From assembly GCA_017542915.1 (NCBI GenBank), contig JAFXWI010000077.1, positions 1 through 42,205 on the forward strand: a DNA stretch of 42,205 bases. Direction: 5' to 3'. Each line of letters opens with the position of its first letter. The first letter of the stretch is position 1. Under the pieces are notes generated by a model. It was not told the origin of the DNA. It ran no database searches and worked only from the letters and a program-made list of their open reading frames with translations. The position numbers and the translations under genes are program-made. The DNA is from Paludibacteraceae bacterium. GTDB taxonomy: Bacteria; Bacteroidota; Bacteroidia; Bacteroidales; Paludibacteraceae. This document shows positions 1 to 42,205 of the stretch, one piece after another.

Positions 1-27
1 AATCCTTTAACGTAAATTTTTAGAATT

Positions 28-633
28 ATGGCAAGATATATTGGCCCAAAATCTCGCATCGCACGCCGTTTCGGCGAGGCTATCTTCGGCGAGGATAAGG
101 TGCTTGCAAAACGTCCGTATGCACCCGGACAACACGGCGTTAACCGTCGTAAGAAAAACTCTGAGTATGGTACTCAGTTGGCTGAGAAGCAGAAGGCTAA
201 ATACACCTATGGTGTACTCGAGAAACAGTTCCGCCTCCTCTTCGCTAAAGCTGCTCGTACCAAAGGTATTACCGGTGAGATCCTGATTCAGCTTCTCGAG
301 TGCCGCCTCGATAACATCGTTTATCGTCTCGGTATGGCACCGACCCGCGCTGCTGCTCGTCAGCTCGTTTCACACCGTCACATCACTGTGGACGGCAAGG
401 TAGTGAACATCCCTTCCTACGAGATTAAACCCGGTCAGGTAGTCGCTGTTCGCGAGAAAGCTAAATCGCTTGAGGTGATCAACGAGTCCCTCCAAGGCTT
501 CAACCATGCTAAGTATGGCTGGCTCGAATGGAATGAGGGCGAGAAAGCCGGTAAGTTGCTCAATGTTCCTGCTCGCGCAGAGATCCCGGAGAACATTAAG
601 GAGCAATTGATCGTTGAGTTGTACTCTAAATAA
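28..633 (+). CDS. rpsD: 30S ribosomal protein S4
   Basis: S4 is a primary 16S rRNA binding protein that nucleates assembly of the 30S body. The 201-residue product has the usual family length. It starts [20 protein letters not shown], and the S4 RNA-binding domain lies near residues 92-155 ([11 protein letters not shown], then [17 protein letters not shown]). The gene is followed after 11 nt by rpoA, the normal order at the end of the alpha operon in Bacteroidota. There is no Shine-Dalgarno, only an A/T-rich leader, as is usual in this phylum. The first 27 bases of the window are intergenic. In other bacteria S4 represses its own operon; nothing here shows whether it does so in this organism. 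Confidence 0.98.
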
Positions 634-644
634 TAAATAAATTC

Positions 645-1637
645 ATGGCAATATTAAATTTCATCAAACCTGACAAGGTGATAATGTTGGATTCGAGTGC
701 GAACAAAGGTATCTTTGAGTTTCGTCCACTCGAGCCGGGGTACGGAATTACGATAGGCAATGCTATCCGTCGTGTGCTGCTCGGCAGCCTCGAGGGATAC
801 GCTATCTGCTCTGTCAAGATCAGCGGTATTGATCATGAATTTGCTACGATCCCCGGTGTAATCACTGACGTTACCAACTTGATCCTCAACCTCAAACAGA
901 TGCGCTTCCTCCATAAGGAGGGTATCGAGGAGCAGACCGAAACGGCTAAGCTCCACGTACGCAAATCCAAAGCGTTCATGGCAGGTGAGTTCAACACAGT
1001 GCTGCAGAACTTCGAGGTGCTCAACCCCGAACTCCAACTCGCTGAACTCGACGAGTCCGCTGACTTCGAGATTGAGATCACCATCAACAAGGGTCGCGGA
1101 TACGTGCCCGGTGATGAGAATCGTAAGAAGGACGATCCTATCGGTACCCTCGCTATCGATTCTATCTACACCCCGATCCGCAACGTCATGATTTCGGTTG
1201 ACCAGTATCGTGTCGAGCAACGTACCGACTACGAGAAACTCACCATTGAGATTACCACGGACGGTTCCATTGCCCCGCAACAGGCACTAACCGAAGCCGC
1301 TAAGATCCTCATCTACCACTTCATGCTCTTCTCCGACGAGCGTATCGTTCTCGAAGAGGAGACCAAGAAGAACAGCAACGCTCTCGACGAAGAGATGCTG
1401 CGTATGCGTCAGCTCCTCAACCAGAAACTGCAAGACATGGACCTCTCCGTCCGTGCACTCAACTGCTTGAAGGCTGCAGAGGTAGAGACTCTTGGTGAAC
1501 TCGTGAAGTACCACCGCGCTGACCTGCTCAAGTTCCGCAACTTCGGTAGGAAATCGCTCACCGAACTTGACGAACTGCTCGAGCGTAACGGCCTCGCCTT
1601 CGGTATGGACATCTCGCGCTACAGAGCGCTGGATTAA
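645..1637 (+). CDS. rpoA: RNA polymerase alpha subunit
   Basis: Alpha dimerises to start RNA polymerase assembly and contacts promoter DNA and activators through its C-terminal domain. The 330-residue product has the N-terminal dimerisation/insert domain ([18 protein letters not shown] near residue 35) and a C-terminal helix-hairpin-helix domain near residues 255-320 ([30 protein letters not shown]). Length and domain order are standard. It sits 11 nt behind rpsD and is co-oriented with rplQ. A 150-nt gap with two 7-nt-period repeat arrays separates it from rplQ, whereas these two genes are often closely spaced. Confidence 0.98.
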
Positions 1638-1650
1638 TTATCAATTAAAA

Positions 1651-1777
1651 ATGCACAATGCACAATGCACAAAGGGCTAACGGGGTTTGGTACTTACTTT
1701 TAGAATCCGTACGGACTCAAGATTTTGTACAGAACGATCAGAATCCTTTGTGAATTGTAAATTGTAAATTGTAAATT
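1651..1777. repeat. Two 7-nt-period tandem arrays between rpoA and rplQ
   Basis: Three copies of ATGCACA run from 1651 and slightly more than three copies of ATTGTAA from 1754 to 1777, ending 10 nt before the rplQ start. Between them, CACAAAGG (near 1667) is complementary to CCTTTGTG (near 1745), so the whole gap could fold back on itself. A small palindrome (TCCGTACGGA) lies in the middle. These belong to the group of 7-nt-period arrays found at gene boundaries across the window. Confidence 0.75.
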
Positions 1778-1787
1778 ATTTTAAATT

Positions 1788-2273
1788 ATGCGTCATAATA
1801 AGAAATTTAATCACCTTAGCCGCAAGGCCAACCATCGCGCTGCGATGCTGTCCAACATGGCTTGCTCGCTGATCATGCACAAGCGTATCAGCACAACCCT
1901 CGCTAAGGCTAAAGCGCTCCGTATCTACGTTGAGCCGATCCTCACTCGTGCTAAAGAGGATAACATGAACAACCGTCGTTTGGCTTTCTCCCTGCTCAAA
2001 CAGAAAGAGGTCGTTACCGAACTCTTCCAGAATGTAGGCGAGAAGATCGCTAACCGTCCCGGTGGTTACACCCGTATCCTCCGCACCGGTTTCCGTCTGG
2101 GCGACGCAGCTGAGATGTGTATCATCGAGCTCGTAGATTACAACGAGAACATGCTTAAGGAGACCAAGAAAGCAGCTAAGAAAGCTACCCGCCGTGCCGG
2201 CAAGAAAGCCGTTAAGGAGGCTGTAGAAGAGGTTGCTGCTGAGGCTGCTCCCGAAGCTCCCGCTGCTGAGTAA
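1788..2273 (+). CDS. rplQ: 50S ribosomal protein L17
   Basis: L17 is a structural protein of the large ribosomal subunit. Residues 1-120 are the conserved domain ([20 protein letters not shown] at the start, [20 protein letters not shown] near residue 88). The remaining ~40 residues are an Ala/Lys-rich then Ala/Glu/Pro-rich tail, a low-complexity extension of the kind common on Bacteroidota L17. It is the last gene of the ribosomal operon here. Confidence 0.97.
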
Positions 2274-2288
2274 TTGATCTTTTAATTA

Positions 2289-2449
2289 GAGGAAATCAAA
2301 AACGCGGCGGTATGGCTATACAGCCTAACGCTTGATGAAGAGTTGTCCTTAGAGAGCGAGTTCTCTTCGCCAACTCTTCATCATTCGTTTAGTACGAGTC
2401 CCTCGTCCTCACCGCCTTTAAGAAAACGTCTAAGAAAACGATCGAAAAC
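2289..2449 (+). repeat. Cloverleaf element CL-1 (probable copy, after rplQ)
   Basis: This structured non-coding element begins about 15 nt after rplQ. A closing stem GGCGGT (2306-2311)/ACCGCC (2411-2416) encloses three hairpins. They are GGCT-ATAC-AGCC (2314-2325); a long central arm of 12 perfect pairs (2334-2345 with 2371-2382) capped by AGAGA/TCTCT; and ACGAG-TCC-CTCGT (2394-2406). The flanks are A-rich (AAATCAAAAACGC on the left, AAGAAAACGTCTAAGAAAAC on the right), like those of the three clear copies. Arm order and sizes match those copies while the arm sequences differ. No T-run follows, so it is not an ordinary terminator. Confidence 0.6.
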
Positions 2450-2514
2450 TGCTTCGCAATGCGGGTGTAACTACCTGGACGCTGCATAGGTTTTCGGCAG
2501 CGAATGCAATGAGC

Positions 2515-2700
2515 GGTTTTCTTGTAAGCGTAGCGCGTTTTCGTGAGCAGGTGTCGGTCGTCTTTTGACGGCAGACAAGTAGATACGGAGGTTTGGCAGG
2601 TGGAAGCTTGCTTACTAACTGATAAAGATCCGGATACACGAGTACGCAAGTGCAACGTAGCGGACGAACCTGCGTGTTTTCGATTAACTCAAAAATACAT
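2515..2700 (-). repeat. Cloverleaf element CL-2 (tentative, inverted partner of CL-1)
   Basis: Read on the minus strand, a closing stem of 6 bp (ACCTGC at 2668-2673 with GCAGGT at 2547-2552) contains a CGTC-TTTT-GACG hairpin (2559-2570) in the third-hairpin position. It also holds a 15-nt core (2601-2615, minus strand GTAAGCAAGCTTCCA) identical to the core of CL-5 at 25742-25756. The flank contains AAAACGCGC and AAGAAAAC runs like those of CL-1. The other arms are not clear. If real, it forms a convergent pair with CL-1, as CL-3 and CL-4 do. The 2274-2705 gap holds no convincing coding sequence. Confidence 0.35.
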
Positions 2701-2705
2701 CAACT

Positions 2706-4082
2706 ATGTTCTTAGATGTAAACAATCATCAGCCGCAAGGCGTGACCATCGACAACTGCAAAGTTGGAGATAGTGTTTCTGTTTGTGGCATGATCCACAA
2801 CGTCCGCGTGACCAAATGGGGTGGATTCATCGTCCTCCGTAAGTCCCGCGGTCTGCTGCAGGCAGTAGTCTCCAATGAGACTTCGAAGTTCTTCGACGAA
2901 GCAGGCAACGAGATCGCCATGAACGATTTATGTCGCGAGATGGCGATCACCCTCACCGGTACCGTCAACGAGGCGAAGATCAAAGACCCAGCTGCGTTCT
3001 ACAACACCATTGAGATCGCAGTCTCCGAGGTTCGCGTATTGAGCCGTCCGACTACCGCCGAGGTAGTGGATATGAATGCCCTTAAGTTCGGCGACGAAGA
3101 GACCCTTCTGCGTTATAAGTTCGATAATCGTCAAGTAACCCTCCGTAACCCGCGCGATATGGCGATCCTCAAAGTGCAGAGCACTATCGCTCGCGCTTTC
3201 GGGGAGTTCCTGTCTGCTAACGGCTTCACCCAGATCTTCACCCCGAAGATCGTGTCCGAGGGTGCCGAAGGCGGTGCGAACGTTTTCAAGATGGATTATT
3301 TCGGCAAGCAGGTCTATCTCGCGCAGAGCCCGCAGTTCTACAAACAGATCGGCGTCGGCGTCTATGAGCGCGTCTTCGAGATTGCTCCCGCATACCGCGC
3401 AGAGAAACATGCCACTTCCCGCCACCTCAATGAGTATATCTCCCTTGATGTGGAGATGGGCTTCATCAAAGGTCAGGAGGATGTCATGACCCTCGAAGCA
3501 GCCCTGCTGCGTCATATCATCGCTACGGTGGAGAAAGACTGCGCGCACGAACTCAATCTCCTTAATGCCGTTAATCCGGTTCTCCCTGAGCAGGTACCGG
3601 CTTGGAAACTGAGCGAGGTACACGAGATCCTCTTTGAGAACCATCTCTGCGAAGCAGACCACCGCGGCGAGGATGACCTTGCGCCGGAAGAGGAGCGTGC
3701 TATCTGTAAGTACGCCTTCGAGAAATACGGTTCGGACTTCGTGTTCGTGACCCATTTCCCGTCCGAGCACCGCGCTTTCTATGCGATGGACGATCCCGAG
3801 GATCCGTCGCTGACACTCAGCTTCGACCTCCTCATGAGGGGTCTCGAGATCACCTCCGGCGGTCAGCGTATGCATAAGGAAGCCGACTACCGCGAGAAGA
3901 TGCTCCGTCGTGGTATGAACCCCGATGCGTTCCATTTCTACCTCGATACCTTCAAGAACGGTATGCCTCCTCACGGTGGCTTCGCTATCGGTCTGGAGCG
4001 TATCACGGCTTGCTTCTTAGGCATCGCCAACGTCAAGGAATGTTCGATGTTCCCCCGCGACATCAACCGCGTGGCACCATAA
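2706..4082 (+). CDS. aspS: Aspartyl-tRNA synthetase, short archaeal type (possibly non-discriminating)
   Basis: Class IIb aminoacyl-tRNA synthetase that charges Asp onto tRNA-Asp, and perhaps onto tRNA-Asn. At 458 residues it lacks the large GAD insertion of the ~590-residue bacterial AspRS. An N-terminal OB fold (residues ~15-105) is followed by the class II core: motif 2 near residue 229 (AYRAEKHATSRHLNEYISLD) and motif 3 at residues 424-433 (GGFAIGLERI). The stretch EITSGGQRMH and the C-terminal FPRDINRVAP match archaeal AspRS rather than AsnRS, which would read IGGSQRE at the corresponding place. Because the length is close to AsnRS, automatic annotation may call it asnS. A terminator follows directly. 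The gene lies behind CL-1 and CL-2 and seems independent of the ribosomal operon. Confidence 0.85.
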   Translation: MFLDVNNHQPQGVTIDNCKVGDSVSVCGMIHNVRVTKWGGFIVLRKSRGLLQAVVSNETSKFFDEAGNEIAMNDLCREMAITLTGTVNEAKIKDPAAFYNTIEIAVSEVRVLSRPTTAEVVDMNALKFGDEETLLRYKFDNRQVTLRNPRDMAILKVQSTIARAFGEFLSANGFTQIFTPKIVSEGAEGGANVFKMDYFGKQVYLAQSPQFYKQIGVGVYERVFEIAPAYRAEKHATSRHLNEYISLDVEMGFIKGQEDVMTLEAALLRHIIATVEKDCAHELNLLNAVNPVLPEQVPAWKLSEVHEILFENHLCEADHRGEDDLAPEEERAICKYAFEKYGSDFVFVTHFPSEHRAFYAMDDPEDPSLTLSFDLLMRGLEITSGGQRMHKEADYREKMLRRGMNPDAFHFYLDTFKNGMPPHGGFAIGLERITACFLGIANVKECSMFPRDINRVAP

Positions 4083-4088
4083 TAAAAG

Positions 4089-4120
4089 TATCGGCACAAA
4101 CCCGTGCCGATATTTTTTTT
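4089..4120 (+). terminator. Rho-independent terminator after aspS
   Basis: A perfect 9-bp stem, TATCGGCAC (4089-4097) with GTGCCGATA (4104-4112), has a 6-nt loop and is followed by eight T. It begins 7 nt after the aspS stop codon. Confidence 0.93.
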
Positions 4121-4130
4121 CGCTTTTTTC

Positions 4131-4161
4131 TTGCATATATGCAAAAAAATGTGTAAATTTG
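4131..4161 (+). promoter_or_regulatory. Bacteroidota-type promoter for the tubulin-like cassette
   Basis: TTG at 4131-4133 and TAAATTTG at 4154-4161 are separated by exactly 20 nt, matching the Bacteroidota sigma factor consensus TTTG-N19-21-TAnnTTTG. It lies between the aspS terminator and the first gene of the cassette. No other clear promoter or terminator was seen until 13.4 kb, so it may drive all five genes. Confidence 0.8.
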
Positions 4162-4187
4162 CAGCCGATTTGATAAATCGGTTTAAA

Positions 4188-5237
4188 ATGAAAACAAACG
4201 GTATCATGAAAAGAATCTGTATAGGCTTGGTGATGGTGCTGATCACGTTGAGCTTATCTGTGAGCCTGTCGATGACCGTAAGCGCTCAAGGACAGTTCAA
4301 GGACGTGCGTCAGACTTACCTCTGGGACGTGACCCTTTCGATGAAGGGGTACAACGGTGCACCGGATATCTACAGCAAGGTGGTGGATGTGATGGTGAAG
4401 GATATAGAGTCTATCACCGACGAGCGGACGGAGATCGTGGTGATCCCCTTCCAAGACACGCAGTACTGCGAGGTATGGCGTGAGTTCGCTACGCCTCAAG
4501 GCAAGGCGGCTATCATCCAACGGATTCGTTCGTACGAGAACAAGAACATCACCAACACGAACATCTCCGCCCCGCTGCAATACGTGATAGATCAGGTGTT
4601 CACGTCCGACAAGATCGATATCATGAAACTCATGACGGACGGTAATGACAATGTCAATCCGGCTCGGCTGCGTGAGGTGCTCAACCAATGGTGCGAGATA
4701 GCGAAAGAGAAAGATGCGTATGGCTATTACATCCTGCTGACCGATGCGGCGAAGATGGATTTTGAGCTGAAAGGGATCTGTAATTTCGAGGAGGTGGATG
4801 CGTCGGATATGTTAGATGGTATTGCGGACATTCGTCAGCTCAACAGCACGCTCAAGCAAGGTATTCTCATCAATATCCGCGATGAGTACGATAAACCCAA
4901 ACGTCTGACCTTCAAGATCTACTCCGGTGACGGTAATATACCTGCCGGTTTCAAGATGCGCTATAAGACCCTGCCCAACGACTATGTGGAGGTGGATGAG
5001 ATAGCGGAGATGAATGCCGATAACTCGCTGGAGATTCATCCTAAGTTTAAGAAGACGCAGGAGGCACTGATCGCCGAACTGCCGACCGATTATCCGTACA
5101 GCGATATCGTGCTGCAATACGAACCGACACCGGAGATGTCGGAAGGTAAGTACGCTTTCACTCGTATCATGGATCACGAGTGTGCGTTGATGTTAGAAAA
5201 CAAACCCGTTAAAACCGTTAAGATCTATGTCAAATAA
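4188..5237 (+). CDS. Exported von Willebrand factor A-like protein
   Basis: First gene of the tubulin-like cassette, 349 residues. A signal peptide (KRICIGLVMVLITLSL, cut probably after VSA) precedes a vWA-like domain. The metal-ion site appears as D47-x-T49-x-S51, with a threonine for the usual first serine. A downstream threonine in NTNIS and D151 in LMTDGNDN complete the pattern. vWA domains bind protein partners through a bound Mg2+. The C-terminal ~130 residues are not recognised and may be a beta-rich domain. The start could instead be the ATG at 4206; an upstream in-frame ATG at 4104 overlaps the promoter and is unlikely. The gene overlaps the next by 11 nt, suggesting translational coupling. 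Partner and exact role are unknown. Confidence 0.8.
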   Translation: MKTNGIMKRICIGLVMVLITLSLSVSLSMTVSAQGQFKDVRQTYLWDVTLSMKGYNGAPDIYSKVVDVMVKDIESITDERTEIVVIPFQDTQYCEVWREFATPQGKAAIIQRIRSYENKNITNTNISAPLQYVIDQVFTSDKIDIMKLMTDGNDNVNPARLREVLNQWCEIAKEKDAYGYYILLTDAAKMDFELKGICNFEEVDASDMLDGIADIRQLNSTLKQGILINIRDEYDKPKRLTFKIYSGDGNIPAGFKMRYKTLPNDYVEVDEIAEMNADNSLEIHPKFKKTQEALIAELPTDYPYSDIVLQYEPTPEMSEGKYAFTRIMDHECALMLENKPVKTVKIYVK

Positions 5238-6177
5238 AGTCGAAAGTCAAAAGTCGAAAGTCGAAAGACGTCTCAGCTGGGCGATGATGGTCGTCTTTGC
5301 CATCATTTTAACGGGTTGTCAAACCAAGCACGATGAGTACTCGGTGCTGTGGGGCAAGACCGATACGTATGATAAGTTCCTTTGGAAAGAGCAGATCCCC
5401 GATACCCTCAAGCAGACCCTCTGTTTTGATTTCAACGACGATGCCCGTCAGTACCTCTCCTCTCCGCTGCGGATAGGGGTGTTCAAGAAGACGGAGCACG
5501 GTCATCTCACTCCCGTGCCGACCTCCGAAGCGCAGCTGTTCGTGGACGGTAAGGCGTTGGAGAACAATATCCTCACCGTGCAGCCCACAGAGAGCGAGAA
5601 AGAGGTTGGAATTGTCTTCTCGCCCAATGCAGAGAACAAGATGCACTACTGGTATCTCAAGCCGGTGGACACGGCGGGTCTGGATCGTATCAATGATCAG
5701 GCGCAGTACGGCGCGGACGATGCGCTGATGGAGATCAAGCTGCGCAAACGGCATGTGATGAACCCCTTGGCGGAAGGGCTGATGTGGTTCGGTATCATCC
5801 TTGGCGCTGCCTTGGTGCTGTGGTTCCTGATACTAAAGAGGATGTTTTTCCCAGTCTTCCGTGTCACTCGTCTGCAACTGACGGGACCGGAACCGTATAT
5901 GAGTCTTCTCAAACTCAAGAACTATCGTCTGTGCATTCTCTCGGCGCATCCCGAGAAACAGAGCGCGCTCAACCGTCTTTTCTGCGGCGAGATCAAGTAT
6001 GAGGTCAACCCGATGTGGACAGCGCCGGTGGTGTTCGAACCTCGTGACAAGAAATCGATCCGCGTCCGTCCCGATAAGAACACCTATTCCACGGATGCCC
6101 GGATCATGAAAACCAACGCTGACTATGTGCTCGTGAACGAACTCTCAAAAACGAAAACCAATATGAGAATCTCGTAA
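5227..6177 (+). CDS. Membrane lipoprotein of the tubulin-like cassette
   Basis: 316 residues, no family recognised. The N terminus has a lipobox (AIILTGC, Cys31), followed by ~150 residues probably exposed outside the inner membrane. A strong membrane span lies near residues 186-206 (GIILGAALVLWFLIL), and a basic ~110-residue domain follows. With a lipid anchor and one span it could link the periplasm to the cytoplasm. That would fit a bridge between the exported vWA protein and the cytoplasmic tubulin-like protein (inference). Codons 5-14 are made of a 7-nt-period repeat (GTCGAAA, 5239-5266), so the N terminus is repeat-derived. A start at the ATG of residue 20 (5284) is possible but would leave a poor signal peptide. 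Confidence 0.75.
   Translation: MSNKVESQKSKVERRLSWAMMVVFAIILTGCQTKHDEYSVLWGKTDTYDKFLWKEQIPDTLKQTLCFDFNDDARQYLSSPLRIGVFKKTEHGHLTPVPTSEAQLFVDGKALENNILTVQPTESEKEVGIVFSPNAENKMHYWYLKPVDTAGLDRINDQAQYGADDALMEIKLRKRHVMNPLAEGLMWFGIILGAALVLWFLILKRMFFPVFRVTRLQLTGPEPYMSLLKLKNYRLCILSAHPEKQSALNRLFCGEIKYEVNPMWTAPVVFEPRDKKSIRVRPDKNTYSTDARIMKTNADYVLVNELSKTKTNMRIS
5239..5266. repeat. 7-nt-period tandem array inside a CDS start
   Basis: Four units: GTCGAAA, GTCAAAA, GTCGAAA, GTCGAAA. It lies in the first codons of the cassette lipoprotein. The unit is not a multiple of three, so gain or loss of one unit would shift the reading frame against the start codon. Confidence 0.8.
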
Positions 6178-6185
6178 ATCGTCCA

Positions 6186-6241
6186 TTGACCTCAATCGTC
6201 AATCAATCGTCAATCAATCGTAAATCGTTAAATCGTCAATA
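6186..6241. repeat. Degenerate tandem array before the tubulin-like gene
   Basis: Units built from ATCGTCA and ATCGTAA recur with 7- and 11-nt spacing and end 6 nt before the start codon at 6247. The array fills nearly the whole gap between the lipoprotein gene and the tubulin-like gene. Confidence 0.7.
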
Positions 6242-6246
6242 TCTTT

Positions 6247-8982
6247 ATGGCTACAAAAATCAAACGCTGCCTCTATGTAGGACTTGGTGGAACGGGTATG
6301 AACGCATTGCTTCATACCAAGAAAACATTTATGGACACCTATGGAGAGGTGCCTCCTATGATCGGATTCTTAGGTATCGACACGGATAGCGGAGCGTACA
6401 AGAAGACGCTGACCACCGTTCGTGGTGAGGAGGTACGTCTTAGTCCGAACGAACAGTTGCCTATCCTCGTGAAGGACGCCCGTCCTATTTATGATGTGAA
6501 CAGAGAGTATTTCTCTTGGATTCCGGAGAAGAACCTGTACGCACTGACGGGTATGACCCTTGGTGCCGGTCAGGTGCGTACCAATGGTCGTTTTGCCTTT
6601 ACGGTCAATTATGTGCAGGTGGCGCAGAAAGTGCGTACTATCCTTGACCAGATCTCCAACGCACGTATCCAAGCCAACGATAAATACGAGCTGTTGAGCA
6701 CCAACACCGAGATCCATCTGGTCTTCTCGGTCTGCGGCGGTACGGGTTGCGGTACGTTCCTCAACATGGCGTACCTGCTCCGCAAAGAGGCTCCGCAGTG
6801 TAAGTTAACCGGCTATGCCGTGCTGCCGGATATCTTCAAATCGATGTCCCGTTCGGGTATGGCAAAGGTCGCTCCAAACGCGTATGGCGCTATCCTCGAC
6901 CTCGATTATCTGATGCATATGGGGCTCGGCAGCACGCCTGTTCAGCTCGATTATATCAAGGATAGCTATGAGATCCGTGAACGTCCGTTCAACTCCGTGG
7001 TCTTCATTGATAACAAGAACGAGAACCTCGACACCTATACCCATGTGGACGAGTTGACGGAGATGATCTCCTTGGCGCTCGTCACCTCTGCCGGTGAACT
7101 GAGTTCGGCTTCCGCTTCCGTCAGCGATAACTTGGAGAAAAACATCACCGAGGGTACGATGGATATCGAGAATAAGAAAGCGTGGGCTGCCGGTATGGGT
7201 ATCTGTGAGATCTTCTTCCGCAACAACGAGATCAGCGAGATATACGCTATCAAGGCTGCCAAGAACCTGATCGACCGTATGTTCAATTCCTGCGAGGATA
7301 CCGATATCATCGTCAACGCGTGGATCGATTCGCCGGAGGTCAATATCCGCGAGAACAACAACAGCGATCATGTCATCGATTATATCGCCGACAAGAACCC
7401 GGTATATGAGTTGACCATCAATGAGGACTCGAACGCGATGCCGGAGGTGGAGCAGTACCTGCAGATGAACAAACTCAAAGACGAGGCGGTGAACGAGAAA
7501 GTGACCGCCCTCAGTAATCGTGTGCGGGCTGAGTTGCATAAACTGATCGTGGAGCACGTCAACCGTGAGTGCGGTATCTCCACTACCCGTGGTATCCTCG
7601 AAGCGATAAACGCTCAGGTAGATACTTTCCTCAGCGAGATGAAAAAAGAGAAAGAGGAACTGCTCGACAAACAACCTCGTCTGCGTTCGACCCTCGAAGC
7701 TGCCGTGAGTGACCTCAAGGAGTACAACGCTAAGTTCTTCAAAACCAAATCGACCTTGGAGGAGAAAGAGGAAGATGTCATCGCTTCAGCGAAAGACCTC
7801 TGTGTGAACCTCCGTGATGTAGCCCGCCGAGATGCGGCTACCATGGTCTTCAACACCCTCAAAGCGAACCTCCTTGCCGAGAGCAATAAGATCAATATGA
7901 TCGCCGAGAGCCTCTTGGCTTGCTCCAAGAAGTTCGCTGCCGACCTTGCCAAGTTGCAGAACAACGTCTCCAAAGCAGCACAGACCTTCCAGATTGACCT
8001 TGCGCAGGATATCGCTACCTCGCTCAGCGTGAAGCAAGACGAGATCGTTTTCTCCGATTTCGTGCGTTCGTTGCCGGACAGCGAGAAAGTGTATCAGTTT
8101 GCCGGTTATGACGCTGATGCGATCGAGGCGTTCATCCTCCACTACACCAAGGAGCTGCCGACCGCTAAGGACTACCGCGAGATGACTATCGATCATATCA
8201 TCGATAAGATGGAGCCGGAGGCGTTTGACCGTATGATCCGTCTGGCCATCAATAAGTCGCTGCCGATGTTCCGCTATTCGTACCGCGGTCATCGACCCAA
8301 AGAGAACCCGCGTGACAGCTACTATGTCGGTTTACCCGATAAGGCGCATAGCCGTCTCGTGACCGATGATTATTTCAAGAGACGCATCCAGAATGCGGAT
8401 TGCGATTTCGCCAGCATCGGTGTGACGGATAAGATCATCATCTACCGTCAGATAGGTGTCGTTCCGGCTTATACGATCTCGTCCATCGAGGATTATCGTC
8501 GTGAGTACGAGGAGTGCAACGCCGATTGTCATTTCGACTATGCCTTAGAGACGCGTATGCAGCGTGAGGAGTTCTCGCTGATGCCCAAACGTGCTACGGA
8601 TGACGACCTGCTCGATCTGTGGGTCAAAGGATTCATCTTCGGTCTCGTCAAGAACGAGAACGGCGAGTATCTCTTCCAGAGCCAAGAGCATGGTGACGCC
8701 TTGGATGATAACTGGGTGTCGCTCGGCAAATACCGTGACGAAGCATTTGAGAACTTCCGCCGCTATAAGAGTTCGATCCGCAAGGAGTTCCCGGAGTTCT
8801 TTGAGCACTTGGCGAACAGCAAAGGTGCGGACGCCATGCAGGCTATCCTTGCCAAAGTGCGGACAGGTTACCTCGATACCTTCTCGCAGATCCATATGAC
8901 TAAAGAGGAGATCAAGAAACACGGCTTCGAGAAGATCCGCCAACTCATCACTGACGAGATCAATCATGCCAAAGGACTGTAA
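6247..8982 (+). CDS. Large tubulin/FtsZ-like GTPase
   Basis: 911 residues, no signal peptide, hence cytoplasmic. The N-terminal ~350 residues show the tubulin/FtsZ nucleotide-binding pattern: VGLGGTGMNALL (11-22) as first phosphate loop, GIDTDS (43-48) as T2 loop, and GGTGCGT (164-170), the tubulin signature. A helical stretch NAYGAILDLDYL follows near residue 214. I could not assign the catalytic T7 loop with confidence. The rest (~350-911) is long, charged and partly coiled-coil (KKEKEELLDKQ near 460) with no recognised domain. It fits the large tubulin-like family known from bacterial genomes and often found near vWA proteins (recalled, not searched). It is the likely core of the cassette; polymerisation and a membrane-linked role are inferences. 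Confidence 0.85.
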   Translation: MATKIKRCLYVGLGGTGMNALLHTKKTFMDTYGEVPPMIGFLGIDTDSGAYKKTLTTVRGEEVRLSPNEQLPILVKDARPIYDVNREYFSWIPEKNLYALTGMTLGAGQVRTNGRFAFTVNYVQVAQKVRTILDQISNARIQANDKYELLSTNTEIHLVFSVCGGTGCGTFLNMAYLLRKEAPQCKLTGYAVLPDIFKSMSRSGMAKVAPNAYGAILDLDYLMHMGLGSTPVQLDYIKDSYEIRERPFNSVVFIDNKNENLDTYTHVDELTEMISLALVTSAGELSSASASVSDNLEKNITEGTMDIENKKAWAAGMGICEIFFRNNEISEIYAIKAAKNLIDRMFNSCEDTDIIVNAWIDSPEVNIRENNNSDHVIDYIADKNPVYELTINEDSNAMPEVEQYLQMNKLKDEAVNEKVTALSNRVRAELHKLIVEHVNRECGISTTRGILEAINAQVDTFLSEMKKEKEELLDKQPRLRSTLEAAVSDLKEYNAKFFKTKSTLEEKEEDVIASAKDLCVNLRDVARRDAATMVFNTLKANLLAESNKINMIAESLLACSKKFAADLAKLQNNVSKAAQTFQIDLAQDIATSLSVKQDEIVFSDFVRSLPDSEKVYQFAGYDADAIEAFILHYTKELPTAKDYREMTIDHIIDKMEPEAFDRMIRLAINKSLPMFRYSYRGHRPKENPRDSYYVGLPDKAHSRLVTDDYFKRRIQNADCDFASIGVTDKIIIYRQIGVVPAYTISSIEDYRREYEECNADCHFDYALETRMQREEFSLMPKRATDDDLLDLWVKGFIFGLVKNENGEYLFQSQEHGDALDDNWVSLGKYRDEAFENFRRYKSSIRKEFPEFFEHLANSKGADAMQAILAKVRTGYLDTFSQIHMTKEEIKKHGFEKIRQLITDEINHAKGL

Positions 8983-8996
8983 AGAAAATCTGAACT

Positions 8997-9060
8997 CTGA
9001 ATTCTGAATTCTGAATTCTGAAAATTCGCTCTGCGAATAATCGTTCGAGCGAAGCGAGAT
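8997..9060. repeat. 7-nt-period array and mini-hairpins before the protease gene
   Basis: CTGAATT is repeated from 8997 with a 7-nt period (three exact units and a degenerate fourth). It is followed by ATTCGC-TCT-GCGAAT (from 9024) and a second short inverted repeat (TTCGAGCGAA). Together they occupy most of the 87-nt gap upstream of the protease start at 9070. Confidence 0.75.
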
Positions 9061-9069
9061 AAGAACTCT

Positions 9070-12000
9070 ATGAGACATACGGTACATATCATGCTGGGCA
9101 ATCATGCCGGGACGGTGCTGACGGACATCAAGAAATATGTCCTCCGGTACGGCAGTGAGGAAGAGAATATCTTCTTTAATGCTATGCTCTATCGGGAGGA
9201 AACGGACGAAGCCGTTTTCTATACCGCGCGTCCGGCAGAACAGGACGAGACGCAGTTCGTGTCCGGCATCGAGAACCTGTACCACATCTCCTTGGAGCCG
9301 TTCTATACCTTACCTGAGACGAACCGGACGGAGTATCTGCAGGCTTGTTTTGCGGCGCTCTATAATCAGAAGATCACCATCAATAACCCGGGTGACTCAT
9401 CTGCGCTGCACCTCTGTCTCTACGTACCGGTATATGAGAGCAAGTACTGGGAGAGAGTGAGGGAGTTCCTCTCAGCGATAGACGCTATCCCGCAGCAGTA
9501 CGAGGTGGACTTGTTCCTGCTGCCCCATGACCTTGCCTTCCTCTTGGATGACGAGACCGAGAACCTGCCTGTGAAGATGGCTTCCTACCAACAGCAGACC
9601 AAGAAGACCATTGACGAGATCCTCGAAGCGAAGAAGACCTTCCGCTCCTTGCAGCACCTCGTCCTGATGCAGAACTGCAACGCCAACGGTCTGTCGCTTG
9701 ACCTCAACGAGGAGAGCCTCGTCCGTATCATCGGTGAGTTTGCCCTGTTGAGCGTGTCGCACTACAGCGAGATGTTCAATATCGCTGCGCAGGAAGCGAA
9801 CCGTCCTATTCATGCCTTGGGACTCAGCGTGCTCAGTTTTGACAAGTACTATTTCGTGCAGTACCTGCTGCACAAAGCGTATATTCATATCCTCGACCGT
9901 GAGCAGGTGACGCAGAGCGAGGTGGACGTGAATAAAGTCTCGCAGATCGCCCAGAGCGTCTTGGCGCGCAATGTGAAGGTCTTCTCCCGTCTGTACGACA
10001 CACATGTCAAGCCCTGCCTTGACCGTAAGATGGATCAGAACGATATCATCGCGCAGATACACCCCGTCCTCACCGACGAGATGAGACGTATCACCGACGA
10101 GTGTCAATCGTTCATCGACTCCCCGGACCTCAGCCTGCCGGAGAAAAAAGCCACCTTGGCACAGCTCTTAGGCGAAGACGACGACCTGCTGGTCGGATAT
10201 GTCTTCAATAAGAAACAGCTCATCATCGATGATTGCAGCCGTGAGGTGCTCGATCTGTTTGTGGAGGCGAATAACAAACTGTTGGAGCGGGAGAATCTGA
10301 TGAGCGAAGCAGCGCTCTCTGCCGCTTCCTCAGAAGAGATACCGATGCCCGGACAACTGTTGGACGAGATCAAGAACACCAAGATTGACATGCGTGAGGC
10401 GTCGAACTATATCCGTCTCAAGACCAATGAGCTACAAGCTCTCGGCGAACGGATCAACGAGCATCAAGAGAGCCGCAAACGCTTAACCGACCAAGGCTTC
10501 GTCTTTGACGACCAGACCTTCCAACTGCAATCCGACATCGTCGAGAGACCTTTGGAAGAGGACTATAAACCGATCGGTACACCTCCTGCCAAAGCGGACT
10601 TGCGACCCCTTTTCACGCCCATCAAGAACCAAGGTTCACTCGGGGCTTGTTCCGCTTTCGCTCTCGTGGCGATATACGAGTATATCCTGCGTAAGAACAA
10701 ACAGCAGGAAGCCGACCTGAGCGAGGCGTTCGTCTATTATAACGTCCGTCGCAAAGAGAATGCGCTGGATGCCGACCCGGGCAGTTCGCTCTATAATGTC
10801 GTTCTGTCCATGGGTGCAGACGGTGTCTGCTCCGAAACCTTATGCCCCTATTCGGAGAATCCCGAGATGGAGCAACCGACCGAAGCGGCGTACGAAGATG
10901 CGCTCAAACGGCGGATCGTCAAGGCACTCAACGTGCAGAAGAACGTATCGCATATCAAAGCAGCTGTCGCGGACGGTTATCCCGTTGCTGTGTCGCTCAA
11001 GATCTTCGAGTCCTTCGCCACCGAGGGAGGTTTCATTCCTCGCCCGACGGACGAAGAGATAGAGAACGGTCAATCGGGCTATCATGCGATGGTCGTGTGC
11101 GGCTATTCGGACGAAGAGAAGATGTTCATCGTTCGTAACTCATGGGGCACCAAATTCGGTGACCATGGGTATTGTTACATCCCGTATTCGTATTTCGAGG
11201 ATTTCCTGACGGTAGCTTGTATCGTCACTCAGATCAACGATACCGGTCTTCAAGTCAAAGGCAATGACAGCAAGGTCACCCTCTCGTTCGACATGTCCGA
11301 CGCACGTATCAAAGGAGCGATCTTACGCAACCTCATTGAGGAGGAGAAACGCCATTTGGCAAGGCTTGAGACCGTCCTGCAAACCAAAGAGATAGCGTAC
11401 CATAAGATCTTCCAAGCTTTGGGTAATAACGCTACCCGAACGACCCTCTGTGAGGGCACGATCCAACGGCTCGCCTTGGAGAAAGAGGAGCATATGGCTT
11501 CCAAAGAGAAGTTGCAGAAAGAGCGTTCTCACAAACTCCATGAATATAAAGTGGAGACCATCACCCACCGCATCTGGTTCGGGTTGAGTATATTGGTGTT
11601 CCTGTTCATCTTCGGGGTGTTCCTCTTCGGATTCCGGATACCGGTCTCCGAACTCATCATGCAAAAGGGTGTTTGGTGGCTCATCACGCTCTTTGTGCTC
11701 GACATTACCTATTTCATCTATTGGAATTGGCATCGTCACAGCGGGTATATCGACCTCAACGAACGCTATCTGAGCCAAATAACAGCCGAAGAACAAGCCG
11801 TGCAGCAACGTACGCATCTCTTAGGCGTCTTCAAGCTCCAAACCCACGTGGCGGGAATGATCATCGATTCCCTTGCGCAACTCTTCCATAACCTGCATTC
11901 GAAATACAACAGTATGCGTTCGTTCGTGGGTAACCTCAAAGGGTGGCGTGAGGAGGAAGAGACCGAACAGGTGATGAAAGACGATGTGCGTGAGCCTTTC

Positions 12001-12534
12001 CTCTCGCTCATCTCGAACGCCTGTCTCGATCGCTATTTCGATACCTGCAAGGATGCAATAACTGCGAATATCCGTTTGGACCGCATGTTCCGCGACGCGT
12101 ACCATGTGGAGGAAGAGGAGGTGATCCGTTTCAAGAACAACCTCAAACAGACCCTTGTCAAGGAGCTCTTTGCGAAGTTAGAAGGCTTCTCGATCTACCG
12201 GCATATAGTAGGGGAGAGTACGTTCGACTACGTCGAGAGGGACTACACGAACCTCGATACCTTGCTCCAACAGATGGATCTCAAGTCGAATCATTTCGTT
12301 CGTACCGAATCCACCGCCGAGACCCTTGAGGCACAGAACGCGAGCTGCAAACTCCTGTTCATAGACACCGATTTCCAAGCGAACCGTCAGCAGTGGAAAG
12401 CCATCTGCGACAAGAACTTCCAAGTAGCACCGAACTTATGTTCGGACACCTCACCGTTCAAGATGACCCTTCTCCGCCTCGATGCCCTTGAACCCAAGGA
12501 GATAGCCATCTTAAAGTTGAAAGTTGAGAGTTGA
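9070..12534 (+). CDS. Giant membrane-anchored papain-like (C1A) cysteine protease
   Basis: 1154 residues. The middle holds a complete papain-type core: FTPIKNQGSLGACSAFA with the oxyanion Gln521 and nucleophile Cys527, GYHAMVV with His672, and VRNSWG with Asn690. The first ~500 residues are an unrecognised, mostly helical region with coiled-coil near 425-485. Behind the protease come another coiled-coil (~740-825), two membrane spans (~835-857 GLSILVFLFIFGVFLFG; ~868-888 WLITLFVLDITYFIYW) and a ~265-residue C-terminal domain. There is no signal peptide, so by simple topology rules the protease would face the cytoplasm, on the same side as the tubulin-like protein. There is no obvious propeptide. 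The substrate is unknown; a partner in the cassette is a reasonable guess. Confidence 0.85.
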   Translation: MRHTVHIMLGNHAGTVLTDIKKYVLRYGSEEENIFFNAMLYREETDEAVFYTARPAEQDETQFVSGIENLYHISLEPFYTLPETNRTEYLQACFAALYNQKITINNPGDSSALHLCLYVPVYESKYWERVREFLSAIDAIPQQYEVDLFLLPHDLAFLLDDETENLPVKMASYQQQTKKTIDEILEAKKTFRSLQHLVLMQNCNANGLSLDLNEESLVRIIGEFALLSVSHYSEMFNIAAQEANRPIHALGLSVLSFDKYYFVQYLLHKAYIHILDREQVTQSEVDVNKVSQIAQSVLARNVKVFSRLYDTHVKPCLDRKMDQNDIIAQIHPVLTDEMRRITDECQSFIDSPDLSLPEKKATLAQLLGEDDDLLVGYVFNKKQLIIDDCSREVLDLFVEANNKLLERENLMSEAALSAASSEEIPMPGQLLDEIKNTKIDMREASNYIRLKTNELQALGERINEHQESRKRLTDQGFVFDDQTFQLQSDIVERPLEEDYKPIGTPPAKADLRPLFTPIKNQGSLGACSAFALVAIYEYILRKNKQQEADLSEAFVYYNVRRKENALDADPGSSLYNVVLSMGADGVCSETLCPYSENPEMEQPTEAAYEDALKRRIVKALNVQKNVSHIKAAVADGYPVAVSLKIFESFATEGGFIPRPTDEEIENGQSGYHAMVVCGYSDEEKMFIVRNSWGTKFGDHGYCYIPYSYFEDFLTVACIVTQINDTGLQVKGNDSKVTLSFDMSDARIKGAILRNLIEEEKRHLARLETVLQTKEIAYHKIFQALGNNATRTTLCEGTIQRLALEKEEHMASKEKLQKERSHKLHEYKVETITHRIWFGLSILVFLFIFGVFLFGFRIPVSELIMQKGVWWLITLFVLDITYFIYWNWHRHSGYIDLNERYLSQITAEEQAVQQRTHLLGVFKLQTHVAGMIIDSLAQLFHNLHSKYNSMRSFVGNLKGWREEEETEQVMKDDVREPFLSLISNACLDRYFDTCKDAITANIRLDRMFRDAYHVEEEEVIRFKNNLKQTLVKELFAKLEGFSIYRHIVGESTFDYVERDYTNLDTLLQQMDLKSNHFVRTESTAETLEAQNASCKLLFIDTDFQANRQQWKAICDKNFQVAPNLCSDTSPFKMTLLRLDALEPKEIAILKLKVES
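12513..12533. repeat. 7-nt-period array at the end of the protease gene
   Basis: AAAGTTG, AAAGTTG and AGAGTTG lie back to back and encode the last residues (LKVES) before the stop. Added or lost units would change the C terminus. Confidence 0.7.
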
Positions 12535-12561
12535 TAAACCCCATTACAGAATCATCCGCAA

Positions 12562-13431
12562 ATGAAACATTTCTCCATCCTCGCAGTCCTCTTGGCTTTT
12601 CTGCTGACAGGCTGCCACCGACAAGAAGAGAAGATGCTCAATGCCTTGGAGGAACAAGGTGTGGGCATGATCATTGACAATCATGGCGAACAGACGACCT
12701 ATTCGCTGCCTGGTGTACAAGACCTGCTGCGTCTGACCGCCGAGGAGCCCGAACGTCTCCACGGCGCCGTGGTAGCTGATAAACGGGTCGGCAAAGCGGC
12801 AGCTTCGCTGCTCATCGAAGGGCAGGTCAAAGCCGTTCGCACACCGCTCGTCAGCTCTCCGGCACGTAAGATGTTGGAGGAAGCAGGCATTGAACTGTAC
12901 GCACGGGAAGAGATCCCGCTGATGGTTAATATGGATGGTACCGACCTGTGTCCCATGGAGAAGAAACTGCTGGATGCCGCTACGCCCGAACAGTGTGCGG
13001 CGGTTCTTCGAGGCGCTTCCGTCGAGGGTTTCCAGATGTTGGAGATGCTCAACCGGCAGGGACTCAGCCTCTTGGTCTTTAACCACGATTCGCTCACCAC
13101 GCACTCTAACCGTGGTATCCGCGACCTGCTCTTACTCATCACCGAGCAACCCGAACGACTCCACGGAGCCGTGGTAGCCGATAAAGTGATCGGTAAGTCG
13201 GCTGCGGCTATCATGATCGTCGGTGGCGTCAAAGAGGTACATACCAACCTCATCTGCACTCCTGCACGCGAACTGTTTGAGACCAACGGCGTACGGGTCT
13301 TTGCTACCGAAGAGGTGCCCATGATCCTCAACCGTGACCGCTCAGGTATGTGTCCCATGGATACCCGGATTGCCAATATCGAGAGCATCGAAGAGTGCGT
13401 AGCGATCCTACAAGCCGGACTCGCACATTGA
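12562..13431 (+). CDS. Lipoprotein with two DUF1893-like domains
   Basis: 289 residues with a lipobox (LLTGC, Cys18). Two homologous halves follow (about 25-150 and 155-289). Both contain ERLHGAVVADK, a GK.AA stretch, an R/H-T-x-L segment, and C-P-M (LCPMEKK; MCPMDTR). This pattern resembles DUF1893, a family with a cytidine-deaminase-like fold and unknown biochemical role. The family is usually a single cytoplasmic domain, so a tandem, lipid-anchored form is unusual. It is last in the cassette, 27 nt after the protease gene. Confidence 0.75.
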   Translation: MKHFSILAVLLAFLLTGCHRQEEKMLNALEEQGVGMIIDNHGEQTTYSLPGVQDLLRLTAEEPERLHGAVVADKRVGKAAASLLIEGQVKAVRTPLVSSPARKMLEEAGIELYAREEIPLMVNMDGTDLCPMEKKLLDAATPEQCAAVLRGASVEGFQMLEMLNRQGLSLLVFNHDSLTTHSNRGIRDLLLLITEQPERLHGAVVADKVIGKSAAAIMIVGGVKEVHTNLICTPARELFETNGVRVFATEEVPMILNRDRSGMCPMDTRIANIESIEECVAILQAGLAH

Positions 13432-13477
13432 GGCGCAAATAAGTTAATGAGAAACTATCTTACGTGGTCTTTGATAT

Positions 13478-13645
13478 AGACAAAAACATAAAAAACCCCT
13501 TTGTATGCTTTAGCGCTTTGCGCTTTGCGTACTTAGCTGCTAAAATCCACTTGTGAGTAAACTCCCAGATGGCTTTTATCATCTCAGCCCGCAACTCTTC
13601 GAGTTAAAGCATACAAAGGCAATAAACATACAAAACATTTTTATA
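13478..13645 (+). repeat. Cloverleaf element CL-3
   Basis: The best copy of the structured element. The 15-bp perfect closing stem is CCTTTGTATGCTTTA (13498-13512) with 13605-13619. Inside are AGCGC-TTT-GCGCT (13512-13524); a central arm GCTG/CAGC (13536-13539/13585-13588), TAAAA/TTTTA (13541-13545/13574-13578), CCA/TGG and tip GAGT-AA-ACTC (13555-13564); and AACTC-TTC-GAGTT (13593-13605). Conserved unpaired bits CTTGT and CCAG flank the tip. The left flank ACAAAAACATAAAAAACCCC and right flank CAATAAACATACAAAACATT are shared with CL-5. It lies about 46 nt after the last cassette gene and faces CL-4. Confidence 0.8.
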
Positions 13646-13648
13646 AAA

Positions 13649-13680
13649 TTCGTTTAATTTGGTTAATTCGTGAACGATAA
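13649..13680. repeat. 32-nt imperfect palindromic repeat, copy 1
   Basis: The sequence starts TTCGTTTAATT and ends GTGAACGATAA, with complementary ends. It is about 80% identical to 23709-23740 and has the same length. It sits between the convergent elements CL-3 and CL-4. Its role is unknown. Confidence 0.6.
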
Positions 13681-13700
13681 AAATCAGAGGAAATGAAAAT

Positions 13701-13862
13701 TGTTTTTTAGGTTTATTGCCGAAGGCGTTTGTACTCCGCAAGGAGTGTGAATTAGGGCGATAGGCAGAACGGTAAGCTCGCTCACCGGGCGGCATAGCGA
13801 ACTAAGGCACAGAAGCCCATAGGGCTACAAACGACAAGGGGTTTTATAGGTTTTTGTCTAAT
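13701..13862 (-). repeat. Cloverleaf element CL-4 (inverted partner of CL-3)
   Basis: Read on the minus strand: flank GACAAAAACCTATAAAACCC; closing stem TACAAACG/CGTTTGTA (13826-13833 with 13726-13733); first hairpin AGCCC/GGGCT (13814-13826); central arm with TTAG/CTAA (13752-13755/13802-13805) and tip CGGTAAGC/GCTCACCG (13770-13787, one G-T pair); third hairpin ACTCC-GCAA-GGAGT (13733-13746). Arm order and flanks match CL-3 and CL-5 although the arm sequences differ. Together with CL-3 it fills the 465-nt gap 13432-13896, which holds no coding sequence. Confidence 0.75.
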
Positions 13863-13896
13863 AATCAACAACCGGTAAACTTATATTAATAAGAAA

Positions 13897-15387
13897 ATGA
13901 GAAAACTACGTATTATACTTGCTTCGTTCTTCTTCATCGCCGTGACCCTGTTGTTTCTCGGCGTGAGATGGAAGATCAATCTTTGGTTGACTTGGGTCGC
14001 TCAGATCCAGTTCCTTCCGGCGCTGATGGCGTTGAACTTCGGCGTCTTGGCGGGGCTGATCCTCCTGACCCTGCTTTTCGGACGCATCTATTGCAGCGTC
14101 ATCTGCCCCTTGGGCGTCATGCAGGACCTCTTCAGTTGGCTTGGACGCAAAGCGAAAAAGAACCGCTACTCCTATTCGCCGGAGAAGAAAGTCCTTCGTT
14201 ATACGGTCTTGGCGGTGTTCATCATCTGCCTCATCATCGGTTTTGCACCGGTGACGACCCTCTTGGCACCTTATTCGGCGTACGGACGCATCATCAACTC
14301 CCTCTTCCGTCCCCTCTACGACCTGCTCATCAATGGTATAGCTGCCGTGGAGAGCCGTTTTGACTCGTATCTCTTCTCCGAAGCGGAGATCTGGATGCGA
14401 AGCGTCACTACGTTTGTGGTAGCGCTGCTGACCCTCGGCGTGCTCGGTTTCCTCGCTTGGCGAAACGGCAGAACGTACTGCAACACCATCTGCCCCGTGG
14501 GCACGATCCTCTCTTTCTTCGCACGCTTCTCTTTGTTCCGTATTCAGATCAACGAAGACAAATGCCGTAAGTGTTCGCTCTGTGCGAAGAACTGCAAGGC
14601 ATCAGCCATCGATTTCAAGTCCGGAACGGTCGATCTCTCGCGCTGCGTAGCCTGTGGGGATTGTATCGATAAATGCCATGACGGAGCGATTAGTTTTAAG
14701 ATCGCTTCGCTGACAGACCGCTGCGCTGACAGACCGGCTTCGCCTGACAGACCCGTTGATGCTTCCAAACGTGCGTTCCTCACCGGCTCTCTGATGGCGG
14801 TCGGAACGGCGGCTATGTCGCAAACGAAGATCAAGGTCGATGGCGGTTTGGCGGAGATAGAAGACAAGATTGCCCCGCATCGCGAGACGCCGATCACTCC
14901 TCCGGGGTCCGTTTCGGCGAAGAACATGCAGCGTCATTGCACCGCGTGCCAATTATGCGTGAGCGCGTGCCCGAACAATATATTACGTCCCTCGTCCGAC
15001 CCCTTGCGGTTCATGCAACCGGAGATGTCGTTCGAACGCGGTTACTGCCGTCCCGAGTGTACCCGCTGCTCGCAGGTCTGCCCCACAGGCGCTATTCAGC
15101 CCCTCAAGCAGGAAGACAAACCTTTCGTGCATATCGGTCACGCCGTCTGGATTGAGCAGAACTGCATCCCCGTGACGAACGGAGACCATTGTGGAGCTTG
15201 TGCCCGACACTGTCCGATGGCAGCTATCCAGATGGTGGAACACACCACTTCGGACGGACGCACAGTCCTCGTTCCGGCTATAGACAAAGAGCGTTGTATA
15301 GGTTGCGGTAAATGCGAGAACCTCTGTCCCGCCCGTCCCTTCAGCGCCATCTACGTAGAAGGAAACCAAACACACATGGTTGGTTGA
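13897..15387 (+). CDS. NapH-like membrane polyferredoxin fused to a NapG-like ferredoxin
   Basis: 496 residues. The N-terminal half is NapH/NosR-type: four to five membrane spans, two CxxxCP motifs (YCSVICPLG, YCNTICPVG) and a 2x[4Fe-4S] domain starting at Cys223 (CRKCSLCAKNC, CVACGDCIDKC). After a linker comes SKRAFLTGSLMAVGTAAM (from Ser290), which looks like a degenerate Tat signal. Then follows a second ferredoxin half with several clusters (CTACQLCVSACPN, CTRCSQVCP, CGACARHCP, CIGCGKCENLCP). That half resembles NapG and other Tat-exported ferredoxins, so the gene appears to be a fusion. The linker (TDRCADRPASPDRPVD) is encoded by the 16-nt repeat. It likely passes electrons across the membrane, perhaps to the Tat-exported reductase encoded next; the donor is unknown. 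Confidence 0.85.
   Translation: MRKLRIILASFFFIAVTLLFLGVRWKINLWLTWVAQIQFLPALMALNFGVLAGLILLTLLFGRIYCSVICPLGVMQDLFSWLGRKAKKNRYSYSPEKKVLRYTVLAVFIICLIIGFAPVTTLLAPYSAYGRIINSLFRPLYDLLINGIAAVESRFDSYLFSEAEIWMRSVTTFVVALLTLGVLGFLAWRNGRTYCNTICPVGTILSFFARFSLFRIQINEDKCRKCSLCAKNCKASAIDFKSGTVDLSRCVACGDCIDKCHDGAISFKIASLTDRCADRPASPDRPVDASKRAFLTGSLMAVGTAAMSQTKIKVDGGLAEIEDKIAPHRETPITPPGSVSAKNMQRHCTACQLCVSACPNNILRPSSDPLRFMQPEMSFERGYCRPECTRCSQVCPTGAIQPLKQEDKPFVHIGHAVWIEQNCIPVTNGDHCGACARHCPMAAIQMVEHTTSDGRTVLVPAIDKERCIGCGKCENLCPARPFSAIYVEGNQTHMVG
14700..14752. repeat. 16-nt hairpin repeat inside the polyferredoxin gene
   Basis: Units are GATCGCTTCGCTGACA, GACCGCTGCGCTGACA and an 18-nt unit GACCGGCTTCGCCTGACA, in which both stem sides have gained one base, then a partial unit. 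The array lies exactly in the linker between the NapH-like and NapG-like halves. Confidence 0.8.
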
Positions 15388-15388
15388 T

Positions 15389-15440
15389 AGTCGCTAGTCA
15401 ACAATAAATGACCAAATGGTAAATGACTAAATGGTAAATA
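15389..15440. repeat. 7-nt-period array before the aldo/keto reductase gene
   Basis: Degenerate units such as AAATGAC and AAATGGT recur every 7 nt and end shortly before the start at 15446. A related degenerate array (15535-15580, with a GCCC-GAA-GGGC hairpin) encodes the linker just behind the lipobox of the same protein. Confidence 0.6.
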
Positions 15441-15445
15441 ACATT

Positions 15446-16810
15446 ATGGATCGCAGACAATTTATTCAACATAGCGCAGCAGTAGTAGCAGGTACCTCCG
15501 TCCTGCTGTCGGCTTGCCGGAACGGCAACAAATCTCAAATATCAAATGTCCAATCTCAAATGCCCGAAGGGCAAATGACTTACCGTATCAACCCCAATTC
15601 GGGCGATCGGGTCTCGCTCTTGGGCTTCGGAATGATGCGTCTCCCGACTACTGCTACCGGCACGGCACGTGAGGACTCGGACGCTCCCATTGATCAGGAG
15701 GCGGTGAACGAGATGGTCGATTATGCCCTCTCTCATGGCGTCAATTATTTTGACACCTCGCCTGTCTATTGTCAGGGACACTCCGAGGAAGCCACCGGTA
15801 TCGCCTTGAGTCGTCATCCCCGTAACAGCTATTTCATCGCTACGAAGATGAGCAATTTCTCGCAGGGCGCTTGGCCTCGGGAGGAGTCGCAGGCGATGTT
15901 CCGACGCTCACTGGAGTACCTCCGCACAGATTATGTGGATTATCTGTTGCTGCACAGCATCGGTGGTTCCGCAAAGGGCTTAGATGCGTTCGAGACCTTC
16001 AATGCGCGGTATATCGACAACGGCATACTGGATTGGCTCGTGGAGCAGAAGCAGAAAGGCGTCATCCGCAATCTCGGTTTCTCGTACCACGGCGATGTTC
16101 GGATCTTCGACATGCTCCTCAAGTGGCACGACGAAGGCAAGTACCATTGGGACTTCGTGCAGATACAGCTCAATTATCTGGATTGGAATTACGCTAAGCG
16201 TAATAACCCCCGTAACACCAACGCCTCGTACCTCTACGGCGAGTTGGAGAAACGCGGTATTCCGGGTGTCATCATGGAGCCTTTGTTAGGCGGACGTCTT
16301 GCTAAACAGCCAACACATATTCTCCGCGAGATGAAGCGTGCGGACATCAACGCTACCCCTGCTCAGTGGGCATTCCGCTATGCCGGAACACCCAAAGGGA
16401 TCTTGACCGTCCTCAGCGGTATGACCTATATGGAGCATCTGCGCGAGAACTGTATCACCTATTCGCCCCTTCACCCCATTACGGCAGAGGAAGATGCGAT
16501 GTTGATGCACCTCGCCGACGAGATATGCAACCTCAAAGCGATCCCCTGTACGGCTTGCAACTACTGTATGCCTTGCCCGTACGGATTGAATATACCGGCG
16601 ATCTTCAGTTATTATAACAACATGTTGTCGGAGGAAAAAGTGTCTGCTCAGCGTTGGCTCAACGGCTATGACCGTGCGGTGCCTAAACTGCGTCAGGCGG
16701 ATCATTGTATCGGTTGTGACCACTGTCTCTCGCATTGTCCGCAGCGTATTCACATCCCCGAGGAGATGCGCAAAATCGACAACCTCGTCGAACAACTCAA
16801 GCAGGGCTAG
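15446..16810 (+). CDS. Tat-exported lipoprotein aldo/keto reductase with C-terminal Fe-S clusters
   Basis: 454 residues. The start at 15446 gives MDRRQFIQHSAAVVAGTSVL, a twin-arginine signal that ends in a lipobox (LLSAC, Cys24), so it is probably a Tat-exported lipoprotein. An aldo/keto reductase barrel follows with its tetrad residues visible: Asp in NYFDTSP, Tyr in SPVYCQG, Lys in IATKM and His in LLLHS. The last ~90 residues carry two cysteine clusters (CTACNYCMPCPYGLNIP and CIGCDHCLSHCPQRI). These could hold two [4Fe-4S] centres or be degraded versions. The preceding gene supplies a polyferredoxin and the following genes supply the Tat translocase, so electron delivery and export can both be explained locally. 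The substrate is unknown. Confidence 0.88.
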   Translation: MDRRQFIQHSAAVVAGTSVLLSACRNGNKSQISNVQSQMPEGQMTYRINPNSGDRVSLLGFGMMRLPTTATGTAREDSDAPIDQEAVNEMVDYALSHGVNYFDTSPVYCQGHSEEATGIALSRHPRNSYFIATKMSNFSQGAWPREESQAMFRRSLEYLRTDYVDYLLLHSIGGSAKGLDAFETFNARYIDNGILDWLVEQKQKGVIRNLGFSYHGDVRIFDMLLKWHDEGKYHWDFVQIQLNYLDWNYAKRNNPRNTNASYLYGELEKRGIPGVIMEPLLGGRLAKQPTHILREMKRADINATPAQWAFRYAGTPKGILTVLSGMTYMEHLRENCITYSPLHPITAEEDAMLMHLADEICNLKAIPCTACNYCMPCPYGLNIPAIFSYYNNMLSEEKVSAQRWLNGYDRAVPKLRQADHCIGCDHCLSHCPQRIHIPEEMRKIDNLVEQLKQG

Positions 16811-16812
16811 TA

Positions 16813-16950
16813 GACCGCTGCGCTGTTGGACCGCTACGCTGTTGGACCGCTACGCTGTTAGATCGCTACGCTGTTAGACTAACGACTAACGACTAACGAC
16901 CAACGACTAAAAATTTTTAATTTTTAATTCTTAATTTTTAATTTTTAATT
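16813..16950. repeat. 16-nt hairpin repeat followed by 7-nt-period arrays
   Basis: Four exact 16-nt units (GACCGCTGCGCTGTTG, twice GACCGCTACGCTGTT(G/A), GATCGCTACGCTGTTA) begin 2 nt after the reductase stop codon. They are followed by GACTAAC units and then TTTTTAA units, both with a 7-nt period, ending 4 nt before tatA. The whole 143-nt gap is made of repeats. Confidence 0.85.
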
Positions 16951-16953
16951 TAT

Positions 16954-17142
16954 ATGTTAGGTACTTGGGAAATTATTCTTATCGTATTGGTAATCTTGCT
17001 TATTTTCGGAGGCAAGAAGATTCCTGAACTGATGCGCGGTCTGGGTAAGGGCGTGAAGTCCTTCAAAGACGGCGTCAACGGCAAAGAGGAAGAAAAGGAA
17101 GAAAAATCCAAAGAAGAGAACTCCAACAGTGAAACGGTCTAA
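16954..17142 (+). CDS. tatA: Twin-arginine translocase subunit TatA
   Basis: 62 residues. One N-terminal membrane span (residues 5-19, WEIILIVLVILLIFG) is followed by GGKKIPELMRGLGKGVKSFK, the TatA/E hinge and amphipathic helix, and a charged Glu/Lys tail. TatA forms the protein-conducting assembly for folded Tat substrates in the inner membrane. The Phe-Gly pair at the hinge is present. It overlaps tatC and lies directly behind a gene with a clear Tat signal. Confidence 0.95.
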   Translation: MLGTWEIILIVLVILLIFGGKKIPELMRGLGKGVKSFKDGVNGKEEEKEEKSKEENSNSETV

Positions 17143-17938
17143 CAGCGAAGCGGTCTTACAGCAAAGCGGTCTCTCCTTCTGGGACCATCTGGACGAACTG
17201 CGCACCGTGCTGCTCAAATCCTTGGCGGCTTGGATTGTCTGTACCATCGGGGCTTTCTGCTGCAAGGATCTGCTTTTCTCATGGCTCTTTGCGCCCACTT
17301 CGTCGGATTTTGTGCTCTATCGGACGCTTTGCCGTCTTGCTCAATGGACGGGCTGCAGTGCATTGTGCCCGGGAGAGTTGGAGGTCTCTTTCCTCAATAC
17401 CGAACTCACCGCGCAGTTCATGACGCATGTCGAAGTCTCCCTGTGGGCAGGCTTCGTCCTTGCTTTGCCGTTGATGGTCTATTGGCTCTATGGCTTTGTG
17501 TCTCCGGCGCTCTATGAGCGCGAGAAACGGTACTCCTTCTCCTTGGTCATTAGCGCGACAGCCCTCTTCTTGTTGGGAGTGCTGCTCGATTATTTTCTGA
17601 TCTTCCCCTTCTCGTTTCGTTTCTTGAGCAGTTATCAGGTCAATGATCTGGTAGTTAACCAAATCAGCCTCTCGTCTTATATCTCGCTTTTTGTGGTCTT
17701 GGCGTTGCTCATGGGGCTGCTCTTTGAGGTGCCTGTCGTCACATGGTTCTTGGCGAAGGTGGGGCTTCTCAATGCCTCGCATCTCCGTGCCGGACGCAAA
17801 TATGTCTTCGTCGCTATCCTCATCCTCGCCGCCGTCATCACTCCCACCGGTGATCCCTTCACCTTACTCCTCGTCACGCTTCCCATCTACGCCCTCTACG
17901 AACTCAGCATCCTCCTCATTCGAGGAAATGAGGAATGA
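17129..17938 (+). CDS. tatC: Twin-arginine translocase subunit TatC
   Basis: 269 residues with a GTG start overlapping tatA by 14 nt. It has the TatC signature FWDHLDELRTVLL near residue 18 and about six membrane spans, with the conserved Glu-bearing segment (VSLWAGFVLALPLMVYWLYG) near the middle. TatC is the receptor that binds the twin-arginine signal peptide. The first ~15 residues (NSEAVLQQSG) are encoded by the 16-nt repeat in inverse orientation, and no later start precedes the conserved domain. Confidence 0.93.
   Translation: MKRSNSEAVLQQSGLSFWDHLDELRTVLLKSLAAWIVCTIGAFCCKDLLFSWLFAPTSSDFVLYRTLCRLAQWTGCSALCPGELEVSFLNTELTAQFMTHVEVSLWAGFVLALPLMVYWLYGFVSPALYEREKRYSFSLVISATALFLLGVLLDYFLIFPFSFRFLSSYQVNDLVVNQISLSSYISLFVVLALLMGLLFEVPVVTWFLAKVGLLNASHLRAGRKYVFVAILILAAVITPTGDPFTLLLVTLPIYALYELSILLIRGNEE
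17136..17171 (-). repeat. 16-nt hairpin repeat at the tatA/tatC junction
   Basis: On the minus strand: GACCGCTTTGCTGTAA (17156-17171), GACCGCTTCGCTGTTA (17140-17155) and a GACC remnant. The array spans the tatA stop and the first tatC codons, so it is translated in both genes. Confidence 0.8.
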
Positions 17939-18064
17939 ATAGTTCTACGCTTCTCTTATGCAACATTAAGTGTCGTGAATTTTTGACGTTTGGGCTCTTT
18001 TGATAAGTTATAAATAGCAATATTGTTTTTTTTGCATAAAAAAGAAAAAAATCTTCCCGAAGAC

Positions 18065-18095
18065 TTGCACAATTCAAAAAAAAGTTGTACCTTTG
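18065..18095 (+). promoter_or_regulatory. Bacteroidota-type promoter
   Basis: TTG at 18065-18067 and TACCTTTG at 18088-18095 with a 20-nt spacer, matching the phylum consensus. It lies upstream of a ~155-nt stretch that ends in a terminator. Confidence 0.8.
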
Positions 18096-18101
18096 CAGCA
18101 G

Positions 18102-18257
18102 ATTTCAAAAAAACATCAGAAGTACCAACGGTTAAGACACTACTTTTGTATGAAACAAACAACGTCATATCAATACTTTACGACCGGGCTGACGTCCGAG
18201 AGTAGGAGGTGTGCGCGTTAGAAAACAGAACCCTTATAAGGTTTTGTTTCTTTTTTT
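18102..18257 (+). ncRNA. Candidate small RNA or attenuated leader
   Basis: The stretch lies between a good promoter and a terminator hairpin, so a transcript of about 155 nt is expected. It has a GC-rich segment around 18183-18220 (GGGCTGACGTCCGAG). No known RNA family was recognised. A possible 60-codon reading frame (18023-18205) overlaps the promoter and looks accidental. The transcript could be a free small RNA or the leader of the antitoxin-like gene at 18327. Confidence 0.5.
18223..18257 (+). terminator. Terminator of the candidate small RNA
   Basis: A 10-bp stem (18223-18232 with 18240-18249, one G-T pair) is followed by C and a run of seven T (18251-18257). It lies 70 nt upstream of the antitoxin-like start, so it could act as an attenuator. 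Confidence 0.75.
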
Positions 18258-18326
18258 GTATCGCTCAAACTGATCAACTCAAACGAGTAGCAAACAATTT
18301 TTATTAACTTAAAATTTAAAAACCTT

Positions 18327-18536
18327 ATGAGCATAGTAGAAAGACAGGAAAATAAGATGATCGAAAAAATGGTGGGTAAACCATCATCTGGTTATCTCTC
18401 GGCTCGACGTGCGAATATCCCGGTAACTGTGGTTCGCGGAGAAACAATATACAGAGTGACTAAAGAGGGAAAAACGGCTATTGGTTCTGTTGCTCCAAAA
18501 GTTAAAGTCAATTTAAGAACGGTGGTTCTAAAATAA
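18327..18536 (+). CDS. Small antitoxin-like protein of a zeta-toxin pair
   Basis: 69 residues, intact, starting MSIVERQENKMIEKMVGKPS. It is basic in its C-terminal half with no recognised domain. It ends 3 nt before the remains of a zeta-toxin gene, and small proteins of this size are common directly upstream of Bacteroidota zeta-like toxins. The antitoxin assignment rests on this position only. Confidence 0.55.
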   Translation: MSIVERQENKMIEKMVGKPSSGYLSARRANIPVTVVRGETIYRVTKEGKTAIGSVAPKVKVNLRTVVLK

Positions 18537-18539
18537 ATT

Positions 18540-18762
18540 ATGGCGAAGCGTCTGCGTATAATAGCAGGGCCTAATGGCTCAGGAAAGTCTTCGGTATATG
18601 CCGATCTCCTGAAAACAAAAACTTATTTTTGACAATAGCGAAAATAAGTATCAATGGGTAGCGGAATATGATGCTGAAAGCGGACAAATGATTTATAAGA
18701 GTGACGAAGTCCCGTCATGGGTGATAGAATATGTTACTAAGCCAAAACTATCAAAACTTTAG
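18540..18762 (+). pseudogene. Zeta-toxin-like kinase, internally deleted
   Basis: Thirty codons from the ATG at 18540 give MAKRLRIIAGPNGSGKSSVY, the start of a zeta toxin with its Walker A loop (GPNGSGKS), and end at TGA 18630-18632. From 18628, in the next frame, 44 codons read DNSENKYQWVAEYDAESGQ and onward to VIEYVTKPKLSKL, which looks like the C terminus of the same family. Zeta toxins are usually ~180-290 residues, so most of the middle is missing and the ends are out of frame. Confidence 0.75.
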
Positions 18763-18817
18763 CAACAAATCAAACGAATATAATTAACTTTTTGTTTAAC
18801 TTTAAAATATAAACATT

Positions 18818-21800
18818 ATGAGAAAAATTAAACTATTTCTATCCCTGCTGATGCTGATAGCATTCAGTGTGGGAAATGTGTGGGCTGAAACTGCTACTAT
18901 CACGTTCGCCAATGAAGGATTGGATAATGGTGTTCAGTACACAGATCCTTTTGCGTTTGATGACAGTAATATAACTGTTACTTTTGCAGGAGGAGGTAAT
19001 GATGGCAAATATTATGACACAGGAAGCGGAATCCGCACATATGGAGGTGGATCGTTTACTGTTGCAACTGCAAGTGGAACGATAACTGCAGCTACTTTTA
19101 CATGGGATGGTAATAATAAGCCATCTACAAATGTCGCAGATAAGGGAACTTATAACAATGGAAGTTGGTCGGGAAGCGCATCCTCTTTTACACTCACCCG
19201 TCCAAGTGGTAGTGGTCATTGGAGATTAAAAAGTATTTCTGTAACATACACTCCTGATGGAGGTGGCTCAGACCCGATTGCTGTTTCAGAAGTGACTCTT
19301 GATGAGGATGAGATTGCATTAGAAGTTGGAGAGAAACAAACATTGACTGCAACGGTTTCGCCTGATAATGCAACAAACAAGAATGTAACTTGGGAGTCTG
19401 ATGACACGGAAGTTGCTACTGTAGAAAACGGTCTTGTGACTGCTGTGGCTCCGGGAACGGCGACGATTACTTGTAAGTCTGCGGATGATGCTACGAAATC
19501 TGCGACCTGCGATGTTACGGTTACTGCAGCAGAAGTTCCGACTTTGACTTTTGATTTTAGTGCTAAAGGCTACGAGAATGGAGTGCAATACCCCTCAATT
19601 ATTGCAGATGCTAACATTACGATATCTTTCGGTGATGGAGATAATGATGGAAAGTATTATAATACTGGCACAGCAATGCGCGTCTATGGTGGTGGTCATA
19701 TGACTGTTGCAGGAAAGGAAGGTGTTACGATATCTAAAATTTTATTGGAATTTGGTTCTGGGGAAGGATCAAACGAAATTTCTACGGAGGATGGAACATA
19801 CGCTGCTGGTAAATGGACAGGAAGTGAGCAATCGGTAACGTTTAATGTAGGCGGAACTTCTGGTCATCGCCGAATCAAAGTCGTTAAAGTATTCTATGAG
19901 GTAGAGGCAGTTGCTGTAACAAAACCGACGATTTCCGCTGAGGATAATAACTTCTTGAACTCGACAACGGTGACGATCTCTCACGATGACGCTGATGCTA
20001 TTTATTATACAACTAACGGTGACGATCCAACCGTCAATAATGATCTCTTGTATTCTGCGCCCTTCTCGCTGTATAATACTGCGACCGTTAAAGCGATTGC
20101 CGTTAAGGGTGGCGTTTCAAGTGCCGTAGCAGAAGAAACTTTCACAAAGGTAACGGTGCTGTCTGTAGCTCAGGCTAAGGCTGCTATTGCTGCAGCAGGA
20201 ACAACACCGATAGAGAACCAATATGTAGGAGGTGTGATCTCTCAAATCGATAGTTATGACGGAACTCATCATTCAATCACATATTGGATTTCGGCAGATG
20301 GTACTACTTCTAATCAATTGGAGGTTTATAGCGGAAAGGGACTGAATGGAGCAAGTTTTGCTGGCCTGTCTGATTTGTCTCTTGGAGATGAAGTCGTTGT
20401 TAAGGGTACTTTGAAAAATTACAAAGGAACAGATGAGTTCGATATGAATAGCCATATTATTCAATTGAATCGTACAATCGCTGCTCCAACCTTTAATCCT
20501 AATGGAGGAGGTTTCTTGACCACTCTTAGTGTAGTTATCACATCTGCTACAGAGAACGCAGAAGTTCGGTACACAATTGATGGTTCTGATCCTACTGCCA
20601 CTTCAACGCTGTATGAAAATCCGATTGAATTAAGTGCTACGACTACTATTAAAGCAGCTGCTTTCCAAGGCGAATACGTAAGTGCAATCGTAACAAAGAC
20701 TTTTACTAAGGGCTCGAAGATAACGGTAGCTGCAGCTCTTGAAGCATTGGATTCTAATAGCCCTATCGAAAATCAATTTGTATATGGTAAAGTAAGTACT
20801 GCGCCTACTTCTAATCCAAGTAGTGGTCGTTTGACGTACTACATTTCTGATAATGGTTCCACAACTGACCAATTGCAAGTATATAATGGTTACGGTTTGA
20901 ATGGTGCATCATTTGCAGAGAAGACAGATTTGCAAGTTGGCGATGAGGTAACTATTTATGGTACTTTGAAGATTTTTAATGAGAAAAAAGAGTTCGATGG
21001 AGGCAACTACCTGCTTGAGTTCAACCGCCCTGTAGCTCAGACTTTTAGCATTACTTATGTTGAGAATGATGCAAATGAGGATATTGAAGATGTAGCAGCA
21101 GCAACAAATCTGCCTGATCCGCTGCCTACTGTAACGAAGAATGAGAAAATCTTCGGCGGTTGGTTTACTACATCGACATTTGAGGTTGGTTCTGAAGCCG
21201 TTGCTGGTGCTCCGCTTAGTAAGGATGAGACCCTTTATGCAAAATGGAATGATCTTTCACCGTGGGCATCGGTTTATACTAGCAATGTTGAGATTGCAAG
21301 TAACACTGCTGCTCATGTAACAATCAATGGAGAAGACTATGATGCAGCCAAAACCAGCAAGGGAGCATCTGCTACTATTACATTGCCACAAGGTGTAACT
21401 GCTATTCACTTGCACTTGGTAGCATGGAATGGTGAGGCTCAGACTGTAAGTGTAACCGGTGACTGCTTCAACGAGGCAAAAGAACTGGCTATAGAAGCAA
21501 ATGCAGGTGTTTCTGGTCAAGGAACGACCTATGATTTAGGTGAAAGTGGTACAGATTACTATTTCTCATTAACTCCGGACAACGAAGTAGCTGCTAATAC
21601 CGTTATTACAATTGCTGCTGAAGGACAAAAGCGTTTCGTTCTCTTCGGTGTTAACCAAGAAGGTGGTGTTCTGCCGGTTCTTGACCACATTGCTATTACC
21701 GGTACAATGACCAATACAACCGGTTGGAAGACGGGTGACAATATTGTTCCGGAAGGTCTGACCGTTAATGCAATCTACACTTTGAATAATGTAGAGCAGA

Positions 21801-23347
21801 CTCCGGTTGAAGTTGATCCGAATGATGTTGTTTGGTCGCACGCAGCACTTGTTGAGAACCAGACAGAGGTAACTCTGACTGCAACTTATGAAGGCAAAAA
21901 TGCCAATAAAGTTGTCACTATTGGTGCTGTAGAGACAGGTGACCCGACTATCATCACAGATCCTACTACGTATCTGAACTTCGGTTCTTCTGTAGAGAAG
22001 GATGCTGTGGTAGCTTCGAAGACGATTACTGTAACGCTGAAGAACATCACAAGCGCTACTGCTACTTTGGGTGGTGAAACCGGTGACGACTATAGCGCAT
22101 TCAGCATTGACGATACTGAAATCGTGGATGGTGATGTAATTACCGTTTCGGTTAATACAGGCACAGTTGGTGTTTATGCAGGTACCGTTACTATTAAGGA
22201 TGACAACAGCGAAACGCAGAAGGTGATAACCCTTTCGATGACCGTTGTAGAACCTGAAACTCCGGAAGAAGCTGTTAGCACGACTTCTCAGTGGGTTGCT
22301 GCAACTGCTGCTGACCTCGTAGATGGTGCAGAAGTGCTTATCACTGGAGTGAAAGCAGATGTTACTTATGCTATGGGTGTTCAGAATAACAATAACCGTG
22401 CAGCGGTTGAGGCTTCTGTAGATGGTGAAGGTGTCCTGACTCCGGGCACGAACACGATGTCCTTCATCCTTGTAGAGCAAGGCGAGGGTAAATTTGCTCT
22501 CCGTACATCGAACGGCAAATATCTCTATGCAGCATCCTCCAGCAGCAACTACTTAAGAAGTCAGGATGCTGTAGATGGTAATGCAAAATGGACGATTTCT
22601 GCTTCCAGCGCTGTGGCAAATGGAAATTATACACATAAGATGATGCAGTTCAATTCTGATGGTAATGGTCTCTTCTCTTGCTACACGACTTCAACAACAA
22701 CTCAAAAACCGATTGCATTCTACGTTCCAAAACCTGTTACTCCTCCGACTCCGGTATACGAGACTGTTCGTGAGGGTCTGACCGCTGGTAACTACTATAC
22801 GATCTGCTTCAATAGAACGATGGAGGCTGTGCAGGGTGCTACCTTCTGGACGTTCGCAAGCAAGGATGCCAATATGGCTTACCTCGTACAAGAGGATGCT
22901 CCGTACGCAGCAGGTACTCCGTATATCATCTATGCTGAGGCTGCCGGTGACTTAACTGCTGTCCTGAGCGGCGATGTAGAGACTACCCCGGGCGTTAACG
23001 GCGCTCTCCATGGTACATTCTCTCTGATGGAGCAAACTCATCTGAACGCTGCCGGTGAGAATATCTACCTCTTGATGAATAACGAACTTCGTCGAGTAGA
23101 TGGTCGATCCGACAACAGCCTGCCTGCTTACCGTGCTTACATTGACTTGGACGAGATCGCCAACACCGGTGCACCGGCTAACGTGCCTGCACATCGCGTA
23201 CGCGCTATCCCGATGCATAAGGATGTAGTTACCGGCTTTGAGAATATCAATGCTACCGACAAACCGGTTAAGTTGCTGATTGATGGTAACATCTATATCC
23301 TCCGTGGTGAGAAGATGTATGACGCTACCGGTCGTCTGGTTAAATAA
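18818..23347 (+). CDS. Giant modular secreted protein with sorting-like C-terminal tail
   Basis: 1509 residues. A signal peptide (cut after VWA, ~residue 23) is followed by a ~125-residue domain (GLDNGVQYTDPFAF, GNDGKYYDTGS) that recurs near 245-360. Between the two lies a BIG_2 Ig-like domain (~155-240; LEVGEKQTLTATVSP, VTWESDD). Then come two alternating pairs of a chitobiase C-terminal-like domain (YYTTNGDDPT; RYTIDGSDPT) and an OB-fold-like domain (IENQYVGGVIS; IENQFVYGKVS). An InlB-type repeat follows (FGGWFTT, ETLYAKW). The end KLLIDGNIYILRGEKMYDAT resembles tails of type IX secretion cargo. No catalytic domain was seen, so adhesion or carbohydrate binding is likely. Most of the gene is richer in A/T at third positions than the last ~600 nt. 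Confidence 0.8.
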   Translation: MRKIKLFLSLLMLIAFSVGNVWAETATITFANEGLDNGVQYTDPFAFDDSNITVTFAGGGNDGKYYDTGSGIRTYGGGSFTVATASGTITAATFTWDGNNKPSTNVADKGTYNNGSWSGSASSFTLTRPSGSGHWRLKSISVTYTPDGGGSDPIAVSEVTLDEDEIALEVGEKQTLTATVSPDNATNKNVTWESDDTEVATVENGLVTAVAPGTATITCKSADDATKSATCDVTVTAAEVPTLTFDFSAKGYENGVQYPSIIADANITISFGDGDNDGKYYNTGTAMRVYGGGHMTVAGKEGVTISKILLEFGSGEGSNEISTEDGTYAAGKWTGSEQSVTFNVGGTSGHRRIKVVKVFYEVEAVAVTKPTISAEDNNFLNSTTVTISHDDADAIYYTTNGDDPTVNNDLLYSAPFSLYNTATVKAIAVKGGVSSAVAEETFTKVTVLSVAQAKAAIAAAGTTPIENQYVGGVISQIDSYDGTHHSITYWISADGTTSNQLEVYSGKGLNGASFAGLSDLSLGDEVVVKGTLKNYKGTDEFDMNSHIIQLNRTIAAPTFNPNGGGFLTTLSVVITSATENAEVRYTIDGSDPTATSTLYENPIELSATTTIKAAAFQGEYVSAIVTKTFTKGSKITVAAALEALDSNSPIENQFVYGKVSTAPTSNPSSGRLTYYISDNGSTTDQLQVYNGYGLNGASFAEKTDLQVGDEVTIYGTLKIFNEKKEFDGGNYLLEFNRPVAQTFSITYVENDANEDIEDVAAATNLPDPLPTVTKNEKIFGGWFTTSTFEVGSEAVAGAPLSKDETLYAKWNDLSPWASVYTSNVEIASNTAAHVTINGEDYDAAKTSKGASATITLPQGVTAIHLHLVAWNGEAQTVSVTGDCFNEAKELAIEANAGVSGQGTTYDLGESGTDYYFSLTPDNEVAANTVITIAAEGQKRFVLFGVNQEGGVLPVLDHIAITGTMTNTTGWKTGDNIVPEGLTVNAIYTLNNVEQTPVEVDPNDVVWSHAALVENQTEVTLTATYEGKNANKVVTIGAVETGDPTIITDPTTYLNFGSSVEKDAVVASKTITVTLKNITSATATLGGETGDDYSAFSIDDTEIVDGDVITVSVNTGTVGVYAGTVTIKDDNSETQKVITLSMTVVEPETPEEAVSTTSQWVAATAADLVDGAEVLITGVKADVTYAMGVQNNNNRAAVEASVDGEGVLTPGTNTMSFILVEQGEGKFALRTSNGKYLYAASSSSNYLRSQDAVDGNAKWTISASSAVANGNYTHKMMQFNSDGNGLFSCYTTSTTTQKPIAFYVPKPVTPPTPVYETVREGLTAGNYYTICFNRTMEAVQGATFWTFASKDANMAYLVQEDAPYAAGTPYIIYAEAAGDLTAVLSGDVETTPGVNGALHGTFSLMEQTHLNAAGENIYLLMNNELRRVDGRSDNSLPAYRAYIDLDEIANTGAPANVPAHRVRAIPMHKDVVTGFENINATDKPVKLLIDGNIYILRGEKMYDATGRLVK

Positions 23348-23365
23348 TGAAAATATTTATTAATT

Positions 23366-23491
23366 ATGAAAAAGAATTATAATCAACCTCTCGTAGAGGC
23401 TACCGAAGTATTTGCTACTTCGTTGATGCAATCCGCAAGTCCTACCGGTCTTCCTGTTGGAGGTCCTATTGATAGCGGTACCGGCGATTAA
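23366..23491 (+). CDS. 41-residue peptide after the giant secreted protein
   Basis: Starts MKKNYNQPLVEATEVFATSL and ends in a Gly/Pro/Ser-rich tail (GLPVGGPIDSGTGD). It begins 18 nt after the preceding stop and is followed 40 nt later by a terminator, so it is the last cistron of that unit. The layout, with MKK-Y-P then a short amphipathic part then a Gly-rich tail, is typical of small peptides seen in Bacteroidales genomes. Their role is not established. It has no membrane span or secretion signal. Confidence 0.65.
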   Translation: MKKNYNQPLVEATEVFATSLMQSASPTGLPVGGPIDSGTGD

Positions 23492-23531
23492 TGCCTCATT
23501 ACCCTTCCGCCTTATAGGCGACATCACTAAC

Positions 23532-23560
23532 AACCCTGCCAAACGGCGGGGTTGTTTGGT
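23532..23560 (+). terminator. Terminator after the 41-residue peptide gene
   Basis: Stem AACCCTGCC (23532-23540)/GGCGGGGTT (23545-23553), loop AAAC, then a T-rich stretch. The stem is identical to that of the terminator at 24809-24830. Confidence 0.8.
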
Positions 23561-23635
23561 TCTCGGGCAGGATACAGATACACCTGTGACGTACGTAATG
23601 GTCACGATATGGTCACGGGAGTCCCTGCTATAACT

Positions 23636-23668
23636 CATCAAAGGCAGCTTTATCGGCTGCCTTTGATG
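23636..23668. other. 13-bp hairpin without T-run
   Basis: CATCAAAGGCAGC (23636-23648) pairs perfectly with 23656-23668 around a 7-nt loop. The rest of the 23492-23940 gap holds a short direct repeat of GGTCACG (23600-23616), the 32-nt palindrome copy, a second stem-loop (TTCGAGG 23765-23771 with CCTCGAA 23797-23803, enclosing ACGGC-TTT-GCCGT) and the Bro-N promoter. I see no gene there. Confidence 0.6.
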
Positions 23669-23708
23669 GGTTTATGTTCTGAATTATCACCTTTGCAAAA
23701 TAATAATT

Positions 23709-23740
23709 TTCGTTTAATTCGTTAAATTTGTGAACGAAAA
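23709..23740. repeat. 32-nt imperfect palindromic repeat, copy 2
   Basis: Starts TTCGTTTAATTCG and ends GTGAACGAAAA. Its length and ends match 13649-13680. It is intergenic, upstream of the Bro-N gene. Confidence 0.6.
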
Positions 23741-23892
23741 TTTGCATATATCAAATATAGTAACTTCGAGGACACCGACACGGCTTTGCCGTCCCACCTC
23801 GAAATTACATTCGCACTGACGTGCAAATAGCAACTCTTTATCGCTTAAAAACTCAATTTATGCGAGCATAATGAATTTTTATCGATAAATAT

Positions 23893-23923
23893 TTGCATAT
23901 TTGATAAATTTGTTGTAACTTTG
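23893..23923 (+). promoter_or_regulatory. Bacteroidota-type promoter of the Bro-N gene
   Basis: TTG (23893-23895), 20-nt spacer, TAACTTTG (23916-23923). The start codon at 23941 would leave a leader of only about 10 nt. Confidence 0.8.
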
Positions 23924-23940
23924 TAGCAAATTTGAAACTT

Positions 23941-24801
23941 ATGGCAGAACACGAAGCAATCAAACTATTTGAATCTCTACGAGTACGTGTCGTTTGGGAT
24001 GATGTTCAAGAGAAGTACTTCTTCTCCATCGTTGATGTTGTAGCGGTGCTGACAGATCAAACCACTGCGCGTAGCGCCAGTACGTACTGGGCGGTATTGA
24101 AAAAAAGGCTTATCGCTGAGGGCGCAAATGAAATGCTTACAAATTGTAAGCAGTTGAAATTAACAGCCACAGATGGCAAGCAGCGTCTTACAGATGTGGC
24201 TGATACTGAGCAACTTTTCCGCATCATCCAATCCATCCCTTCCAAAAAAGCTGAGCCTTTCAAACAATGGTTAGCACAAGTGGGCGCAGAGCGTATACGA
24301 CAGATGCGTGATCCTGAACTGGATATCGAGCAGGCCATCAAAGACTACCGACGCTTAGGATACTCGGAGAACTGGATCAACCAGCGCATCAAAACTATCG
24401 AGATCCGAAAAGGCTTGACGGACGAGTGGAAACGAAGCGGTGTGACCAACGATAGCGATTATGCCCGCCTGACGGATCTCATGAGTAAGATCTGGAGTGG
24501 AATGACCACGCGCGAATATAAGGAGCACAAAGGTCTTACCGACCAAAACCTGCGGGATAACATGACTAATATGGAGTTGCTGCTCAACGCTTTAGCTGAG
24601 CAGACTGCTACAGATCTTAGCAAAGAGCGCAATCCTGAAGGATTAGCGCAAACAGCGAACGTTGCTAAAGATGGCGCAGAAGTAGCACGAAACGCACGCG
24701 CCGACATCGAGCACCGTTTGGGACGAAGTGTCATCAGCAATAAGAAAGCCATTGATTACATATCCCCGCACGATGAACTGCCGTTCGACAAAGAGCAATA
24801 A
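23941..24801 (+). CDS. Bro-N domain protein (antirepressor / DinD-like)
   Basis: 286 residues. The N-terminal ~110 residues match the Bro-N fold (IKLFESLRVRVVWDDVQEKYFFSIVDVVAVLT, then YWAVLKKRL). A helical region follows (WLAQVGAERIRQMRDPELDI, GYSENWINQRIKTIEIRKGLTDEW), as in Bro-N proteins often annotated as DNA-damage-inducible protein D or phage antirepressor. The ATG at 23941 is chosen over an in-frame TTG nine bases upstream because it starts MAEHEAIKLF. It has its own promoter and terminator and no phage genes nearby, so it is a stand-alone accessory gene, possibly transferred. Its target is unknown. Confidence 0.85.
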   Translation: MAEHEAIKLFESLRVRVVWDDVQEKYFFSIVDVVAVLTDQTTARSASTYWAVLKKRLIAEGANEMLTNCKQLKLTATDGKQRLTDVADTEQLFRIIQSIPSKKAEPFKQWLAQVGAERIRQMRDPELDIEQAIKDYRRLGYSENWINQRIKTIEIRKGLTDEWKRSGVTNDSDYARLTDLMSKIWSGMTTREYKEHKGLTDQNLRDNMTNMELLLNALAEQTATDLSKERNPEGLAQTANVAKDGAEVARNARADIEHRLGRSVISNKKAIDYISPHDELPFDKEQ

Positions 24802-24808
24802 ACCTCGT

Positions 24809-24837
24809 AACCCTGCCTTTCGGCGGGGTTGTTTTTT
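24809..24837 (+). terminator. Terminator after the Bro-N gene
   Basis: Stem AACCCTGCC (24809-24817)/GGCGGGGTT (24822-24830), loop TTTC, then G and six T. The stem is the same as at 23532-23553. The rest of the gap to 25015 has a direct repeat of ATACCCTCACG and a TGTCGC/GCGACA hairpin, with no gene seen. Confidence 0.88.
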
Positions 24838-25015
24838 GTTGTTAAGGGACTAAGACGTCCACAGTGGGTGGCAGATAATAACGGCAATGGTCTAGGATAC
24901 CCTCACGATACCCTCACGATACCATCGAGGGAACCTCACGCCGACCCTCTATACAAGAGAGGGAGGAGAGGGGTTGTCGCAAAGATGCGACAAAAGTGCA
25001 CGGAGAGGGGTTAAC

Positions 25016-25051
25016 AAAAAAAATGTGTCAAGGGAATGACACATTTTTTTT
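25016..25051 (-). terminator. Bidirectional terminator after secG
   Basis: A 15-bp perfect stem (25016-25030 with 25037-25051), loop AGGGAA, with A-run and T-run arms so that it can stop transcription in both directions. It lies 18 nt behind the secG stop on the minus strand. Confidence 0.92.
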
Positions 25052-25069
25052 CGTTGGTTGCGGACAGGA

Positions 25070-25420
25070 TTAGTCCTGTGCGGGGAGTTCAGCAGCAGGC
25101 TCTGCAGCAGGTTCTGCTGCGGGCTCTGCTACAGGAGCAGCTTCGGGAGCTACTTCCTCTACTTGGATAGCGGATTGCTCGTCCGAAGAAGCGTTATTAC
25201 CGGCATTGAAACCAACAGCAGCAATGCTGAAAGCAACAATCACCGCAATCAGCGTCCATGTAGCTTGCTCCAAGAAGTCTGCCGTACGGGGCGCACCCAT
25301 CACCTGGTTGCCGCTCGCGAAACCGGCAGCCAGACCACCGCCTTTACTATTCTGTACCAACACCAGAAGCGTCAGCAGAATGGCGGCAATGACAATTAAG
25401 ATAGTAATAAAAATGTACAT
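25070..25420 (-). CDS. secG: Protein translocase subunit SecG
   Basis: 116 residues. Two membrane spans (residues ~2-22 and ~53-73) flank the SecG signature VLVQNSKGGGLAAGFASG and a loop (APRTADFLEQATW). SecG assists SecYEG during export. The C-terminal ~35 residues are an Ala/Glu/Pro repeat (PAAEPAAEPAAE), an acidic low-complexity tail common in Bacteroidota SecG. Its promoter is at 25587-25617, leaving a ~160-nt leader occupied by the 16-nt repeat. Confidence 0.95.
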   Translation of the reverse strand: MYIFITILIVIAAILLTLLVLVQNSKGGGLAAGFASGNQVMGAPRTADFLEQATWTLIAVIVAFSIAAVGFNAGNNASSDEQSAIQVEEVAPEAAPVAEPAAEPAAEPAAELPAQD

Positions 25421-25454
25421 AATTATTTAATTTTAAACATGTTTTAAATTAATA

Positions 25455-25582
25455 GACCGCTTCGCTGACAGACCGCTTTGCTGACAGACCGTTTCACTGA
25501 CAGACCGCTTCGCTGACAGACCATTTCACAGAAAGACAATCTCATTAATAGACTGCTTCACGGAAAGGCAATCTCAAAATCG
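25455..25582 (+). repeat. 16-nt hairpin repeat, eight units, in the secG leader
   Basis: Eight units in exact 16-nt register. They begin GACCGCTTCGCTGACA (25455-25470) and become more degenerate towards 25582. In the first four units the short stem GC-TTC-GC or a variant is visible. The array fills most of the secG 5' untranslated region, seen in antisense there. Confidence 0.85.
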
Positions 25583-25586
25583 GGTG

Positions 25587-25617
25587 CAAAGGTACGAAAA
25601 AAAAATGACATATGCAA
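25587..25617 (-). promoter_or_regulatory. Bacteroidota-type promoter of secG
   Basis: On the minus strand, TTG (25617-25615), 20-nt spacer and TACCTTTG (25594-25587). Confidence 0.8.
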
Positions 25618-25666
25618 ATTCTATGTCATTTTTTTGTTAAATAGTTATATGGAGTCCTATAAAATT

Positions 25667-25831
25667 AAACAAAAACATATAAAACCCCTTGATTGCTTTA
25701 GAAGCAGAGCTTCTTGAACAAATAGCCACTAAAACCTGCTTGTAAGCAAGCTTCCAGGCAGCTTTTACTACCTATTTGCTCAACTCTCCGAGTTTAAATC
25801 AATCAAGGCCATAAACATAAAAAACATTTGT
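25667..25831 (+). repeat. Cloverleaf element CL-5
   Basis: Closing stem CCTTGATTG (25687-25695)/CAATCAAGG (25800-25808), extended by TTTA/TAAA. First hairpin AGAAGC-AGA-GCTTCT (25700-25714). Central arm CAAATAG/CTATTTG (25719-25725/25772-25778), TAAAA/TTTTA, CTGC/GCAG and tip AAGC-AA-GCTT (25744-25753). Third hairpin AACTC-TCC-GAGTT (25782-25794). CTTGT and CCAG flank the tip as in CL-3. Every arm is kept by compensating changes relative to CL-3. It stands alone, ending about 8 nt from the lptE stop. Confidence 0.8.
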
Positions 25832-25838
25832 TAAATGG

Positions 25839-26408
25839 TTACCATTTTGCTACTGTATCGTTGTAGATATTCTCTGCAATCTCACGTATCATCGTGGCGC
25901 AAAGCTCATCTTGCACGTCGGACAGGAGGAGGGCAGCGTCGAAGGTTTGGTACGCAGTATAAGTCTTCTCAAACGACTCTTCGGGGTTGATGTTATTGGT
26001 GAACCGCACGGAAACGCGGATCGTCAGTTTGCTCTCCGAAGCGTAGCTGTCCACACTGATGGCACCCTGCGAGAGATCGTAGCCGATGATGGAGCCTTCG
26101 AGTTCGAGATCGCCACCTTTGCGGAGGATCTGGAGGCGCGTCTGACGCTGATAGAGATCGCGTATCTCCTCCGTGAGCGCATTGCTCAGCGTCGGGTTGA
26201 CCATCGGCGCGTTGTTCGGGAAGTCCGAGATGCCGATAGAGTGCGTAGTCTGGTAGTTGATGTTGGCACCGTTGAGCTTGAAACTGACAGAGCAGCTGCT
26301 CATAATGAGCAGCAGCAGACCGCACACGAGGTGTGCTGTAAGACCGCTGACGCTGTAAGACCGCTGCGCTGTAAGACCGCCCTTCGGGCTGAAAGATTTA
26401 TAGATCAT
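25839..26408 (-). CDS. lptE: LPS assembly lipoprotein LptE, Bacteroidota type
   Basis: 189 residues. It has a lipobox (LLLLIMSSC), then the family core (SVSFKLNGANINYQTTHSIGI, NPTLSNALTEEIRDLYQRQT, LELEGSIIGYDLSQG) and a C-terminal helix. LptE plugs the LptD outer-membrane channel that delivers lipopolysaccharide. The first codon overlaps the preceding regulator gene by 11 nt, so translation is likely coupled. The ~25 residues before the hydrophobic part (SPKGGLTAQRSYSVSGLTA) are encoded by the 16-nt repeat and give an oddly long n-region. No later start gives a full signal peptide. Confidence 0.85.
   Translation of the reverse strand: MIYKSFSPKGGLTAQRSYSVSGLTAHLVCGLLLLIMSSCSVSFKLNGANINYQTTHSIGISDFPNNAPMVNPTLSNALTEEIRDLYQRQTRLQILRKGGDLELEGSIIGYDLSQGAISVDSYASESKLTIRVSVRFTNNINPEESFEKTYTAYQTFDAALLLSDVQDELCATMIREIAENIYNDTVAKW
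26318..26394 (+). repeat. 16-nt hairpin repeat in the lptE start region
   Basis: Units of 24, 17, 16 and 20 nt. All begin GACC and end TGTAA or TGAAA, but their stems differ: GCACAC-GAG-GTGTGC, GC-TGAC-GC, GC-TGC-GC and GCCC-TTC-GGGC. Length differences are confined to the stem and complementarity is kept, which is the clearest view of the family. The array is translated within lptE on the minus strand. Confidence 0.85.
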
Positions 26409-27609
26409 ATTCTTTGATTTTGCGATAAAGGGTTCTTTCTGAGAAGCCGAGCCGTGCGGCAGCTTCTTTTCGGTTGCCTGCGGTCAGTTCGAGTGCGCGG
26501 CGGATGAGTTCTTTCTCGCCATCTTCGATGCGGAGGGACGACTCCTCGATTGGGATGATCTCTTCGGCTTCGCGGGACGGGTGAATTTCCTCGGTCGAAC
26601 GGGGCGCAGTAATGTCGTACGTGGTGGAAGCAGGAATTCGATTTTCGTGCTCTCGTGATTTGGGCATCTCGTGATTGCGACCGTCCTGCAGCAGTTGGCG
26701 CAGTTCTTCTATCTCTTGGCGGTTCTGAATGACCATGTTATAGAGAATGCCGAGTTCGTGGGAGTAGTCTTTTCCGGCTTGCTGCGTCGGCGTACGGAGG
26801 ACTAAGTCCTGACGGTTCTCCTCCTGCGGCAGGTATTTGCGGAGGGTGTCGGCATTGATCTGATGATCCAGTTCGATGACGGACATCTGCTCGGCAAGGT
26901 TCTTGAGCTGACGGATGTTGCCTCGCCAATAGGAGTTCTGGAGTAGCCGTGTTGCCTCTTCGTTGAGGGAGAGAGGGGGCATCTGGTAACGGTTGCAGAA
27001 ATCGACGGCGAACTTACGGAAGAGGAGCGGTATATCCTCTTTTCGCTCGCGCAACGCGGGTACGCGTATCTCTACCGTATTGAGACGGTAATAGAGGTCT
27101 TCGCGGAACCGTCCGTCGTCGATTGCCTGACGCATGTTGAGGTTCGTAGCTGCCACTACGCGAACGTTCGTTTTGCGTACCGTACTGGACCCCATGCGCA
27201 GGTATTCGCCTGTCTCCAACACACGGAGCAGACGCACTTGGGTCTGCATCGGCAGTTCACCCACTTCGTCCAAGAACAGCGTACCGCCGTCAGCGATCTC
27301 GAAATAGCCTTTGTGTTCAGCTTTCGCGTCGGTGAAGGCACCTTTCTCGTGTCCGAAGAGCTCGGAGTCGATGGTTCCTTCGGGGATTGCACCGCAGTTG
27401 ACGGCGAAATAAGGTCCGTGTTTGCGAGCCGAGAAAGCATGTATCACTTTCGGAAAATGCTCCTTACCGACACCGGACTCACCGGTGATGAGCACGCTCA
27501 AATCCGTGCGGGCAACCTGCACGGCGATTTCTATATCTCGGTTCAGCAGAGGACTGTTGCCAATGATGCCGAACCGCTGTTTGATAGCCAATAAATCCTG
27601 TTGCGTCAT
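26398..27609 (-). CDS. Sigma-54-type AAA+ transcriptional regulator with GAFTDA loop
   Basis: 403 residues from the ATG at 27609; an upstream in-frame ATG at 27684 would add a hydrophobic stretch and is unlikely. An AAA+ domain begins almost at once: Walker A GESGVGKE (43-50), sigma-54 contact loop GAFTDA (90-95), Walker B LFLDE (111-115) and FREDLYYRLNTVEIRVPALR further on. A linker follows, then a Fis-type helix-turn-helix at the end (NRKEAAARLGFSERTLYRKI). There is no receiver or other sensor domain. The loop normally reads GAFTGA and is needed to engage sigma-54. The Gly-to-Asp change may weaken this or mark a subfamily. The gene leads the lptE transcription unit. Confidence 0.88.
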   Translation of the reverse strand: MTQQDLLAIKQRFGIIGNSPLLNRDIEIAVQVARTDLSVLITGESGVGKEHFPKVIHAFSARKHGPYFAVNCGAIPEGTIDSELFGHEKGAFTDAKAEHKGYFEIADGGTLFLDEVGELPMQTQVRLLRVLETGEYLRMGSSTVRKTNVRVVAATNLNMRQAIDDGRFREDLYYRLNTVEIRVPALRERKEDIPLLFRKFAVDFCNRYQMPPLSLNEEATRLLQNSYWRGNIRQLKNLAEQMSVIELDHQINADTLRKYLPQEENRQDLVLRTPTQQAGKDYSHELGILYNMVIQNRQEIEELRQLLQDGRNHEMPKSREHENRIPASTTYDITAPRSTEEIHPSREAEEIIPIEESSLRIEDGEKELIRRALELTAGNRKEAAARLGFSERTLYRKIKEYDL

Positions 27610-27730
27610 AAAAAAACACAAAATATCATGCAAAAGTACAAAAAAAAGTTGAAAGGTGAAAGCGGGAAGGCGAAAAGAGTGCATTTTTTAAGAAAAAAAT
27701 GCTCTTTTTGCAAATAAATGTCGCGCGCAC

Positions 27731-27761
27731 TTGCGTATATGATTTTTTTGTTGTATCTTTG
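27731..27761 (+). promoter_or_regulatory. Bacteroidota-type promoter of the polysaccharide export genes
   Basis: TTG (27731-27733), 20-nt spacer, TATCTTTG (27754-27761), about 40 nt before the OPX start codon at 27801. Confidence 0.82.
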
Positions 27762-27800
27762 CACGCTTATTTTGAAATTTATCTGAAATTTTTGAAGATT

Positions 27801-28589
27801 ATGAACAAGATATCGAGACTAATGGTTGCGCTGACGCTGGTTTTCGCGTGCGCGGGTTGCGTGACGCAGAAGCAGATGACGTATCTGACCGATGCTCAGC
27901 CCGGGAAAGCAGATGCTATCAATGCTTCTTATGAGACCAAAACCGAATTGGTAGTGCGTCCCGGCGATGCGCTGTCTATCGTCGTGTCGGCATTGGATCA
28001 GGAAGCTATCGTGCCTTACAACCTGCCGTTGGTGGTATATGCGAAGCCGGGAGAGAGAAGTCTTTCGACAACCCCGACGCTGCAATGCTACACCGTGGAT
28101 GAGGAGGGAAATATCGATTTTCCGGTCTTGGGTAAGCTGCATGTGGCCGGTTTGAAGCGCAGCGAAGTGGAACAGATGATCAAGCAGCGTTTGGAGGCAC
28201 AGGTGCTCAATCCGATAGTGACCGCCAATATCATCGGCGCTAAGGTTTCGGTGATGGGCGAGGTAGTGCGTCCTTGCCACGTGGCGCTTCCCAATGGTCA
28301 TGTGACAATCTTGGATGCCTTAGCGGCAGCCGGAGACTTGACACCTTATGGTCGTCGGGACAATGTGTTGGTGACCCGTGAGGTGGACGGTAAGATGCAG
28401 ATAGCACGGCTTAACCTCGGTAGCACGGATATCTACAGCTCTCCGTATTTCTATTTGCAGCAGAACGATGTGGTGTACGTGTCGCCGAACAAGGTGCGTG
28501 CCGTAGCAAGTACCAATACCAGCGTGTGGCTCGGCGTAGTGTCCGCCGCACTGAGTGCAGCCACTATCGTGGTGACGGTGCTGAAGTGA
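27801..28589 (+). CDS. Polysaccharide export outer-membrane lipoprotein (Wza/OPX type)
   Basis: 262 residues from the ATG at 27801. The lipobox is FACAGC (Cys20). A polysaccharide export domain follows (VVRPGDALSIVVSALDQEA near 50; YTVDEEGNIDFPVLGKLHVAGL) and a SLBB-like domain (VSVMGEVVRPCHVALPNGHV, LDALAAAGDLTPYGRRDNV). A C-terminal hydrophobic segment (LGVVSAALSAATIVVTVL) is the kind of anchor seen in short OPX proteins. It forms the outer-membrane exit channel for capsule or exopolysaccharide, working with the BY-kinase encoded next. Confidence 0.92.
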   Translation: MNKISRLMVALTLVFACAGCVTQKQMTYLTDAQPGKADAINASYETKTELVVRPGDALSIVVSALDQEAIVPYNLPLVVYAKPGERSLSTTPTLQCYTVDEEGNIDFPVLGKLHVAGLKRSEVEQMIKQRLEAQVLNPIVTANIIGAKVSVMGEVVRPCHVALPNGHVTILDALAAAGDLTPYGRRDNVLVTREVDGKMQIARLNLGSTDIYSSPYFYLQQNDVVYVSPNKVRAVASTNTSVWLGVVSAALSAATIVVTVLK

Positions 28590-28640
28590 GTCGTTAGTCG
28601 ATGGTCGTTGGTCGTTGGTCGATGGTCGATAGTCTAAATT
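28590..28640. repeat. 7-nt-period array between OPX and BY-kinase genes
   Basis: Seven units with a 7-nt period (GTCGTTA, GTCGATG, GTCGTTG, GTCGTTG, GTCGATG, GTCGATA, GTCTAAA). They begin at the OPX stop and end just before the kinase start. Confidence 0.85.
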
Positions 28641-28654
28641 GAAAGTTGACAGCT

Positions 28655-30931
28655 ATGGAAAATAATCAAAACGAAATAGATGTGCGCAAGGTAGTGCGCG
28701 TGGTGTTGGAACACTGGTGGTGGTTCGCCATAGGAGTGGTGTTCTTCCTGTTGTTGGGCATTGCTTACTATGTGCGTAAGAGTCCGAGATGGACAACCGA
28801 TGCCTGCATCATGTTGCGTCAAGGCGATATGATGAGCGAGAAAATTGATCCGATGGCGATGCTGGGTCTGGGCGGCAATGCGCAGACCGAAGACGAGTTG
28901 GTGGTGTTTAGTTCTCGCGGCTTGATCGCGCAATCCATTGATGCGCTTAACCTTTGGGAGTATTCGTTTGTGAAGGACGGTGTGCGTTGGAAAGGTGAGT
29001 TCCGTAATCCGGCGTTGACGATCGATTATATCAACCTGACGGAAGATGCGTCTATTTCTCCGTTTACCGTGACGGTCAAAGCCACCAAGTCGGGCTATAA
29101 AGTGAAAACCAAATTGGGCTATTTCACCCGTTCCACCTCACGCGTAGAGACACTGGACGAGCCGATAGAGACAGCAGTGGGTACTATCCGTATTCATGCG
29201 AACCGTCCGTTGAGCCAAGATACCACCTATAAAGTGGTTCACAAACGTCATGAGTTGGTAGTGTCCGACTACCGTCAGTTGCTCAAGGTGGCGCAGCATA
29301 AGAAAGAGTCGAACATCATCGAGCTTGCCATGAAGTCTCCGATGCCGGATCGCGATAAGGCGTTCCTGTATCAGGTCATTGAGCAATACAACATGAATGC
29401 GTTGGTGGACAAGAATATGATTGCGTCCAATACCGCTACTTTCATCGAGGAGCGACTCAGAATCATCACCGAGGAACTCGGCGACGCCGAGAAAGCAGTC
29501 TCTGAATACAAAGAGAAAAACAACATCGCGCATTTGGAAACACAGGCGCAGTTGTACCTCCACGCAAGTAGTGCCGAGCAAAGTGCTATAGCAGAGATAG
29601 AGACGCAGTTGAGTTTGGTGGACTATGTGGACGAGTTCCTGCGTGACGACACCAAACGCAATAATCTCATTCCTGCCAATATTGGTATTACCGACGCTTC
29701 GTTGGGTTCGAGCCTGTCGCAATACAACGCGCTGTTGCTTCAGCGGATGCGTATTCAGCGTACCGCTACGGACAGTAACCCCGTAGTGGAGCAGTTAGAT
29801 CAGCAATTGAGCTCCATGAGGCAGAACATCATCGCTACTATCCGTTCGGTGCGTGAGAGTTTGCAGATACGTCTGAACGGCTTGCAGGCACAGGAGTCGA
29901 AGATCAACCGTCAGATCAAGAATGCACCGGAGCAGGAGCGCGAGTACGTGCGCGTAGTGCGTGATCAGAAGATCAAAGAGCGGCTTTACCTCTTCCTCTA
30001 TGAGAAGAGAGAGGAGAACTCGCTGATGTTGGCTGCTACGACGATTCCGGCGAAGATCCTCGATATGCCGCAACGCGATGTGCGGAGTCGTAGTCCGCAA
30101 TTACGTAACCTGCTGATCATCTGTCTGTGCTTCGGGCTGATGATTCCGGCGGGACTGCTGTATCTGTATAAGCTGTTTAACGACAAGATCGATGACGTGA
30201 AGGAGTACGAGCAGCGATTCAAAGCACCTGTGCTGGGTCAGATCGTGGAGAACTCGCGTCATGCGCACATCGCTATCCGCGAAGGCGAATCGACCGTTTC
30301 GGCGGAGCTCTTCCGATTGATACGTACCAACTTACGTTTTATGCTTCCAGCTGAGACGAAAGCACCGGTGATCTTGGTGACTTCGAGTATCAACGGCGAA
30401 GGCAAATCCTATGTCTCCAGCAACACCGCCCTCTCGTTGGCGCTCTTGGGTAAGAAAGTGGCGTTGGTGGGACTCGATATCCGCAAACCGATGTTGTCTG
30501 TCTATTTCAACCTGAATACCAAAGGTCATCTGACCGATTATCTGGCAGAGCCGGATGTGACGATAGATGATATCATCGTTCCGAGCGGCGAGCATAAGAA
30601 TCTGGATCTGATACCTTGCGGCGCTATTCCTCCGAATCCGTCGGAGTTGCTGCAGACAGAGCGTCTGGATGCGTTGTTTGCGGAGTTGCGTAAGCGGTAC
30701 GACTATATCATCGTCGATACAGCGCCTGTTGCGCTGGTGAGCGATACGTTCCTGCTGGATCGTATTGCGGACATGACGATCTTCGTTTGCCGCTACAAGT
30801 ACACGTCCATGGAGATGATTGATTTTATCAATCAGGTAGTTGAGCAGAAACGAATGCATAATGTTGCCGGTGTCCTCAATGGCGTCAAAGGCTTGCGTGC
30901 CGGGTACGGATACGGGGCTCAGAAAAACTGA
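28655..30931 (+). CDS. Polysaccharide co-polymerase / tyrosine autokinase (Wzc type)
   Basis: 758 residues from the ATG at 28655. A Wzz-like domain with a first span (HWWWFAIGVVFFLLLGIAYYV, first 20 residues of interest near 25-45), a long periplasmic coiled-coil region and a second span (LLIICLCFGLMIPAGLLYLY near 490) precede the cytoplasmic BY-kinase domain. That domain has Walker A GEGKS (581-585), Walker A' LVGLDIRKP and Walker B YIIVDTAPV. Only a short tyrosine-containing tail (AGYGYGAQKN) is present, fewer tyrosines than in well-studied Wzc. It controls chain length and export of a surface polysaccharide with the OPX protein. No glycosyltransferases are in the window. Confidence 0.92.
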   Translation: MENNQNEIDVRKVVRVVLEHWWWFAIGVVFFLLLGIAYYVRKSPRWTTDACIMLRQGDMMSEKIDPMAMLGLGGNAQTEDELVVFSSRGLIAQSIDALNLWEYSFVKDGVRWKGEFRNPALTIDYINLTEDASISPFTVTVKATKSGYKVKTKLGYFTRSTSRVETLDEPIETAVGTIRIHANRPLSQDTTYKVVHKRHELVVSDYRQLLKVAQHKKESNIIELAMKSPMPDRDKAFLYQVIEQYNMNALVDKNMIASNTATFIEERLRIITEELGDAEKAVSEYKEKNNIAHLETQAQLYLHASSAEQSAIAEIETQLSLVDYVDEFLRDDTKRNNLIPANIGITDASLGSSLSQYNALLLQRMRIQRTATDSNPVVEQLDQQLSSMRQNIIATIRSVRESLQIRLNGLQAQESKINRQIKNAPEQEREYVRVVRDQKIKERLYLFLYEKREENSLMLAATTIPAKILDMPQRDVRSRSPQLRNLLIICLCFGLMIPAGLLYLYKLFNDKIDDVKEYEQRFKAPVLGQIVENSRHAHIAIREGESTVSAELFRLIRTNLRFMLPAETKAPVILVTSSINGEGKSYVSSNTALSLALLGKKVALVGLDIRKPMLSVYFNLNTKGHLTDYLAEPDVTIDDIIVPSGEHKNLDLIPCGAIPPNPSELLQTERLDALFAELRKRYDYIIVDTAPVALVSDTFLLDRIADMTIFVCRYKYTSMEMIDFINQVVEQKRMHNVAGVLNGVKGLRAGYGYGAQKN

Positions 30932-30934
30932 GGT

Positions 30935-30975
30935 TTATTGACGATTTGACATTGGACATTTGAAATTTGAGATTT
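30935..30975. repeat. 7-nt-period array before topB
   Basis: Units such as TTTGACA, TTGGACA, TTTGAAA and TTTGAGA run with a 7-nt period directly into the topB start codon at 30976. Confidence 0.7.
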
Positions 30976-32940
30976 ATGATCGTTTGCGTAGCAGAGAAAC
31001 CGTCCGTGGGGGAGTACATCGCCCGAGTGCTGGGAGCTAATCAGCGCAAGAACGGATATTTTGAAGGGAACGGATACCAAGTTACTTGGACATTCGGTCA
31101 TCTCTGCGCGTTGCTCGATCCGCAGGAATATACGGAGCAATGGAAAGCATGGAGCCTGAGTTCGCTGCCGATGATTCCGGCGCGTTTCTCCATCAAAGTG
31201 CATGGAGATGAGGGCGTACACAAACAATTCAATGTCATCAAATCCCTGATCGAACAAGCCGATGAGGTGATTAACTGCGGTGATGCCGGGCAAGAGGGAG
31301 AGCTGATCCAGCGTTGGGTCTATCAGCAGGCAGGTTGCAAATGTCCGGTGAAGAGGCTGTGGGTGAGTTCGTTGACGGAAGACGCTATCCGTGAAGGGTT
31401 TGCGCAGCTCAAAGACCAAAGCGAGTACCAACATCTGTATGAGGCAGGCATGATGAGAGCCATAGGCGATTGGCTATTGGGCATGAACGCTACACGCGCA
31501 TATACTATAAGGTACGCGCGTGGGACGGGAAAAGACCGACAAGTGCTGTCTGTGGGACGCGTGCAGACGCCGACATTAGCGCTGGTGGTCAAGAGACAGG
31601 CAGAGATAGAGCATTTCGTGCCGAAGACCTATTGGGAGCTGAAGACCAACTACCGCGATACGCTCTTCAGCGCACAACTGCCGGTGGAAGAAGGCGAATA
31701 TGCTATCACGAGCGAAGAACAGGGACAAGCACTGGTGGACAGTATCAAAGATCAGCCGTTTGTGATCACGTCCGTGGAGAAGAAAAAAGGCTTAGAGTTT
31801 GCCCCCAAACTGTATGACTTGACATCCTTGCAGGTGGATTGCAATAAGAAATTCTCGTTCTCTGCAGAACAGACCCTGCAACTCATTCAATCGCTGTACG
31901 AGAAACGCGTGACGACTTATCCGCGTGTGGATACCACCTATTTGAGCGACGATATTTACCCCAAAGTACCGAATACCTTAGCGGGTATCAAGGATTACTA
32001 TCCGCAGGTAACGCCTCTGTTGGGACTCAAGGCGGACGGTAAGAAAGGGGCAGGGTCGTTGCCGAAGTCAAAGAAAGTCTTTGACAACAAGAAAGTGACC
32101 GACCACCATGCTATCATCCCGACGGGGCAGCGTCCGGAAGGTCTGACCGCGGATGAGAAGAAAGTGTATGACTTGGTGGCACTGCATTTCATTGCGGCGT
32201 TCTATCCGGAATGCGAGGTAAGCAATACCACGGTTTTGGCAAAAGCAGGGGAGATCGATTTCAAGGTGACAGGTAGAGAAGTGCTCAAACAGGGATGGAG
32301 AGCCGTTTTTGATAAGGGACAGGGGGACAATGTACAAAGTACAAAGGATAGCTCCGATGATGAGAACGCCGAGAACGCGGAGGAGACAAATTCGTTACCG
32401 GCATTTGTGAAGGGCGAGAGCGGTCCTCATGAGCCGGTATTGAAAGAGAAAACGACTACACCGCCGAAGTACTATACCGAGGCTACGCTGCTGCGTGCGA
32501 TGGAGACCGCAGGTAAGACGGTGGAGAACGATGAACTGCGTGAGGCCATGAAGGAAAACGGTATCGGACGTCCTTCTACCCGTGCGGCTATTATCGAGAA
32601 ACTCTATCAACGCAAGTATATCCAGAAACAAGGAAAGAGCCTCAGGGCTACAGAGACGGGTATTAATCTGATTCATCTGATTGTCTCTCCGCTGCTGAAG
32701 TCCGCTGAGTTGACCGGTCTATGGGAGAAGAAACTGCGTGAGATAGAGCGTGGAGAGTATCAGGCATTGGAGTTTTTGAACGAACTCAAAGAGATGACTA
32801 CCGGTGTCGTTCGGGATGTCAAATCGAACAAAGCCGGTATGCTTTGCCCTGTTTGTCGTCAGGGACTCATCATCCGTGGTAACACCCGTTACGGATGTTC
32901 CCGCTGGCGTGAGGGCTGTACTTATGCGGAACCATTTTGA
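30976..32940 (+). CDS. topB: DNA topoisomerase III
   Basis: 654 residues from the ATG at 30976; an in-frame TTG lies 9 nt upstream. It is a type IA topoisomerase: TOPRIM domain at the N terminus (MIVCVAEKPSVGEYIARVLG; NCGDAGQEGELI with the acidic metal-binding residues), then the gate domains. Catalytic Tyr315 lies in VTTYPRVDTTYL; many relatives have TDS where this has VDT. A C-terminal Cys4 zinc-finger-like motif is present (CPVCRQG...CSRWREGC). The acidic low-complexity insertion near 455-475 (SSDDENAENAEE) is not part of the core. It relaxes and decatenates DNA and is often found on Bacteroidota chromosomes and mobile elements. Confidence 0.95.
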   Translation: MIVCVAEKPSVGEYIARVLGANQRKNGYFEGNGYQVTWTFGHLCALLDPQEYTEQWKAWSLSSLPMIPARFSIKVHGDEGVHKQFNVIKSLIEQADEVINCGDAGQEGELIQRWVYQQAGCKCPVKRLWVSSLTEDAIREGFAQLKDQSEYQHLYEAGMMRAIGDWLLGMNATRAYTIRYARGTGKDRQVLSVGRVQTPTLALVVKRQAEIEHFVPKTYWELKTNYRDTLFSAQLPVEEGEYAITSEEQGQALVDSIKDQPFVITSVEKKKGLEFAPKLYDLTSLQVDCNKKFSFSAEQTLQLIQSLYEKRVTTYPRVDTTYLSDDIYPKVPNTLAGIKDYYPQVTPLLGLKADGKKGAGSLPKSKKVFDNKKVTDHHAIIPTGQRPEGLTADEKKVYDLVALHFIAAFYPECEVSNTTVLAKAGEIDFKVTGREVLKQGWRAVFDKGQGDNVQSTKDSSDDENAENAEETNSLPAFVKGESGPHEPVLKEKTTTPPKYYTEATLLRAMETAGKTVENDELREAMKENGIGRPSTRAAIIEKLYQRKYIQKQGKSLRATETGINLIHLIVSPLLKSAELTGLWEKKLREIERGEYQALEFLNELKEMTTGVVRDVKSNKAGMLCPVCRQGLIIRGNTRYGCSRWREGCTYAEPF

Positions 32941-32990
32941 TGTACGAAGGAAAGATGTACAATGTACAATGTATGATGTACGATGTTTTA
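32941..32990. repeat. 7-nt-period array after topB
   Basis: Units ATGTACA, ATGTACA, ATGTATG, ATGTACG and related ones with a 7-nt period begin just after the topB stop. Confidence 0.75.
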
Positions 32991-33078
32991 GCGGTGATTT
33001 GTAAAGTCAATTTTGCAAAAAAATGTGTATTTCTAACATTTCCGTCAATTTTTCCACATTAGAATGACGGATTTTGTG

Positions 33079-33086
33079 TAATTTTG
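33079..33086 (+). promoter_or_regulatory. Possible -7 element before the SusC gene
   Basis: TAATTTTG fits TAnnTTTG, but no TTG is found at the usual 20-nt distance upstream. This may be an activator-dependent promoter, as expected for a polysaccharide utilisation locus. The leader to 33168 is about 75 nt. Confidence 0.45.
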
Positions 33087-33167
33087 CGCCGCTTTTGATG
33101 CTTATAGTATTTGAATACATGATAAAACTAACTAAAATCTAATTAATATCAACAAACAAATTTCTTT

Positions 33168-36100
33168 ATGAAACTGAATCTCAGTGTATTCCGTACCATG
33201 ACACTTGCAGCTTTGCTATTTGTGGGCATAGCTGCTGAAGCTCGTGTGATTAGCGGAACAGTAACGGATGCTACAGGCGAGACCGTGATCTCAGCCTCGG
33301 TGCTCGTGAAAGGTACCACTATTGGTACAGTGACGGATTTCGACGGTAATTACACCCTTGAAGTACCAGATGATGCAAAAGTGCTTGTGTTCTCTTACAT
33401 CGGTATGGCCACCCAAGAGTTGAACATCACCGGCGATGTAATGAATGTAGTGCTGCAGGAAGATGCAGAAGTATTGGAAGAGGTAGTAGTTACCGGTTAC
33501 GGTACTACCAAGAAACGTGATGTGGTTACATCTGTAGCTTCGGTAAGCGCTGACCAACTGAAGGATATTCCTGTGACGAGCGCAGCAGAGGCTCTGCAAG
33601 GTAAGTTGTCCGGTGTGACGGTTACCACCACAGAAGGTAGTCCTGATGCCGATGTGAAGATCCGCGTTCGTGGTGGTACTTCTTTGACGCAGAGCAATGA
33701 CCCGCTTTATATCGTGGATGGTATGCCGGTAAGCTCCATTTCGGATATTGCGCCGAGTGACATTGCTTCGATGGACGTATTGAAGGATGCTGCGGCTACT
33801 GCTATTTACGGTGCGCAGGGTGCAAACGGTGTAATTATCATCACTACCAAAGATACCAATACGGATAGCGATAAGATGACTTTCCATGTTGACTACTCCG
33901 GATATGTGGGATGGAAGAAAATCGCCAAGAAATACAAAGTGATGAATCCGCGCGAGTTTGCCTTGATGCAGTACGAATGGGCCTCGATGAAGTATAACAC
34001 TACTGACGCGTCTAACTCGGATTTGCGTGGACAGTTCTTTGCTTATTTTGATCCGGTATACAATGAGACGAAATATAAGGCATCGGGTGAGGATGATCCG
34101 ACAATCAAAACCACGCCGATTTCCACACTGCTTCAGCAGTATGATGATGAATCTCAGCATGAGTTCATAGATTGGCAGGACAAGACTTTTGGTCGCACCG
34201 GTTTTAACTCGAATCAGTCTGTAAGTATCAATGGTGGTAACAAAAACGCCAACTTTACGCTGTCTTATAACCGTATTGACGACAAAGCCATCATGGAGCA
34301 ATCGAACTATACACGTAACAACCTTTCTGCGAAAGCTAAGTTCAAACCGTTCAAGGACTTCACGGTAGGATTTACAGCTCGTTACACCTCTACTAAAGTG
34401 CTGGGTTCGGGTTCGAATGCTGTAAAAGACAACGGATCGGCAACCGAGTCACGTCTTCGTAACTGCGTTGTATTCGCTCCGACCAAATTGTTGGCAAAGA
34501 ACGATGGTTCCGGTAGTGAGGAGGATGAAACGTTCGGTTCTCTCTATGACCCTCTGACCACTATCCGCGACAACTATAAGTTGAAAAAAGATATCAAGTG
34601 GAATGTTCAGGGATACATGAGCTACAAGTTCGCAAAGCACTTTACAGCACGTGTTGATCTGGGTTACGAGAGTCGAAATATCACGACTGACCGCTACTAT
34701 GGTCCGACTACTTATTATGCACGAAACACCGGTCGTCCGGGTATTCAAGAGTTAGGTCCGACGGCACAGGTTCAAGTGTTGGGCGAGCGTACTTCTACGC
34801 TTACTAACCATAATACCTTGGAGTGGAAGCAGAGTTTCAAGCGTGATCATAACGTAAGCGTTTTGATCGGTGAGGAGACTATCATCCGCAAAGGTGAAAC
34901 CAATACACAGAACGGCTTCGGTTATAAAGGAAGCTACGATGTGGAGAAAGGTGAGATTTTTAACTACTTAGGTCAAGCAGCATATAGCGAGATCAGCAAC
35001 TATGTATATCCTCGTGATAACCAATTGTCGTTCCTCGCCCGTGCTAACTATGACTACAGAGGTCGTTACTACATCACTGCTACTTTCCGTGCCGATTGTT
35101 CGACTCGTTTTGCAAAAGGTCACCAGTGGGGTTACTTCCCATCTGCTGCTGTAGCTTGGCGTATGTCGGACGAGGATTGGATGCAAAATGCTTCCAGTTG
35201 GTTGAGCAACTTGAAATTCCGTCTGTCTGTAGGTATGGCTGGTAATAACCAAGTGGATTTGGGTTATTTGCACCCGGACTTCCTCTCGCAGCAGATGACT
35301 TATCTCGACATGGGACAAGGTACCAGCAACATCCTTGTAGTAGGTGGTAGTGAGAAGATTGCTTCTAACCCGAACCTCAAGTGGGAGACTACTATTACTC
35401 GTGACTTCGGTATCGATTACGGTTTCTTCAATGAGCGCTTGACCGGTACCATCGATCTCTATTGGAACACCACCAAGGATCTGATCATCCGTCAGAACCT
35501 GCCTGCACGCTATAACTACCAATATCAGAATATCGGTTCGACGCGTAATATGGGTATGGAGTTTTCTATCAAGGGCGTTATTCTTGACCATCGCTCCAAG
35601 AACCTGAGTTACAACTTGACTGTTGACGCTAATATCTCCTTCAATAGAACGCGTGTACAAGATCTCGGTAACATGAGTTCGCTTTTGGCACAAACCAGCT
35701 GCTTCGGTTCGTCTGAGTACTTGACAACCGCAGAGTTCCTTGTAGAAGTTGGTCAACCGGTGGGTAATGTATATGGCTATGAGACCGACGGTTATTACAC
35801 CGCTGCGTACTTCCAAAGTTATGTAACCGGAACTCATTCTTGGGGGTTGGCTAAGGGCGTACCCAGCTATGGTGACGGATTCTTGAGCAACAAACCGGTG
35901 CCGGGTTCTATCAAGTTCAAAGATCAGAACGGTGACGGTGTTATTGATGCCAAGGACAAAAAAGTGTTGGGTAATACCGTTCCGACTCACTCCGGTGGTT
36001 TCAACATTAACTTCAATATCAGCGGTCCGAAATGGGGTCGCGTAGATGTGGGAGCTAACTTCACGTTTGCGTTCGGTCATAAGATCCTGAACCTCTCGAA

Positions 36101-36608
36101 GATGGAGTACACGACAGTAACAGAGAAGACAAAGATGCGTAACCTCATCACTTCTATGAATTTCAACAACCGTTATTCGCTCTATAATGCAGAGGGTACA
36201 TATATGCCTGATTTTTATGCATCCGGTGCGCTCGTAATAGGTGACGCATATAAGACTTTGGCAAGCCAGATTGATCAGATGAACGTGGACAAAGGTGCCA
36301 ATACCTATAGCCCGATTATGTCGCACTATGTAGTGACTGACCAGTGCTTGGAGGACGGTAGTTTCCTGCGTCTCAATCAGTTGACCGTAGGTTATTCATT
36401 CCCGAAAGACTGGATGGAGAAGACCAAAGTCATCAATAACATCCGTGTCTATGTTCAGGGAACTAACTTGTTCTGCGCAACGAAGTACAGCGGATTGGAT
36501 CCGGAAGTGGATACCCGCTCCAGCAAGAACCCGCTTACTCCGGGTGTGGATTTCTCGGCATATCCCAAGAGCCGCGGTGTTAACGTAGGTTTGAATATTC
36601 AGTTCTAA
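33168..36608 (+). CDS. SusC/RagA-type TonB-dependent outer-membrane transporter
   Basis: 1146 residues. Signal peptide (to about residue 25), carboxypeptidase-regulatory-like domain (~28-100; ISGTVTDATGETVISASVLV), TonB-box-like EEVVVTGYG (104-112), plug domain (IRVRGGTSLTQSNDPLYIVDG) and a ~900-residue beta-barrel ending in ...NVGLNIQF with a terminal Phe. SusC proteins import oligosaccharides, with a SusD lipoprotein as lid. The SusD gene follows after 21 nt and a pectate lyase gene after that, so the substrate is probably a pectin fragment (inference from context). Confidence 0.96.
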   Translation: MKLNLSVFRTMTLAALLFVGIAAEARVISGTVTDATGETVISASVLVKGTTIGTVTDFDGNYTLEVPDDAKVLVFSYIGMATQELNITGDVMNVVLQEDAEVLEEVVVTGYGTTKKRDVVTSVASVSADQLKDIPVTSAAEALQGKLSGVTVTTTEGSPDADVKIRVRGGTSLTQSNDPLYIVDGMPVSSISDIAPSDIASMDVLKDAAATAIYGAQGANGVIIITTKDTNTDSDKMTFHVDYSGYVGWKKIAKKYKVMNPREFALMQYEWASMKYNTTDASNSDLRGQFFAYFDPVYNETKYKASGEDDPTIKTTPISTLLQQYDDESQHEFIDWQDKTFGRTGFNSNQSVSINGGNKNANFTLSYNRIDDKAIMEQSNYTRNNLSAKAKFKPFKDFTVGFTARYTSTKVLGSGSNAVKDNGSATESRLRNCVVFAPTKLLAKNDGSGSEEDETFGSLYDPLTTIRDNYKLKKDIKWNVQGYMSYKFAKHFTARVDLGYESRNITTDRYYGPTTYYARNTGRPGIQELGPTAQVQVLGERTSTLTNHNTLEWKQSFKRDHNVSVLIGEETIIRKGETNTQNGFGYKGSYDVEKGEIFNYLGQAAYSEISNYVYPRDNQLSFLARANYDYRGRYYITATFRADCSTRFAKGHQWGYFPSAAVAWRMSDEDWMQNASSWLSNLKFRLSVGMAGNNQVDLGYLHPDFLSQQMTYLDMGQGTSNILVVGGSEKIASNPNLKWETTITRDFGIDYGFFNERLTGTIDLYWNTTKDLIIRQNLPARYNYQYQNIGSTRNMGMEFSIKGVILDHRSKNLSYNLTVDANISFNRTRVQDLGNMSSLLAQTSCFGSSEYLTTAEFLVEVGQPVGNVYGYETDGYYTAAYFQSYVTGTHSWGLAKGVPSYGDGFLSNKPVPGSIKFKDQNGDGVIDAKDKKVLGNTVPTHSGGFNINFNISGPKWGRVDVGANFTFAFGHKILNLSKMEYTTVTEKTKMRNLITSMNFNNRYSLYNAEGTYMPDFYASGALVIGDAYKTLASQIDQMNVDKGANTYSPIMSHYVVTDQCLEDGSFLRLNQLTVGYSFPKDWMEKTKVINNIRVYVQGTNLFCATKYSGLDPEVDTRSSKNPLTPGVDFSAYPKSRGVNVGLNIQF

Positions 36609-36629
36609 TCACCGAAAATATATATCATT

Positions 36630-38588
36630 ATGAAAGCAAAATATTTAATTTTAGGTGCCTTGGCACTTGTATTGGTTGCCTGTGAGAAGGGCTTCTTTCA
36701 GACGGAGTCACCTTCGGCTATGGACGTTGCCGTGTTCAAATCAGCTGATTTGACCGAGCAGGCTATCGGCGCTATTTACAACACTTTCGGAGAGGATAAA
36801 TCCTTCCGTAACCGTCTTTGCGGTGGCTATGTGGCTATGAATACCGATATTGAGCACTGCTCTAAAACTGAAGATAAAGATTATGCCGCATATAACATAA
36901 CGGGCGGTACAGGTGATCTTTCAACCTCCAACGGTAAGGACCCTTGGGCATATTTGAATTCAGCTATCGAGCGCGCGAGCGTAGTAATAGATGGTATACG
37001 CGCGAACTCTGATCTGAATGATGCGAACTTCCGTTACCTCTTGGGTGAGGCTCTTACTTTGCGTGCATTCTGCTATTTGGAGATGATTAAGTATTGGGGT
37101 GATGTACCCGCTTGCTTTGATTCTTTCAAAGGAGACAACGATGAGGTTCTTTATGCCAAGAAATCGGATCGTAACGTTATTTTTGAGCAGTTGCGTTCAG
37201 ACCTTAAGGAGGCAGCAGAACTGATGCCGTGGTCCGCAGCTATTCCTATCAGTAAAGCTGCTAATAATACCGGTCGTCCAAGTAAGGCTTTCGCATTGGG
37301 TCTGCTGGCTCGTCTGGATTTGATGTATGCCGGTTTGGCTATGCGTCCAGACGTATTTACCGAAGGAGGTACAAGATCTTGCCATGTGCAATATAACGTA
37401 AAGGATGCAGGCAAGCGCTCGGCTCTCTATGAGGAGGCTGCTAAAGCTTGTGCGCAGATTATCAAAACAGAAGACTATAAATTTAAAAATTCCTTCGATT
37501 CTATATTCCTTGACCTATGTCATGACGTAACGGATTATTCTCAATCCGAGTGGATTTGGGCAATGCCGTTCTTGGATGACTCGCGTGGTCAGGTGCTTGC
37601 ACTGACAGGTAATAAGATTTCTACCAACTGTGCGGGGGCTCTCATCAATACAAGATCTTACGGTTCCGGTAATACCAATAACACCAAGACTCAGGCAATG
37701 ATTGAGATCGTGCCGACATTCTACTATGCTTATGATAAGGCTGATAAGCGTCGAGATGTCACTATTCTGCCTTGGACATGGGAGTATGATGATGGTAGCG
37801 GAACTGCTCCTACGGGATATGTGGAGGCTACCTTCCCTGGTTCGAAAGCAGGAGAAAAGAAGGTGTATCAGAAGAACTCGAATGCAGGTCAGATGTACTG
37901 CGGAAAACTGCGTATTGAATGGATGAATCGTCCTTATTCATCTAACGAAGATGGTATTGACATGCCTATTCTGCGCTATACCGATATCCTGCTGATGTAC
38001 GCTGAGGCTACCATCGGTTCGAGAGAAGGAAACGGTCCCGGTGATATTGAAGGTATCAGCGGTCAACAGTGTTTCGACCGTGTTCGTCAACGTGCCGGAT
38101 TACCGAGTAAAGCGCTGGATTTCGAAGCTATCGTAGATGAGCGTGCGTTTGAGTTCTGCGGTGAGAATATCCGTAAGTATGACCTTATGCGTTGGGGCCT
38201 GCTCAAGGAGAAACTGGAGAAAGCGCAAAAAGATGTATATGATTTGCAGAACGCTGTGGGTGACTATAGCTGGCGTAATGACACGATTTGGTTCCACTAC
38301 GTGAAGAATGATGCTTATGCGCAGAATGGTCATGCCTATGTCTTTGACCGCTTCGTTGGTCTGGATAAAGGTTCGACCTGTCCTCCTGATTACGATAAAG
38401 AGCAGGGCTGGGTTGCTAAGTCCTTCTTCTTCAAGAAATCCGGTGAGGTTATTACTCCGATTATTACACCGGCAGACTGGTATTTGTATAAAGAAGGTAC
38501 CAATATTGACATGCATCAGTACTGGCCGATCTTTGATGTGAATATCTCTGCGTCGAATGGTTCCCTTTGGAATGATTATGAATATTAA
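36630..38588 (+). CDS. SusD/RagB-type glycan-binding lipoprotein
   Basis: 652 residues. Lipobox LVLVAC (Cys18), then the SusD family layout with the N-terminal helical TPR-like region (AYNITGG, AIERASVVIDGIR, LTLRAFCYLEMIKYWGDVP) and the C-terminal part (ILLMYAEATIG, RQRAGLPS, ERAFEFCGENIRKYDLMRWG). It captures glycan at the cell surface and covers the SusC barrel. It overlaps the lyase gene by 11 nt. SusD proteins are usually 500-600 residues; this one is longer at its C terminus. Confidence 0.95.
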   Translation: MKAKYLILGALALVLVACEKGFFQTESPSAMDVAVFKSADLTEQAIGAIYNTFGEDKSFRNRLCGGYVAMNTDIEHCSKTEDKDYAAYNITGGTGDLSTSNGKDPWAYLNSAIERASVVIDGIRANSDLNDANFRYLLGEALTLRAFCYLEMIKYWGDVPACFDSFKGDNDEVLYAKKSDRNVIFEQLRSDLKEAAELMPWSAAIPISKAANNTGRPSKAFALGLLARLDLMYAGLAMRPDVFTEGGTRSCHVQYNVKDAGKRSALYEEAAKACAQIIKTEDYKFKNSFDSIFLDLCHDVTDYSQSEWIWAMPFLDDSRGQVLALTGNKISTNCAGALINTRSYGSGNTNNTKTQAMIEIVPTFYYAYDKADKRRDVTILPWTWEYDDGSGTAPTGYVEATFPGSKAGEKKVYQKNSNAGQMYCGKLRIEWMNRPYSSNEDGIDMPILRYTDILLMYAEATIGSREGNGPGDIEGISGQQCFDRVRQRAGLPSKALDFEAIVDERAFEFCGENIRKYDLMRWGLLKEKLEKAQKDVYDLQNAVGDYSWRNDTIWFHYVKNDAYAQNGHAYVFDRFVGLDKGSTCPPDYDKEQGWVAKSFFFKKSGEVITPIITPADWYLYKEGTNIDMHQYWPIFDVNISASNGSLWNDYEY

Positions 38589-40026
38589 AACTTATTATAT
38601 CCTGTTAGCGTTGCTTATCTGCCTCCCTTCCTGTAAAAAGGGAGGCGGAGAGAGCGACCCTGTTGAGCCGCCGACTGCAAAAGTGTTGGCTTTTCCCGGC
38701 GCTGAAGGTGGCGGTAAATATACCAGCGGCGGTCGCGGGGGTGTGGTAGTGCATGTCACAACGCTTGAGGATTCATTAGAACCAACTACAGGCAAACCTG
38801 CGTTCGGCACTTTGCGCCGCGCATTATTAATGGAAGGTACACGCACTATTGTCTTTGACGTAGCCGGTACCATTTATTTGGAACAAGGAGCTCTCGGAAT
38901 TTCCAGCGGCAATGTCACTGTTGCCGGACAGACAGCGCCCGGAGACGGTATTTGTATCGCCAATTATCCGGTGTTGGTGAAGGCGGACAATGTCATCATC
39001 CAATATGTACGATTCCGTATGGGTGATGTTAAAAAAGTAGAAGGAGATGCGTTGACTATCGTTGGTTGCCGCAATGTGCTGGTAGATCACTGTTCTTTCT
39101 CATGGAGTACGGACGAGTGCGTCAGCGTGTACGGCAATACTGATTTTACGCTTCAGTACTGCTTCATCACTGAGTCGCTTAAAGCATCTGTGCATGCAAA
39201 AGGGGCGCATGGTTATGGCGGTATTTGGGGAGGAAAGAATGCTTCGTTCCATCACAACCTCTTGGCGCATCATCAGAGCCGTAATCCCCGTTTTGACCAT
39301 GATTATGTCAATCCTAAGATTGCAGGACCGATAGATTATGTCAATAATGTGGTGTATAATTGGGAGAGCAATTCTGCGTACGGAGGAGAAGGAACAACGA
39401 CTCAGGCAGGTGGACGACATATCAATTTCGTCAAGAACTACTACAAACCCGGTCCTTCAACGAAGTCCGGTGTCAGAAGTCGCTTGCTGAATCCGACAAC
39501 ACGATGCGATGGTAACTGTGTTTCCAAATATGGCGGTTCTGTTCTTCCGGGTAAGTTCTATCTGGCAGGGAATATTATGTTTGGAACCGATTCGGTTACT
39601 CAGGACAACTGGAAAGGCGTCTATCCTGATGAAGCAAGTAAGAAATCACAATGTGTGGCTTCTTCTCGTTGGACGGATGGTATGACGCTTTTGACGAATG
39701 AACAGACAGCAGATGATGCCTATGAGACCGTGCTTACCAAGGCGGGTTGTTCGCTTCATCGGGATGCTGCTGATACGCGTATCGTCAATGATGTTCGCAA
39801 CAAAACCGGTAAACTCATTAATACACCTTCCGAAGCAGGAGGATATCCGGTTCTGGATCCCGGAACGGAGGTTGTTGATACAGACAGAGACGGTATGCCC
39901 GATGTATGGGAGGATGAACACGGTTTGGATAAGCGAAATGCAAGCGATGGAAAAGCTTATTCTCTGAATAAGACTTATACCAATTTGGAGGTCTATCTGC
40001 AGTCTTTGGTGGCGCATTTGTATTAA
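38578..40026 (+). CDS. Pectate lyase-like lipoprotein (polysaccharide lyase family 1 type)
   Basis: 482 residues from the ATG at 38578, inside the end of the SusD gene. Lipobox LPSC (Cys19). A right-handed beta-helix follows: AFPGAEGGGKYTSGGRGG at its start, TIVFDVAGTIYL, IIQYVRFRMGD, LVDHCSFSWSTDE, and HHQSRNPRFDH, where a catalytic arginine of PL1 enzymes would be expected. The end (DTDRDGMPDVWEDEHGLD) resembles a calcium-binding type 3 repeat. It probably cleaves polygalacturonan by beta-elimination at the cell surface, feeding the SusC/SusD pair. Confidence 0.88.
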   Translation: MNIKTYYILLALLICLPSCKKGGGESDPVEPPTAKVLAFPGAEGGGKYTSGGRGGVVVHVTTLEDSLEPTTGKPAFGTLRRALLMEGTRTIVFDVAGTIYLEQGALGISSGNVTVAGQTAPGDGICIANYPVLVKADNVIIQYVRFRMGDVKKVEGDALTIVGCRNVLVDHCSFSWSTDECVSVYGNTDFTLQYCFITESLKASVHAKGAHGYGGIWGGKNASFHHNLLAHHQSRNPRFDHDYVNPKIAGPIDYVNNVVYNWESNSAYGGEGTTTQAGGRHINFVKNYYKPGPSTKSGVRSRLLNPTTRCDGNCVSKYGGSVLPGKFYLAGNIMFGTDSVTQDNWKGVYPDEASKKSQCVASSRWTDGMTLLTNEQTADDAYETVLTKAGCSLHRDAADTRIVNDVRNKTGKLINTPSEAGGYPVLDPGTEVVDTDRDGMPDVWEDEHGLDKRNASDGKAYSLNKTYTNLEVYLQSLVAHLY

Positions 40027-40073
40027 AAATATACACAAATGTCAATTTTTCTACATTTTTCAGCAAAAAGTAT

Positions 40074-40104
40074 TTGTGTATATCAAAAAAAAGCAGTAAT
40101 TTTG
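40074..40104 (+). promoter_or_regulatory. Bacteroidota-type promoter
   Basis: TTG (40074-40076), 20-nt spacer, TAATTTTG (40097-40104). It separates the next gene from the lyase operon. Confidence 0.82.
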
Positions 40105-40175
40105 CATCGTGAAAAAAATGTAAAGTGAATTTTACAAATTAACCTTTTATATTAACAATTTAAAACTCAACAATT

Positions 40176-40883
40176 ATGAAGAAATTTTTCATCTTCGCTG
40201 CTGCAGCTGTTGCAGCAATGACTATCAACGCACAGGTTTATGACCTCAACGGGATGAATTTTGCTCAGAGTGATCTTACTGTTGTTAACGGTACTATTAC
40301 CGACAACGCATCTAAGAGCTATTTTGAGGTAAAGAACAATGAGGGTGAGGCCGTAGAGTTGTCTATCGCTCAGTTGCCGGGCATCAAGTTCACCTACAAG
40401 AACTCGGCAGTAAAGACCGCTTTCAAGGTTTACTACATCACTGAGGGTGTGAACGCAAAGGGTAAAATCCAGATGGACGGTAACCAACGTGACGTTGTTT
40501 TCTCGAATGTACCGGTAGGTGCAACGATCGTTCTTTATGTAAACTCCAAGGGTAGCACCGGTGCTCAATTCATAGACAGCGACAAGGGTACTGCTTTCAC
40601 AGGCGCTATAGCTGTTAACCCGGCTGCTCCCGGCATTGGAACTGCTCTTCCGGGTAAGGATAACGAGACCGATATGTATCCTATTGAGTTGACGGCTATT
40701 GCGAACGAGGTTGTTGTTCGTGAGACCGCAGGTGGTTATATCCTCCACAAAATCCAGATAGGTCAAAGCCAGGCTATCGAGAATGCTGATGCTGCTGTAA
40801 AGACCGAGAAGTTCTTCCGCGATGGTCAGCTCATCATCCGCAAGAACGGTGTAGAGTACAACGCACTTGGCGCAAAGCTCTAA
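40176..40883 (+). CDS. Secreted protein with sorting-like C-terminal tail
   Basis: 235 residues, no domain recognised. A signal peptide (MKKFFIFAAAAVAAMTINA, cut before QVYDLNG) is followed by a beta-rich region of about 180 residues. The C terminus (EKFFRDGQLIIRKNGVEYNA, then LGAKL) has the same pattern as the giant protein at 18818, a Gly-x-hydrophobic-I-x-R...G...Y-x-A motif, and looks like a type IX secretion tail. It has its own promoter and terminator. The gene lies behind the pectate lyase operon, so a role in glycan binding is possible but not shown. Confidence 0.75.
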   Translation: MKKFFIFAAAAVAAMTINAQVYDLNGMNFAQSDLTVVNGTITDNASKSYFEVKNNEGEAVELSIAQLPGIKFTYKNSAVKTAFKVYYITEGVNAKGKIQMDGNQRDVVFSNVPVGATIVLYVNSKGSTGAQFIDSDKGTAFTGAIAVNPAAPGIGTALPGKDNETDMYPIELTAIANEVVVRETAGGYILHKIQIGQSQAIENADAAVKTEKFFRDGQLIIRKNGVEYNALGAKL

Positions 40884-40891
40884 AAAGAAAG

Positions 40892-40911
40892 ATCAGCCAA
40901 ACTTGGCTGAT
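40892..40911 (+). other. Small hairpin before the terminator
   Basis: ATCAGCCAA (40892-40900) pairs with TTGGCTGAT (40903-40911) with only a 2-nt loop, 9 nt after the stop codon and ahead of the real terminator. Confidence 0.6.
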
Positions 40912-40924
40912 GTAATCGAAAAGG

Positions 40925-40953
40925 AAATGGCTCGCAGATGCGAGCCATTTTTT
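40925..40953 (+). terminator. Terminator after the secreted protein gene
   Basis: An 11-bp perfect stem (40925-40935 with 40940-40950), loop AGAT, followed by T's. It lies between convergent genes and may serve both. Confidence 0.92.
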
Positions 40954-40965
40954 ATTGAGCAGGGG

Positions 40966-41349
40966 TTAGTTGGAGGACATGGAGAGGGAGTGCATGATAA
41001 AGCCAAGGAGGGTGTGGCACCTGCGCTGCTTGGTCCATTGACGGAGATAGCGGTCGCGGAGAGAGGGAGTGGCGAGGATATACTGCGCTTGGCGGCGGAG
41101 TTGGACAAAGTCCTTCTGTGCTCGTTGTTGAGCAGGAGAGGGGGAGGATGATCGTGCATCCATGCACGATGCGGGGGAGGCGGAGGCAGGATGCGAGGAC
41201 GAGGGGTCAGGGGAGGAAGAGGAGGAGGAAGAGAGCGTGCGGGTGGAGACGCTCTCTGTGCGATGGCGCGTGACAAAGACGAGGTCGGAATGGCGGTTGA
41301 GTTTGCCGGAGAGGGTCTTGAGGGGGCTGTTGAGGGTGACTTTGCTCAT
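40966..41349 (-). CDS. Small hypothetical protein with Ser/Pro-rich insert (paralogue A)
   Basis: 127 residues, no known domain. The start MSKVTLNSPLKTLSGKLNRH and the later SPAQQRAQKDFVQLRRQAQY resemble MAKAEFNDPVEIIRGKLNKR and TPNEKAHQDMFKQACQMAVL in the neighbour at 41472, so the two are paralogues. Between them lies a Ser/Pro/Ala-rich low-complexity stretch (SSSSSSSPDPSSSHPASASP) that contains a palindromic repeat at 41151-41170. The C terminus is shorter than in the neighbour, so the protein may be decaying. Function unknown. Confidence 0.6.
   Translation of the reverse strand: MSKVTLNSPLKTLSGKLNRHSDLVFVTRHRTESVSTRTLSSSSSSSPDPSSSHPASASPASCMDARSSSPSPAQQRAQKDFVQLRRQAQYILATPSLRDRYLRQWTKQRRCHTLLGFIMHSLSMSSN
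41151..41170. repeat. 20-bp palindrome, copy 1, inside a CDS
   Basis: ATCGTGCATCCATGCACGAT: 9-bp arms identical to the two other copies, with CC at the centre instead of TA. It encodes part of the Ser-rich linker of paralogue A. Confidence 0.8.
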
Positions 41350-41471
41350 GGTTGGTGGTGTTTAAGAAAAAAACATGGATAAACGATGGTCTGGTGACCA
41401 TTGTCGGATAGCATCCGACCTAATGAACATAGAGTTTTTAGTCAACAATTAACGACAATTAGAGACAAGTT

Positions 41472-41873
41472 TTATTGTTGATATTTGAGTTGGAAGAAGA
41501 TGGCGGTTCGGACGAAGGCACGGAAGTTACCGTAGCGTTTGGGTGGTTTGGTGGGATCGAGCGCCTCGGGTTGGGAGAGCTGGGCATCAAACCGTTTGAC
41601 CCAAAGGGGACGTTCGGGTGCGTCGGGAAGGAGTTGGAGGACCGCCATTTGGCAGGCTTGCTTGAACATGTCCTGGTGGGCTTTCTCGTTCGGCGTCACC
41701 GGCGAGAGGTCGTAGTCACGGGGATGGTTGATGCGATAGACCTCTTGAGGTCCTTGCATGACGACAGCTCCCGTCGGCGAGCGGAAGGATTTGATGCGAT
41801 AGATGTCTTTCTGACGTTTGTTGAGTTTGCCCCTGATAATTTCTACAGGGTCGTTAAATTCTGCTTTAGCCAT
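41472..41873 (-). CDS. Small hypothetical protein (paralogue B)
   Basis: 133 residues, no known domain, no signal peptide. Visible segments are FNDPVEIIRGKLNKRQKDIY, RSPTGAVVMQGPQEVYRI, an alpha-helical middle (AHQDMFKQACQMAVLQLLPD) and GNFRAFVRTAIFFQLKYQ at the end. It is the fuller member of the tandem pair with the gene at 40966; the 122-nt gap between them shows no feature I can name. Function unknown. Confidence 0.7.
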   Translation of the reverse strand: MAKAEFNDPVEIIRGKLNKRQKDIYRIKSFRSPTGAVVMQGPQEVYRINHPRDYDLSPVTPNEKAHQDMFKQACQMAVLQLLPDAPERPLWVKRFDAQLSQPEALDPTKPPKRYGNFRAFVRTAIFFQLKYQQ

Positions 41874-41902
41874 ATTGTGAAGGTAGTTGTTTAATATTGC
41901 AA

Positions 41903-41948
41903 TAACTTATAAATAGCCTATGAATAACCTACGAATAGCCTAAGAATA
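41903..41948. repeat. 11-nt tandem array
   Basis: AATAGCCTATG, AATAACCTACG, AATAGCCTAAG and a partial unit follow each other with an 11-nt period, upstream (minus strand) of paralogue B. Confidence 0.75.
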
Positions 41949-41987
41949 GATGCTATTTGCGAGTAAAACCGAAGGGAGGGGCGTTTG

Positions 41988-42007
41988 ATCGTGCATTAAT
42001 GCACGAT
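41988..42007. repeat. 20-bp palindrome, copy 2
   Basis: ATCGTGCATTAATGCACGAT, a perfect palindrome, intergenic, 81 nt left of copy 3. Confidence 0.85.
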
Positions 42008-42087
42008 GCTGAAGAGCGAGATTTCTCTCGCTCTTCCAGTGTCCGTCCGGCGTTTTATAGTGCTTGGGAGAAGGCATTTTTTTCATG

Positions 42088-42107
42088 ATCGTGCATTAAT
42101 GCACGAT
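42088..42107. repeat. 20-bp palindrome, copy 3
   Basis: Identical to copy 2, including the following GC. It ends 10 nt before the stop of the partial gene at the window edge. Confidence 0.85.
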
Positions 42108-42116
42108 GCTTGTGCC

Positions 42117-42205
42117 TTATTCCAGGGGTTTGCCGTTCCAGATGATGTTCTTGGTGTGCTTGAGAGTGTGCTCTTTGGCAGGGGTCAAGGTGCAATTCTG
42201 GAAAG
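42117..42205 (-). CDS. Partial gene at the right edge (C terminus only)
   Basis: The minus strand is open from the window edge to a TAA at 42119-42117. The last residues are TLTPAKEHTLKHTKNIIWNG, then KPLE. Too little is present to name a family. It is co-oriented with the two paralogues downstream. Confidence 0.5.
   Translation of the reverse strand, partial: FQNCTLTPAKEHTLKHTKNIIWNGKPLE

Follow-up and report, generated by a model that had tools for sequence, protein, structure and literature searches.

The two facing cloverleaf-like units that fill one intergenic gap of the window (the whole stretch of 42,205 nucleotides analysed here, from a Paludibacteraceae bacterium) probably delimit, one at each end, a short non-autonomous transposable element inserted at an operon stop-start junction and using a single-stranded cloverleaf in the manner proposed below. 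For solo copies found in related genomes, the identification as non-autonomous mobile elements that are bounded by terminal inverted repeats (TIRs) and contain a covarying cloverleaf is well supported; for the pair of the window, it derives from homology to these solo copies. According to the proposed mechanism, each end would consist of a cloverleaf module of ~125 nt between A-rich repeats, and a transposase supplied in trans would move the element by its inverted ends. Less surely, the cloverleaf would function single-stranded, its reading direction being outward from the inner flank. Its most likely form would be folded single-stranded DNA that becomes exposed during replication or transposition, and a protein would read its conserved tip (GCTTGC) and the mismatches of its arm. 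The copy present in the window would have lost its cargo or never carried any.

The first-pass annotation had placed in this gap two facing units of ~165 nt, CL-3 and CL-4, with A-rich flanks and the same fold plan. Both units lie where it had put them (Table 1), both fold according to this plan, and the arm stem letters that it quoted are present in the sequence. The common plan includes a closing stem (15 pairs in CL-3 but only 8 in CL-4) and three hairpins, the first of them small and the second extended into a long arm that contains small mismatches and ends in a tight tip. A model built on 76 copies from which CL-4 was left out (R2) scores CL-3, CL-4 and the solo unit CL-5 at 143, 49 and 118 bits, respectively. 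Judged from their sequences, the three units are homologous, CL-4 being a diverged homologue. No ORF of at least 80 aa was found in the gap (13432-13896), and the tRNA search found none.

Table 1. Features of the window around the cloverleaf units (feature, position, strand, remarks)
CL-3 unit, type A	13478..13637	+	A-rich outer flank, cloverleaf, A-rich inner flank
CL-3 model core	13494-13624	favoured fold on -	R2 143.2 bits, and fold
CL-4 unit, type B	13701..13859	-	plan as CL-3, plus extra small hairpin GCCTTCGGC beside closing stem
CL-4 model core	13714-13844	favoured fold on +	R2 49.3 bits, E 8e-10, and fold
Outer inverted-repeat arms	13477..13501 / 13836..13860	+ / -	25 nt, 92% complementary
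Inner inverted-repeat arms	13618..13642 / 13696..13720	+ / -	25 nt, 88% complementary
AT-rich spacer between both ends, without gene	13643..13695		position of the cargo in other copies (relatives)
CL-5 unit, solo type A cloverleaf	25667..25826	+	R2 118 bits
Upstream gene, DUF1893/TM1506 protein	12562..13431	+	PF08973, E 2.8e-72
Downstream gene, several 4Fe-4S domains	13897..15387	+	Pfam
Possible target duplication AATGAGAAA, left copy	13446..13454	+	exact 9-mer in both flanks
Possible target duplication AATGAGAAA, right copy	13896..13904	+	spans start codon of downstream gene
Direct repeat TTTGTTAAATAGTTA left of CL-5	25633..25647	+	14/15 match with 25827-25841
Direct repeat TTTGTTAAATGGTTA right of CL-5	25827..25841	+	0/300 shuffles

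The genes that flank the pair are 465 nt apart in the window, versus 4 and 7 nt at the corresponding empty sites of genomes G002 and G032. Both flanks share an exact 9-mer, which makes a target duplication of the pair plausible at most, since 20 of 1000 shufflings of the close flanks also yield an exact 9-mer and its position is off from the ends inferred via sister copies. The repeat flanking CL-5 is 15 nt long, unlike the 9 nt seen in recent solo copies. Elsewhere in the window, words of the agaccgct(N)cgctg type are repeated between genes (16800-16880 and 25440-25560); similar words (ACAGACCGTTTCACTGACAG) border four-helix-bundle-like inserts in loci L163 and L167, and those of the window may be remnants of another insert family. 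A short stretch at 18540-18640 resembles the start of a P-loop gene (GPNGSGKSS) and breaks off.

Further copies, on whose existence the first-pass annotation had made its reading depend, are numerous within one genus. A BLAST search with CL-3 gave matches in 15 of 61 genomes, each belonging to this genus, and R1, an earlier model used solely for finding copies, has matches (E up to 0.01) in 81 of 151 congeneric genomes. R1 matches reach at least 22 in the richest genomes, where true copies are fewer, since one copy can match both strands. Across the order, R2 matches 3 of 247 genomes, two of the same genus and one (G362) of another family, which has three matches that are weaker but fold well; R2 found none in the two other listed genera of the same family. 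The exact outer-end pattern occurs in 24 stretches of the GTDB collection, titled Bacteroidales (20), Paludibacteraceae (2), Prevotellaceae (1) and Dependentiae (1), and many of the isolates concerned belong to the RUG series, which we take to be of rumen origin. The Candidatus Dependentiae contig (L334) may have the pattern by chance, by transfer or by misbinning. In the nearest genome, several contigs break off inside copies.

The solo copies give the clearest indication of the type of element concerned. Recent ones are included in elements of 274-332 bp with inverted ends TAGTAGTGTTGCGATAA...CGCAACAGTAGTA. Among the 110 copies that are left after removal of identical ones, 42 have the left end of this first type and 14 have both ends. 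The 9-bp target duplication is perfect in 9 of these 14 and matches at 7 or more of 9 positions in 11 (shuffled mean 1.3, maximum 8), with the best-matching flank taken where several right ends were possible and with a control that shuffled the chosen flanks without copying that choice. A second end type, CAGTAGTGTCCACT, provides the left end of 18 copies and both ends of 8, of which 2 have a perfect duplication and 4 match at 7 or more of 9 positions (shuffled mean 0.6, maximum 3). Two more perfect duplications were seen by eye in L309 and L317 and none in L311. Furthermore, a complete solo TIR element with a perfect 9-bp duplication (L264) interrupts a second cloverleaf element within its A-rich flank. 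Like MITEs, these elements are short, multicopy and devoid of a transposase gene, have terminal inverted repeats (the outer arms in the window, the ends in the solos) and, in the case of the solos, are flanked by target duplications.

The ends and the 9-bp duplication suggest an IS1 parent. However, the IS1 transposase domain (PF03400) is found in 0 of the 151 genomes. The IS1595 domain (PF12762) is present in 10 of 151, but matching ends are absent around the transposase: one locus (L326) has two weak end words in one direction and three others have scattered words with 4 mismatches. A search for paired ends around a transposase yielded 52 end matches in 10 genomes. A single convergent pair is spaced by more than 1 kb (2.4 kb), and the gene between its ends is unrelated. 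No autonomous partner was thus found among the IS1 and IS1595 types in the 151 genomes.

The fold itself has been maintained while its sequence changed, as the first-pass annotation had proposed from the two copies of the gap. When 13 copies were initially aligned with MAFFT, the consensus was poor. In the R2 alignment (76 copies, chosen by the authors from 95 aligned matches), pairing is kept in 93.1% of 3402 cells and falls to 36-55% when partners are slid by 1-3 columns, a comparison flattered by a structure derived from the same alignment. Changes on both sides of a pair occur in 330 cells versus 100.7±11.4 after shuffling and affect 30 of 45 base pairs; none of 500 shuffles reaches 330, kinship among copies inflating this test. 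The covariation, a second point on which the first reading had staked itself, is therefore significant in a larger alignment. Given this kinship and the origin of the structure, it is the slid control and the R2 match to CL-4 (49.3 bits) that carry the weight.

The constraint extends to loops and mismatches. The tip of the long arm is GCTTGC in 43 of 76 copies and GTTTAC in 23. In hairpin 2, where loops are closed by C-G, 41 of 46 triloops have the form GNA and 18 of 26 tetraloops the form GNNA (4 of these being GNRA), while 4 of the 76 copies lack a hairpin 2 of such kind. Purine-purine mismatches recur at fixed places in the long arm. In three loci (L009 1501-1760, L310 from 344, and L312), the centre of the cloverleaf is replaced or opened by a foreign stretch, the closing-stem sequence being retained.

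By folding energy, the strand that runs from the inner to the outer flank is favoured in 13 of 13 copies (in L006b by a mere 0.3 kcal/mol) and in the three matches of G362; R2 scores provide no strand test, since R2 was built from the folding strand. G.U and A.C oppositions number 62:22 in helix 1, 17:40 in helix 2, 27:6 in helix 3, 29:6 in helix 4 and 1:4 in helix 5. Pooled helices 3-5 give 57 G.U versus 16 A.C (25:4 over 28 clusters), and 22 base pairs favour G.U, 9 favour A.C and 14 tie. For helix 2, we attribute the reversal to the alignment, in which loops of different lengths are mixed. This strand bias is compatible with RNA and with single-stranded DNA alike. The first proposal of a functional fold, either RNA or single-stranded DNA, stands as regards the covarying fold, the strand bias fitting either of its two forms.

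Alternatively, the cloverleaf could act at the RNA level, its transcript arising either together with the operon or from a promoter of its own. Such an RNA might undergo processing, shield or insulate transcripts, or serve as a small RNA, and insertion would thereby be tolerable. This reading keeps an appreciable share of probability, well short of an even chance. The preference for G.U within the covariation speaks for it, as does the CUUG tip, GCUUGC being a stable RNA loop, which counts against a DNA reading. So does the location of 56 of 80 classified copies between co-directional genes. However, relative to host genes there is no clear direction bias (33 top-sense, 23 bottom-sense, 19 divergent and 5 convergent copies), with genes called by ORF length alone, 27 further copies having no gene on one side and 3 overlapping an ORF; the caller is rough, giving different arrangements to CL-5 and its counterpart L010. 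Such mixed directions fit a function independent of host transcription, and in a facing pair one copy is always antisense. In 110 non-identical copies, conservation extends beyond the core by ~22 nt on the outer side and by ~16 nt on the inner side (~16-23 nt overall), a length that would hardly accommodate an upstream promoter box. A scan of 13400-13950 for sigma-70-like promoters and terminator-like sites found none, Bacteroidetes-type promoters being outside its scope. The tetraloops are seldom GNRA, and the comparison with Rfam that the first-pass annotation had suggested gave no family at gathering score in the window, two matches in the region lying far below it.

Loops of the c(GNA)g, c(GNNA)g and g(CNNG)c types are those of unusually stable DNA hairpins. 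The strand preference, the indifference to gene direction, the scant room for a promoter and the GNA/GNNA loops make us lean towards a fold that acts as single-stranded DNA rather than RNA.

Some facing pairs elsewhere carry a cargo of one or two genes, frequently a GxxExxY gene (PD-(D/E)XK; PDDEXK_3). In G001, a pair located between signal-peptidase-like and PqqD-like genes (by eye) encloses a GxxExxY gene (PF13366); a pair of G007 (L035) has a DUF3784 protein as cargo, and in G036 a pair is flanked by genes that look like rpoA and rplQ. In G362, a second, facing cloverleaf of diverged sequence was recognized by eye in 2 of 3 loci, the model matching one unit per locus. Five genomes harbour cloverleaf elements directly after mutA (mutA and mutB being named by eye), with differing cargo: GxxExxY and an unknown ORF (L049), GxxExxY and a TPR protein (L044 and, by eye, L071), GxxExxY and a CAT-family protein (L070), or an unrelated protein alone (L053). 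The expectation that copies might flank variable gene cassettes is thus borne out at this site. In L049 and L053, mutB can be recognized on the far side of the element; in L044, L070 and L071 the contig ends within the element, the second end being partial or, in L071, not seen. No target duplication is visible around these post-mutA elements.

A survey of 30 mutA loci (L159-L188) put these elements in context. Among the 27 readable loci, 10 have a 5-8 nt gap to mutB and 17 carry an insert directly after the mutA stop codon, belonging to several unrelated families, the majority with genes that by eye are GxxExxY-like or four-helix-bundle-like. They comprise 5 cloverleaf elements, 2 with a weaker model match (L161 and L175), 7 GxxExxY-like inserts with other ends and 2 four-helix-bundle-like inserts (L163 and L167), the latter two classes being assigned by eye, and 1 unassigned. 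This mix indicates that the junction is a hot spot for several insert families and that GxxExxY is not tied to cloverleafs. The related cloverleaf of L175 (2901-3303, 51.5 bits) has different ends, TGTAAATAAACAWAGATAAAC. Four-helix-bundle (IVS) genes were also considered as cloverleaf cargo; they are present in 13 of 14 genomes, but a motif scan of 30 loci from that search showed no cloverleaf ends.

The first-pass annotation had offered two readings of the facing copies, ends of a non-autonomous element or folded single-strand recombination sites. According to the latter, the cloverleafs would be the site-specific recombination sites of a gene-cassette system whose cargo is swapped at folded single strands, as in integrons. 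The like ends that surround different cargo at the same place after mutA in several genomes, the strand preference and the facing pairs found in two families (by eye in the second) would all fit. It is nevertheless doubtful, since solo copies often lie in what resembles an ordinary TIR element with 9-bp duplications of fixed length; furthermore, homologous recombination between ends could also exchange cargo. The inverted ends and duplications of the recent solos support the other reading, that of a non-autonomous element. A more ambitious version is rather improbable. In it, the facing cloverleafs of Bacteroidales would be ends of a novel class, folded as single strands and serving recombination or transposition; genes, including a GxxExxY nuclease that aids its own spread, would be swapped between these fixed ends at operon junctions while the operon stays unbroken. 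If true, the cloverleaf would be to this Bacteroidales system what attC is to integrons.

It is more unlikely still that the stems are maintained by mutation without selection, through the correction of quasipalindromes and through gene conversion, whether from arm to arm or from copy to copy, in double-stranded cruciform DNA. Arms that change fast yet stay paired, even between copies of one genome, are what such a process would produce. However, correction would be expected to act equally on both strands, whereas one is favoured; the purine-purine mismatches of the long arm recur at fixed places, the tip and the hairpin-2 loops are constrained, and the fold plan is found again in another family. 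Finally, a resemblance by chance between ordinary intergenic hairpins, in favour of which nothing was found, can practically be dismissed in view of the three scores obtained in one window and the matches in 81 of 151 genomes.

Small bacterial mobile elements are known mainly by their ends. The elements described here have an internal fold of three arms that persists despite drift of its sequence. Together with the preference for one strand, this points to a novel role of folded, single-stranded nucleic acid during transposition. The pairs also illustrate a route by which an operon can acquire genes, namely between the stop codon of one gene and the start codon of the next, and provide a possible setting for the GxxExxY protein family, which is sparsely named in the open literature and, in the accessible part of one paper, appears merely as a neighbouring gene. 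No published description of the cloverleaf repeat was found in the open literature, as judged by top-listed titles and with subscription papers and preprints outside the search.

Several known systems can be compared with the cloverleaf elements. REP/RAYT elements combine a Y1 RAYT transposase with a GTAG-headed hairpin, and integron cassette systems an integrase with attC core sites. Like the cloverleaf elements, the MITE-like elements BrickBuilt and 464/PgRS of Porphyromonas gingivalis are short, intergenic and multicopy, with terminal inverted repeats and without transposase (PMC4596501). BrickBuilt has 23-nt tandem repeats, IS5-family-like ends and target duplications of irregular length (PMC4596501), whereas the cloverleaf elements are characterized by a cloverleaf that covaries, ends of the TAGTAGTG type, duplications of 9 bp and facing pairs with cargo; no such family of 23-nt tandem repeats was found in 13440-13900. 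The IS982-derived MITE of Cardinium is likewise lineage-restricted, recently spread and non-autonomous, but its parent IS is known, that of the cloverleaf elements not having been found, and its abstract does not mention a conserved fold (PMC9769881). The intervening sequences of 23S rRNA that encode the S23 protein are also selfish inserts in a transcribed unit (PMC4990558). The post-mutA inserts of L163 and L167, with a four-helix-bundle gene of S23 type by eye, belong to a different class from the cloverleaf elements, which lie between protein genes, as in the ORF-less gap of the window, and have GxxExxY or other proteins rather than S23 as cargo. Integron attC sites likewise comprise folded, strand-preferred hairpins beside exchangeable genes (PMC6393395), while the cloverleafs are distinguished by a three-armed fold, facing pairs and, in the solos, inverted ends with fixed duplications.
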